A stretch of 44,766 nt of DNA from a virus (IMGVR_UViG_3300047476_000617:1-44766), one strand, 5' to 3'; counted from the stretch's first letter, positions 1 to 44,766 are shown. Numbers and translations are program-made. Notes: a model not told the origin generated them from the sequence alone.

Positions 1-2
1 CT

Positions 3-581
3 ATACAACCGATGAAGCGTGACCTGTCTCAGGTAGCTGAGCCAGTCATTACCGATGTAGATAGTGGCATTACTGCTATACATCATACACTAGGCCCTGC
101 TGCTTTCCAGGCAAGCCCAGGTTCGCACCGTCATGACGGAACTGACTCCCACTTTATTGAGCTGGGCAATCTAAAAGGATCGTCAGTTGACTTTGTTCCA
201 TCTGGCGGTGCGTCAATAACTCAGCCAACCTTCAGTGGTACGCCGATGTTCACAGGAAGCTATACCAAGGTAGGCAACTTGCTACACTTCGCAATCGACG
301 TAGACATGGATAACATCACAAGCTTTGGTGACGGTCAGTACTACATGGATTTGCCTTTCGTGGCGGCTCGAAGCTACCTTTTCAGTGATGGATGTCTGCA
401 TGACATTTCTACTGGCGACGAGTATGCGATTCTCGCTCACATAGTGGGAGGGACGAACCGCATTACGCTTCTGTCGACTGCCTCTAACGGCAGACAGGTC
501 CCATTTACGCACAATGTGCCCGTAACCCTGTCTACTGCTGATAATTTTCACATAGCAGGTACATACCAGATTGCTGAATAA
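3..581 (+). CDS. Tail fibre / receptor-binding protein, allele A (5' end missing)
   Basis: The reading frame is open from the first complete codon; the related copy at 44097 shows that only the ATG and a few bases are lost (in-frame ATG at 12). The product starts with a SPGSHRHDGTDSHF stretch typical of short phage fibre attachment segments. A beta-rich C-terminal part of about 130 residues follows and ends in FHIAGTYQIAE. By position it is the first gene of the fibre operon. It is about 90% identical in protein and 84% in DNA to the copy at 44097-44681. I infer an adhesive role from gene context and from the concentration of differences in the C-terminal two thirds; no enzymatic motif is visible. 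Confidence 0.6.
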   Translation: MQPMKRDLSQVAEPVITDVDSGITAIHHTLGPAAFQASPGSHRHDGTDSHFIELGNLKGSSVDFVPSGGASITQPTFSGTPMFTGSYTKVGNLLHFAIDVDMDNITSFGDGQYYMDLPFVAARSYLFSDGCLHDISTGDEYAILAHIVGGTNRITLLSTASNGRQVPFTHNVPVTLSTADNFHIAGTYQIAE

Positions 582-666
582 GTAAGGTAGAATAAAAGCT
601 ATGCCAGCACAAACCGTTATTAAGCTACGCAGAGGTACTGCAAGTCAGTGGACCACTGCTAACCCA
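540..666. repeat. 127-bp exact repeat of the contig end (first copy)
   Basis: These 127 bases are identical to 44640-44766. The identity stops abruptly on the left (T at 539, C at 44639) and on the right because the window ends. The repeat spans the end of the fibre gene, the 19-bp spacer and the start of the next gene. A length of 127 equals a k-mer size often used by short-read assemblers, so this is probably an assembly overlap that closes the genome, not a biological repeat. Confidence 0.9.
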
Positions 667-1053
667 GTGCTTGGCGCTGGTGAAGTTGGTCTGGAGACCA
701 ATACTAACCGTACTAAGTACGGCGATGGTTCTACTGCCTGGAGCTCCCTCCCATATTCCGTAGCAGACGCTTCTGGCACTTCTTCGGTTGACTGGTCTGC
801 GGTGCTTAACAAGCCATCCACGTTCCCGCCAAGTAGCCACACTCACGTAATTTCTGAAGTTACAGACTTGCAGACTTCTTTGGACGGCAAAGCTGCAAGT
901 TCTCACACTCACGCTATGGCCGAGCTAACTGCGTTTAATGTTGCATCTCCGGTAAATGGACAGGCCCTTGTTTACAATGCCGCTACTGGGAAATGGGTTA
1001 ACGCTGCGGCGGCAGCAACTAGCTTTTCTGGGTTCCTACTAATGGGTGCCTAG
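601..1053 (+). CDS. Fibre protein with Mtd-N-like domain
   Basis: Residues 5-52 (IKLRRGTASQW, then AGEVGLETNTNRTKYGDG) match the N-terminal domain of the major tropism determinant and hyaluronidase-type fibres, which attaches fibres to phage tails. Two SHTH motifs (near residues 78 and 101) flank a helical segment; such HxH motifs bind metal ions along trimeric fibres. The C-terminus is short, ALVYNAATGKWV and then an Ala-rich end, so there is no large receptor-binding head. The ribosome site is weak. A -10-like TAGAAT lies at 588-593, seven bases before the ATG, so a leaderless transcript is possible. The first 22 codons recur at the contig end. Confidence 0.65.
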   Translation: MPAQTVIKLRRGTASQWTTANPVLGAGEVGLETNTNRTKYGDGSTAWSSLPYSVADASGTSSVDWSAVLNKPSTFPPSSHTHVISEVTDLQTSLDGKAASSHTHAMAELTAFNVASPVNGQALVYNAATGKWVNAAAAATSFSGFLLMGA

Positions 1054-1086
1054 GTCAATAAGATAAAGAGTTAAAGAAGGAAAATA

Positions 1087-1419
1087 ATGCCAACTAATTA
1101 CAAGGTTCTAGGTCAAGTATCACCGTCTGCAACAACCGCGACTACCCTCTACACCGTCCCAGCTGCAACTGAAGCTGTCATTTCTACTGTCGTGATCTGT
1201 AATCGCTCAGCCGTAAACAGAACCTTTAGGCTCGCAGTCAGGCCTAATGGGGCAACTCTTTCTAATGAGCATTACCTGGCATACGATATTACTGTTGGCC
1301 TAAGTGATTCAACCGCTTTAACTTTAGGCATAACTATGGATGCTGGTGATGTGCTGACCGTATATGCTTCCAGCACTGATCTGTCGTTTAGTGCATTTGG
1401 CTCTGAAATCACAGCGTAA
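1087..1419 (+). CDS. Tail-associated beta-structured protein
   Basis: This 110-residue protein has alternating hydrophobic strands and no signal or membrane segment. The segment TLYTVPAATEAVISTVVICN, followed by the R/N-rich FRLAVRPNG, resembles small structural proteins found next to fibres in many aquatic phages. An AGAAGGA ribosome site stands before the ATG. It lies between the Mtd-N-like fibre and the glycine-rich adhesin, which suggests a baseplate or fibre-linking role. That role is inferred from context; I recognise no enzymatic family. Confidence 0.5.
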   Translation: MPTNYKVLGQVSPSATTATTLYTVPAATEAVISTVVICNRSAVNRTFRLAVRPNGATLSNEHYLAYDITVGLSDSTALTLGITMDAGDVLTVYASSTDLSFSAFGSEITA

Positions 1420-1430
1420 GGAGTTCCCTG

Positions 1431-2354
1431 ATGGGAATAACCAAATTTTCAAATTCTGAGATCACTCAGTATCAAAAATATTTTAATTTTTTAGCTGGTA
1501 ATACGGCTTACCTGCCAACCATTAGCATTTCGATGCTGGTCGTTGCTGGCGGCGGTAGTGGTGGAAGCATAGCCGCGGGTGGCAATTCTGCTGGTGGTGG
1601 TGGTGCAGGTGGTTTAATTTACACTACTGCAGATGTTCAAATTTTTGCACCACACACTGTTACGATTGGGGCTGGCGGAGCCAGCGGAACCGCTAATAAT
1701 TCGTCAAATTACACTATCGCTGCCGGAAATAACGGCTCAAACTCAGTTTTTACAACTAATTTCACCGCTATTGGTGGTGGTGGTGGTGGTGCTGCTGGCA
1801 CCACGACACCGCCAGCGGCAAAAAACGGTGGTTCTGGTGGTGGTGGTGGTGGTGACAATGGTGCGCGAGGCCTAGGGACTGCTGGCCAGGGTAACAATGG
1901 TGGTCCTGGTGGAGGTTATGGTGGCACTGGTGGTGGTGGTGGTGCTGGTGCGGCTGGTGTCATCATAATGGGTGGTGTTGGATTGCAACTAACTGAATTT
2001 GCTAACGCAACATCGTCTGGTTACGATGGCGGCTATTATGCTGGCGGTGGTACTGGTGGCCACGGTGGCGCACCTTGGAACCGTGTGGGCGGTGGCGCTG
2101 GTGGTGGTGGCGCTGGTGGCGCTCAGGTAGGTGGAGAGACAGATGGAACATCTGGAGCTGTAAATTCAGGCGGTGGTGGTGGTGGCGCATACGGAGCGAC
2201 AGGTGGCCCTGGCGGATCAGGTATTGTTATTCTAAAATATCCAACTGCTAATTCCTTTACTGGGGGTGCTGGTCTTACCTATACCACTTATACGGCTAAT
2301 GGTTTTAAATACACTAAATTCACCGCCGGTACAGGCACCATAACATTTGCATAG
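1431..2354 (+). CDS. Poly-glycine tail adhesin
   Basis: This 307-residue protein has a short N-terminal cap (to about residue 38, TISISMLVVAGGG) and then a body with many runs of four to six glycines, broken by short loops. It closes with a GGPGGSGIVILKYP strand near residues 260-273 and a beta-like C-terminus. This matches bacterial and phage glycine-rich domains. In T-even-like adhesins (gp38 type) glycine runs form a stack of polyglycine-II helices, with variable loops that contact the receptor. The DNA is full of GGT repeats, making it prone to slippage and recombination. RBS AAGGAG at 1419-1424. I infer a receptor-binding adhesin; the fold cannot be proved from sequence alone. Confidence 0.65.
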   Translation: MGITKFSNSEITQYQKYFNFLAGNTAYLPTISISMLVVAGGGSGGSIAAGGNSAGGGGAGGLIYTTADVQIFAPHTVTIGAGGASGTANNSSNYTIAAGNNGSNSVFTTNFTAIGGGGGGAAGTTTPPAAKNGGSGGGGGGDNGARGLGTAGQGNNGGPGGGYGGTGGGGGAGAAGVIIMGGVGLQLTEFANATSSGYDGGYYAGGGTGGHGGAPWNRVGGGAGGGGAGGAQVGGETDGTSGAVNSGGGGGGAYGATGGPGGSGIVILKYPTANSFTGGAGLTYTTYTANGFKYTKFTAGTGTITFA

Positions 2355-2362
2355 GAGTACAG

Positions 2363-2731
2363 ATGGCACACTACGCATTCTTGGATCAAAATAATATTGT
2401 CACTGAAGTTATTGTTGGCATTGACGAGACCGAACTAATCGAAGGCAAGGATCCCGAGACTTGGTACGGGGAGTTTCGTGGTCAGGTATGTAAGCGAACA
2501 AGCTACAACGGCAACTACCGTAAACAATATGCTGGCATTGGGTACAAGTACGACGAAGAGCTGGATGCTTTTATTGCCCCTCAGCCATTTCCTTCGTGGG
2601 CGCTTAACGAGGAATGCGACTGGGAGGCTCCAATCCCGTATCCTTCTGATGGCCTAGTATATTGCTGGAATGAAGAAGCTCTAGACTGGGAGCCGGTTGT
2701 ATTTGAGCTAGAAGAAACTCCAGCCGAATAA
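2363..2731 (+). CDS. Conserved aquatic-phage tail-region protein
   Basis: The 122-residue product starts MAHYAFLDQNNIVTEVIVG and contains KRTSYNGNYRKQYAGIGYKY and a W/E-rich C-terminal half (CDWEAPIPYP, DWEPV). This pattern recurs in cyanophages and other aquatic phages beside fibre genes; I recall the family but not an experimentally proven function. The ribosome site GGAGTACAG precedes the ATG, eight bases after the adhesin stop, so it is co-transcribed with the fibre genes. It is acidic and has no membrane segment. It could be a fibre-associated or chaperone-like protein. Confidence 0.55.
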   Translation: MAHYAFLDQNNIVTEVIVGIDETELIEGKDPETWYGEFRGQVCKRTSYNGNYRKQYAGIGYKYDEELDAFIAPQPFPSWALNEECDWEAPIPYPSDGLVYCWNEEALDWEPVVFELEETPAE

Positions 2732-2775
2732 TAATTCCGCTATAGTAACCTTAAAGGAGAACTTGAAGGAAGACT

Positions 2776-2997
2776 ATGTTAGAAGGACTTGCCCCAAAGA
2801 CAAAGGATGCTCTTTGCGTCTTGATGCGTAGAGCAGCAGACTTGTCGGCAGAGGATTATCAAATTCTTATGGAAGCTCTAGATGACCCTAGATGGTCGTC
2901 TAATGGACTAGCCGAGGCTCTTCGTGAGCGTGGCTTTGTAATTCACAAGAACGCTGTGGGTGAGCACCGCAAGGGAGTTTGCCCCTGTGCTAGGTGA
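2776..2997 (+). CDS. Small HTH-like DNA-binding protein
   Basis: This protein has 73 residues. The segment SSNGLAEALRERGFVIHKNAVGEHR looks like a compact helix-turn-helix, and the C-terminus ends with a CPC motif. Similar short proteins with the pattern W...LA..L...G......V..HR..C are common in actinophages. An AAGGA ribosome site lies before the ATG, and a -10-like TATAGT lies about 30 bases upstream. The end overlaps the start region of the metallophosphoesterase, so the two are probably translationally coupled. A small-terminase role is possible but unsupported. Confidence 0.45.
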   Translation: MLEGLAPKTKDALCVLMRRAADLSAEDYQILMEALDDPRWSSNGLAEALRERGFVIHKNAVGEHRKGVCPCAR

Positions 2998-3958
2998 CAT
3001 GAAGCTAGAGCCTAAGTGGGATACCGTTAGGCAAGCACAGCCAGTAAATATCACGGCTCCGAAGCCAGCTAAACAGCTGAAGACGAAGCACAAGGTAGCT
3101 ATTGCGTTACCGGACCCTCAAATCGGGGGTCGTTTTTTATTTGACAAAGGGTGGGACCCGTTTCACGACGAAGCCGCCATGGATGTTTCCCTTCAAATCG
3201 TCAGCTTCCTTGAGGAGACTGATCGAATTGACTGGGTTATCAACCTAGGAGATTTCCTAGACCTACCCAGCCAGGGTCGCTTCGACCAGGAAGCGGGCTT
3301 TGCTGGGACTACCCAACGGGCGATCGACAGGGGACATCTATTTCTTCAACAGCAGAGGGCAGCAGCTGGGCCTAAGGCGGAGATAGTGCTTATTGAAGGA
3401 AACCATGACCGACGTATGGAGAAGTACATTCTCTCCAACTCGGCCGCAGCATGGGGTCTAAAGCGGGCAAATATGGATGCGCTCCCAGTCATGAGCCTGC
3501 CTTATCTATTGCGTCTCGACGAAATTGGAGTGACTTACATTGACGCATATCCCGCTGGAGCCTATTGGCTCACCCCTAGTATCAGAGCAATCCACGGAAA
3601 TAAAGCCAGAAGCAATGGCTCTACCGCCGCAGCCTACACAAACGCTGATCCTCACATTTCTACCGTCTTCGGGCACGCACATCGCCTTGAAATCCAATCA
3701 AGGACCGTATTCAATCGGGATGAAGCTATCCGAAGCGTCGCCGTCAGTCCAGGTTGCCTATGCCGCGTTGATGGAGCAGTGCCTTCAGTTAATGGATCAA
3801 CGCATGTTGACGGCACACCAGCAAAGTATTACGAGAACTGGCAGCAAGGAGTAGCCGTCATCACAATCGAGAACGACGTTCCATACGTGGAGCTAGTTGA
3901 GATTCGTAATGGCGTTGCTTGGTTCCGTGGACGGAAGTTCGTTAGTCAACGATCTTAG
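2987..3958 (+). CDS. Calcineurin-like metallophosphoesterase
   Basis: The metal-binding motifs occur in order: DPQIG (D43), GDFLD (88-92), GNHD (138-141), HG (203-204) and GHAH (229-232), numbered from GTG 2987. These mark a two-metal phosphoesterase; phage relatives are usually assigned to DNA repair, nucleic-acid processing or phosphate removal, but the substrate is unknown here. I chose GTG 2987 because AAGGGAG stands nine bases upstream. GTG 2960 (longer by 9 residues) and ATG 2999 lack a good ribosome site. It is the last gene of the plus-strand fibre operon, and its end overlaps the convergent HNH gene by 17 bases with no terminator between them. Confidence 0.85.
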   Translation: MLGDMKLEPKWDTVRQAQPVNITAPKPAKQLKTKHKVAIALPDPQIGGRFLFDKGWDPFHDEAAMDVSLQIVSFLEETDRIDWVINLGDFLDLPSQGRFDQEAGFAGTTQRAIDRGHLFLQQQRAAAGPKAEIVLIEGNHDRRMEKYILSNSAAAWGLKRANMDALPVMSLPYLLRLDEIGVTYIDAYPAGAYWLTPSIRAIHGNKARSNGSTAAAYTNADPHISTVFGHAHRLEIQSRTVFNRDEAIRSVAVSPGCLCRVDGAVPSVNGSTHVDGTPAKYYENWQQGVAVITIENDVPYVELVEIRNGVAWFRGRKFVSQRS

Positions 3959-4610
3959 GAATAGTGCCGTGCCTTCTGGCCTCGTCACGTCTCCTCTTGT
4001 CCTCAGCGTGAACCTTCTCGTCCGGAGCTAAAGTTACCGAGTCGTGTGGCAATGGGTCATACCTGTTGCCGTCTTCGTCTATCGGATGGAACGGGACAGA
4101 AGCATCAACTCCGCCGTCAGGCGTGGTCGGGCGTTCCCCGTAATGCTTATCATTCGCAGCATGCCAACGATTGTGACATTCTGCACAAATGCGGTGAATG
4201 TTGCCCTCGACATTACGCATCGTGTTCTTGTCGGGACCGTGGTGAATAGCCTCGGCGGGATGACCTGGACAGCCGATAATTGGCTCGACTCCACCACCAG
4301 CGTAGCGAAGCCAGGCCCACTCGCATACCATGCCTGGGTTAATTGGGAACTTCTTGGCAGCTTCTTTACGTCCTGTAGAAATCGGGTCAGCGTATTCATC
4401 CAGTGCTTTAGAGCCCGTGTATCCCTCAAAGTAAGCCTCAATGTCTTCTTCTACGTCGGAGATCGACCTACCATTGCCGTCTAGCGAGAACAGCCCTTCG
4501 CAACAGCAAAAGGAGTTCTCTGCAAGGACTCCGTTCCACATGTCTTCACATTCATCGTGGAACGAAGCCTTGCAGGCGAGGCATACGGTCTTAGTTGTCA
4601 TCCTTACCAA
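3942..4610 (-). CDS. HNH endonuclease
   Basis: The core is EAIHHGPDKN (HH at 123-124), followed by HRICAECHNRWH (140-150). This gives the His-Asn-His nuclease motif with a zinc-binding CxxC; a second CEW...GCPGH pair lies just before. An extra cysteine-rich N-terminus (C10, C13, C21, C35-37) suggests another zinc site. The start is TTG with AAGGT five bases upstream; ATG 4601 is an alternative with poor spacing. It overlaps the end of the primase gene by 20 bases. In phages such nucleases act in DNA processing or as free-standing homing enzymes; which applies is not clear. Confidence 0.75.
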   Translation of the reverse strand: MVRMTTKTVCLACKASFHDECEDMWNGVLAENSFCCCEGLFSLDGNGRSISDVEEDIEAYFEGYTGSKALDEYADPISTGRKEAAKKFPINPGMVCEWAWLRYAGGGVEPIIGCPGHPAEAIHHGPDKNTMRNVEGNIHRICAECHNRWHAANDKHYGERPTTPDGGVDASVPFHPIDEDGNRYDPLPHDSVTLAPDEKVHAEDKRRRDEARRHGTIPKIVD

Positions 4611-7077
4611 ATTCTACCTTATAGAGGAACATACCACTGTATGCTCTACGGCCTTGACCGCCTCTAATAGGAGAGATAGGAAGCCTCATGCGAAGCTCTC
4701 GGATGAATGGTGTCATAGCCAGTGGAATCTCGCCGTTCTCCTGACACCACTGCTTGTACGAGTGGAGCAGGTCGGAAGACTGAACCGAAGCCAGCGGGTT
4801 CTGCACGACGCAGTCCTCGATGTACTTGGCGATGTGGTCTTCCTCGAAGCGGTATTCCGTAGTAGCCAGCTTGACCGAGTTAGGCTCAGTAAGACCCTGC
4901 TTGAGAACCCTCTTAGCGCCCTCAATCATCCAGGCTAATACTCCGCCACCCTCTTCTAGGAAGATGTCCTCAGCTAGACCTTGCTTCTGCAGTCCCTCTG
5001 GAACCTGGTAGCTAAAGTCGATCTTGCGGAGCCTTCTCCAGAAACCTGAGCCACCGGAGCGAACCGAAGGCAGGTGGTTAAGAGCGAGGAACAGCGTGTG
5101 TGACGGCTTAAAGTCGAAGAAGTCCTTGTACATCTTGCGAGCAGAGATGATGTCTCCACCAGTAAGCATCTTGACTCGGGACTCGTTGAACTTACCATCA
5201 GGGCGGGTCTCAGAGGCCACAGCAAAACGCACACCATGTAGGTTTGCAATCTCAGTAGAGTGCTGAACCGAGTTGGTGTCCAACAGGAAGTTCTCTGGCA
5301 TTGTGCGGGCATAGGTTCCAAGGATCTTGGAAACGATGTCCAACAATGTTGACTTACCGTTAGCACCAACACCGACGAATACAGGTAGCACGTGCCACCT
5401 TACTTCGCCAATAAGGGCCACGCCCAAGAGTTCCTGTATGTAAGAAATCCTGTCCTCGTCCGTGATAACGAGCTTCAGGAACTCCTCCCATTTAGGCGTG
5501 GCTGTCTGAGTAGGCGCACAAGCGGTCTGCTTTGTGTTGAAATCCGCTAGGGGATCTGCGTCACGAAGCACGCCTGTCGCCAAATCTACAATTCCATTTG
5601 GCGTACACAGCTCGACGGGGTTAGCGTCGAGCAGATGTGGCTGGACTACGATGTCTGGGACAGACTCGGCTAGCCCTACTGCGCTGTTGATGGAAGCCCT
5701 GGAGAGCGAACGCTTAGCCCAGTCCAGACCAGCCTTAGAAGCATCTTTAGCTCCGAAGGATAGCGCGGACTCAGCAGCAAGGCGCTCGATCAAGCGAGTG
5801 CTGTCAGGGATGTAAGCCGACTTGTCCCATCTGTACCAACCGATTTCAGGGACGAAGATGAACTTGCCGCGAGCTGCGTCTGCGAGACGCTCTGCGTTGG
5901 CAACATCTGTGTACTTGAAGGCATCCATAGGCAGCGAGATCGGTGCAGGCTCAGCGGATAATGCCAAGCTTCCGTTGGTACTTAGCTGCTCGGAGCCTTG
6001 CCCTTTTGGGAGGTCAGGAACCACGCTGAGGTGTAGCTTGTGTACGTGGTTGCGTACCTCTGAGGCAACCTTGGCTTCATCGAATGTTGAAACAAGTTGC
6101 TTAGCCCACTTGAAAGCCGTCTGAACCTCTCCTGGATTCGGTTTACGGCGCTCGCCGGAGCTAAGCAAATCTATGAACTTGGCTTCTACTAAGCGAGACG
6201 CTTCAGTAAAGCCTTCCTCAGTAAAACACCCATGACGAACAGACGCGTAGAGCTTGATAGCTGTCGAGACAAGCCAGGGGTGTCGTGCTTTAGGGTTGGA
6301 CTTGTCAATAGTGTCCACAAGCTGTGCTGTCCAAGCACAATTCTCTGACGCAACTCGCCACTCTTCTGGTGGTGAGACAACCACAAACTCGCTAACAGTC
6401 GTGTTGTCAGATATAAATCCGTACGACTCGAGCGCCTCCACGATTTCGGCAATCGTGAGGGGGTAGGTGTGGTCATTGAACTCAACCTTTACGGGTACTG
6501 GATTGTCAGCGTCTTTATGATTTATAGTACCTGGTGCGCGGAGCACACGTGGCAAATCAGAGACATTGTCGACTTTTCCGCCGTAGATCTCGGCCACTCG
6601 CTGAATGAGTTGACCGAACCTACGAGAGACTCCAGCGATCATTGAGCGGTTCATGTCGTGAACATCGCCGTCTTCTACAGCCCAATATGGCTGAAGACCA
6701 TGTCCGGAGTGGACTATGGCAGCAGGCTGGCAATTCAAAATGTCAGACAGGGAATCTATAATCTGACGAGCAGTGTCCTCATCTTTGATGCCACTGTCCT
6801 TGTAGTCCAGGTCAGCCCACAGGGCGTTCAACCTGGTGATGTCATTGACATCTCCTCTGGTGTTGCTTGAGGTGATGGTCGACTCGTCTACTGAGTTCAC
6901 CATGGTGTACACGTTCATACCATTGGCGGTCAGCGTCTGAGCAAAAATGTCTGCGTTCCCTAGGGGAAGCATCTTTGAGGTCCACGAGTTCCTGGGGCCG
7001 AAGTAGCAGACGGTTACTTTGTCCGACTCGGTCTTACCTAGCCTCGTGAACAGGTCCAGAATGGGTCTGTCGTTCAC
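4591..7077 (-). CDS. Primase-polymerase / D5-type SF3 helicase
   Basis: The protein has 828 residues in two halves. The N-terminal half is a PrimPol (AEP) primase: WADLD at 87-91, HSGHG at 123-127, and DLPRVLRAPGT from 174, as in phage and plasmid RepB-like primases. The middle (about 390-540) resembles the D5 N-terminal domain. The C-terminal half is an SF3 helicase: Walker A GVGANGKST at 569-577, Walker B RFAVASE at 617-623, sensor ALNHLP at 665-670 and arginine finger RR at 681. It would prime and unwind at the phage origin. No phage DNA polymerase is visible, so host polymerase is probably recruited. The start is GTG with AAGGAG five bases upstream. Confidence 0.9.
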   Translation of the reverse strand: MNDRPILDLFTRLGKTESDKVTVCYFGPRNSWTSKMLPLGNADIFAQTLTANGMNVYTMVNSVDESTITSSNTRGDVNDITRLNALWADLDYKDSGIKDEDTARQIIDSLSDILNCQPAAIVHSGHGLQPYWAVEDGDVHDMNRSMIAGVSRRFGQLIQRVAEIYGGKVDNVSDLPRVLRAPGTINHKDADNPVPVKVEFNDHTYPLTIAEIVEALESYGFISDNTTVSEFVVVSPPEEWRVASENCAWTAQLVDTIDKSNPKARHPWLVSTAIKLYASVRHGCFTEEGFTEASRLVEAKFIDLLSSGERRKPNPGEVQTAFKWAKQLVSTFDEAKVASEVRNHVHKLHLSVVPDLPKGQGSEQLSTNGSLALSAEPAPISLPMDAFKYTDVANAERLADAARGKFIFVPEIGWYRWDKSAYIPDSTRLIERLAAESALSFGAKDASKAGLDWAKRSLSRASINSAVGLAESVPDIVVQPHLLDANPVELCTPNGIVDLATGVLRDADPLADFNTKQTACAPTQTATPKWEEFLKLVITDEDRISYIQELLGVALIGEVRWHVLPVFVGVGANGKSTLLDIVSKILGTYARTMPENFLLDTNSVQHSTEIANLHGVRFAVASETRPDGKFNESRVKMLTGGDIISARKMYKDFFDFKPSHTLFLALNHLPSVRSGGSGFWRRLRKIDFSYQVPEGLQKQGLAEDIFLEEGGGVLAWMIEGAKRVLKQGLTEPNSVKLATTEYRFEEDHIAKYIEDCVVQNPLASVQSSDLLHSYKQWCQENGEIPLAMTPFIRELRMRLPISPIRGGQGRRAYSGMFLYKVEFGKDDN

Positions 7078-7100
7078 AAAAACTCCTTAGTAGATAAGAA

Positions 7101-7140
7101 TGAGCCCCAAGAGGAAAGGAGACGAAACTCTTGGGGCTCA
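7101..7140 (-). promoter_or_regulatory. 13-bp perfect stem-loop upstream of the primase gene
   Basis: TGAGCCCCAAGAG (7101-7113) pairs perfectly with 7128-7140 around a 14-base loop. It lies in the 77-base gap between the 7155-7733 gene and the primase start. No T-tract follows on the minus strand, so it is not a classical terminator. In the minus-strand RNA the loop contains CUCCUU, complementary to the primase ribosome site AAGGAG at 7083-7088. The hairpin could act as an attenuator, an mRNA end or a pseudoknot controlling primase translation. Confidence 0.6.
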
Positions 7141-7154
7141 CCCTATTGTAGCAA

Positions 7155-7733
7155 TTAGATTAGCTCAAGTACTTCCGACTCAACGATGTCTTGAGGGATT
7201 TGAGTCGCCAGAGCAATCTGGTCGGCAGACACACCAGAAGCTGCGAGGCTCTTAGCTAGGTCTACCTTGTCCGCTGGAAAGTCGCTGAGCGACTTAGCCT
7301 TGGTCTTTGCTGGAGCCTTAGCAGCAGGTGCAGCCTTGGCAGCAGGAGCATCGAACTGGTCCTGAGCGAAGTAAGCGCGTGCCACCTTGGCGTCCTCTTC
7401 CGTGAACGGGGTGAGGATGAATGGAGCTGACTGACCTGGCTTTGAAGTGCCACGACCTAGTCGGCCTAGTACTGGCTTGCCGTTGCCTACGGAAGGCTTC
7501 AGGGTTCCAATGAGTGCAGCCTGGAAGAACAAGACGTTGTCGTGCTCCTCGTAGCCGTTGTCTCCGTCTAGGACGACAACACGAGCCGCGATAGCATCGC
7601 TCTCGCCGTAGTCAGTCTTGATTCCGGTGCGGTATTCGGTTGGCCATACGAGCAGCAGGTGACCCTGGTAGTCGGCTGGCTTGAACTTGCTTCCAGCAGC
7701 TGGCTGGGAGAAGTTGTCCTCAAAGTACGTCAT
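7155..7733 (-). CDS. Replication-module protein, possible ssDNA-binding role
   Basis: This 192-residue protein has a beta-rich N-terminal part (to about 130) with HLLLVWPTEYRTGIKTDYG and ARVVVLDGDNGYEE. An Ala/Pro/Lys linker (about 130-152) follows, then a small helical C-terminal domain. The layout resembles a nucleic-acid-binding beta domain tethered to a protein-interaction module. It lies between the primase and the Cas4-like nuclease, so a single-strand binding or recombination accessory role is plausible. I do not recognise the family, and it lacks the acidic tip typical of bacterial SSB. Confidence 0.45.
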   Translation of the reverse strand: MTYFEDNFSQPAAGSKFKPADYQGHLLLVWPTEYRTGIKTDYGESDAIAARVVVLDGDNGYEEHDNVLFFQAALIGTLKPSVGNGKPVLGRLGRGTSKPGQSAPFILTPFTEEDAKVARAYFAQDQFDAPAAKAAPAAKAPAKTKAKSLSDFPADKVDLAKSLAASGVSADQIALATQIPQDIVESEVLELI

Positions 7734-7745
7734 AACGTACGTCTC

Positions 7746-8519
7746 CTATCGTTTGTTGTAGGGGGTTGGTTGATCAAATAAGTCGTCAGTTATCTGAGCG
7801 ACTGGGGGATCCAGCGGTGGATAGTCTGAGCATGAGAAGCAATCCTCTGAGGTCGCACAAACCTTCAAGAAGTCATTGAGAGTTCCGTTGTCCCTAGCTT
7901 CGACAGCTTGGCGGTAGATCTCGTTGACTCGCTCAAGAGCGTTTAGTGCAACCGCTTCATCGTATTTCTCATACCAGAAGTAGCCCGAGGTGAGGGAGAT
8001 GTCATTTCTAGGATAGAACTTGACAGCTACCTCATTTACCTCGAAGCCTAGCTTGGTCCAGCCATACCCATACAGGTGTGCCTGTATACGGTATGTGTTA
8101 CCTGGGCCTTTCTTTGGGAGCGACTTTAGCTTCGTCGTTCCCACTACCTTATGGTCAATAACAGTGCCTGTCTCCTTATCAAACAGGTCACAAGAACCTG
8201 TGATAGCGGTGTCACCGATATCGCCAATAGGAAGTCTCGTTTCAATAAGCCAACGAACAGCTGGTAGCTTCTCGTTAGCCTTGGCGAAGAACTCTTCAAA
8301 CTGTGCGTGCACAGCAGTTCCAATGAACGGCAACCAAGGCATGTCCGACACATGCTCGATTGGATACTTCTCCATGCCCATGAGCTTACGGGCTAGGCAT
8401 CGCACACAATCTGAGCCAATCTCACTTGGCCCAATCAGCTTCTGTAGCGAACGTGGTTGGTTGACAATAGCGTCGAAGACTACGTCTTCAATCGCCTTGT
8501 TCACTGGATGGTTTTGCAT
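7746..8519 (-). CDS. Cas4/RecB-like exonuclease
   Basis: This is a PD-(D/E)XK nuclease of 257 residues. SEIGSDCVRC gives C38 and C41, HAQFEEFF supplies H71, GSCDLFD supplies D111, DHK supplies D122 and K124, and YRIQAHLYGYGW holds the QxxxY motif. Cysteines at 221, 227 and 230 together with C38 match the four ligands of the Cas4 iron-sulphur cluster. Phage Cas4-like proteins are end-resecting nucleases used in recombination or replication. No CRISPR array or other cas gene is nearby, so this is the stand-alone phage type. The start is ATG, overlapping the upstream gene by 32 bases. Confidence 0.85.
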   Translation of the reverse strand: MQNHPVNKAIEDVVFDAIVNQPRSLQKLIGPSEIGSDCVRCLARKLMGMEKYPIEHVSDMPWLPFIGTAVHAQFEEFFAKANEKLPAVRWLIETRLPIGDIGDTAITGSCDLFDKETGTVIDHKVVGTTKLKSLPKKGPGNTYRIQAHLYGYGWTKLGFEVNEVAVKFYPRNDISLTSGYFWYEKYDEAVALNALERVNEIYRQAVEARDNGTLNDFLKVCATSEDCFSCSDYPPLDPPVAQITDDLFDQPTPYNKR

Positions 8520-8898
8520 TGGTCTCCTTGTTTGCGACCATCTCTAAGTCGTTGATCCCGTTGGTAACAACTCGAGCAGCCTCTTCAATCTCTTCTGCGA
8601 AGGCAATTTGGACCATGTCCTGAACCGCTGGCGAAATCCAGCAGTTGATAATTGCTGTTGCAAATTCGATGTTCTTAGACTCTACCACTCTTACGAGCAG
8701 CATTGCAAATACCGTTAGCAAAGTGTTGGCTTTCATAACGGTTAGTGACTCATGATCTTTCAGCGACTTACTCTCAATGAGCAGAGCTTCTTCTTCGCCG
8801 TAGCGCACAACCTCTGTTACCAAGGTCGACACCAAGGCCATGATTGCGTCTTCTGAAAGCATTAGCTTTTGTTCGTCGTTAGGTAGATCCTCCGACAT
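8488..8898 (-). CDS. Hypothetical helical protein in replication module
   Basis: The 136-residue product is acidic and almost entirely helical, with a hydrophobic central stretch (LLTVFAMLLVRVVE) that looks more like a packed helix than a membrane span. I recognise no family. A GGAGATAAC ribosome site precedes the ATG at 8898; the upstream SNF2-like helicase gene ends at 8900 and the Cas4-like gene starts inside the 3' end. It is thus translated as part of a tightly packed recombination operon and is probably an accessory subunit. Confidence 0.6.
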   Translation of the reverse strand: MSEDLPNDEQKLMLSEDAIMALVSTLVTEVVRYGEEEALLIESKSLKDHESLTVMKANTLLTVFAMLLVRVVESKNIEFATAIINCWISPAVQDMVQIAFAEEIEEAARVVTNGINDLEMVANKETNAKPSSEQGD

Positions 8899-8899
8899 G

Positions 8900-10399
8900 T
8901 TATCTCCTTAGCTGTGCCAGTATTTGTCTAGCGAACTCAACGCCCCTAGAGCCGTCAAGCAGCTCTCTGGACACATGGAAGCGTTCAGTGTTTTCACCAG
9001 CGATAGCCAAGTCAATGCTGTCGTTGGAAAGTAGCCACCAGATAGTAACTCGGTGGTTGCGCGATAGTCGGTCAATACGGTCTTCAACCTGTTCAGCATC
9101 GTCTGACGAATAAGGCACGTCGAAGAAGACTAGGTCATCTGCGGCATCTAAGTCAATACCTACGCCCATATTCATGGATAGCAGCACAACTCGTAGCTCG
9201 CTGTCGTGGTCCTGGAACTCCGCCTGGATGCGAGTACGCTCGGTCTGTGATGTTGAGCCGTCAAGAATCTCAGCCCTGACACCTAGCGCCTTTAGCTCAC
9301 GCTTGAGCCACTTGAGCGTGGCAACGAAGCTGGAAGCAACCACAACCTTGGATGGACCGAGCTTGTCAGAGTCACCATCGGTAGTCATGTAGCCACGAGC
9401 CTCGAGCCATTCAGCCAGCCACTCGAACTTGGTGGATGAGAATGAGCCAGTGATCTCATTGGTAGTGAAGTCCCAACCGGAACTGATGGCAAGCTGTCTG
9501 CTGCGTAGAGCTACGACAGCAGGAGTCATAGCTGACTTGCCATTGAAGTATTCCTTGACCAAGTCCATGTACGCCTTACGCTGTGGCTTAGCCATGTCGA
9601 GCGTGACGTTGATGTATTGCTTGGAAGGTCTGCCTTCTTGAATCTCCGCCTTCGTGCGACGGATGAGGTAAAGCTGGTCCCTGGCGACCCACTCGTGGGG
9701 GGCACGGAGATGTTGGGGGACGACTATGTCCTTAGTTCGGCCGCCAGGGAGTCTAATCGTGCGGGATTCCATCACGAAGTTTGTGAACATCCAATGCTTG
9801 TGGTTGGTGTACACCTCGGGGAACAGGAACTTGAGCGTACCGTAGCGATTCTCAAGCTTGCTGCGGTCAGGTGTACCACTAACAGCAATGCGTAATGCTT
9901 GCGAGTGAATGTCGAGCATGCGAAGCCCGCGCCAGAACTGGGTCATGTCATAGCGGGCATCAGCTGTGGTTGGCAGCACTCTATGCGCCTCGTCGATAAC
10001 GACTGCGTCATAGGTGTGATCAAATAGACGGGGGACTCGGCGCTCGCCGTTGGGCGAGATAGCGAGTGCGTCGTGGTTAGCAACGATAACTGCTGGAGTA
10101 TTTACCTCTCGCAGCCTATCGTTCTTGACCTCAGCCGTTCCCGACGTAAGGTCATAGATGTTGACACCCAAGGGAGCCACATACTTCATCACGTGGTCCT
10201 TCAGCCAAGTAGTTTTAGCTGGGAACTTTGGCGCGAGTATTAGCACAATACCGTTAGTGAAGCACCCGTCAGCTTCAAGAGCTGCCAGGCTCATCAGAGT
10301 CTTACCGGAACCAGGCTGGTCCGCTAGCAATACCCGCCTGCGATCAACGATAAAATCAACGGCTTGTTTCTGCTTCTCCCATAGGATGTCAACGATCAT
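8900..10399 (-). CDS. SNF2-like DEAD/H-box helicase
   Basis: This 499-residue protein is a two-lobed superfamily 2 ATPase. Walker A is DQPGSGKT (27-34), Walker B is DEAH (136-139) and motif III is SGTP (174-177). The C-terminal lobe has VVASSFVATLKWLKREL, LLSMNMGVGIDLDAAD and, for motif VI, EDRIDRLSRNH. Phages commonly carry such short SNF2-like helicases beside primase and Cas4-type nucleases, where they remodel or unwind DNA. The ATG start shares its last base with the stop region of the upstream gene (10399), so the pair is translationally coupled. Confidence 0.88.
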   Translation of the reverse strand: MIVDILWEKQKQAVDFIVDRRRVLLADQPGSGKTLMSLAALEADGCFTNGIVLILAPKFPAKTTWLKDHVMKYVAPLGVNIYDLTSGTAEVKNDRLREVNTPAVIVANHDALAISPNGERRVPRLFDHTYDAVVIDEAHRVLPTTADARYDMTQFWRGLRMLDIHSQALRIAVSGTPDRSKLENRYGTLKFLFPEVYTNHKHWMFTNFVMESRTIRLPGGRTKDIVVPQHLRAPHEWVARDQLYLIRRTKAEIQEGRPSKQYINVTLDMAKPQRKAYMDLVKEYFNGKSAMTPAVVALRSRQLAISSGWDFTTNEITGSFSSTKFEWLAEWLEARGYMTTDGDSDKLGPSKVVVASSFVATLKWLKRELKALGVRAEILDGSTSQTERTRIQAEFQDHDSELRVVLLSMNMGVGIDLDAADDLVFFDVPYSSDDAEQVEDRIDRLSRNHRVTIWWLLSNDSIDLAIAGENTERFHVSRELLDGSRGVEFARQILAQLRR

Positions 10400-10764
10400 T
10401 AGCTACTGGTCCTTGCTTGTCGGGTCAGACGGAACACAGACACAGAAGACTCTACATAGAAGTCCGAGAACTTCTCTTGAGGGAAGTTGCGCTTGATTAG
10501 CTCAGTGTTGAGGAGGACTCGAGTCTCCTTTGAGAGGGTAGCCATCTTCTTACCGTTGACTACCAGCTCACTCGAGCCCTCCTCGAACATTGACAGCAGG
10601 AGGTCGCGCACAGCTGCGCGAGACTCCTGAATCTTCTTCTCCTCCTCGCCTAGCTGTAGATACTGAGCGAGCAGGTTCTTGACCATTGGTGCTTTGCCTT
10701 TGGACACAATGGTCTGAGGGTTAGCAATAACCTCATTTAGAGGCACATCAGTTTTTGTCGACAT
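10399..10764 (-). CDS. Hypothetical protein, recombination-operon accessory
   Basis: I start at ATG 10764 because GAAAGGAGAAC lies directly upstream; an upstream ATG at 10791 falls inside the preceding gene. The 121-residue product has a helical middle (LAQYLQLGEEEKKIQESRAA), a GKKMATLSKETRVLLN segment and a C-terminal FYVESSVSVFRLTRQ strand. The C-terminus resembles short phage proteins encoded beside exonucleases and helicases that handle recombination substrates. I infer only this association; no catalytic motif is present. Confidence 0.55.
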   Translation of the reverse strand: MSTKTDVPLNEVIANPQTIVSKGKAPMVKNLLAQYLQLGEEEKKIQESRAAVRDLLLSMFEEGSSELVVNGKKMATLSKETRVLLNTELIKRNFPQEKFSDFYVESSVSVFRLTRQARTSS

Positions 10765-11083
10765 CGTTCTCCTTTCGATCGACATAGTCAAGCATCTCTT
10801 TCACTACGCCAGAGTAGCCAACCAGGGTGGCTATATCCTCTAGTGTAACTAATCGAGCCTTGACCATTTGTTCACCGTTCATCTCCAGTGACACTACAAA
10901 GGTATCATTCTGAAGTTTGAGCGGAATAACTGTTAGTAGCGCGGCCATGCCGTAGTCATCATGCTGTCCCTTGACGCTGCCGATGAAGTCGTATGGTCTG
11001 TCCGTTATGTTACGGAAGCCCATTGTCTTGAGTGTGTCAATGACGTACTTAGACAGTCTTGGCAGTTTTCCTAGCTGGGACAT
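10748..11083 (-). CDS. Hypothetical protein
   Basis: The protein has 111 residues, a mixed alpha/beta pattern and the segments VIPLKLQNDTFVVSLEMNG and ATLVGYSGVVKEMLDYVD. I recognise no family. The start (ATG 11083) lies inside the 3' end of the WhiB gene, and its end overlaps the next gene by 17 bases, showing compact co-translation. The C-terminus is charged (RKENDVDKN). It probably belongs to the recombination and regulation operon. Confidence 0.5.
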   Translation of the reverse strand: MSQLGKLPRLSKYVIDTLKTMGFRNITDRPYDFIGSVKGQHDDYGMAALLTVIPLKLQNDTFVVSLEMNGEQMVKARLVTLEDIATLVGYSGVVKEMLDYVDRKENDVDKN

Positions 11084-11357
11084 TAGATTTCTTTAGTCGC
11101 TTTCTTTCTTGGTAAGTCATGCCGCCCCATACGCCCCACTCCTCTTTAGCCTCTAATGCGTAGGTGAGGCAGTCATTAGTAATGGGGCATTGTTGGCACA
11201 ACGCTTTGGCCGCGCGGATATCCGCGTGACCGGATCCTGGCATGGAGTCTCCAAAGAACAGGTCGGGGTAGTTGGTACATGGCGTAATTGCTGGGGCAGC
11301 ATCTATCGCCTTTTGTAGTTCCAACCACAGATCCCACTGTTGCTTGGAGCGCACCAT
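11049..11357 (-). CDS. WhiB-family iron-sulphur transcription regulator
   Basis: With the ATG at 11357 the product has 102 residues. Cysteines at 27, 54, 57 and 63 (the CxxCxxxxxC spacing of the family) bind a [4Fe-4S] cluster, GVWGG at 75-79 is the hallmark turn, and a basic KRLKKSNVPARK tail binds DNA. WhiB proteins occur only in actinobacteria and their phages, where they contact the primary sigma factor and redirect transcription. This gene is therefore the best host marker in the window. In-frame ATGs at 11393 and 11411 lie upstream; none has a strong ribosome site, so the start is uncertain. Confidence 0.9.
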   Translation of the reverse strand: MVRSKQQWDLWLELQKAIDAAPAITPCTNYPDLFFGDSMPGSGHADIRAAKALCQQCPITNDCLTYALEAKEEWGVWGGMTYQERKRLKKSNVPARKTAKTV

Positions 11358-11361
11358 AATT

Positions 11362-11667
11362 CTATGAACTCTTGGCACACTCACAGCCTTCATCGGGGTA
11401 AGTAGCAACACTCTTGCCTAGATTGGCAAGCTTCTCAAGCAATTCCATTTCCTCCTTGTATGGTGGCATGACGGTACGTGCTGATTGTTCCACTTGACGG
11501 CCGAGGCGCAGCAGGAACTCGTCATTGTCTGCGGCATCTTTACGGACAAGCACAATAGTCTTCATGTCATCGCTCTTGATGTCGTAAGTAACTGCGACCT
11601 CTAGGACGATGTTGTTGGAAATCTCAGCAGCCTCTTTATCGAGCTTGTAACGGTTCTTCTTGGACAT
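11362..11667 (-). CDS. Hypothetical small protein
   Basis: The start MSKKNRYKLDKEA (ATG 11667) is preferred because the longer frame runs through the upstream gene; AAGAGAC precedes it weakly. The 101-residue product is a mix of strands (NNIVLEVAVTYDIK, TIVLVRKD) and a helix (EEMELLEKLANLGKSV), with a CEC pair near the C-terminus. I do not recognise it. It lies just upstream of WhiB in the same transcription unit and may be a partner or a host-interaction protein. Confidence 0.5.
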   Translation of the reverse strand: MSKKNRYKLDKEAAEISNNIVLEVAVTYDIKSDDMKTIVLVRKDAADNDEFLLRLGRQVEQSARTVMPPYKEEMELLEKLANLGKSVATYPDEGCECAKSS

Positions 11668-11923
11668 CTGTCTCTTTTCTTCTCGCATAGTGAGCGTATG
11701 TGCCGTCTGGGTTCGTGCGAGTTGCGAACTCAAATGGTAACTTGTGCCTCCGACAAATTGCGTACAGAGGGCTAAGGTTCTTGGTGGAGGCAGGGTCGAT
11801 GAGTGCCCACTCGCCTGGGCGAGCTTCCAGTTCCTCAATCAAAGTCCAATACTTAGACCTCTTGCGACCTAGGTTGGATTTACCTGTCGAGCGGGGTGGG
11901 GGTGACTCCCATACGACTTCCAT
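11636..11923 (-). CDS. Hypothetical small basic protein
   Basis: This is a 95-residue protein with a strong AGGAGG ribosome site six bases before ATG 11923. The sequence RSKYWTLIEELEARPGEWALID, followed by YAICRRHKLPFEFATR, is typical of short actinophage proteins in which a helix pairs with a small sheet. It is basic and could bind nucleic acid. Its 3' end overlaps the next gene by 32 bases. No named family is assigned. Confidence 0.55.
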   Translation of the reverse strand: MEVVWESPPPRSTGKSNLGRKRSKYWTLIEELEARPGEWALIDPASTKNLSPLYAICRRHKLPFEFATRTNPDGTYAHYARRKETDVQEEPLQAR

Positions 11924-12115
11924 TTAGCCTCCTGAATTGCTTGGGTGAACGGTGTGAGCGTTCCGGAACTTCTCTACATCCTCCTGAATGTAGCGAATGG
12001 CAGAGCTGTTCGATCCGCCATACTTTAGGTACTTGGGTCCGATGTTGCGACTACGCCACTTCTGTAGCGTGTTGAGAGATACGCCAAGGTAGGCGCTTGT
12101 CTCAGCAGACGACAT
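11924..12115 (-). CDS. Excisionase/AlpA-like HTH protein
   Basis: I start at ATG 12115, which overlaps the upstream stop as TAATG, so the two genes are coupled. The 63-residue product has the winged-helix pattern of the excisionase/AlpA and MerR-like HTH_17 group: SSAETSAYLGVSLNTLQKWR, then IGPKYLKYGG and IRYIQEDVEKF. Such proteins bind DNA as excisionases or small regulators. No integrase gene is visible, so a regulator role (or a relic of a temperate ancestor) is more likely than excision. Confidence 0.7.
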   Translation of the reverse strand: MSSAETSAYLGVSLNTLQKWRSRNIGPKYLKYGGSNSSAIRYIQEDVEKFRNAHTVHPSNSGG

Positions 12116-12345
12116 TAGTCGATGCTGTATCGGGTTATCTCCCACTGGTTCTTGTCCTTGTTCCATACGTAATGCTTCTCGCCTCCGTTGTCTAGGGTTA
12201 CGATTTTGTTGAGCACTTCCATCGAGATGACAATGTCATCCGAAAAGATACCATGCTCGGTTGCCGCCTTATACGCGGAGTCAGCTTCCTCGTCAGAGTT
12301 AGCGAACACCTTGTAAGCGGTGCTGTGAATGTACTCATACTTCAC
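12115..12345 (-). CDS. Hypothetical small acidic protein
   Basis: The protein has 76 residues. The N-terminus (MKYEYIHSTAYKVFANSDEEAD) is followed by a helix and a C-terminal hairpin (EKHYVWNKDKNQWEITRYSID). It resembles the product of 12836-13033, with a similar strand-helix layout and an aromatic N-terminus, so the two may be distant duplicates. The stop overlaps the HTH gene start. Function unknown; probably an early host-takeover or regulatory protein by context. Confidence 0.5.
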   Translation of the reverse strand: MKYEYIHSTAYKVFANSDEEADSAYKAATEHGIFSDDIVISMEVLNKIVTLDNGGEKHYVWNKDKNQWEITRYSID

Positions 12346-12589
12346 GATTGCCTTCTTTCTCTAGAGCGTCTAGATATGCCATTGCTACTCCGAGACCGTG
12401 CTTGTGCTTGGCATCTGCGGAGTCATACAGCGACTTGATTTGAGTCTGTATTAGGTTGAAGTAATGGGTTCGGGCGTTGCCTACACCATTGCGGTATCCC
12501 TCTCGGACACCTATGTTGAATGAGTAATCGAGTTCCTCTTCAAAAAAGTGGTCAGCGATTACTTCTCGGATTTTCTTACCTAGACCCAT
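12335..12589 (-). CDS. Hypothetical small helical protein
   Basis: The start is ATG 12589 (GAGGAAG upstream), giving 84 residues beginning MGLGKKIREVIADHFF. The segment SFNIGVREGYRNGVGNARTH and the C-terminal HKHGLGVAMAYLDALEKE are helical with a Gly/His-rich middle. I recognise no family. It overlaps its neighbours on both sides and belongs to the run of small early genes. Confidence 0.5.
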   Translation of the reverse strand: MGLGKKIREVIADHFFEEELDYSFNIGVREGYRNGVGNARTHYFNLIQTQIKSLYDSADAKHKHGLGVAMAYLDALEKEGNREV

Positions 12590-12836
12590 TTTCTTCCTCG
12601 ATTCGTTTCTTGGTCTCGTTGTCGCCCTGGGTGATTGCGACAATGTAGTTGTAAACCTCTTCGCCGTCTAGCTTCATGGTGAGCAGCATCCATTCGTCAT
12701 AGCTCAGGTAGCCATGACGATAGAAGACAATCTCCTCGGCATTGCCGTATTGACCTTCGGGCGTGACATACATCTTTACATCTTTGGCAGCCTCGTATGT
12801 ATCTCTGTAAAGGGCTTCCATGGAATCGCTAAGCAT
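12576..12836 (-). CDS. Hypothetical small acidic protein
   Basis: This 86-residue protein is preceded by GGAGGAG nine bases before ATG 12836; that ATG overlaps the upstream stop as TAATG. The sequence contains MYVTPEGQYGNAEEIVFYRH and a C-terminal charged helix. No family is recognised. The tight coupling with both neighbours shows an operon of small proteins whose products are likely made in similar amounts early in infection. Confidence 0.5.
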   Translation of the reverse strand: MLSDSMEALYRDTYEAAKDVKMYVTPEGQYGNAEEIVFYRHGYLSYDEWMLLTMKLDGEEVYNYIVAITQGDNETKKRIEEENGSR

Positions 12837-13033
12837 TAGTCAATCTCCTCCAGTTCGGTAGGGAACATCTCATTTCCCTTGTGTTTTCTTGAGACATAAG
12901 GCAGGTTCTCTACCCCAATCTCTCCGGTGGAAAAAACGCTGTCTACTAACTTCTGAGCCCCCTCAAGGCTATTAGCCTTGAAACGAACCTTGTAGGTAGC
13001 GATATCGTCGTACCAGAACTCGTACTCTTTCAT
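12836..13033 (-). CDS. Hypothetical small protein
   Basis: The start is ATG 13033 (AAGGAG upstream; TAATG overlap with the previous gene), giving 65 residues. The strand-helix-strand order (KEYEFWYDDIATYKVRFKAN, then SLEGAQKLVDSVF) resembles small DpnD/PcfM-like proteins, but this resemblance is weak. A longer frame to 13078 has no ribosome site. Confidence 0.5.
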   Translation of the reverse strand: MKEYEFWYDDIATYKVRFKANSLEGAQKLVDSVFSTGEIGVENLPYVSRKHKGNEMFPTELEEID

Positions 13034-13212
13034 TACTCTCCTTTGATTAGTGCGATTATCCAATCGGTGTAGTTCCAACCAACTGGGTGTGCGCCACCTT
13101 CTTCTTCGATAATCTTGATGATGCGTTGCTTTTCTTCTGCTTCGCCACGCAATACGCCCTCGTTGTAGGCTCTGACGGCGTTGGCGGCGATTACATCTTG
13201 TAGATCGCTCAC
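13033..13212 (-). CDS. Hypothetical small protein (GTG start)
   Basis: The 59-residue product begins at GTG 13212 with AAGGAG upstream. The first part (DLQDVIAANAVRAYNEGVLR) is a helix continuing through a charged EAEEKQRIIKIIEEEGG stretch, then a short aromatic C-terminus (WNYTDWIIALIKGE). It may form a coiled coil. Function unknown. Confidence 0.5.
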   Translation of the reverse strand: MSDLQDVIAANAVRAYNEGVLRGEAEEKQRIIKIIEEEGGAHPVGWNYTDWIIALIKGE

Positions 13213-13223
13213 TTTACTCTCCT

Positions 13224-13478
13224 TTATATTGCTTCGACAAAGTCGAAGTCGATTGTCTGAGCCACCCACATACAGCCGAGGTCTGGCTCAAAGTATGGCG
13301 AGTAGATAAGCATCTCGCCTAAGTCATAGTCGATGTCAAACTTCTTGCGAACATCTTCGCTAAGCACAATAAACAGCTGGTCTTTGTCAACATCGGCAGT
13401 TAGCTCACGATTGAAGACACACTCTACTCCGATTACTTCATCCGGATCTTCGATCCTAGGTTTGGCAAGCAGCGTCAT
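13224..13478 (-). CDS. Hypothetical small acidic protein
   Basis: The protein has 84 residues and starts at ATG 13478 with AAGGAG upstream. It is strongly acidic with alternating strands (VIGVECVFNRELTADV, LFIVLSEDV, MLIYSPYF). It is the first gene after the three-hairpin spacer at 13521-13673, so its expression may depend on that RNA structure. No family is recognised. Confidence 0.5.
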   Translation of the reverse strand: MTLLAKPRIEDPDEVIGVECVFNRELTADVDKDQLFIVLSEDVRKKFDIDYDLGEMLIYSPYFEPDLGCMWVAQTIDFDFVEAI

Positions 13479-13520
13479 AGCTCTCCTTAGTTGTGCTGGT
13501 ACTTTCTATTCGAGGGAAGG

Positions 13521-13673
13521 GCTCCCCACCGCTGGGAGAAAGGGGGGAAAGAACCAGCGGTGGAGAGCATAACAGAACACCTACCTCCCGAGCAAATTGG
13601 GGGGAAGGGAGGAGGTAGATGTCCTGAGTTGGTTGGGGTAGCCCCGGAGCAAAAGGGGGGGTAGGGCTACCCC
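13521..13673 (-). repeat. Three tandem hairpins with a shared loop motif
   Basis: In the 201-base gap between the amidotransferase gene and the small-gene run lie three hairpins. They pair 13521-13535 with 13554-13568 (15 bp, one mismatch), 13581-13588 with 13611-13618 (8 bp) and 13635-13644 with 13664-13673 (10 bp). The stems are unrelated in sequence. The minus-strand loops all carry CCCCCC followed by a short T-rich stretch and a CTC-ending segment, TTTGCTC in two of the three. No T-tract follows any stem. I read this as a structured RNA or a multi-step attenuator; it is not a CRISPR array because the stems differ and there are no constant repeats. Confidence 0.7.
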
Positions 13674-13679
13674 AAGTTG

Positions 13680-14753
13680 TTAGAACAGTTGGGAGTCATC
13701 GTTCATGGTGGAGACAAGCTCACCATTAGGGAGGACTTTACCGTAGTCAATGAGCAGAACGCTAGGGTCATCGGCAAGCATGTATAGCTCGTTGACCCAT
13801 AGGTCGCGTTCGTCTTCGGTGTAATACAGGGTGTCAGGGCGAGGTGATAGCTCCTCTTGGACTTCGGTCCAGAATGTGGTGTGAAGCGTTGACTTGTATT
13901 GTGGCTGGTCGAAACTATCGTTCCAAGCATTGAACTCGGCTATGTCGTCATAGTCCCATTCGTCATCCCAGCCGTAACCCGGCACGTAGCTGGGAATGTT
14001 ATCACTGCCCTTCGCGCCAGATGTCTGGTGACGGTAGTAACTGTAATCCCAGCGATAGCCAGTGTCCTTCGGGGCAGGCAACATCTCCTTGCTGAGCATG
14101 ACACCGTAGCGGATGGTGAAGTATTCCAACTCGTTAGCGGTATACATCCATGTCGGGGCAAGGTCTAGTTGGATAAGAGCACGCCACAACAATGCCTCGG
14201 TGCTGGCAAAGACAAACGAGCCGTCTTCGAGTTGAGCCATAGTGAGTGGTGAGTGCTGATACCTAGCAAGGTGAAGCATGTTAGGGTCACGCTTGTCGAG
14301 CCATGCGATAGCAGCATCGCCGTCAAGTTGGTCAATGGCTTGTAGACCATGCTGCTCGAGCAAGGCTGGTATCACACTGGTATCAACAGGTGGCAAGTTG
14401 CCTGTAATGGTCTTGCGAACTTGCTGGTGGTTGTAGATAACGCCGTTGTGAACAAGGGCGATATTTAGATCGGGCGATGTCACAGGGTGGTTGTTGCGAT
14501 TGTCATCGACAGAGCCATGAGTGGCAAGCCTAGTGTGTAGGATAACCGTCTTGGCTTTGCGTGGCATGTGCTTGAGTGACAGCGATGAGCCGGGCTTAGC
14601 GGCTGAATGATAGCCGTGTATGCCGTTGTGATGGAAGCCGAAGCCCGATGCCATGTAGCCTCTATCTTCGATAGCGGTCAACAAGGCATTGGATAGTTGC
14701 CTGGCGTTGATTCTAGATTTGTCTGACAGGCTAAAGCCCGCAATTCCGCACAT
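13680..14753 (-). CDS. Class II glutamine amidotransferase
   Basis: The product (357 residues) starts MCGIAGF, leaving Cys2 as the N-terminal nucleophile. RGYMASGFGFHHNG, TRLATHGSVDDNRNNHP and LVHNGVIYNH carry the substrate-binding Arg, Asn and Gly residues of class II (Ntn-type) amidotransferases. These enzymes release ammonia from glutamine for a partner synthetase. The C-terminal part (from about 210) is acidic and aromatic and contains no synthetase domain, so the partner is separate: the amidoligase at 14819 is encoded 65 bases upstream in the same unit. RBS AGAAAGGAG. Such pairs are predicted to make amide-modified peptides or wall components; the substrate is unknown. Confidence 0.88.
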   Translation of the reverse strand: MCGIAGFSLSDKSRINARQLSNALLTAIEDRGYMASGFGFHHNGIHGYHSAAKPGSSLSLKHMPRKAKTVILHTRLATHGSVDDNRNNHPVTSPDLNIALVHNGVIYNHQQVRKTITGNLPPVDTSVIPALLEQHGLQAIDQLDGDAAIAWLDKRDPNMLHLARYQHSPLTMAQLEDGSFVFASTEALLWRALIQLDLAPTWMYTANELEYFTIRYGVMLSKEMLPAPKDTGYRWDYSYYRHQTSGAKGSDNIPSYVPGYGWDDEWDYDDIAEFNAWNDSFDQPQYKSTLHTTFWTEVQEELSPRPDTLYYTEDERDLWVNELYMLADDPSVLLIDYGKVLPNGELVSTMNDDSQLF

Positions 14754-14779
14754 AAGTGCTCCTTTCTGTTCTATCCGAC

Positions 14780-14808
14780 GGGCTGGGCAGTGTTTACCTG
14801 CCCCGCCC
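14780..14808 (-). other. Hairpin between amidoligase and amidotransferase genes
   Basis: GGGC (14780-14783) and GGGCAG (14785-14790) pair with CTGCCC (14798-14803) and GCCC (14805-14808) around a 7-base loop, with one mismatch. No T-tract follows on the minus strand. It separates the two genes of the amide-forming pair and could adjust their ratio or mark an mRNA processing point. Confidence 0.5.
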
Positions 14809-14818
14809 TATCTGATAA

Positions 14819-16549
14819 TTACCGTTCAGCAATTAGTTGGTTGCTGTCTAACTCGTCAAAGAGATGGTTTGTAGGCATCTCTGAGCCGTATTTGCGGAGT
14901 AATGAGATTACATCCGTAATCGAACGACAGGATGTCCATTCGCGTTGGTCAATACCTAGTTTGGATACATTGACCATCTCACGAGCGAACCATGCCCATC
15001 GGACAAGATGTGCGTAGTCATACCACGCACCCATGCTACGGAACTCGATAGTGCCATGAGCTTGGAGTGAGTGGAGGTTGACATCGACATAGCGACCTAG
15101 CGGAGACGCTTGGTTATCGTAGACGAAGTCGATAGCAAGCGGGATATCGTCAGAGTTAGCGTGAGCATATTCCTTAGTCTTGCGAAGCCACCAACGAAGT
15201 GTGTCGGTGGTGGTTTCTTTACAATAGCTACGTTCCTTACGATGTAGCAGTGGCTCCATGAACCGCTCGACAGCCGAGTAAGCGACAAGTAGTCGGGTTA
15301 CATCGGCAACGGTCAGGTCTTTAGCACCGACATGGACATGGATGCCAGCCGAGCCGCCTTCGTCATCGTCAGTGCCGAGGTCGTTACATAGTCTGCGTAG
15401 ACCATCGCTGTTGAAGTGTCTGAGGATGGGCGACACGAACTCACGAGAGTATTGACCGCTTGGCGTATACTCGCCTGATTCGTAGCAATAGTAGCGGTCG
15501 TTACAGTGGTCATTGTCATCGCACTCGTCACAACTACACGAGCAGTCCGCTGAGTCGCCTTCGGGTAGCGAGCCGTCATGCCTAGATTCCCAGCCCGCTG
15601 GTCGAGATGTCTCGTTAGCACGAACTGTCTCGATCTCGATACCCCATGTTCGTGAGGTCTCGATACCGGCAGCCTTGAGCGGGATGGTTGCCCACTCAGC
15701 AGTAGCTTGCGATACGGTTGGGATAAGGGCGGATGACTTGAGGTCATTCCAGAAGGTCGCGAACTTTCTACTCGCCAGCTCGCGCCTGATATTGGCTTGA
15801 GAAGCGAAGTGGTTGGCTTGGTCTTCGAGCAACGCCTGACGGTTAGCCTTCATGTCATAGATAGAGGGCTTGTAGGTGTTGTAGTTGTCGAAGGCTTTGG
15901 CAACCCTAGCTGCTACGGTGAAGTCCATGATATCGGTGTAACCGATGTGAACATAGTAGAAATACTTGCCGTTCTTAGAGCCGACTTCGCCCTTAGTAAA
16001 GGCAGACAGCTCACTTACAAGCTTGTTGCGTTTAGCCATCCAGACAGCACGACTAAGTGTGGATACATTGGGGTCGCCTGTATAGCTGGGATTCAGTCGC
16101 GACTCGACAAAGTCGAAGACCTTGTAGCGGTCACTATAACCATGAACGCTAGATTCAACCGGAGTTAGATGTCCAGCGACAAGTCTGGTGAACGCATCCA
16201 TGCTAACGCCGATAACGCCATCGAGTCGTTCGGGCGACCAATAGGTCTCTAAGCCGTCATGTTTGACGCTTATGGTGTGCTCACCCTTGGCTAATGGAAG
16301 GAATAGTTCCTTGTAGTTAGCCGCAAGGTAAGCAGCGTGCTTCACACTGGCCATCATGTATCGGGCTGTGTGCGTGGCAGATTCTTCGGATCTGACATCG
16401 CTGAGCTCTGCTTTGACCTGATCCATGTCAATGGGCGATTTGCCATATGTCTGGATGTTGGTCTGACGATACCTGGTCATGTTCCAGTGAAAAGTAGCGG
16501 CGAGTGAATCTGATTTGCTTGACACGATGTCGTCAGCAACAAGAGTCAT
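14819..16549 (-). CDS. GS-fold amidoligase (PF12224-like) with Cys-rich insertion
   Basis: From ATG 16549 the product has 576 residues. The last 280 match the predicted amidoligase family of the glutamine synthetase fold: GIEIE (303-307), HDGSL (324-328), REFVSP (369-374), GIHVHVG (402-408), VDVNLHS (488-494) and GTIEFR (499-504) supply the metal and ATP ligands. Six cysteines at 336, 338, 340, 343, 349 and 355 form an insertion between HDGSL and REFVSP. The N-terminal 290 residues are an unrecognised domain. The family joins carboxylates to amines; with the adjacent class II amidotransferase it may use ammonia. The start is chosen from AAAGG eight bases upstream; ATG 16555 is also possible. 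Upstream lies the DnaA/Zur control region. Confidence 0.82.
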   Translation of the reverse strand: MTLVADDIVSSKSDSLAATFHWNMTRYRQTNIQTYGKSPIDMDQVKAELSDVRSEESATHTARYMMASVKHAAYLAANYKELFLPLAKGEHTISVKHDGLETYWSPERLDGVIGVSMDAFTRLVAGHLTPVESSVHGYSDRYKVFDFVESRLNPSYTGDPNVSTLSRAVWMAKRNKLVSELSAFTKGEVGSKNGKYFYYVHIGYTDIMDFTVAARVAKAFDNYNTYKPSIYDMKANRQALLEDQANHFASQANIRRELASRKFATFWNDLKSSALIPTVSQATAEWATIPLKAAGIETSRTWGIEIETVRANETSRPAGWESRHDGSLPEGDSADCSCSCDECDDNDHCNDRYYCYESGEYTPSGQYSREFVSPILRHFNSDGLRRLCNDLGTDDDEGGSAGIHVHVGAKDLTVADVTRLLVAYSAVERFMEPLLHRKERSYCKETTTDTLRWWLRKTKEYAHANSDDIPLAIDFVYDNQASPLGRYVDVNLHSLQAHGTIEFRSMGAWYDYAHLVRWAWFAREMVNVSKLGIDQREWTSCRSITDVISLLRKYGSEMPTNHLFDELDSNQLIAER

Positions 16550-16627
16550 CTCCATACCTTTCTCGTATGTTCGGAGCACTGGCGGTTGCCAGCACTTATT
16601 GCCACTTGCGTAAGCAAGCAACACTTG

Positions 16628-16647
16628 TAAAGGCAAATGGTGGCAAG
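16628..16647. repeat. Degenerate copy of the TAAGGCGAATGGTGGCAGG repeat
   Basis: This segment, about 80-100 bases before the amidoligase start, matches the two exact copies at 17562-17581 and 17710-17729 apart from a few changes. All three lie in non-coding gaps of the minus-strand unit and have TTGT a short way upstream on the plus strand. Promoter or protein-binding function is possible; no good -35/-10 pair is seen. Confidence 0.55.
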
Positions 16648-16711
16648 GGCATTTCTACCCGCCGAACCCACTTGTCCTGCTACATTCACAAGCACCCGAA
16701 CAGGCAAAACC

Positions 16712-16819
16712 TGTGGATAACTTGTGATACATCTGTATTTCTCCGCCGTTTGTTACTTTTTCGGTATACAACTGCCGAGGTTGTGGATAACTCTGTCATG
16801 GAAATTGGGGTTATCCACA
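16712..16819. other. Cluster of three perfect DnaA boxes (likely origin)
   Basis: TTATCCACA, the strongest DnaA box, occurs exactly three times: reverse at 16712-16720 and 16782-16790, forward at 16811-16819. The surrounding 16550-17104 region contains no credible gene and also holds iteron-like repeats. The absence of a phage polymerase fits use of the host initiator DnaA. I infer a replication origin. Confidence 0.7.
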
Positions 16820-16866
16820 GGCTCAATGGGCTACTTTGCCCAGTAATGGAGCCGAAGTCTGATTAG

Positions 16867-16972
16867 GTGACAGCAGTGACAGCGTTTTTGGTAACTTTTG
16901 AAATATCTCTAGATATAGGGGTAAATGGTGCTTATATCTGAAACTTTTCCAAAAACGCTGTCATGCTGTCAC
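16867..16972. repeat. Inverted repeat of GTGACAGC iterons
   Basis: GTGACAGC occurs twice in a row at 16867-16884 and, inverted, as GCTGTCAT/GCTGTCAC at 16958-16972. The arms 16867-16891 and 16949-16972 pair over 24 bases except for one missing base, with an AT-rich centre holding a near-palindrome. A further GCTGTCAC lies at 17060-17067. This is the pattern of iterons bound by a replication initiator or a regulator, next to the DnaA boxes; the AT-rich centre may be the unwinding site. Confidence 0.65.
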
Positions 16973-16989
16973 TTCGGTAATTTTTACCG

Positions 16990-17026
16990 ATGGAGCTCGA
17001 TGGAGCTCGATATGTCGTCACGACAT
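16990..17026. repeat. Tandem direct repeat and 15-bp palindrome
   Basis: GATGGAGCTC is repeated in tandem at 16990-17009, followed by ATGTCGTCACGACAT (17012-17026), a perfect inverted repeat with a one-base centre. Both lie between the iterons and the Zur-like box in non-coding DNA. The palindrome has operator form; its protein is unknown. Confidence 0.55.
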
Positions 17027-17070
17027 GACTGACGGGGTTGTGGAAAGTGGTGTCACCACGCTGTCACCTT

Positions 17071-17089
17071 ATTGAAAATGATTTTCAAT
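17071..17089. promoter_or_regulatory. Zur-type zinc-regulator operator
   Basis: A 19-bp perfect inverted repeat (9-bp arms, single G centre) contains TGAAAATGATTTTCA at 17073-17087. This equals the palindrome known for the zinc-uptake regulator Zur in actinobacteria such as Streptomyces. No phage gene for a Fur-family protein is present, so the host protein would be the ligand. The nearest gene it could control is the leftward amidoligase-amidotransferase unit, whose start is about 520 bases away. A weaker Fur-type role is an alternative. Confidence 0.6.
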
Positions 17090-17104
17090 AGCTCATGGGT
17101 CGCG

Positions 17105-17173
17105 CTACACGCCCAGCATGATGAAACATAGGCAGATAGTGGCTACTCCGAAGATCCAGAGAAAGCTATTCAC
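17105..17173 (-). CDS. 22-residue membrane micropeptide
   Basis: GTG 17173 starts a 22-residue peptide that is almost one hydrophobic transmembrane helix (FLWIFGVATICLCFIMLGV). GGAG stands seven bases upstream, and the start overlaps the stop of the preceding small gene (GTGA). Short single-span peptides in phages often modulate host membrane proteins or lysis timing; nothing more specific can be said. It could be a chance frame, but the coupling and hydrophobicity speak for it. Confidence 0.4.
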   Translation of the reverse strand: MNSFLWIFGVATICLCFIMLGV

Positions 17174-17277
17174 TTGTCTGCTCCGTCTACGATGGCGTGA
17201 GCCAAGTCAAGGTAGCCAGCGATACGCATAGCTTGCTGAGTGAGCTCAGCTAGTTCAGCCCTAGTCGCCATAGCCAT
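17170..17277 (-). CDS. 35-residue helical small protein
   Basis: ATG 17277 opens a 35-residue frame (MAMATRAELAELTQQAMRIA, then GYLDLAHAIVDGADK), a single amphipathic helix. It overlaps the end of the CPEC protein gene by 17 bases and its stop overlaps the GTG of the micropeptide. The ribosome site is poor, so coupling would drive its translation. Unknown function. Confidence 0.4.
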   Translation of the reverse strand: MAMATRAELAELTQQAMRIAGYLDLAHAIVDGADK

Positions 17278-17494
17278 CGCTCACATGTCCGATAGATACT
17301 AGCTCACCATCGACATAGAGTTCGTGGTGCTTAGGCTTTGCCATTTCTGGCGTTACGCCAGCGGGCAGGGCAACGCCATGCTCAGTGAACCTGTGCCACA
17401 AGGTATACCTCGGGCTAATGGTTGTCCAGCACTCCGGACACGCAGTTGCTACAACTGCTTCACGAGCTTCGGCCCAATTCTTGAACCTGCTCAT
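17261..17494 (-). CDS. Small CPEC zinc-finger-like protein
   Basis: ATG 17494 with AAAGGAG upstream gives 77 residues. The sequence has a CPEC pair (near residues 19-22) and later histidines in LWHRFTEHG, which may form a zinc finger. The C-terminus is a short sheet (HELYVDGELVSIGHV). A longer frame to 17557 has no ribosome site. It could bind nucleic acid or a protein partner; no family is named. Confidence 0.5.
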   Translation of the reverse strand: MSRFKNWAEAREAVVATACPECWTTISPRYTLWHRFTEHGVALPAGVTPEMAKPKHHELYVDGELVSIGHVSDGYGD

Positions 17495-17561
17495 TTCAAT
17501 GCTCCTTTCTCGAGCGATTTGCGATGTAAGGCATTTTTCTCGCCTTGTCACCGACAATAAC

Positions 17562-17581
17562 TAAGGCGAATGGTGGCAGGT
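17562..17581. repeat. 20-bp repeat, copy 2 (TAAGGCGAATGGTGGCAGGT)
   Basis: This copy is identical over 20 bases to 17710-17729 and close to 16628-16647. It lies 68 bases upstream of the CPEC gene start in a 258-base gap (17558-17815) that holds no gene; the rest of the gap is GC-rich with small hairpins such as 17583-17597. On the plus strand TTGTCA precedes both exact copies. A binding site is possible. Confidence 0.6.
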
Positions 17582-17673
17582 AGTTCCGCCCGCGGGAAGT
17601 GCCACTGCCCCTGCTCCGTAGGCAAGCCCCACGCACCACGCCCACGCCGTATGGCGGTGGCATTGTGCTAGGG

Positions 17674-17729
17674 CTATTGCGACAAGGTTATACTGCCCTT
17701 GTCAATAGGTAAGGCGAATGGTGGCAGGT
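17674..17729. repeat. Inverted repeat plus 20-bp repeat, copy 3
   Basis: CTATTGCGACAAGG (17674-17687) pairs with CCTTGTCAATAG (17697-17708) with a two-base bulge and a nine-base loop. The 20-bp repeat (17710-17729) follows directly. On the minus strand the TTGACA of the right arm could be a -35 element, but a matching -10 at normal spacing is missing. Confidence 0.5.
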
Positions 17730-17782
17730 CAGGGGGCAGGGGCAGGGGCAGAGACTTTCCAGTCGTTTCCTTTCTATGCGAA

Positions 17783-17810
17783 GGAAAAAGCCCCCGCCGA
17801 AGCGGGGGCT
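17783..17810 (-). terminator. Rho-independent terminator (minus strand)
   Basis: AGCCCCCGC (789-797 of this kilobase) pairs with GCGGGGGCT (17802-17810) around the stable loop TTCG on the minus strand, followed by TTTT and C/T-rich bases. It stands directly after the stop of the coiled-coil gene at 17816, so it ends transcription from 19299 or from a nearer promoter. It separates that part of the operon from the CPEC gene and the amidoligase unit. Confidence 0.85.
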
Positions 17811-17815
17811 CTCTC

Positions 17816-18043
17816 CTAGTAGTTGAACAGCTCGTCGATCTCGAGAGAAAGAAGCTTGATCTCGAGCTCAACCTGGTCAATCTCGCGGCTAAGCTGCTCC
17901 ATCTGGAAGTCGAGGCGTGCCCACTCCCAGATCTTTAGCTCTGCCTGAGCAAAGCTAACGTGTAGTGCCTTCATCACATCTACAGGGTTGCCGTAGAAGT
18001 GCAGGTGGTCGCAGCGAACTGGACCGTGAAAGGTGTTCATCAT
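17816..18043 (-). CDS. Small coiled-coil protein
   Basis: The 75-residue product has an N-terminal CDHLHFYGNPVDVMKALH segment and then a continuous acidic heptad region (FQMEQLSREIDQVELEIKLL) to the C-terminus. It probably forms an oligomeric coiled coil. The leader CTTACTAATAGAAAG before the start is identical to that of the gene at 19299. A strong terminator follows the stop. Function unknown; an early regulatory or host-binding protein is plausible. Confidence 0.6.
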   Translation of the reverse strand: MMNTFHGPVRCDHLHFYGNPVDVMKALHVSFAQAELKIWEWARLDFQMEQLSREIDQVELEIKLLSLEIDELFNY

Positions 18044-18073
18044 TTCAGTATCTTTCTATTAGTAAGGTGGGTG

Positions 18074-18105
18074 CACCCGCCCCCCATTGCTGGGGGGCAG
18101 GTGGG
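18074..18105 (-). other. GC-rich hairpin after the sigma-like gene
   Basis: CCCGCCCCCC (18076-18085) pairs with GGGGGGCAGG (18092-18101) around a short loop in the 71-base gap. No T-tract follows on the minus strand, so it is more likely an attenuator or mRNA stabiliser than a full terminator. Confidence 0.5.
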
Positions 18106-18114
18106 TTAGGATGC

Positions 18115-19299
18115 CTAAGCTGCGAACAGCTGTAGAGCGTCCTTGTAGATGCGGTCGAAGCGAGGCTTGCCAAGCTCAGACTCGAGCTCGGTTAGCGAGT
18201 AGCCCTCGGTGAGGCAGTGAACAAACGCAACAGCGTTGCTCTCAGCCTTGCCGAGCTCAGCCTTGCTGAGGTACTCCTGGAGCATCTCAGCGCGGTCGAC
18301 CTTGATCTCGTCGAGCTCGTACTTGTTGAAGTACTCGGACTCGGCGCTGTTGACGAGCAAGTCGCCAACCTGGATTGCGTCGTAGACAAGCGACTCAGAG
18401 AACACACCCTCTGGGGTTAGACCCTCGAGGACGCGGTTGAACTGCTTGAATCCCTCGCGGTAGACCTTGCCTACCTCGCGGTAGACAGCGCCTGCGGTTG
18501 GGAGCAACTCAGCTGCGTGGTTGCGGTAGAACTCGGAGCGTAGGATGATCTCGCGAAGCTCGAGACCAGTACGTGCGTTGCGGACAGGAGCTGCCATCGT
18601 CTGACGACGAAGGCCACCGCGCTTGCCTCGCTTCTCGTCAAAGACGTAGCGAGTGAACTGGTCGAACTGAGCAATGCGAGACAGCTCAGCACCACTGCGG
18701 TAGTCACGCATGGTAGCACGTGCTGCCTTGATGGTAGCTGCATCCCAGTCTAGGTCGAGGTCAGCTACGACCGCGTCGATTAGCACGTTGACGTAGGCAC
18801 GCCATAGTGCTAGTGAGACGATGTCCTCTGGCGAGTAGCCCAGAAGACCTAGGTCGTTCTTGCCCTGACGCTGCTTGGCAACCTCACGACGAACGATGCG
18901 CTCGAGCAGGTGCTCGTTAGCAGGCTCGTTGAACACCGAGTTGACGTACTCAGAGTACGCCTCGACGATGTCGGTGAAGCCCTTCTTCTCAGCAGACTGC
19001 TGAGAGGAGAAGAGCATGCCGTACTTAGCCTTGGCCCATGCGTTGAAGTTCATGGGTGGGTTCCAAGTGCGGCGTGCGTCGGGGAGCTGCTTGCTCTCCC
19101 ACTCCTCACATACAGCGCAGACCATCTCGAGCTCGTCGAACTCAGGGGTCTGGCAGATGTGCTGGATAGCGAGAGCCTTGACAGCCTCGGCCTTAGCAGC
19201 AGACCTCTCACCCTTGAGGGTCTTCGGCTTGCTGCTCGACTTGTTAGAAACCTTGGCAGCCTGAGCTGCGAAGATCTCCGCAATAGACAATGAAGTCAT
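18115..19299 (-). CDS. Possible divergent sigma factor-like protein
   Basis: This 394-residue protein is the first gene of the leftward unit. Residues 130-172 (LLERIVRREVAKQR, then GYSPEDIVSLALWRAYV) resemble the core-binding helices of sigma-70 region 2, where EDLVQEALLRAW is typical. Residues 352-392 (AVAFVHCLTEGYSLTELESE, then LGKPRFDRIYKDAL) follow the HTH pattern of region 4. The middle is an unrecognised helical domain, and CxxC at 61-64 may bind zinc. If correct, it would redirect host RNA polymerase; the phage has no polymerase of its own. The match rests on pattern reading only. The ribosome site is AAAGGT, and the leader is shared with the coiled-coil gene. Confidence 0.4.
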   Translation of the reverse strand: MTSLSIAEIFAAQAAKVSNKSSSKPKTLKGERSAAKAEAVKALAIQHICQTPEFDELEMVCAVCEEWESKQLPDARRTWNPPMNFNAWAKAKYGMLFSSQQSAEKKGFTDIVEAYSEYVNSVFNEPANEHLLERIVRREVAKQRQGKNDLGLLGYSPEDIVSLALWRAYVNVLIDAVVADLDLDWDAATIKAARATMRDYRSGAELSRIAQFDQFTRYVFDEKRGKRGGLRRQTMAAPVRNARTGLELREIILRSEFYRNHAAELLPTAGAVYREVGKVYREGFKQFNRVLEGLTPEGVFSESLVYDAIQVGDLLVNSAESEYFNKYELDEIKVDRAEMLQEYLSKAELGKAESNAVAFVHCLTEGYSLTELESELGKPRFDRIYKDALQLFAA

Positions 19300-19682
19300 T
19301 GCTTTACCTTTCTATTAGTAAGTGCTAACTAGCTACAGTTGAAGCCCTAGTAGCTTGTCCTCGTAAGGCATAGTCACCTTGACGACCGGAGTTTCCTAGA
19401 CGCCATACCTGGCTGGCATGACGAATGTCGTCAACATGAGCACGTTGGTCATAGACAGTTTGCGTACACCTGGGCATACGTGTGCCTATGTATGCGTGCT
19501 CTCCCAGAGGGCATGGGCCGTTCTGGGACCCTACCAGATTGGCTTTTACACAGGGTTTTGTCAAAAAAATTTGACCCCTACCCCAAAACCCCCACGGGAT
19601 AAGGGTTCGCTTGATGTTGAACCCCCAATCACTGAGTCACTGTGTAAACGATTCACTCGCTAGAGCCAGTACAATTTTGACT

Positions 19683-19695
19683 TGCGTATCATCTC
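19683..19695. promoter_or_regulatory. Operator-like repeat, distal copy
   Basis: TGCGTATCATCTC matches 19734-19746 in 12 of 13 positions, with starts 51 bases apart (about five helical turns). This spacing suits cooperative binding of a repressor, probably the HTH protein encoded at 19762. Confidence 0.5.
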
Positions 19696-19733
19696 ATGCC
19701 CCCTGTCCAAAATTTTTTTTCGTGATGCTTATA

Positions 19734-19761
19734 TGCGTATCATTTCCGTTATACTTTTGAC
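19734..19761 (+). promoter_or_regulatory. Repressor promoter with operator; leaderless start
   Basis: The -10 element TATACT (19750-19755) stands six bases before ATG 19762, so transcription would start at or next to the A of the ATG. No ribosome site is present, which fits leaderless translation as known in actinobacteria. The TGCGTATCATTTC repeat occupies the -10/-35 spacer. The -35 is weak (TGCTTA). This suggests autoregulation by the repressor. Confidence 0.55.
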
Positions 19762-20277
19762 ATGCCAAATTACGAGACGCACCCGCTACGGATTCTCCGC
19801 CGTATGCACGGGTTGGAGATGGTGGAGCTTGCCCGCCTAGCAGGAGTATCGCGAGCGACGATTTCCCAGATCGAGGAAGGTCGCACGAAAAAGCCGAACA
19901 AGAAGGTAGTCCAGGTACTAGCCCGGATGTCCGGCTACACCCCAGAGGAACTGAATAAAAAGGTAGACGATTGGAAAGAGGCGCTGCCGACTACGCTGCC
20001 GCCGAGATGGAAGGCTTTGATTTCACTTCCAGCCGACTCGCTCCATGACCTGTACCCATCGTTCCAGGACTGGCGAATCGAGCTGTCCGAGAACCCGACG
20101 CACTTTGCCTCAGTGCTCCGTATCAACCGCCTGACCGTCGCAAAGTACGAGCGAAACCAGTTCGTCGGCGGCATGCCAGACACCCTGGCACACGCCCTGT
20201 CGTCCCAGCTAGGACTAAGCGAAGAATACCTATCTGCACTAGAAAGCTTGCCACCATGTCCGACGAACAAGAACTAG
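19762..20277 (+). CDS. XRE-family repressor with two HTH domains
   Basis: The 171-residue product has a classical Cro/CI-type HTH at residues 9-58 (LARLAGVSRATISQIEEGR). A second, diverged HTH lies in the C-terminal half (FASVLRINRLTVAKYERNQ, then ALSSQLGLSEEYLSALE). No protease or ligand domain is present. It stands at the divergent control region and probably governs its own promoter and the leftward one through the TGCGTATCAT repeats. It may set a lysis/dormancy decision, but without an integrase gene a temperate life cycle is unproven. The 3' end overlaps the next gene by 22 bases. Confidence 0.8.
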   Translation: MPNYETHPLRILRRMHGLEMVELARLAGVSRATISQIEEGRTKKPNKKVVQVLARMSGYTPEELNKKVDDWKEALPTTLPPRWKALISLPADSLHDLYPSFQDWRIELSENPTHFASVLRINRLTVAKYERNQFVGGMPDTLAHALSSQLGLSEEYLSALESLPPCPTNKN

Positions 20278-20984
20278 ATACAATAATTCCGTCAGGAGTT
20301 GCCATATATGGGAAGACTAACGCGAAGAAGGGCCGCAAGGCTCCGGAGCAACTCCTATTTGAACGAGCAATTAACGCTGCATGGCTGGCTCATTCACGAG
20401 GTTTTCCGATTGAACCGAGGACGATCTATGAGCAAGACCGCTCTCTATCTATCCCTGTTCTCACTGGACTTCTTGCCACTCCCAAATTCAAAACCGCCCT
20501 CGAAGCCAGGGGAATCCCCGCCGAAGTCCCAGTAGGCATCACGGCAGAGCAGGCGTACGCGCTGACGGTCATGACAGACCAGTCGATGTCGCTAGACCCG
20601 TTCCAGCGCCTGAAGAAGCTTGGAATCAGCTGGGCACAGTGGCAGGGCTGGCTAAAACAGCCTATGTTCGCCCGTATTTACGGCAAAACTAGCGAAGATC
20701 TGCTGAAGTCGAGCGTGCCTGCTGCACTGACGGCGCTCGCTAACAGGGCACAAGCTGGCAATAACGATGCTATTAAATACTTGCTGGCAATAACTGGTTA
20801 TTACGACCCGTCCGCAAAGGGGCAGACTGCAGAGTATGAACGGGTCATCTCTGCTATGATAGATGCTGTAGAAAAGCATGTTGAAGATCCTGAGGCTCTG
20901 AAGAAAATCTCAGCCGCGGTATCCGAGGCAGCTAACCGTTGGAACGTGCCTCTCGCCGTAGAGGCCGAAATAGTTGAGGACTAA
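20256..20984 (+). CDS. Putative small terminase subunit (phBC6A51-type HTH)
   Basis: This 242-residue protein has PFQRLKKLGISWAQWQGWL (an HTH-like segment, about 111-129), followed by SVPAALTALANRAQAGNNDA and IKYLLAITGYYDP. The run of a helix, a GN.DAIKYLL motif and a G-Y-P turn is typical of phBC6A51-like and other small terminase subunits, which bind packaging DNA as a ring. Its C-terminal helices (AEYERVISAMIDAVEKHVED) could oligomerise. It lies far from the large subunit (42126), which is unusual but not unknown. An alternative is a general HTH regulator coupled to the repressor. Confidence 0.5.
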   Translation: MSDEQELDTIIPSGVAIYGKTNAKKGRKAPEQLLFERAINAAWLAHSRGFPIEPRTIYEQDRSLSIPVLTGLLATPKFKTALEARGIPAEVPVGITAEQAYALTVMTDQSMSLDPFQRLKKLGISWAQWQGWLKQPMFARIYGKTSEDLLKSSVPAALTALANRAQAGNNDAIKYLLAITGYYDPSAKGQTAEYERVISAMIDAVEKHVEDPEALKKISAAVSEAANRWNVPLAVEAEIVED

Positions 20985-20985
20985 C

Positions 20986-21258
20986 ATGGCAGAGAAGAAG
21001 AAGGTCGGCACAGACCGCAGTGGCGCAGAGAAGCCTCCTTTTTACAAGTCTCTAAAGGGCAACGAGCAGGCTTTTGGTGACGCTGCCAAGCGTTTCCACA
21101 GAACCAAAGCAGGCGCGACTCCTACTGAGGCTAACCGCTTTAGCAACATGGAAGAAGCGATGCAGAAGAGGTATCGCGAGAGGTTTGACGCAGCTCAGAA
21201 CACCCGCAAGAAGGAAGCTCTGAAGCGCAAGATGGGCCCTAAGGCTACCAGAGGATAG
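20986..21258 (+). CDS. Small basic virion-type protein
   Basis: ATG 20986 is chosen (GAGG eight bases upstream); an in-frame TTG 12 bases earlier is unlikely. The 90-residue product is rich in Lys, Arg and Ala, has a helical core (NMEEAMQKRYRERFDAAQN) and ends KMGPKATRG. Its leader TAGTTGAGGACTAACATGGC is nearly the same as that of the next gene. Small basic helical proteins in such positions often condense DNA or enter the virion; this is inference. Confidence 0.5.
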   Translation: MAEKKKVGTDRSGAEKPPFYKSLKGNEQAFGDAAKRFHRTKAGATPTEANRFSNMEEAMQKRYRERFDAAQNTRKKEALKRKMGPKATRG

Positions 21259-21287
21259 TTCTAGAAACTAGATAGTTGAGGATCAAC

Positions 21288-21467
21288 ATGGCCGACAGCG
21301 CAAAGTCAGAGCACATGAAGAGAATGGCCAAGGTGAGGGCGTTAAGGCGTGAACTCGCCTCTCGCAAGGCGCAGGCTGAGAAGGCCGAGGCTCGCAGGCC
21401 AGGAGAGAGCGCAGCAGCTCATAAAAAGCGTGTAGCGGAATCCCGCTACGGAAACCCAGTCGAGTAG
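21288..21467 (+). CDS. Small basic helical protein
   Basis: The 59-residue product starts at ATG 21288 (GAGGA upstream). It is one Lys/Arg/Ala-rich helix (MKRMAKVRALRRELASRKAQ, then AEKAEARRPGESAAAHKKR). The leader repeats that of the preceding gene, so the two genes may have arisen by duplication of the control segment. DNA- or RNA-binding is likely from charge alone. Confidence 0.5.
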   Translation: MADSAKSEHMKRMAKVRALRRELASRKAQAEKAEARRPGESAAAHKKRVAESRYGNPVE

Positions 21468-21472
21468 GAAAT

Positions 21473-21775
21473 ATGCCAAACGTAAACGGACAAGACTTCC
21501 CTTACACCAAGGAAGGTATGGCTGCCGCTGCCAAGGCTAAGAAGCGAAGCGGCATGAATGACGCTGCCATGAAGAAGCAGGCTTCAGCATCCAAGGTGGA
21601 CGCTATGAAAAATGCACTATCGCGAGCCGCTAGCGCGGCTAAAAAGACCCCTGCGGGGTCAGTAGCTGCTGGACTAGAGTACAAGCTACCTGCGCGCGTC
21701 GGAGACACCGGAACCAGGTCAAACTTGCCAGCGGTCAAGGGCATGCCACCTAAGAAGAAGAACCTAGCCCAGTAA
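21473..21775 (+). CDS. Conserved small basic phage protein
   Basis: This 100-residue protein begins MPNVNGQDFPYTKEGMAAAA, a start widely seen in short aquatic-phage proteins, and continues with Lys/Ala-rich sequence to KGMPPKKKNLAQ. RBS AGGAAAT. It contains an internal hairpin that acts as a terminator on the other strand (21641-21660). Function unknown; possibly a virion or DNA-condensing component. Confidence 0.55.
   Translation: MPNVNGQDFPYTKEGMAAAAKAKKRSGMNDAAMKKQASASKVDAMKNALSRAASAAKKTPAGSVAAGLEYKLPARVGDTGTRSNLPAVKGMPPKKKNLAQ
21641..21660 (-). terminator. Antisense intrinsic terminator inside a plus-strand gene
   Basis: Read on the minus strand, GACCCC (complement of 21655-21660) pairs with GGGGTC (complement of 21646-21651) around a three-base loop and is followed directly by TTTTT (21641-21645). 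It is a short but canonical Rho-independent terminator. It would stop leftward transcripts that read through from the structural operon past 24219. Confidence 0.6.
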
Positions 21776-21785
21776 GAGGTAGTAA

Positions 21786-22895
21786 ATGCCAAGCACAGGT
21801 GATGCGCCACTAAACCTGCTCAAGCCTGAGCAAGGTGAGGTAGTTAACCTATCGGTTATCAACTTTAACTACGACACGATCAACGATTATGCCGTAGATA
21901 ATGACGCACGCGTGCTTCTGGTCGAGGAACTTAACACTGCTCAGGGCGTTCGCCTCAACTCGATCGAGTCCCTGAACACTGCCCAGAACACTCGACTAAC
22001 CAACATTGAGAGCCTGAATACTACTCAAAACGGTCGTCTAGACAGCATTGAGGCGCTGAACACGACCCAGAACGGTCGCCTTACAGCCCTAGAAGCTGCT
22101 GACGTGGCTCTGGACACTCGTCTAGACGTCATTGAGGCTTTCAATGCTGGAACTCGTCTTACTGCGATTGAGACCCTAAACACGACCCAGAACGGTCGTC
22201 TAGACTCCATCGAGAGCCTGAACACTACTCAGAACTCACGCCTAACTGCTCTTGAGTCAGTTGACACCAACTACGACACCAGGCTAGACAACCTAGAGGC
22301 TGCTGACATTGCGCTAGACGGTCGACTAGACACCATCGAAGCCTTTAATGCTGGTACTCGCCTAACTGCCATTGAGGGTGTAAACACAACCCAGAACGGT
22401 CGCTTGGACGCGATCGAGACTCTGAACACCACTCAGACTTCTCGACTGGATGGCATCGACACCCTTAACACCACTCAGAATGGGCGACTAACTGCCCTAG
22501 AGGCTGCAGATGTCGCACTAGACGGCCGTCTAGACACCATCGAGGCATTTAACGCTGGCACTCGCTTGACGGCTATCGAGGGTGTTAACACCACTCAGAA
22601 CGGTCGCCTGGATGCAATCGAGACTCTGAACACTACTCAGAACTCCCGTTTGACTGCCCTTGAGTCTGTTGACACCAACTACGACACCAGGCTAGACAAC
22701 CTAGAAGCTGCAGATGTCGCACTAGACGGTCGACTAGACACCATCGAGGCTTTTAATGCTGGCACTCGCCTAACCGCAATCGAGACGCTGAACACCACTC
22801 AGACCTCTCGATTGGACGGCATTGACACACTTAACACCACTCAGAACACTCGTCTTACTGCGCTAGAGACCTCGATCGACGGTGGAACCCCATAA
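21786..22895 (+). CDS. Coiled-coil fibre with 23 short repeats
   Basis: After a 45-residue N-terminal segment (LNLLKPEQGEVVNLSVINF) the protein consists of 23 repeats. Most have 14 residues of the form LNTTQNxRLxxIEx, with variants ADVALDxRLDTIEA and VDTNYDTRLDNLEA, and four shorter 12-residue units (FNAGTRLTAIET). The units recur in blocks, so the gene grew by duplication. Hydrophobic spacing fits two heptads per unit, a parallel trimeric or dimeric fibre shaft. It ends without a receptor-binding head (SIDGGTP). It precedes the lysis genes rather than the fibre operon. It could be a head fibre, tail needle or shaft pairing with another tip. Confidence 0.65.
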   Translation: MPSTGDAPLNLLKPEQGEVVNLSVINFNYDTINDYAVDNDARVLLVEELNTAQGVRLNSIESLNTAQNTRLTNIESLNTTQNGRLDSIEALNTTQNGRLTALEAADVALDTRLDVIEAFNAGTRLTAIETLNTTQNGRLDSIESLNTTQNSRLTALESVDTNYDTRLDNLEAADIALDGRLDTIEAFNAGTRLTAIEGVNTTQNGRLDAIETLNTTQTSRLDGIDTLNTTQNGRLTALEAADVALDGRLDTIEAFNAGTRLTAIEGVNTTQNGRLDAIETLNTTQNSRLTALESVDTNYDTRLDNLEAADVALDGRLDTIEAFNAGTRLTAIETLNTTQTSRLDGIDTLNTTQNTRLTALETSIDGGTP

Positions 22896-23140
22896 TGCCC
22901 GAAGAGCAGCCACATGTGCGGATTACGCTGCAGACTATCTACGACAAGCAGCTAGACAACGAGCGATTGCTGGTACGCACCCTGGAGAGGCTGGATGGCC
23001 TTGCAGATGTACCGGACAGGTTGAGGGCGGTGGAGACCGCTCAGGCAGAGTCGGCCTGGGTCCCAAAAGTAGTACTAGCCAGCTTAGCAGCTGGCATCTC
23101 AGGCTTGGCAACGGCATTATTTTCAGTGATAGGTAAGTAA
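22895..23140 (+). CDS. Holin-like or membrane-anchored lysis protein
   Basis: The 81-residue product has a charged helical N-terminal part (KQLDNERLLVRTLERLDGLA) and a C-terminal membrane span (VVLASLAAGISGLATALF) ending IGK. This layout resembles small actinophage proteins encoded directly before the endolysin. Start and stop are coupled with both neighbours (TAATG at 22893-22897; stop at the endolysin start). Holin or antiholin is inferred from place and topology. Confidence 0.5.
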   Translation: MPEEQPHVRITLQTIYDKQLDNERLLVRTLERLDGLADVPDRLRAVETAQAESAWVPKVVLASLAAGISGLATALFSVIGK

Positions 23141-23676
23141 TGGCAACTTTCATGCTCCCATTCTCCGACAAGGTGCTCACTGGGCACTTTGGCAAGATTC
23201 GCACAATCAAGGGCAAGAAGACTCAACCACACCGTGGTACTGACTGGGCTCCGAAGCGTGGAACTCCAATCCCTGCTGTTTCCAGCGGAACTGTAATGCT
23301 TGTTCAATACAGCAAGGTTCTCGGCTGGGTTCTCGTTCAGTCTGTAAAAGGCTTCGACAAGAAGATCATGTACGTTGGTTATTGCCACATGGACACCAAG
23401 CCAACCCTAAAAGTGGGCGATAAACTCAAAATGGGGCAAACTATTGGCAAAGTGGGCAATGAAGGCTTCTCTAGTGGGGCTCATTTACATGCCACCCTCT
23501 CAGACACCGTTAAAGGCGTATTTGCGGGCACAGTGTTCGATTTGTACAAATACCTATCGGCACAGATCGAAAAGGCTTCTACGGGCAACGTAGAGGGTCA
23601 AAAATCTCCAAAGGCGACAAAAAAAGAGGCAAAACCAGCAATTTGTCCAACATGTGGCCAGGAGGTCAAGAAATGA
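23140..23676 (+). CDS. M23-family peptidase endolysin
   Basis: This protein has 178 residues. The zinc ligands are H31 and D35 (HRGTD) and H117 in GAHLHA (115-117), with H83 near the active site; this is the LytM/M23 pattern that cleaves peptide cross-links in peptidoglycan. No signal peptide is present, so release depends on a holin. The C-terminus adds a Lys-rich linker and CPTCG (169-173), a half zinc-ribbon that may bind the wall or dimerise. The surrounding genes 22895 and 23673 are membrane proteins, giving a three-gene lysis cassette with stop/start overlaps. Confidence 0.85.
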   Translation: MATFMLPFSDKVLTGHFGKIRTIKGKKTQPHRGTDWAPKRGTPIPAVSSGTVMLVQYSKVLGWVLVQSVKGFDKKIMYVGYCHMDTKPTLKVGDKLKMGQTIGKVGNEGFSSGAHLHATLSDTVKGVFAGTVFDLYKYLSAQIEKASTGNVEGQKSPKATKKEAKPAICPTCGQEVKK

Positions 23677-23930
23677 ACGTAAAGCGTATTAGCAAGCGAG
23701 CACTCGCATACATCATCCTAAAAGTTTCCGGCACTTTGGGTGGTGGATTCGTGTTTGGTGTTGAGGTGTGGCAGGCAGCAGCCATGGCTGCTTTTATCGG
23801 CCTGATGGAAATCAGCGAAGAGCTGTCTCGTGCTTATGTCGTCGATGGCGAAATTAGCGCTGAAGACGAGAATGAAATCTTTGGCGCACTTGCAGACGAT
23901 GAAGATCCGGAAGCAGCAAAGGAAGACTAA
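23673..23930 (+). CDS. Holin-like small membrane protein
   Basis: ATG 23673 is preceded by GGAGG, and the start overlaps the endolysin stop (ATGA). The 85-residue product has one or two hydrophobic segments (ALAYIILKVSGTLGGGFVFG and VWQAAAMAAFIGLMEISEEL) and then an acidic tail (AEDENEIFGALADDEDPEAA). This is the topology of small phage holins. Which of the two membrane proteins is the holin cannot be settled from sequence. Confidence 0.55.
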   Translation: MNVKRISKRALAYIILKVSGTLGGGFVFGVEVWQAAAMAAFIGLMEISEELSRAYVVDGEISAEDENEIFGALADDEDPEAAKED

Positions 23931-24229
23931 TGGCAAGCGCAGCTTGGCAACGCAAAGAGGGCAAGGATCCTTCTGGAGGACTTAACGAGAAGGGTCGGAA
24001 GAGCTACGAGGCTCAGAACCCTGGCTCTGACTTGAAGCCTCCGGTGAAGGCAGGCAACAACCCTCGTCGTGCGTCGTTTCTAGCTCGCATGGGCAACATG
24101 CCAGGACCAGAGTACAAAGACGGCAAACCAACTCGACTTCTCCTATCTCTACAGGCGTGGGGCGCATCTTCTAAGGCTGACGCCAAGAAGAAAGCTCTAG
24201 CTATGAAAGCCAAGAAACTTAAGGGTTAA
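23930..24229 (+). CDS. DUF6321-type small basic protein
   Basis: The sequence (99 residues) AAWQRKEGKDPSGGLNEKGR, then NPRRASFLARMGNMPGPE and RLLLSLQAWGASSKADAKKKA, matches the conserved family known as DUF6321 from aquatic phages; its function is unknown. It starts at ATG 23930, overlapping the holin-like stop by one base. Its end overlaps the convergent giant gene by 11 bases, so the two operons meet without a terminator. Confidence 0.7.
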   Translation: MASAAWQRKEGKDPSGGLNEKGRKSYEAQNPGSDLKPPVKAGNNPRRASFLARMGNMPGPEYKDGKPTRLLLSLQAWGASSKADAKKKALAMKAKKLKG

Positions 24230-27200
24230 TTCCCTGCAGGTACTGAATCAGCTCTCCTAGTGATTCCCCTGGAGTGTTCGCTGGGTTGTCTGCTTCTGCT
24301 TCTCGACGGCGCAAAACCTTAAGCGATGTCTTCAGCTCTGAACGTGCAGCCTTCTGATTGTCTGGGGTCAGGTACTTTGCAGCCCTTGCTCCAGTGCTCC
24401 AGTTGAACCAGGTCCTTAGAAGCTCTTGGCTACGCTCGTCGCTAGTCATGGTGGTCCACTTGCCCTTTTCAACAACGCCAGGGAAGTAGTAAGCCGCTAG
24501 GGCATACTGAGCATTTAGACCAAAGGCTCCCGCGACATCTTCAACGATCTTTGGCATGTCCTCATCAGTTAGCCCTCCGCGCATGAGGTCTACGCCATTA
24601 GAGGTACGTCCCTGTCCCCAGTTGATGAGGAAGTTACCGAGTAGAGGGGTTGCTGTGTAGAAGACCTGTCCAGCGGTTCCAACTGTCATGTTGAACGCAT
24701 TAGCAGCTGGACTCTGGTTCTTGTTCCATTCAATAGCCGCTAGCCAGCTATCAGTTCCAAACAAGTCCCACATCGGGTTAGCGATGGAGAATGAGTACTG
24801 AGAGTCAGGGGTTAGCAGAGCAAGAGTGTTTTGCTGGTAGCTACGCACAGGCTTGTCTTCTGGGTCGTGGCTACCGAAGTACTCTGGCTCAGCTCCCATG
24901 CCAGCCTGGATGTTGTAGTAGGCCCTTTCGTATGTAAGCAAACGACCTGGCCTGTCGAGCAGGTCCATCATCAAAGCACCAAGGGTCTTCGCTCTCCAGG
25001 TGAAGAACAAGATAGCCTGACGGCTCACGATGCGGTTAAACTTGCTGACATCCTGTGGCTGCGGGTGATAACGGTCAACAATCTTTAGAGCCTGACGAGC
25101 ACCTTCTTCTAGGCTGGTCCAGTTGCCCTTCTTCATGATGTCTAGCCACAGCGCCATACGGCCCCAGTTGTCACGAATGGCTGCCAAGTTGCCAGCAAAA
25201 TCTGTTAGCTTCTGGTAGCCCTCTTTAATACCCCTAGAGTTAATCATGCTTTGTAGGTTTTTCGCATCGCTAAACTCGGTCAGAAGATCCAGCATCATCG
25301 ACTGTTGGAAGCCAACCATTCCACCAATATCCTTGTACAACTTAGCTAGATCTTCTTTTTGAATGTTTGTTAACTTGCCATTCAAAACGATAGGAGCAGT
25401 TGTGCCCATTTTGGTTGGGTCAGATTCTGGTCGAATCACAAAGCCAGCAGCCTTCTGGTCAGCGATGTAGCGCTCCTGCCAGTAGAACATCGACTTTCTA
25501 TCGACGCCCAGGTCAGCTTCCTTTACGGCCATGCCAAACATCATTTCGGCTGAGTCGACATAGTTTAGAGGGTTCCTCATACCAGCGACGTCGTTGATAA
25601 AGAACATGCCCATGGCGTTCATAACGTGGTTACCAGGGCGTAGGGTGGTCATATTCTGCTTCGCAAAGTCCTGGATCTTAGTAAACCTCTGCATGAAGTT
25701 TGCGAACCCAGCTCCGACTCCCTTGTATGCCTGGCTGACAAAGTTGGAGAATGTTTTGATTTCCGAAATCATGTCAGCTGGGTACAGGAAGTTGTCAGTG
25801 TCCATGAAGTACAAAACTTCATTTCCGGAGTCAACTTTAATTTCCTTTGGACCTGTAATCTTCACAAAGCCCTGAGCCTTTGCGGACTCTAGGCTCGAGA
25901 AGTCGGAGACCCTGCGAGCGCCGCTCATGCGGGTAACCTCAGTGCCTAGTACGCGAAGACGCTCGGCTTCGGCAAAAGCGAAGTGCAGGTGGTTGATAGC
26001 CTCGAATGGTTTGGAGAAGTCCATGTCCTTCCATGCGTCGGCTAGACCGTCAGGGTCAAGGCTTGGGTTGAACCCGACTTCGTCTCTCGCGCCAATCTTT
26101 GCTAGGAGCCCGTTGTACAACTCGACTGGAGCTCTTTGGTAGTTAAGAGCACCATTTTTGCCAAACAACGTAAATAGCTGAGCCGCGACGTCGGCAAGTG
26201 CCTGCAGCCCTAGCTCGTCGAGATCCTGGAACGGAGACCTTGTGCCACCCTTGATAGGAATGGTAATGGCACGGATAGCCTCCAGGCTGTCTGCGACAGT
26301 AGCGGCAGTTCCAACATCAAGCGCACCCTTACGACTTGAGTGGAAGCCCTTACGAGCGGTATCCAAGTCTTCCAGGAACTTTGGAAGCATCTCATCAGGT
26401 AGGTCCATCAAGCGCTCAACAGCAAGCTTAGGGTGATCTACGCCAGTGTCGTTCGCGACCTTTGCCCAGTAGCGGCTTAGCCCCACGTTTGAACGCATGA
26501 ACATGGACTCTAGCTCGATAGTGTTACGTGATACGCCACCGTAGATATCACGCAGACGCTCCATGCCATAGTTGTAGCTAAAGGTCCTCAGTACGCGGTC
26601 AGCGGTGCGAAGGAACCAGTTGATCTTCGTAGAGTCGGTAATAACGTCATTTACTAGGTCAACCATGTCTCCGTGCTCTGGGCTTAGTCCTGCTTCACGG
26701 ATGGAGACTTCCTTCTGAGCCAAAGTGTCTAGCTGAATGTCTGCTCGAGCGTTGACCTGCTTCATCATCAGCTCTTTTTGTAGCTGCTGAAGTTGCTTTG
26801 GCTTCTTGCTACTTGCCATTGCTGCCCTGATGCCCTGCATTTCAGGAGTGTCGATAACCTCCTTGAGTGCTGCCTGCTCAGCGGCCTGAAGCATATCCTC
26901 ACGGCTTAGCTTGCTGGCAAGAAGTACCATGGCGTCACGAGCGGCCATGAATGTGCCGAAGTCCTGGCCAAAGTTGTCTAGCTTCATCTCGTCGTTTAGT
27001 AGCTTCATTGCGTCTAGAGTGGCTGCAATCTTGTCACCGCTAGAGGCGATGTCGCTATTTACGGCGCGAATCCAACCGTCACGAATAGCTCCGATGACTT
27101 CACCAGTAGCCCTGTTGCCTGCGACAACTGTGGCGTAAATAGCGTTCTGGCGGTGCTTTTCAAGCAGGCGGAACGCTGGGGCTTCTAGTGAGCCATCGGA

Positions 27201-30200
27201 GGCTTCTGATAGCCAGTACTCGATGTACTGACGAATACGCAAAGAGTTCTCTTCAGGGTTCAGGCTAAACCAAGAGTCACCCTTACCGTACTTAGCAGTC
27301 GAAGACCTCATCGCTTCGGTAACCATGTTGTTGTACATGTGCAAGTAGACAGCTCGGTACTGCTCCTCGGTGAAGAACTCGCCAGGCTTTAGGTTGTCCA
27401 TGTGGGCGACTAGAACGCGAGCACCTTCCATCATGGAGGTGTAAGGCATTGAATCTACGCGCTCAACGAATAGGACGTCGCGAGCCATCTCGGTAGGCAT
27501 GGCCTCTAGAACGTCAGCATCCGAGAGGAAGATCGGCTTGAAAGCTACCTGCTCAAGACCCTTGATAGGCTCGCTGAAGACGGCAAGCTCTTTTGGAGCG
27601 CGGCTAAGCATCGGTGTGCTGGCTGGGACTACACCTCTAAGCATGTAGTACATGTCACGCAAACGAAGAGCCCTGGTTGTCAGCTGCATAGTAACCAGGT
27701 CCTGCTTTGCCATGTCTTCAGGGTGTCTAGCCCTTGCGATCTGGCGAGCCTCAGCGACGATTGGAGCAAACTCTGTGTACTGAGTAAGGATTTCGCGACT
27801 ACGCTTGATTCCGATTTCGCCTTTGCTTGCAGCCTTAAATGGAACGATGTCAGTTGTCGTGCCAAGAAGCTTGTTTGGAACTTTTCTAATCGGATCTTGA
27901 GTCAAGCGGAAGAATAGGTTTACGCTCTCACCTAGAGACATGAAGGTAGCGTCGACCAGAGTCGGGGTGTCTGCTTCCATCACGGATACAAGATCCATCA
28001 TCTGAGCCTGAAGGTCCGCAACAATATTTGCTCGCTCAGCCTCTGGGATGTTGTCGTAAGCTGCCTGAAGCTCCTCAGCGGTCTCTCTGCTGAGTCCCGC
28101 CTCAGCGTAGGCATTTTGCATGCGGATACGCTCAAGCTCGGCCTGCTCGATCAGGTCACCGGAACGCTCAATGTAAGCCATCAGAGTGCGGCGCTTCGGG
28201 ATGCGGCCAGTCTGGATGGCTCGAACTGCGCCTTCGATTCCGTAGGATGCCAAGACGTTGGCTACAAGCTCGTCTGATACTTCTGGGGCGCGAGCCTTCC
28301 AAGCGTCGATAAGCTCTGGTCCGGTTCTGAATAGGCTCTTGCTGCCCTCAACGCCGAGCTTTGTGAATACGTCGATAAGCTGCTTCCAGCGCCTAACGTC
28401 AGCATCGGTCTCTACGGCCATTGTGCGGATAAGCTCGATAACGCTGTGAGGGTTTTCCCTTACAGCCTTTAGGTCATTTAGGTCAATGTCTAGGTTGATG
28501 TCTGCTGGCCTTCTGTAGCCAGCTTTAACCAACTTAGCCTGAACCTTTGCTAGGATCTTGTCTAGCTCTCCACGCTCTCTACGCAATCCCTCTACATCAC
28601 CCTTGCGAGTCTTTCTCTTTAGGGCGGCATCGGCTCGCTTTGTAAGCACATCGTAGATGCTGGTCTGCTTGGCAAGAAGAAGCTCAGCCTGTGCGATTGC
28701 GTAGCCCTTAACGTCCCCAGCCTTCTCGAACAGGTCTAGCAACGCCTGTGGGCTTGCGGACTCTGGCCATATTTCATCCAGCAGCTTCTCGGCACGAAGC
28801 TCACGGACCTTTGTAATTGCAGCCTTTTGGGCCAAAGGAAGGACTGCGTCAACACCAGCCTTGACCTTTCCGCCTACTGGGATTCCATACCTCTCAATGT
28901 GCCAAGCAAGAGCGCCAGTCATCTTGCCGTTTGCTGGCCTAGCAGGGAGCCTTTCATAAAATATGTTGATGGCCCTCTCGGCTTCTTCGACCATCTGTCT
29001 AGCCCGTTTTGACCCGTACTCTTGAGCTAAGCCTTTGTAGTTTGCACGCATATTGCCCTTGTTGAGCAAGTCTAGGAACTCGAACGCGGCGGCAGCGTCT
29101 TTCATTGCCTTGTCACTGCTTGCTAACGCTCGAGCGCGGATTTCGCTAAACAACGCGTCTAGCTGTTCTTTTGGAATTACAGGACCTGCTGATTGACCAA
29201 AGAAAGCTTTTCTTGCTGCGAACAACTCATCGTCCGACAACTTCTTTTCGCCAGTCTTAGCGTCGTTGACCTTTGTCTGCAGCCAGCCAGTACGAGAGTC
29301 TACTGGGAACTCGGCAGTCTCTGCCAAATTTGCGGCGGCACTCTCTTTAGTCTTGCCCAGGATCTCAGTTATTGCCTTTTTAAAGGCAGCATACTCTTTG
29401 GCAGATGGAGCCTTAGAAGTGCCAGTGTTCTTAGTAGCAATAATGGCTTCAAGAAGAGCTGGAGTTAAGCCCTGGCCTCCCCATTTACCGGAGTAGCTCT
29501 TGAATATCTTTGAACGCTCAGCAACGCTCAACCTGTCTTTCCATCTAGGTGGCAAGTTGCGAGCTCCGAGGAAAGTCTCGTCAATGTAGTCAGCAAAGCG
29601 ACCACCGTCTGGGGAGTTCTTCCTGCGGCTTGTTGCGTATGCAATCGACATGAAGTCGGTAACGCTACCCACTCCACGAGTTCTGAACACCTCTGAGAAT
29701 CCTGGGAAGCCCTGATTCTCGAGGCTGTCTCTAACTATAGCTATCTGGGTCTGGACATCACGCAGTAGCTCCATGATGAGTCGGTCCTTGTCCGCAGGGA
29801 TCTTAAGGAAGCGACCGTTCTTCACTATCAGCTTTTTGACCTCGGTAAGAGCCCTCGAGCCCTCGCTGGTGTTTATAGTTCCTTCTATGGCTCTGTATGC
29901 AGCTTCAAGGTCAAGGTTGCCGTTCTCGTCGACAGTAAGGTTGTCCCTCTGAAATGCGCCCCTCATTCTGCCTATTTCGTCTGCTGCTGGCGTTGCAGCA
30001 AAGCGGGCAAGACCCTTCTTTGTGATTTCCTCGGCAACTCTAAAATCAGTGTTTCCAATTCTCCGCAAGATGGAAGATGGTCCCTGGGTCGAAATGGAAA
30101 ACCTAGGAGATGCAAGGAGCTCGCTGGCGTTGATACGTCTCTGGCGAAGCTCTGCTGCCATGTCGAGAAGATCGAGTGCGTCCTGTTCGCTAAGGTTCTT

Positions 30201-32516
30201 AGCGTTAGGAGCGAACCTCTCGGCTTTCTTGGTTAGAGCCTCGAATTCTTTTTCAGTGAGGTTTAGCTCACGAGGCGCAACCTGCCTCTGTAGATCGAGC
30301 AATCCTAACTTAGTGTTTGCCACCTTAAGGCTCATGTCATCGAACAGTTTGCGTGCAGATTGGAGCAAAATAATGTGTGCTAAGTCAACTGCCATTGACT
30401 CAATGTTTGAGTTAGTAGCAAACCTTTTAACGCCTGCTCGCTTAAACAGCTCAGCGATTGCCGGGTCGTAAGCATCTCCACCTACCTGGCTAGCAAGTTT
30501 GATGACCTCACTGCGAGTTGGACCTTTTCCACTGGCAGTAGTGCGGAAGGTCGCCAGAGTGCGAGGTTCCGCTTCTACGGTGAACGGGTTGTATTCGTTA
30601 CGAGCTAGGCTCTCTAGGAACGCTGCCTCTTTGGTCTGCTTAGTCTCGGCGCGGAATGAGGCGTAGCGTAGTCGCTCACCAAATAGACGATACCCTCCGT
30701 CAAGAGCCCTAGCAAGGTCTGCGCCAGAAAGGTTCTCAGCAATCTCCTTGAATCTTGCTTCGTCCCATTCTCCTAGCGGAGCTAGTTTTTTGCGGGCAGC
30801 AAGAACGGTTTCGTTAATCTCGTTGACGGTTGCTTGGTCTGCTCCCTTTACGGATCTACCTTTAGTGGTAGTTGGCGAGACTCGAGTAAGGTCTCCCTTT
30901 ACTAGAGAAAGAAGCTGACGCATTTCCTTTGAAGTAGAGGGGTCCTGCGCTTTTAGCTTGCGCTGTTCACCAGCGTCGTCAAGAGTTTTTGCGCCGCGTC
31001 TAGACTCTCGCCATCCAACTGGTGAGAAGAGTGACCTAACAGTCTCAAGCACTGTCTCTGGGTCGGAATTAGCGACGAAGTCATCCCAGGTTGAGGCGAT
31101 GTCTCCCCCGACATCTGAAGCGCCAAGCATGGAGTCACCAAGCTGCTGCATTGCTGCTGCGTTGTACTTAGGCTCTTCAAACTGCCTAACGAAAGGCTGG
31201 GTTTCTTTGATGCTTCTAGCTACGGCTCGAGCCGCCTCTGCCCTTAGGACTACCTCAACCTTGCTTGGGTCGACTCTTTTGGCAATTTCGGCCAAGCGAG
31301 CGACTCTCTCAGGATTCTTTACGACGGCTTCTTTCGCAAAGCCAACCGCCCTTACGATGGCCTCTGCAAGGGCAGCGCTGGTGTCCTCGGGCTTTACGTC
31401 TTTCTGCGCTTTAACGGCAGCCGTCTTGCCCTGGTTGTTCACCCTCACCTGTTCGCTGATCTCGTCGATCGAGCGGTATAGAGCTTCTACGTCACCAGGG
31501 TCTTCTCCCTTGGCAGCGGTTCTTGCGATAGCGTCTGTAAGTAGGTTCTCGCCACTCTTCTTGGCCATTCGTTGCTGGCGGCGGAGCCTAGAAACGTTAA
31601 TCGCGTTCTTGTGTGACTCGATAAAGCCTCGGCCAGCTTCTTTAGCAATGAATACAAATGGGTTAGTGTCGTAGCCAGTGTAGGCGGGGTCGCCATTTAC
31701 TTTAGGAATTGTCGGATAGAGAGGCTGGGGGGCAGTGCCTGCAATCGCAGCAGGGTCCCTTAGCGCTTCAGGGAGAGCTCTCTGCCGAGCTCCGGCAGCC
31801 GCTTTTCCGACTCCCTGAAAAGTTCCCTTTACAGCACCGCCGAGACCTAGCGTCACGTAGCTTACTGGGTCCGTCAGCACGTCCCAGCCGAACGAGTACA
31901 GGCCAGTCTTTGTAACTGGCATGCCGACACCTTTTTCGATCCCTAGCCACGGGATGCTAAACGCTGGAGCTGGAGTTGTGAAAAGTGCTTCTTGGCTGCT
32001 AAGTTCTCCCAGTGCTGGGATGTTCTTTGCAGCCTCCGCGAAGTCTTCGCTTTGAAATAGTTCGTATGCGCCCTCTACTACATCTGGGCCACCAAATAGT
32101 TTATTCAGGTCCCTGCGGCTTCTTGAGGTGGGGTCCATGAAAGAGTAAGCGACACCCTTTGCGAGTCCAGTTAGACCTCCCCATGTGGCATTAGCTAGAG
32201 CGCCACCAATTTTAGGAAGCTCATCAGCACTAATGCCGTCTTCGCTCATGTCATAAATGGCATTTGCGTAGGGGAGTGTTCCGGCAGCCAGGTTGGTCAC
32301 GCCTCGACCTAGAGAGGTGATTCCACGTAAGAAACCACCGAAGATGTTCATGGAGCCCTGAACCGCGTCTTGGAACAAATCTGATTGCTCAGTGGGGGCT
32401 GTGCCACCGTAAGTGATACCAAGTCGGTTGGTAGATCCAGTTCGAGGGGTCGCAGGAGTCACTCTTACAGGATTCGACTGCAGGTATGAGATCAGTTTGC
32501 TAATGTCTTGGGCCAC
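24219..32516 (-). CDS. Giant putative ejection / internal virion protein
   Basis: At 2,765 residues this is nearly a fifth of the genome. The N-terminal part has Gly/Ala-rich membrane-active stretches (FGGFLRGITSLGRGVTNLAA, SYVTLGLGGAVKGTFQGVG). The long middle is helical and charged. The C-terminal third has MTTLRPGNHVMNAMGMFFIN and WRAKTLGALMMDLLDRPGR, which resemble phage large polyvalent/minor virion proteins. It is the last gene of the structural unit, after two smaller Ala/Gln-rich proteins, like the ejection genes of P22 or T7. I infer a channel or ejection role. No N4-type RNA polymerase, nuclease or lysozyme motif is seen. The start is GTG; GAGGT lies a long 14 bases upstream. Confidence 0.6.
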   Translation of the reverse strand: MAQDISKLISYLQSNPVRVTPATPRTGSTNRLGITYGGTAPTEQSDLFQDAVQGSMNIFGGFLRGITSLGRGVTNLAAGTLPYANAIYDMSEDGISADELPKIGGALANATWGGLTGLAKGVAYSFMDPTSRSRRDLNKLFGGPDVVEGAYELFQSEDFAEAAKNIPALGELSSQEALFTTPAPAFSIPWLGIEKGVGMPVTKTGLYSFGWDVLTDPVSYVTLGLGGAVKGTFQGVGKAAAGARQRALPEALRDPAAIAGTAPQPLYPTIPKVNGDPAYTGYDTNPFVFIAKEAGRGFIESHKNAINVSRLRRQQRMAKKSGENLLTDAIARTAAKGEDPGDVEALYRSIDEISEQVRVNNQGKTAAVKAQKDVKPEDTSAALAEAIVRAVGFAKEAVVKNPERVARLAEIAKRVDPSKVEVVLRAEAARAVARSIKETQPFVRQFEEPKYNAAAMQQLGDSMLGASDVGGDIASTWDDFVANSDPETVLETVRSLFSPVGWRESRRGAKTLDDAGEQRKLKAQDPSTSKEMRQLLSLVKGDLTRVSPTTTKGRSVKGADQATVNEINETVLAARKKLAPLGEWDEARFKEIAENLSGADLARALDGGYRLFGERLRYASFRAETKQTKEAAFLESLARNEYNPFTVEAEPRTLATFRTTASGKGPTRSEVIKLASQVGGDAYDPAIAELFKRAGVKRFATNSNIESMAVDLAHIILLQSARKLFDDMSLKVANTKLGLLDLQRQVAPRELNLTEKEFEALTKKAERFAPNAKNLSEQDALDLLDMAAELRQRRINASELLASPRFSISTQGPSSILRRIGNTDFRVAEEITKKGLARFAATPAADEIGRMRGAFQRDNLTVDENGNLDLEAAYRAIEGTINTSEGSRALTEVKKLIVKNGRFLKIPADKDRLIMELLRDVQTQIAIVRDSLENQGFPGFSEVFRTRGVGSVTDFMSIAYATSRRKNSPDGGRFADYIDETFLGARNLPPRWKDRLSVAERSKIFKSYSGKWGGQGLTPALLEAIIATKNTGTSKAPSAKEYAAFKKAITEILGKTKESAAANLAETAEFPVDSRTGWLQTKVNDAKTGEKKLSDDELFAARKAFFGQSAGPVIPKEQLDALFSEIRARALASSDKAMKDAAAAFEFLDLLNKGNMRANYKGLAQEYGSKRARQMVEEAERAINIFYERLPARPANGKMTGALAWHIERYGIPVGGKVKAGVDAVLPLAQKAAITKVRELRAEKLLDEIWPESASPQALLDLFEKAGDVKGYAIAQAELLLAKQTSIYDVLTKRADAALKRKTRKGDVEGLRRERGELDKILAKVQAKLVKAGYRRPADINLDIDLNDLKAVRENPHSVIELIRTMAVETDADVRRWKQLIDVFTKLGVEGSKSLFRTGPELIDAWKARAPEVSDELVANVLASYGIEGAVRAIQTGRIPKRRTLMAYIERSGDLIEQAELERIRMQNAYAEAGLSRETAEELQAAYDNIPEAERANIVADLQAQMMDLVSVMEADTPTLVDATFMSLGESVNLFFRLTQDPIRKVPNKLLGTTTDIVPFKAASKGEIGIKRSREILTQYTEFAPIVAEARQIARARHPEDMAKQDLVTMQLTTRALRLRDMYYMLRGVVPASTPMLSRAPKELAVFSEPIKGLEQVAFKPIFLSDADVLEAMPTEMARDVLFVERVDSMPYTSMMEGARVLVAHMDNLKPGEFFTEEQYRAVYLHMYNNMVTEAMRSSTAKYGKGDSWFSLNPEENSLRIRQYIEYWLSEASDGSLEAPAFRLLEKHRQNAIYATVVAGNRATGEVIGAIRDGWIRAVNSDIASSGDKIAATLDAMKLLNDEMKLDNFGQDFGTFMAARDAMVLLASKLSREDMLQAAEQAALKEVIDTPEMQGIRAAMASSKKPKQLQQLQKELMMKQVNARADIQLDTLAQKEVSIREAGLSPEHGDMVDLVNDVITDSTKINWFLRTADRVLRTFSYNYGMERLRDIYGGVSRNTIELESMFMRSNVGLSRYWAKVANDTGVDHPKLAVERLMDLPDEMLPKFLEDLDTARKGFHSSRKGALDVGTAATVADSLEAIRAITIPIKGGTRSPFQDLDELGLQALADVAAQLFTLFGKNGALNYQRAPVELYNGLLAKIGARDEVGFNPSLDPDGLADAWKDMDFSKPFEAINHLHFAFAEAERLRVLGTEVTRMSGARRVSDFSSLESAKAQGFVKITGPKEIKVDSGNEVLYFMDTDNFLYPADMISEIKTFSNFVSQAYKGVGAGFANFMQRFTKIQDFAKQNMTTLRPGNHVMNAMGMFFINDVAGMRNPLNYVDSAEMMFGMAVKEADLGVDRKSMFYWQERYIADQKAAGFVIRPESDPTKMGTTAPIVLNGKLTNIQKEDLAKLYKDIGGMVGFQQSMMLDLLTEFSDAKNLQSMINSRGIKEGYQKLTDFAGNLAAIRDNWGRMALWLDIMKKGNWTSLEEGARQALKIVDRYHPQPQDVSKFNRIVSRQAILFFTWRAKTLGALMMDLLDRPGRLLTYERAYYNIQAGMGAEPEYFGSHDPEDKPVRSYQQNTLALLTPDSQYSFSIANPMWDLFGTDSWLAAIEWNKNQSPAANAFNMTVGTAGQVFYTATPLLGNFLINWGQGRTSNGVDLMRGGLTDEDMPKIVEDVAGAFGLNAQYALAAYYFPGVVEKGKWTTMTSDERSQELLRTWFNWSTGARAAKYLTPDNQKAARSELKTSLKVLRRREAEADNPANTPGESLGELIQYLQGINP

Positions 32517-32544
32517 TAGATTATTTTACCTCTTTTTGAGGAAG

Positions 32545-33705
32545 TTAGCCGCCCAACATCCATTGAGGAATTCCAGTAGATTGAAGAACAATGATCTCTT
32601 GCTCAGTAAGATCAGCACTATTGCCCTTTTGAACCTTTTGTATTGCGCTTGTCTTCAAGGTTGAGTACTGCTGAGCGTTAATTCCGAGCTGAGTCATGGC
32701 GTCTTGAGCCGCTTGTTCTGCTCCAGTTAGCGTAACTTCTTCAGATCCAAACAATTCTGGGAATTGAGACTGTGCCATCTTGAGAGTCTGCTCATTCATT
32801 GCGCCAGAAAGCACTCTGCCAAGCGGAGTTAGCTTCTGGGTAGGAGTTTTGCTTCGCTCTCCGGCAATTTGAGCGTCGATTTGAGCCTGTTGTGCGTCTA
32901 GAAGAGCCTTCATTCCAAGAAGAGTCTGGTTTCTAGTGTTCTTAGTTCCCGCTAGAAGTCTGTTTGTACGCTCCATAGCAGACCCCTGTTGGCTGCTGAG
33001 CAGATTTTCCCAACTTGTGGCACTAGAAGCGACATCTCCCATAGCCTCGTTCAAAGCCTGGTCAGAGGAGTAGTCAGTCTGGATGGATTCTACGGGCAAA
33101 CCTAGCTCTGCGGCTACTCTTTGCCTGTTCGCTTGCTGACGAGCCTGCTCTGCGACCAATGCGTCTTGCCTAGCGCTAGCTTGTTCCTGGCTTTCGTCGA
33201 TTGAAGTAGTGTATCCAGACTGCTCAGCCTCGCCCATTCGCTCAATGTCTTGCGACAAAACGCCATATAGGTTCTGAGCATCTGCGCGGTTGGTCCTGTA
33301 GTTCTGCTGGACAGCTCTACGCTGAGCCTGAAGCTGCTGAATGACTGCTTGGTTAGCTCCACCGGATGTCTCGTACATCTGACCTAGCAGAGTCTCCAGC
33401 GCGCTTTGTGCGTTTTCCGACATCCGCCGCTGAAGCTTTAGAGAACCCACAGTTGGCAAGCGCTTAGGCTGAGTGGTGTTAATAAAATCGTTGACTACGG
33501 TGTTCAGGGCTCCGCCAACAGCAGGGGTGACAGTTGCGCTAGTGCCGCCCATGCCAATAGCTCCTGATGAAGGACTACTTGGAGGTAGGACAAGAGGTGA
33601 GCGACCTTGCTGACGATAGCCCGATTGCGGCCCGAAAAGCCCTACTGGTCTAGGGGCAGGATTAGGTAGCCCTCTGGAGACGCCTCCGATATCAGTAACA
33701 TCCAT
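32545..33705 (-). CDS. Putative ejection protein (Ala/Gln-rich)
   Basis: This 386-residue protein has a Pro/Gly/Ser-rich N-terminus (about 1-80) and then long helices (IQQLQAQRRAVQQNYRTNRA, ARQDALVAEQARQQANRQR) with a C-terminal helix bundle. The composition and place after the tail hub gene resemble P22 gp20/gp7-type ejection proteins. Together with 33708-34346 and the giant protein it would form the set injected ahead of DNA. The role is inferred by synteny. Confidence 0.55.
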   Translation of the reverse strand: MDVTDIGGVSRGLPNPAPRPVGLFGPQSGYRQQGRSPLVLPPSSPSSGAIGMGGTSATVTPAVGGALNTVVNDFINTTQPKRLPTVGSLKLQRRMSENAQSALETLLGQMYETSGGANQAVIQQLQAQRRAVQQNYRTNRADAQNLYGVLSQDIERMGEAEQSGYTTSIDESQEQASARQDALVAEQARQQANRQRVAAELGLPVESIQTDYSSDQALNEAMGDVASSATSWENLLSSQQGSAMERTNRLLAGTKNTRNQTLLGMKALLDAQQAQIDAQIAGERSKTPTQKLTPLGRVLSGAMNEQTLKMAQSQFPELFGSEEVTLTGAEQAAQDAMTQLGINAQQYSTLKTSAIQKVQKGNSADLTEQEIIVLQSTGIPQWMLGG

Positions 33706-33707
33706 GA

Positions 33708-34346
33708 TTAGCCTCCCTGCGCTGGGGCGAATCTACGGGCTAGGTAGTCTGCCATAATCTGCTGTTTAGTGGTGTTTAACGCCGCTAAGTCCGCATTACC
33801 TTGTAGACGTAGCTGCTCCAAGAAGTCAGTTACGGCCTGTCTTGCCTGCTCGTCTGCACGGGTCCTGCTAGCCATAGCTTCTGACTCCGCACCCATAAAG
33901 CCACCACTGCGAGCCATGCCACGAGCTGCATAGTCGTTAGCGATACCCTTGTAGTTGGCGATGGCCGATCGGTCAATCTCTCCCAGTGCATCTTTGAGCT
34001 GTCTCTGGGCTTGCTCTCTCTGAAAGTTCCTCAAAGCATTGCCAGCGTCGTAGGTCTCCTGTGCCGACTGCTCGGCAAGCGTCTCCTGAAGGTTGTAGTT
34101 GTCGCTTATGCTAGGTGGCTTTGTTAGCGCAGCACGCTGACGGTAGAAGTCATCAAGCTTCACGCCAGCCCCAGCAGCCTGAGCGGTTCTTCCCTGGTTC
34201 TGCATCCTCTGCCTGTACTTCTCGGCAGCAGCAATTCTTTTGTTGATCTGGTCAAGTGTCATTGGAGCCGCTGGGGCAGTGCTCGTAGAAGTACCACCAG
34301 CTGAGGTAGCGGAAGTCGCTGAGGTTGCTGAGTTTGCTGCAGCCAT
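33708..34346 (-). CDS. Putative ejection protein, smaller subunit
   Basis: The 212-residue product starts with a low-complexity Ser/Ala/Thr segment (residues 3-28), then helices with LNAL-like and Q-rich content (RNFQREQAQRQLKDALGEID) and a C-terminal DLAALNTTKQQIMADYLARR. It starts by TAATG coupling with the 34346-34570 gene and is two bases from the next gene. P22 gp7-like roles fit the position and composition. Confidence 0.5.
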   Translation of the reverse strand: MAAANSATSATSATSAGGTSTSTAPAAPMTLDQINKRIAAAEKYRQRMQNQGRTAQAAGAGVKLDDFYRQRAALTKPPSISDNYNLQETLAEQSAQETYDAGNALRNFQREQAQRQLKDALGEIDRSAIANYKGIANDYAARGMARSGGFMGAESEAMASRTRADEQARQAVTDFLEQLRLQGNADLAALNTTKQQIMADYLARRFAPAQGG

Positions 34347-34570
34347 TACTTCTTGCCTATCTGACTCTGAGGTTTAGCAAAGCGGCGAGCGCCGTTTCTG
34401 CCCTGTACCCATTTTAGCAGAGCAGCGTTCTTTGCACGTTGTTGCGTAGCTCTTTCTTCGTAACCCGCTCTGTCTAGCTTCATTCCGGTATTGGGTCCCA
34501 CTATGCCTATACCGTAACGCTTTGCACCAGCAGCGTATTTGTTAAATCCTGCTCCACCAACATTGTTCAT
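34346..34570 (-). CDS. Small basic virion-region protein
   Basis: The 74-residue protein is basic and rich in Gly and Arg (GGAGFNKYAAGAKRYGIG, then ATQQRAKNAALLKWVQGR). It is coupled by TAATG to both neighbours. Short basic proteins at this place between the tail hub and ejection genes are common in podoviruses, but I cannot name a function. Confidence 0.5.
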   Translation of the reverse strand: MNNVGGAGFNKYAAGAKRYGIGIVGPNTGMKLDRAGYEERATQQRAKNAALLKWVQGRNGARRFAKPQSQIGKK

Positions 34571-36138
34571 TATGCTGTCCTCGACATTGCTATTCTGCGA
34601 CCATTCACTAGGTAAAGTACGATTCCATCAAGACGGCTAGGGGCAGTTGCCGTAGTGCCGTTATTGTCAAACTTGATGGTGAAATATGCACGCTTGAACG
34701 TTTGCTTACCGCTAACCTTTACGACTTGAGGATTAGGGTTTGAGGTTGGCAAGCCTCCTACGATGGCTGGTACGGTAGAGCCAAATGGCAGCCAAGGAAT
34801 CTCGTTTTCCTGAGCTTCTTGCCAGGTGTAGTCGTCTAGATCATTCCAAGTCATCTGAGGCTTGTTGATGACGTCGATTGGGCTAATAGACGCCTCGACC
34901 CAGTTAACGGCGACGACTAGAAGTTCCCAGCCGAACATCCTCTTGAATAGCGAAGGCTGACCAATGTCATAGGTCCTGGTAGTGATAGAGCACTTGATTG
35001 GCTCTACAGATGTAGGGGTGAACTCAAGCGCCAGTTTCAGCAATCCCTGGGTTGTGTGGTTTTTGCCAGGGACTCCATAGGCAGTAGGGACTGCAGCAGA
35101 GTCAAGGAATGTTCCGCGAGGAGCCTCGATGAAGTGCGCGGCTTCGGTTACAGACTCCCACTCAACCCACAGATCTGTCTCGGTGTCGTAGCAATACATG
35201 TAGCCGTGATGCCAGACTAGCAAGTACTGGCCTATCTTAGATACGCCCTGCTTGATTCCGGTGTAGCCAGGCTTGACCTGGAACTCTACCTTGTTAGCCG
35301 GGTTGAATGGGTAGAAGTTGTATCCCGCAAGTTGGTATAGAGTGCCTGCGTGTAGGACTGCAAGGTAGTTCTCGCCCTCGACAACGCTACGTGCGCTGTC
35401 TGCGCCAATAGTGTTAGATAGAACGGTCAAGGTTCCCAGCGACGGATCGGCCGATGCGCTGAACGCTAGGCGATATGTTGAATTCGAACGAAACAGGAAT
35501 AGCTCGCTATTACCCTCGATGATCTTAATTAGTTGGTCACCGTCACCCTCGTTGACGTCGATAACGTTAGCAACAGGGAACTCGTTAATTGAAGTACCCA
35601 AGGCTGTGCTCGCAAGATTGCTGTAGCGCAAGGTGGAGGTGTTACCTGTTGCGCGACTAGATACATACAGACGGCCCTTGCTGAAATGAATTTGATTTCC
35701 ATTAGGCATAGCGTTTGCGCCGCTATTTAGAGCAGTCCAGGTGTAAGTGCCTGAAATCTTTGACCAGTATCCGCCACTATTTGTAGAGTTAATTAGATAA
35801 AGTCTATTGGCATAGGTGGCCATGTCCTCAGCAGGGTGCTGCCAGACTTCTGTCCAGGTATTTGCAATAAGGTTATAGAGCCAAGTTTTAGCGTTAGTTG
35901 CAATGACAAGAAACACAACGGCATCTTCATTACGGTAGTAACCTAGCGCCTGAGCAGTGCTAGTGCCAGTTGGATACGTGCCAACCTTGATAATAGGGTG
36001 GCGGCTGACAAGCTTTCCGGTACGGGAGATGACCAGGTTCTTGATCTCGGATACTTCGTTCTCCGCAATAAGCGAAGGGTCGATTACGTTGTTGAGACCA
36101 CCAGAGAAGTCGTTTATTACTAGGCCTTCTCTAGACAT
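34570..36138 (-). CDS. Tail hub / DNA-stabilisation protein (gp10-like)
   Basis: The protein has 522 residues. The start INDFSGGLNNVIDPSLIAEN, then IKNLVISRTGKLVSRHPI, is typical of phage tail proteins that plug the adaptor, and repeated aromatic strand pairs (LYVSSRA, LFLFRSNSTYRL, YLAVLHAGTLYQL, YLLVWHHGYMYCY) suggest a beta-propeller. This matches P22 gp10-type nozzle/stabilisation proteins. It lies directly downstream of the adaptor gene, as in P22-like phages. Confidence 0.7.
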   Translation of the reverse strand: MSREGLVINDFSGGLNNVIDPSLIAENEVSEIKNLVISRTGKLVSRHPIIKVGTYPTGTSTAQALGYYRNEDAVVFLVIATNAKTWLYNLIANTWTEVWQHPAEDMATYANRLYLINSTNSGGYWSKISGTYTWTALNSGANAMPNGNQIHFSKGRLYVSSRATGNTSTLRYSNLASTALGTSINEFPVANVIDVNEGDGDQLIKIIEGNSELFLFRSNSTYRLAFSASADPSLGTLTVLSNTIGADSARSVVEGENYLAVLHAGTLYQLAGYNFYPFNPANKVEFQVKPGYTGIKQGVSKIGQYLLVWHHGYMYCYDTETDLWVEWESVTEAAHFIEAPRGTFLDSAAVPTAYGVPGKNHTTQGLLKLALEFTPTSVEPIKCSITTRTYDIGQPSLFKRMFGWELLVVAVNWVEASISPIDVINKPQMTWNDLDDYTWQEAQENEIPWLPFGSTVPAIVGGLPTSNPNPQVVKVSGKQTFKRAYFTIKFDNNGTTATAPSRLDGIVLYLVNGRRIAMSRTA

Positions 36139-36797
36139 TATTCATCCTCTGGTAGAACGACCTTGGTTGGGTAGAACTGGACGTCGACGATATCTTCTTG
36201 TGCCAGGTGGCGGTTCATTGAGTCTCTGAATCGAGCATCCTGGTAAGCAGTAGCCTGCCAGTTCTCGTCTAGGCGGTAAGCCTGCGCCAGTGCGTAGTCA
36301 ACGATCTGGTTGTAGAACCTGTCTGGAACCTGAAGGTTCTGAATTAGCGAAGTTAGGTTCTGTGGGTAGGCGATGTAGAAAAGGTCCATGCCGTCCGTAA
36401 GAGACTTCTCCGGAGCAGGGTAGATGTAAAGGTCGCCGTCCCACTCGTACCAAACCTTGGGCTCCCCCTGAGCATCTAGCTCTGGGTCATCCTGGAGGAT
36501 ACCTTCTTGCGCGGACTGAAAACTAATGGCTCGAAGTGGCTTACCCTCGACGTGTACGCCCTGGATCTGTGACACTGGGCTGTCAGAAGGAATGGGGTAA
36601 ACGGTCTGCCCTGCTACCAGGTCGTGGCTAGCCTTACCCTTTAGGGCTTTGTGGCTAGACGCAATCTCACGCTGCGCAGCGTTGATCCAGCGGAGCAGGT
36701 CTGAGGACTTAAGTTCGACTAGGGCTTCATCACCAAAGATACGCTTAACCTCGGTAGCAACCTCGTCAGCGGTCCTGGTGTAGAAATCTCTAGGCAT
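36138..36797 (-). CDS. Head-tail adaptor (P22 gp4-like)
   Basis: This 219-residue protein begins with a helical part (ADEVATEVKRIFGDEALVEL, then LLRWINAAQREI), followed by a beta domain (YEWDGDLYIYPAPE) and C-terminal helices (VDYALAQAYRLDENWQATAY). This layout is that of adaptor proteins that ring the portal. Its start is encoded eight bases inside the upstream gene. Synteny with capsid and hub genes supports the call. Confidence 0.65.
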   Translation of the reverse strand: MPRDFYTRTADEVATEVKRIFGDEALVELKSSDLLRWINAAQREIASSHKALKGKASHDLVAGQTVYPIPSDSPVSQIQGVHVEGKPLRAISFQSAQEGILQDDPELDAQGEPKVWYEWDGDLYIYPAPEKSLTDGMDLFYIAYPQNLTSLIQNLQVPDRFYNQIVDYALAQAYRLDENWQATAYQDARFRDSMNRHLAQEDIVDVQFYPTKVVLPEDE

Positions 36798-37257
36798 TTG
36801 GGTCGAACAGCAGCTTTCCGTTATGGCGGGCGTAATTCTTGGTCAATCCTAGTTTAGCAACATCTTTCGCTAACTCCCTACGTTCAGCGTCCATTTCTTG
36901 TCTTTCCCTAGCCTTCATCATCGCGTGAGCAGCGTTGATGGCTTGCACGTCGTCAATAGACATGCCAGCATTTGTAACGTCAGCCTGGATGATGTCGGCC
37001 ATAATTCGCTCGTCTAGCTGCCATTCTGCGTAGTTCTTTAGAACGTACTTATCCTTTGCCCCGTGAACTACAACGCTATATGGGCGCTGTCGGTCGAACT
37101 GAGGGTGACCTTCTGTCAGCTTGATGATGTAAATGTTCGGATCGTAATCCGCTAGAGCTCTTGCTAGACGATAGGCATTTACAGGTACGTCTCTGAGTCT
37201 GTCCAGCTCACTGAGGTCTGGAAGCATGCCTTTTTGTTTGAAGTATTCGATTGCCAT
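36790..37257 (-). CDS. Hypothetical virion protein between capsid and adaptor
   Basis: The 155-residue product has a helical start (GMLPDLSELDRLRDVPVNAY), a strand region (YIIKLTEGHPQF, YSVVVHGAKDKY) and a charged helix at the end (MMKARERQEMDAERRELAKD). RBS AAGGAG. It lies where many podoviruses encode head completion or decoration proteins. No family is recognised. Confidence 0.5.
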   Translation of the reverse strand: MAIEYFKQKGMLPDLSELDRLRDVPVNAYRLARALADYDPNIYIIKLTEGHPQFDRQRPYSVVVHGAKDKYVLKNYAEWQLDERIMADIIQADVTNAGMSIDDVQAINAAHAMMKARERQEMDAERRELAKDVAKLGLTKNYARHNGKLLFDPNA

Positions 37258-37275
37258 TTTCTCTCCTTATGACTA

Positions 37276-37305
37276 GAGGGGCGCAGGAATAATCCTACGC
37301 CCCTC
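37276..37305 (-). other. Hairpin after the major capsid gene
   Basis: GAGGGGCG (37276-37283) and AGGA pair with TCCT and CGCCCCTC (37298-37305), one mismatch, around an ATAA tetraloop. No T-tract follows on the minus strand. It probably stabilises the abundant capsid mRNA or partly terminates, lowering expression of the downstream tail genes. Confidence 0.6.
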
Positions 37306-37318
37306 ATAGCGGTTTGTC

Positions 37319-38572
37319 TTAGATACCTGAAGCGATACCGGAGATAACACCGTGGGTGTTACGACGGTAGGTGCTGATCTCAGAGTAGCTACGTAGGTAA
37401 GCGATGAACGCGTCACGGCGTGGAACCTGCTTCCACTTCGAGCCATCCTCGTCGATCCATTCCCAACCACGGTTGGTGTTTAGGTTGATCTTCTTGGAGT
37501 TCACGAACCACATCTTGCCCTTAGGAGCGTCGAAGTCGGCCTTGAATGGTAGGTCACCGAACTCGGTTGCGAAACCAAGTCCACGGTTACCACCCTGTAG
37601 GTCAACCTTGTTGACGTAGCGACGCTTCTCTTCGAGAGCCTTCCAGTAACCGTTCCATGAACCGTGGTCGGTCCAGATAACGTCTGGCTTGTCGCCATCC
37701 TCAGCAATGTCAGTAACCATACCAATCATGTCCTCTTCAGTGATCTGCTGAGGAGTTCCCGATACGGAGATGTCAGTGGTGTGGGCAGCCCATGCTGGGG
37801 TGTCAGCAGGGTTGATGCCGTGCAGAGTGCCAGTAGCGCTGATGATTGCGCCGAAACCAGTCCACTCCTTCTTCCAGTTGTTTACCTGAGAGGAAGAGGT
37901 TGAGTTCGAGCGAACAACAGCAGAACCAACAGCAACGGTCGACGCTAGGTTGCGGTCGAAGGTTACGGTCTTGGTTCCCTTGTTGATGCCAACGATGGTC
38001 ATGTATCCACCAGTGTGAGCTGGGGTAGGTACTGCATCACCTAGCTTGTCAGCGTTTAGAACGTCAACGCGCATACCTACGTGTAGGTACTTAACGTCGT
38101 CTAGAACTAGAGTTGGCGAAGCCGAGCTCTTAGCGGTTGCGACCTTAGCTAGGGTTCCAGTGCCGTCACCGAATACCTGGCGGTTCTGGTCCTTAGCGAT
38201 GTCGTCGCGGATGCGCTCGATCTCTTCTGCGGTTACGTCAGCGAAGGTCTGGTAGTTCTGAGATGCCTGCGCCATAACCTGTCCGGTTAGACGTACGGAA
38301 CCGTAGAACGACTTTAGACCAGTCTGGCCGTCGACGTACTGCTGGTTGCCAGCCTCTGGAAGGTCCTCGTCCTCTCCACGTGCACCAATACCAGTGTTGC
38401 GGCCTACGTGTGCTACGAACTTAACACCGAGACCACCAACCTGAGTAATGTTGCGTGCGGTCGACTTGATACCATCTAGCGCTGGAGTTGCATTGTTAAT
38501 CTGCTCGTTAATGTCGCCGTAGACATCCTTAAGGATGACGTTAGCAATAGCGAGGTTCTGGCCATCAGCCAT
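37319..38572 (-). CDS. Major capsid protein
   Basis: The protein has 417 residues. It starts MADGQNLAIANVILKDVYGD with no cleaved leader visible. Its middle contains LTGQVMAQASQNYQTFADVT, EIERIRDDIAKDQNRQVFG and ILSATGTL-like strands, and its end has FKADFDAPKGKMWFVNSKKI, NRGWEWIDEDGSKW and YLRSYSEIST. This is the usual layout of HK97-fold phage coat proteins. RBS AGGAG. It stands between the scaffold and the adaptor genes and has its own 99-base leader, 38573-38671, in which I see no promoter. Confidence 0.85.
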   Translation of the reverse strand: MADGQNLAIANVILKDVYGDINEQINNATPALDGIKSTARNITQVGGLGVKFVAHVGRNTGIGARGEDEDLPEAGNQQYVDGQTGLKSFYGSVRLTGQVMAQASQNYQTFADVTAEEIERIRDDIAKDQNRQVFGDGTGTLAKVATAKSSASPTLVLDDVKYLHVGMRVDVLNADKLGDAVPTPAHTGGYMTIVGINKGTKTVTFDRNLASTVAVGSAVVRSNSTSSSQVNNWKKEWTGFGAIISATGTLHGINPADTPAWAAHTTDISVSGTPQQITEEDMIGMVTDIAEDGDKPDVIWTDHGSWNGYWKALEEKRRYVNKVDLQGGNRGLGFATEFGDLPFKADFDAPKGKMWFVNSKKINLNTNRGWEWIDEDGSKWKQVPRRDAFIAYLRSYSEISTYRRNTHGVISGIASGI

Positions 38573-38671
38573 TTTACACTCCTAGTGTGATTGGTTAAAA
38601 AGGTCTTACTTCGTTCGCCCTAGCCCAAGCAGGCCGTACTCACTACTACTCAACACTTTACCATAAAAGTT

Positions 38672-39508
38672 TTACGTATTAAGAGTTCTCTTAACGATTT
38701 CTTCAATGGCAGCGATACGGTCTTCGCGAGTGTTTAGCACGCGAGCGGGAGCAGCTGGAACCTTGTTTGCGTTACCGCCAGCAATCCTAGGGGCTCTCTT
38801 GACCTGTCCACGCATGCGATCGAGCTCTTCGTTGTACTGCTCAAAGCCCGCGTAGATTAGCTGCTCAAGTGAAGCGTTAGGGTAGTCATCGGCAAGGATC
38901 ATTGCCCTACGGACAACTGCTTCCTCGTCAAAGTCTCCATAGGTCTCAGCTAGTGCGGAGATCGAGTCTTCGATCTCGTAGCCCATGCTGGCCTGCTCTT
39001 CTTCTTCTTCTCGCGAAAGCAAGGTCCCCTTCAAGGCGTCAAGCTCAGCCTTCATTGCCTTTAGCTCGGCAGAAGTTGGGTCGTCACCAAATGGGTCTTC
39101 CTCGTAGTCCTCTGACTCCTCGAGGTTGTCCGCAGCCTGCTGAATCATTGCGTTAGCCTGTGCCCAACCGTAGCGCTCAGCTAGCTCGTCGTAGACAGCC
39201 TTTGGATTAGCAGCCACCTGGCGTGCGAGCTCCATGGATGCCTCGATGACCTCTGGGTTTACGCCAGACTCAGCGAACTTGCGGTACGGGCTGAACTTCT
39301 CGAACTCAGAGTCAACACCGGACTGCCACTTGGAGATGACAGGTTCCACCATGCCGTGTAGGGACTTAGGCAATACGCTGTATAGCTCATCCCAAGCTGG
39401 GTTGCCCTTGGCTTCAGGCTCTTCCTGGTCGAACTCTTCTTCGGCTTGTTCTGCCTCTTCGTATTCAGTTTCGACCTGGTCGTCTTCGTATTCGTATTCG
39501 TCGGACAT
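38672..39508 (-). CDS. Capsid scaffolding protein
   Basis: This 278-residue protein is extremely acidic (the first 35 residues are mainly Asp, Glu and Tyr) and helical in the centre (MKAELDALKGTLLSREEEEE). It ends in a basic C-terminus (MRGQVKRAPRIAGG, then EIVKRTLNT) that would contact the coat protein. This is the standard design of a scaffolding protein, encoded directly before the capsid gene. No protease domain is visible, so it is probably expelled rather than digested. Confidence 0.8.
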   Translation of the reverse strand: MSDEYEYEDDQVETEYEEAEQAEEEFDQEEPEAKGNPAWDELYSVLPKSLHGMVEPVISKWQSGVDSEFEKFSPYRKFAESGVNPEVIEASMELARQVAANPKAVYDELAERYGWAQANAMIQQAADNLEESEDYEEDPFGDDPTSAELKAMKAELDALKGTLLSREEEEEQASMGYEIEDSISALAETYGDFDEEAVVRRAMILADDYPNASLEQLIYAGFEQYNEELDRMRGQVKRAPRIAGGNANKVPAAPARVLNTREDRIAAIEEIVKRTLNT

Positions 39509-39517
39509 AATGCTCCC

Positions 39518-41584
39518 TTACTGTTGTGGTTGTCCTTGCATTGGAGGCTGTGCTCCGAGTTGCATCTGCTGGATCTGTGCAGCCTGCAATGCCGCAAGAG
39601 CCATTTCGTGCATGTCGATGTGCTTGTTCAACTCAGCCTTCTGGCTGTTTGTTAGCAAGTCAAATGCTGGACTCTTACGGAAGTTGTCGTGTTCTTCAAT
39701 GTGAACAGCGTGGTTGTCCCACTTGTTTACAGGGATAACAGCTGGTGGCATTAGTGGCTGACCGCTGTCTTGGTTAATCATCGCTGGGTTGCCCTGCTCG
39801 ACTCCCTGCTGCCACATCTGGTAGTGACGCATTACGTCCATCTCGCCTAGTGACTTGAACATAACGTTCTCACGCTGTGCACGTAGCTCGTCAGGTCGAG
39901 TACCGCGGTTGTCGGTGTAACGGCTGAGGGTTGCGATGTCTAGCAGCTCCAAGCCCTCCTCTGGTGGAATCATGCCTAGTCGCATCATGTCCATAACCAG
40001 TGCCTGCTTAGCAGCCTTAGAGGTAGGTAGAGCCGAACCAGCTTCGATTCTGATGTCAGTGCCGCGAGCAATGTCAGCGCCACGGAACATCTCAGCAGAG
40101 AAGCCGTTGTTGTCACCAGTCACCTTGACGGTACGCTCACCAGTCCAGTACTCAGCTGCCAAGGTTAGAGCGGCACGCGCAACCTGCGAAAGACCCTCTT
40201 CAATCGAGGCGAAGGTCGGGGCTAGGTAGCTGTCGTCACGCTCTTGCAGGTAAGCAATAGCGGTAGCAGCTTCTACACCTGGAGGGGTAGAGCCGCGGGA
40301 TACTTCGTGCTGACCAGAGATGTTCTCGAGGTCGTTGTCCAGTGCCTGAAGCTCCTCAGCTACGTAAGGAGGAAGCTGAGGCATTGGAGCAGAAGCTGGG
40401 TACTCGAATCCTGGGCGTACGCCGATGTACTGACCTGGAGCAGTCGAGATCTTCGACACAGTCAGGGAGCCCTCGCGGTAGTAAACCTGTGGCTTGGCCA
40501 TCATGTTCTTAGCCTGGATGCGCTGTGAACGGGTGCGGTTAATCTCACGCTGTAGCGGGATGATGTCGTCAATCACGCAAGCTGGGTAGTACTGACCGCT
40601 AGGGATGTGGTCGAACTTGATGATCGGGAAATCCTTGTAACCCATTGGGAAGCCATCTAGCGATGCTTCGACAATGATGTCGTCAACGATAGTAATGTAG
40701 CCGCCCTTTGGGAGAAGCTTCGTAGTGCCTGGCTTAATCCATGCTTCGATAACTAGGCTTGCGTCAGGCTTGCTGTTGTTCTCTCGGATATCCAAAGCCG
40801 AGGAAATGTCGGCAATCTCAGTAGCGGCTACAACGGTAGGCTGCTTGTCCTTAGGGATGAGATCGTCGTAGGTCATCTTTAGCCACTCAATAGGCTTTGT
40901 GTATACGTGCAGCACATATGGCTGCTTGCGGTGATCCACGATGGACAGGTCCGGAACAAACACGTTGAATGGAGAGACGTGGTCGATGCAGATGTCGCCA
41001 TCCTGCTCGCTCCAGTCATCATACTTCTCGGAGTCCCAGTAGACCTTCATGTATCCCAGTCCAAGAACGGAGATGTCTCGTGCTACAAGTCGCATTTCGT
41101 GAGCGACGTGTAGGCGGTCATACATGCTGTCCCAGATCTGAGTTGCGGCATTAGCTGCAAATACATCTTCGATGTCGTTGGATGCAGGTAGAGCTACTGC
41201 GGAAGGCTTCTGGGAGGTCAGCTTCGCAATCTCAGTACGGACGATGGGACGAACCTTGTTGATGGTGATGCGTGGCAAGTTCTTGTCGCCACGTGGGAGC
41301 TGTGACAGGCCGCTCTTGGTTGAGTCCCACGCTACGTACTGCTTACCACGCTCAAAGGACATGTTCATGTACCACTGCCGTACACGCCACTGTTTTGCGT
41401 CCTTAGACTTTTGGTACTCGCTCTTTAGGTAGTTGACTAGCTTCTTACCCTTGTCAGACTTCTGGAGCTTTTTCAACTCCTCATCGGACAGTAGGCCATT
41501 CGCTACATCCTCGACGATAAAGTCTACGGAGTCACTGGACTCCATATTCCTTTCGGATGGCATCGAAATCGTATTCGTCATCAT
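39518..41584 (-). CDS. Portal protein
   Basis: This 688-residue protein has the order of portal features: INKVRPIVRTEIAKLTSQKP, an aromatic wing region (ISVLGLGYMKVYWDSEKYDD), the central IIPLQREINRTRSQRIQAKN stem and a C-terminal helical/Gln-rich crown ending QPPMQGQPQQ. It lies between the terminase and the scaffold genes. The start is at one of two adjacent ATGs (41584, 41581) behind GAGGT; ATG 41545 is a shorter alternative with poorly spaced AAGGA. It overlaps the 41532-41852 gene by 53 bases. Confidence 0.88.
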   Translation of the reverse strand: MMTNTISMPSERNMESSDSVDFIVEDVANGLLSDEELKKLQKSDKGKKLVNYLKSEYQKSKDAKQWRVRQWYMNMSFERGKQYVAWDSTKSGLSQLPRGDKNLPRITINKVRPIVRTEIAKLTSQKPSAVALPASNDIEDVFAANAATQIWDSMYDRLHVAHEMRLVARDISVLGLGYMKVYWDSEKYDDWSEQDGDICIDHVSPFNVFVPDLSIVDHRKQPYVLHVYTKPIEWLKMTYDDLIPKDKQPTVVAATEIADISSALDIRENNSKPDASLVIEAWIKPGTTKLLPKGGYITIVDDIIVEASLDGFPMGYKDFPIIKFDHIPSGQYYPACVIDDIIPLQREINRTRSQRIQAKNMMAKPQVYYREGSLTVSKISTAPGQYIGVRPGFEYPASAPMPQLPPYVAEELQALDNDLENISGQHEVSRGSTPPGVEAATAIAYLQERDDSYLAPTFASIEEGLSQVARAALTLAAEYWTGERTVKVTGDNNGFSAEMFRGADIARGTDIRIEAGSALPTSKAAKQALVMDMMRLGMIPPEEGLELLDIATLSRYTDNRGTRPDELRAQRENVMFKSLGEMDVMRHYQMWQQGVEQGNPAMINQDSGQPLMPPAVIPVNKWDNHAVHIEEHDNFRKSPAFDLLTNSQKAELNKHIDMHEMALAALQAAQIQQMQLGAQPPMQGQPQQ

Positions 41585-41852
41585 CTACCTCTAGATAGTT
41601 CTCAGTTATTAGTACTGCTTGGTCGGGTGCTGCTAGTTGATTTCCGCTTGCTGCCATCACTTGTTGGAACGCTAGCGGGTCCTTCACTGCCAGAAGGTTC
41701 ACTGTCTGGCTCAGAAGCGTTGCCGTCTCCAAAGTAGTCGAGATTAGCCCCTGTGTTGCTTTGTTCAGGCTTCTCGTCATTAGCCAGAACGATAGGGGCA
41801 GGATCAGTAAGAAGCTCAGCAGTAGCAGCGATTGAAATGTCTCTAATGTCAT
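41532..41852 (-). CDS. Membrane protein overprinted on its upstream neighbour
   Basis: GAAAGG stands eight bases before ATG 41852, and the frame gives 106 residues: an N-terminal membrane span (FQSLLLLSFLLILPLSFWLM), a helix (LISTTLETATLLSQTVNLLA), the motif KDPLAFQQVMAASG and an acidic C-terminus. 251 bases overlap the 3' part of the 41602-42126 gene in another frame. Both frames look protein-like. Similar short membrane proteins with a KDP..FQ motif occur beside portal genes of actinophages. Function unknown. Confidence 0.55.
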   Translation of the reverse strand: MTLETFQSLLLLSFLLILPLSFWLMTRSLNKATQGLISTTLETATLLSQTVNLLAVKDPLAFQQVMAASGNQLAAPDQAVLITENYLEVDDDEYDFDAIRKEYGVQ

Positions 41853-42126
41853 TTACAAGCCTTTCGGTCACCGCAGGGATGCGGTCTAGTCTCTCTTTTA
41901 GTGTGGTGTTCTCAGTGCGTAGCGCATTTGCTACTTCTGGAGTCGCGAAGCCGAGCTGGTCAGCGATTGCGACAAATACGTTATAGCTCAGATAGACCAT
42001 TCCGTAGTAGTCAATCTGAGTATCCAAGTCAATCAGTAGGTTGTCTGGTTTCCCAGTCACGCCCGTGACAACACAACGATTCGGGATGTGTGGAGCCCGC
42101 TCGTGTAGTTTAAACTCTCTAGCCAT
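41602..42126 (-). CDS. Hypothetical protein with low-complexity tail
   Basis: ATG 42126 overlaps the terminase stop as TAATG. The 174-residue product has an N-terminal sheet (HIPNRCVVTGVTGKPDNLLI, then VYLSYNVFVAIADQLGF) and a helix (LRTENTTLKERLDRIPAVTE). A Ser/Pro/Glu-rich tail follows from about residue 120. The tail region coincides with the overprinted membrane gene and is probably disordered. It may be a head-assembly or host-interaction protein. Confidence 0.55.
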   Translation of the reverse strand: MAREFKLHERAPHIPNRCVVTGVTGKPDNLLIDLDTQIDYYGMVYLSYNVFVAIADQLGFATPEVANALRTENTTLKERLDRIPAVTERLVNDIRDISIAATAELLTDPAPIVLANDEKPEQSNTGANLDYFGDGNASEPDSEPSGSEGPASVPTSDGSKRKSTSSTRPSSTNN

Positions 42127-43643
42127 TATTCCCATCCTACGGCATCTTCTGCCGTTGACCTAAACTTCCACCCTGAAAGTCCAGGATCTCTCCTGTTATC
42201 AAATTGAGCAATGACAGGCGTATCATCAAAGTCCATAAAACGTTCCTTTAATCCTTTTATTGTATCAGGGGTTAGGTCATCCATGAGTGTAAAGAAGTAT
42301 CTTGAAGAATCAAAAGCGTGATTATTTTTCTCCTGGATTCCTTCAAGCTTATTCAAGGTCAGCTCTTGCTGACGGTTTGCACGACGTTTGTATTTCAGCT
42401 TTGATAGCTCTGAAATCAAGTTAGGGCAGTCATCGGTGATCTGCCAGAACGGTCTTTGAGTGTTCGGGTTCACCTTCATGTACTGCTGCATCTTGTTCAG
42501 ACCGACACCGATTTGCTTTGGGATGATGTCGATTACAACATTCATGCCATGCAGGTTAAACTCCTGCTGGTAGCTGGTTCCCTTGACACCGTTTGTCTGC
42601 GCCAAAGCAGGGTCACCGACCACCAGGTACGGCTCAACGCCAAGGTCTCGATTCATCTTGTGGAATACTTCGGCATGCTCAGCGATAGTCATGTGCGACT
42701 GGTAGTGCTCAGCGAACGTGACAATCTGGCCATCTGGCGCAACTGCGTGCCAGAGGATAGCTGTTGGGTCGCGCCAGCCATAGTCGATGCTGACATAAAC
42801 CCTGTGCCGCCCAGTTAGCCTGAAGTTCTCTGGCGGGATGGTGTGGCTTAGCTGGTTGAAGTCCTTGAAGACTGCGCCACCAACCTGAATGAACTGACCC
42901 TTCTCACGAATAGCTCTCTGCTCCGGAGTCAGCGAGCTTAGGTACTCCTCGATCGCGCCCTTGTCCAGGTACGGGTTGTCGGTCATCTCGACCTCGATAA
43001 CGCCGAACGATGGGTGGCCCTCCTTGCCTGGCAAGTAAACCTGCTCGTAGATGTACTCCATACCCTCAACTGGGGTAAGGGTCATCCACCAGTCACCGTT
43101 CGTGTCAACTAGACGTGCTCGACATTCGTCGTACACTAGCTCTGGCGGCTCCTCGTCGAAGTGGACAAAGTGTCGTGAGGTTCCAGCGAACTTCTGCAGG
43201 TCCTGGTCGTAGGACATAAACTCGACGAAGGAGCCGTTCTCAAGCGTGAGAACCCTGCGTTCTTTGCTATAGCTATCGTCCCAGGATCCGTTGATTAGCA
43301 GGCTTTTCGGAACCCACTGTTGGAACTGTGGAAGCAAAATCTTGTCGATACCAGAGGCAAAGTCAACGCCAACCACACGTCCTCTGACTGGGGCATCTGG
43401 GGTGTCTCTGTGTGGGTGTTCGCCCTTCAGATAACGGATGTCCTCGATAACGCCTGCCACGGTCTTACCGGAACGGTTACCTCCAATGTATAGACGGTGC
43501 TTGTGTTGGTCTCTCGCGAACTCCTCTTGCTTAGCGTGAGGGCGATACCTGTTCAGGTTGGGCTGAATGGAGGTAAGGCGAAGCTGCTCAGACGCTTTGT
43601 ACAGCGACTCAATAGCTGAGGCTTTCTTTGCGGGTCTAGCCAT
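42126..43643 (-). CDS. terL: Terminase large subunit
   Basis: This 505-residue protein carries the ATPase Walker A GGNRSGKT (54-61) and Walker B HFVHFDEEPP (D163, E164). The RNase H-like nuclease follows: SIDYGW (D287), VVGDPA (D344) and NNHAFDSSRYF (D445). It cuts and translocates DNA into proheads through the portal. The gene starts directly after the endonuclease-like gene (8-base overlap). The divergent fibre operon lies only about 0.5 kb upstream. Confidence 0.95.
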   Translation of the reverse strand: MARPAKKASAIESLYKASEQLRLTSIQPNLNRYRPHAKQEEFARDQHKHRLYIGGNRSGKTVAGVIEDIRYLKGEHPHRDTPDAPVRGRVVGVDFASGIDKILLPQFQQWVPKSLLINGSWDDSYSKERRVLTLENGSFVEFMSYDQDLQKFAGTSRHFVHFDEEPPELVYDECRARLVDTNGDWWMTLTPVEGMEYIYEQVYLPGKEGHPSFGVIEVEMTDNPYLDKGAIEEYLSSLTPEQRAIREKGQFIQVGGAVFKDFNQLSHTIPPENFRLTGRHRVYVSIDYGWRDPTAILWHAVAPDGQIVTFAEHYQSHMTIAEHAEVFHKMNRDLGVEPYLVVGDPALAQTNGVKGTSYQQEFNLHGMNVVIDIIPKQIGVGLNKMQQYMKVNPNTQRPFWQITDDCPNLISELSKLKYKRRANRQQELTLNKLEGIQEKNNHAFDSSRYFFTLMDDLTPDTIKGLKERFMDFDDTPVIAQFDNRRDPGLSGWKFRSTAEDAVGWE

Positions 43644-44070
43644 GGATGAGCTTTACCAAATCCCTAAGAGGAAGGCGGACAATAGTGCTGTCAGGGCTAC
43701 TAACACCAAAGCGAAGATTGGATAGGTCGCCCAGGTTGGCGTACGCCCACCACTCACCAGCACGTGGGTAGCCAACACCGCTCCGCTGAGTGACAAGAAA
43801 GCCAAAATTAGCTCCAGCATTTTTCTTTTCCTTTTCCGCTTCGGCGTACCACTTGAGGCACTGCTCGTAGCTGGCCTTCTTGGCCATGTCGCCGCCTTTG
43901 AGTTCAAAGACGATAAGTCCGTGGTTCTCATCACGTAGCCATACGTCTCCCTGGTCGTCAGATCCAGTGAGTACGTTCCTGTGTGCCTCAAGCTCTGTAT
44001 AACCAACTGATAGTAAATAGTTTCTTACGGCAGTTTCTGCGCGAGTACCTATGGCCTTAGCCTTACTCAT
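43636..44070 (-). CDS. PD-(D/E)XK endonuclease, resolvase-like
   Basis: This 144-residue protein has GTRAETAVRNYLLSVGY, then GDVWLRDE and IVFELKGGD; E12, D42 and E56xK58 form the Holliday-junction-resolvase-type catalytic set. RBS GAAGGAGAC. It lies directly before the terminase, so it may debranch DNA before packaging. Only 26 bases separate it from the divergent fibre gene at 44097. Confidence 0.7.
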   Translation of the reverse strand: MSKAKAIGTRAETAVRNYLLSVGYTELEAHRNVLTGSDDQGDVWLRDENHGLIVFELKGGDMAKKASYEQCLKWYAEAEKEKKNAGANFGFLVTQRSGVGYPRAGEWWAYANLGDLSNLRFGVSSPDSTIVRLPLRDLVKLIHG

Positions 44071-44096
44071 ATGTCTCCTTCTGGTAAGGTTATTGT

Positions 44097-44681
44097 ATGC
44101 CTATACAGCCGATGAAGCGTGACCTGTCTCAAGTCTCTGAGCCAGCCATAACCGATGTAGATAGTGGCATTACTGCTATACATCATACACTAGGCCCTGC
44201 TGCTTTCCAGGCAAGCCCAGGTTCGCACAGACATGACGGCACTGACTCCCACTTTATCGAGTTGGGGAATCTGAAGGGATCGTCAGTCGATTTTGTTCCA
44301 TTTGGCGGTGCTGCCGAAACTCAGCCAACCTTCAGCGGGACTCCGCTGTTTAGCGGCAGTTACACCAGGGTGGGCAATCTAGTCCACTTCGCGATCGACG
44401 TAGACATGGATAACATCACCAGCTTTGGCTCTGGCCAGTACTACATGGATCTGCCTTTTGTGGCTGCTCGAAACTACCTGTTCAGCGATGGATGCTTGCA
44501 CGATTTTTCTACAGGCGACGAGTATGCGATTCTAGCTCACATGCTGGGCGGAACTAATCGAATCACTTTGCTGTCTACCGCCTCTAACGGCAGGCAAGTC
44601 CATTTCACTAGCAGCGTGCCTGTCAACCTTTCTACTGCCGATAATTTTCACATAGCAGGTACATACCAGATTGCTGAATAA
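44097..44681 (+). CDS. Tail fibre / receptor-binding protein, allele B
   Basis: This complete copy (194 residues, MPIQPMKRDLSQVSEP...) is about 90% identical in protein to the truncated copy at 3-581, with the same end. A TAAGG ribosome site lies seven bases before the ATG; M6 (44109) is an alternative start. The 18 amino-acid changes lie mainly in residues 64-180, and residues 17-62 are identical. It opens the fibre operon when the genome is closed at the 127-bp overlap. Confidence 0.7.
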   Translation: MPIQPMKRDLSQVSEPAITDVDSGITAIHHTLGPAAFQASPGSHRHDGTDSHFIELGNLKGSSVDFVPFGGAAETQPTFSGTPLFSGSYTRVGNLVHFAIDVDMDNITSFGSGQYYMDLPFVAARNYLFSDGCLHDFSTGDEYAILAHMLGGTNRITLLSTASNGRQVHFTSSVPVNLSTADNFHIAGTYQIAE

Positions 44682-44766
44682 GTAAGGTAGAATAAAAGCT
44701 ATGCCAGCACAAACCGTTATTAAGCTACGCAGAGGTACTGCAAGTCAGTGGACCACTGCTAACCCA
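44640..44766. repeat. 127-bp exact repeat of 540-666 (contig end)
   Basis: Identical to 540-666 at an offset of exactly 44,100. See the first copy for interpretation; together they imply a closed length of 44,100 bp. Confidence 0.9.
44701..44766 (+). CDS. Mtd-N-like fibre protein, truncated by the window end
   Basis: The first 22 codons are identical to those of the gene at 601-1053 and the frame runs off the end. It is the same gene met a second time if the genome closes at the 127-bp overlap, not a separate gene. Confidence 0.8.
   Translation, partial: MPAQTVIKLRRGTASQWTTANP

Follow-up and report, generated by a model that had tools for sequence, protein, structure and literature searches.

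The window that we analysed comprises the complete record of a virus, 44,766 bases long (IMGVR_UViG_3300047476_000617:1-44766). On its minus strand lies a GS-like amidoligase of the Amidoligase_2 family (14819..16555), which is followed 65 bp downstream, on the same strand, by a class II glutamine amidotransferase of the Ntn-type GATase_6 family (13680..14753). Upstream of the ligase come a conserved non-coding block (16700..17069) and, directly beside it, a Zur-box-like palindrome (17070..17090). An earlier, sequence-only reading had assigned the locus to 14819-17089; this interval does hold the ligase and the upstream block, but the amidotransferase falls outside it. The same reading had taken the virus for an actinobacterial phage, and this is supported by a WhiB gene in the window and by the terminase, whose best relatives are those of Arthrobacter phages (44-48% identity), which together make an actinobacterial host likely. 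As a close comparison we used a sister phage, IMGVR_UViG_3300046779_001323 (L002), with proteins 94-96% identical. Two near-alike ORFs (MKRDLSQV..EP, 12-581 and 44097-44681) stand at opposite ends of the record and would reflect either a gene duplication or a feature of the join region.

The amidotransferase is a protein of 357 aa that starts with MCGIAGF, so that Cys2 is its N-terminal nucleophile, and its start is preceded by a clear ribosome-binding site, AAAGGAG, read in the sequence. It matches Pfam GATase_6 (PF13522, E=5e-23), scoring over the curated cut-off, and resembles the glutaminase of GlmS by sequence alignment. The GlmS-type motif residues, namely the N-terminal Cys after Met, an Arg, the Asn-Gly of the oxyanion site and an Asp, are all present, and C2, R75, T78, N103, G104 and D124 are invariant among 36 amidotransferase sequences. 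The structural model likewise corresponds to the GlmS glutaminase fold, with E=3e-16 to 3ooj and a TM-score of 0.75 normalised on 1xff. We rejected a complete GlmS as the identity of this protein, which has 357 aa as against about 600 aa and gave no match to a SIS (sugar isomerase) domain. At its C-terminus (aa about 290-350) it carries an extra small alpha/beta domain that is modelled with good confidence and is matched by no Pfam family. Comparison with the sister phage (dN/dS 0.023/0.192) indicates that the gene is intact and under purifying selection. A terminator-like hairpin (13658..13673, minus strand) was picked up by a consensus scan directly past the stop codon; terminator-like sites are no commoner than in shuffles, and the hairpin is backed by its position alone.

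The amidoligase has 578 aa, or 576 aa when counted from the second ATG, at 16549. A TTG at 16636 is a merely mechanical start, and the ATG at 16555 or 16549 is the better one; ahead of the latter a clear ribosome-binding site, AGAAAGG, can be read in the sequence. The protein consists of an N-terminal helical domain (aa 1-290) and a ligase domain (aa about 300-560), the second of which matches Pfam Amidoligase_2 (PF12224) over aa 307-527 with E=1e-15 and 58.7 bits against a gathering cut-off of 22. Across 32 aligned phage amidoligases E307, E309, H406, H408, D413, T502, E504 and R506 are invariant, which means that the residues of the GxExE, HxH and E-x-R motifs of the family (E307, E309, H406, H408, E504, R506) are all kept. 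Like its partner, the gene is intact and under purifying selection when compared with the sister phage (dN/dS 0.034/0.213). With distant members included, the ligase alignment was too diverse to serve as a search query.

A GS fold had been claimed for the ligase, and structure prediction bears this out. The AlphaFold (AF2) model reached a mean pLDDT of 79.6, and all 50 matches listed by Foldseek against the PDB belong to the GS superfamily (YbdK, glutamine synthetases, Dop), in keeping with the invariant active-site residues. The E-values to these solved folds are weak, the best being 8e-3, and the TM-scores are low; the probable cause is the N-terminal domain, which has no relation to these folds. 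Most of the BFVD matches of the model are amidoligases of phages, with E-values as low as 1.6e-15; a sequence search for a solved structure resembling the ligase matched none. Within the ligase domain there is a Cys-rich insert of the form CSCSCDEC-x5-HC-x5-C (about aa 355-384; 15404..15493, minus strand), which is modelled poorly (low pLDDT) and may be a metal-binding knuckle. Among the 32 aligned phage enzymes, 28 have an insert with at least five Cys, which is absent from the Arthrobacter and LUZ24-like ones. Together, the Cys-rich insert and the N-terminal domain, some 290 aa long, set apart a subfamily; the insert is the new detail to emerge for the ligase.

We then turned to how constantly the two genes occur together in other genomes. 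Eighty viral loci were fetched by the amidotransferase alone and then searched with the amidoligase profile, which found a ligase in 57/80, within 1.1 kb in 56, a sample that may lean towards paired loci, given that the query alignment held four distant amidotransferases from phage records, all with a ligase nearby. The 23 loci lacking a ligase comprise 17 full-length GlmS proteins, four amidotransferases near a contig end and just two genuine absences (L083, L095). When the sequences are clustered at 80% identity, a ligase accompanies 42 of 44 clusters of stand-alone amidotransferases versus none of 12 clusters of GlmS length. Adjacency is kept throughout while gene order varies (20 with the ligase first on the same strand, 17 divergent, four with the amidotransferase first), and the distance matrices of the two proteins correlate (Mantel r=0.72, 0/2000 permutations), part of which is shared phage ancestry. 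Such near-obligate pairing, even with one gene flipped, suggests that ligase and amidotransferase are very probably a genuine functional couple. The two-gene unit proposed from the sequence has thus stood up, with both domains real and the catalytic residues kept in genes 65 bp apart, and so has the expectation that the genes would be neighbours in relatives. The partner is not universal, however: some Porphyromonas phage amidoligases have no neighbouring amidotransferase.

Among cellular genomes, the best 80 amidotransferase matches were almost all GlmS, and a ligase adjoined the gene in one of the 80. This single case (L099, a Dehalococcoides metagenome bin) has a stand-alone amidotransferase of 338 aa, and an amidoligase lies upstream of it at a distance of about 450 bp; the pair may be of viral origin. 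A separate observation concerns 19 related phage loci (L025:568-951, L033:2572-2937, L036:4530-4853 and 16 more) in which a conserved protein, some 100 aa long, is encoded close downstream of the amidoligase. This protein had no confident Pfam match and no copy in the window; it could be a substrate or an adaptor.

The sequence-only reading knew of no worked-out phage example of such a pair with these control elements. That the pair as such is unusual in phages we cannot uphold, as it is already annotated in the Arthrobacter phages Salgado and Ottawa, in LUZ24-like phages and in OM43 phages. In the LUZ24-like Pseudomonas phages (LUZ24 gp18-gp19, UFV-P2 ORF23/25, tf) adjacent Amidoligase_2 and GATase_6 genes likewise sit in the early/replication block. 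The LUZ24 ligase, unlike the one described here, has neither the N-terminal domain nor the Cys-rich insert, and these phages possess extra ATP-grasp, COOH-NH2 ligase and cyclotransferase genes that set them apart from the window. The Arthrobacter pairs (Salgado gp98-gp99, Ottawa gp65-gp66) also belong to actinophages, with the ligase directly before the amidotransferase, and adjoin helicase, exonuclease or WhiB genes. Their amidotransferase is 33-35% identical to ours, whereas their ligase, about 25% identical, is shorter and is devoid of the insert and the N-terminal domain. A metallophosphoesterase gene in the window (2960-3958, plus strand; PHROG 20266, E=2e-94) is of a type that also occurs in the pair-bearing OM43 phages.

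The non-coding block upstream of the ligase had been called origin-like, and both its elements and their conservation are in agreement with this. It was aligned with its counterparts in L011/L023 and L016, whose ligases are just 35-42% identical, and in L249. Identity to two diverged relatives is 62% and 56% within the block as against 22-37% in the flanks, and blastn recovers relatives with E=3e-22 and 2e-10; four diverged phage lineages have kept the block but not its flanks. Three perfect DnaA boxes, TTATCCACA, lie within 108 bp (16712..16720 and 16782..16790 on the minus strand, 16811..16819 on the plus strand) and are the only perfect ones in the 44.8 kb; three perfect boxes anywhere were reached in one of 100 genome shuffles. 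The second and third form a 38-bp unit with a fixed 20-bp spacer that is kept in the four lineages. A fourth box has decayed in the window (TTTCCACA) and reads TTATCCACA in relatives. GTGACAG/CTGTCAC iterons are inverted around an AT-rich centre, with two GTGACAGC copies on one side (16867..16883, plus strand) and TGACAG copies on the opposite side (16957..16972, minus strand), and a further pair, GTGACAGCG-N-GTGACA (17047..17067, minus strand), adjoins the decayed DnaA box. A palindromic block, ATGTCGTGACGACATA (17011..17026), is identical in 5/5 aligned phages. Invariant elements across the aligned phages are TGTGGATAA-N20-TTATCCACA, the inverted GTGACAG iterons, ATGTCGTGACGACATA and TCGGTA; a tandem 10-mer, CGATGGAGCT (two copies at 16988/16998, 16988..17007, plus strand), is not conserved in the diverged relatives.

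This pattern is strong evidence that the block has a conserved function, and it is probably the replication origin of the phage, for which it makes a good candidate. Plasmid and phage origins built from DnaA boxes and iterons likewise combine clustered DnaA boxes, inverted iterons and an AT-rich centre; they differ from the candidate here in that no initiator gene was identified in our case. GC skew across the window gave no clear origin signal, and the DnaA boxes could instead serve another role, such as DnaA titration or transcription control. The elements of the block are absent upstream of the pair in the distant pair-bearing relatives L021, L022, L054 and L057, which argues that the candidate origin belongs to this phage group and not to the enzyme pair. 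In a scan of viral contigs for DnaA-box pairs, which covers the matches listed and is no census, two unrelated amidoligase/amidotransferase pairs (L185, L201) had two closely spaced DnaA boxes at a distance of about 3 kb, possibly by coincidence.

At the far end of the block, the sequence TATTGAAAATGATTTTCAATA (17070..17090) forms a perfect 10-1-10 palindrome, and its core, TGAAAATGATTTTCA, equals the published Zur consensus of Streptomyces coelicolor (PMC2823685). About 1e-4 exact Zur cores would be expected by chance in the window, for a motif that was chosen after the fact. Actinobacterial Zur operators share the 7-1-7 core and the 10-1-10 palindrome seen here (PMC2823685, PMC4298942). They differ from the phage site, however, in that mapped Zur sites overlap the promoter core (PMC2823685), whereas a scan for sigma-70-type sites found nothing promoter-like near 17070-17090, and in that the phage site is not conserved among related phages. 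The sister phage has the core as well, apart from a single mismatch in an outer arm of the palindrome, whereas the core is absent from three other relatives that share the origin block (including L011/L023 and L016). Among viral contigs, a Zur core joined to an iteron was found in the sister phage alone besides the window, and a search of the literature on Zur boxes in phages returned nothing relevant. Of the exact Zur operator claimed earlier, then, the consensus match stands and control of the pair is not supported: the site is not conserved, it lacks a promoter-like neighbour, and some 515 bp, the origin block among them, separate it from the ligase start. We regard the palindrome as a real consensus match and, at most, as a lineage-specific addition. 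Further ORFs lie beyond it on the minus strand. Two tiny overlapping ones (17105-17271) come after a 98-aa ORF; one, at 17170-17271, has 33 aa, and the other (17105-17173) would encode a 22-aa hydrophobic peptide, MNSFLWIFGVATICLCFIMLGV, that occurs in the sister phage; L023 has a similar peptide upstream of its origin. Further along, a 394-aa ORF (18115-19299) had no Pfam or PHROG match; its GYSPEDIVSLALWRAYVNVL and LTEGYSLTELESELG stretches look sigma-factor-like by eye.

If the palindrome made the operon zinc-responsive, host Zur-Zn would repress it and zinc shortage would induce it, and the Cys-rich insert would tie the ligase to zinc. The perfect 21-bp match to the actinobacterial motif, the persistence of its core in the sister phage and the insert itself speak for such control. 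Nevertheless, the absence of the box from relatives with the same origin block, the distance to the ligase and the lack of promoter-like hexamers nearby, at odds with the promoter-overlapping Zur sites that have been mapped, make it improbable. Even less credible to us is a complete zinc-linked peptide or wall amidation system, in which a ligase of the metal-binding-insert subfamily, a dedicated glutaminase and a host Zur operator acquired beside the origin would act together. Zinc control is a matter of regulation, and we judged it apart from the question of what the pair modifies.

Altogether, we consider it quite probable that the locus encodes a glutamine-dependent amide-ligase enzyme pair with an adjacent candidate replication origin. 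Both enzyme domains occur with conserved catalytic residues, purifying selection and a near-obligate linkage; for the chemistry and the hand-over of ammonia we infer the following from knowledge of the families. Cys2 of the amidotransferase would hydrolyse glutamine and release ammonia, while the amidoligase would bind ATP in its glutamine-synthetase-like active site, activate a carboxylate as an acyl-phosphate and join ammonia, or another amine, to it. At the neighbouring block, host DnaA and an iteron-binding initiator would open the AT-rich centre, at which the phage primase-helicase (4591-7077) would then load. The pair would adjoin the origin because it belongs to the early/replication gene block and not through regulation by the origin, and it is most likely expressed with the replication genes.

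Regarding the target, which we divided by judgement, a host envelope peptide and a host or phage protein seem about equally likely. In the former case, which we put forward tentatively, the pair would amidate carboxylates of the peptidoglycan stem peptide or of another envelope polymer and thereby shield the infected cell against other phages or, up to late infection, against the lysin of the phage itself. GatD, the glutaminase of the bacterial MurT-GatD couple, is a class I enzyme. Amidation by ligase plus glutaminase is real in bacteria, where MurT-GatD modifies the wall glutamate in this way (PMC3267633), and for the phage pair a role in modifying wall or peptides has been published as a prediction, and a prediction only, by Iyer and colleagues in 2009, with wall modification against superinfection predicted for phiEco32, according to papers that cite the survey (PMC10580990, PMC11318856). 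Against a wall target, the neighbourhood contains no wall gene, the pair sits in a replication/early block here as well as in the Arthrobacter and LUZ24-like phages, and cytosolic precursors would have to serve as substrate. Our literature search found no experiment in its support, nor a measured function for any phage amidoligase/amidotransferase pair.

That same early/replication position, recurring across unrelated phages, favours the second, similarly tentative candidate, in which a protein or peptide (host RNA polymerase, or a ribosomal, replication or phage protein) would undergo amidation or peptide ligation at an early stage of infection. The fold matches of the ligase include Dop, and the GS-fold relatives Dop and PafA act on proteins. 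In LUZ24-like phages and KZY1 the ligase is grouped with a COOH-NH2 ligase, a RimK-like ATP-grasp protein and a gamma-glutamyl cyclotransferase, which suggests a peptide-tag pathway, and the small protein encoded close to the ligase in 19 related loci is a candidate substrate or adaptor; the window, however, has no extra ligase or cyclotransferase nearby and does not encode the small protein. Production of a small-molecule amide, or of a modified nucleotide for phage DNA, seems unlikely by comparison. It would fit the adjoining replication genes and the novel amidoligase metabolites that the Iyer 2009 survey proposes, as its title and citing text have it, but no thymidylate-synthase-like, hydroxymethylase, kinase or other modification or metabolite gene was recognised among the window proteins scanned. 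We judged DNA base modification in particular unlikely, given that partner genes were not recognised among those proteins. To targets of any other kind we assign a similarly small share.

Overall, the locus holds a known kind of gene pair that is well supported, in a subfamily variant and together with a good candidate origin, while the Zur link rests on the sequence match. Predictions for the phage pair date back to 2009, and the present data add the evidence of linkage and the subfamily defined by the Cys-rich insert and the N-terminal domain. As the linkage is near-obligate and persists where a gene is flipped, an assay of both proteins together is the experiment of choice, and culturable relatives of the pair are within reach in the Arthrobacter phages. 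For a group of phages of actinobacteria, the conserved DnaA/iteron block provides a candidate origin that can be put to the test. The target of the enzyme pair, if found, would settle whether these phages rewrite the wall or the proteins of their hosts.
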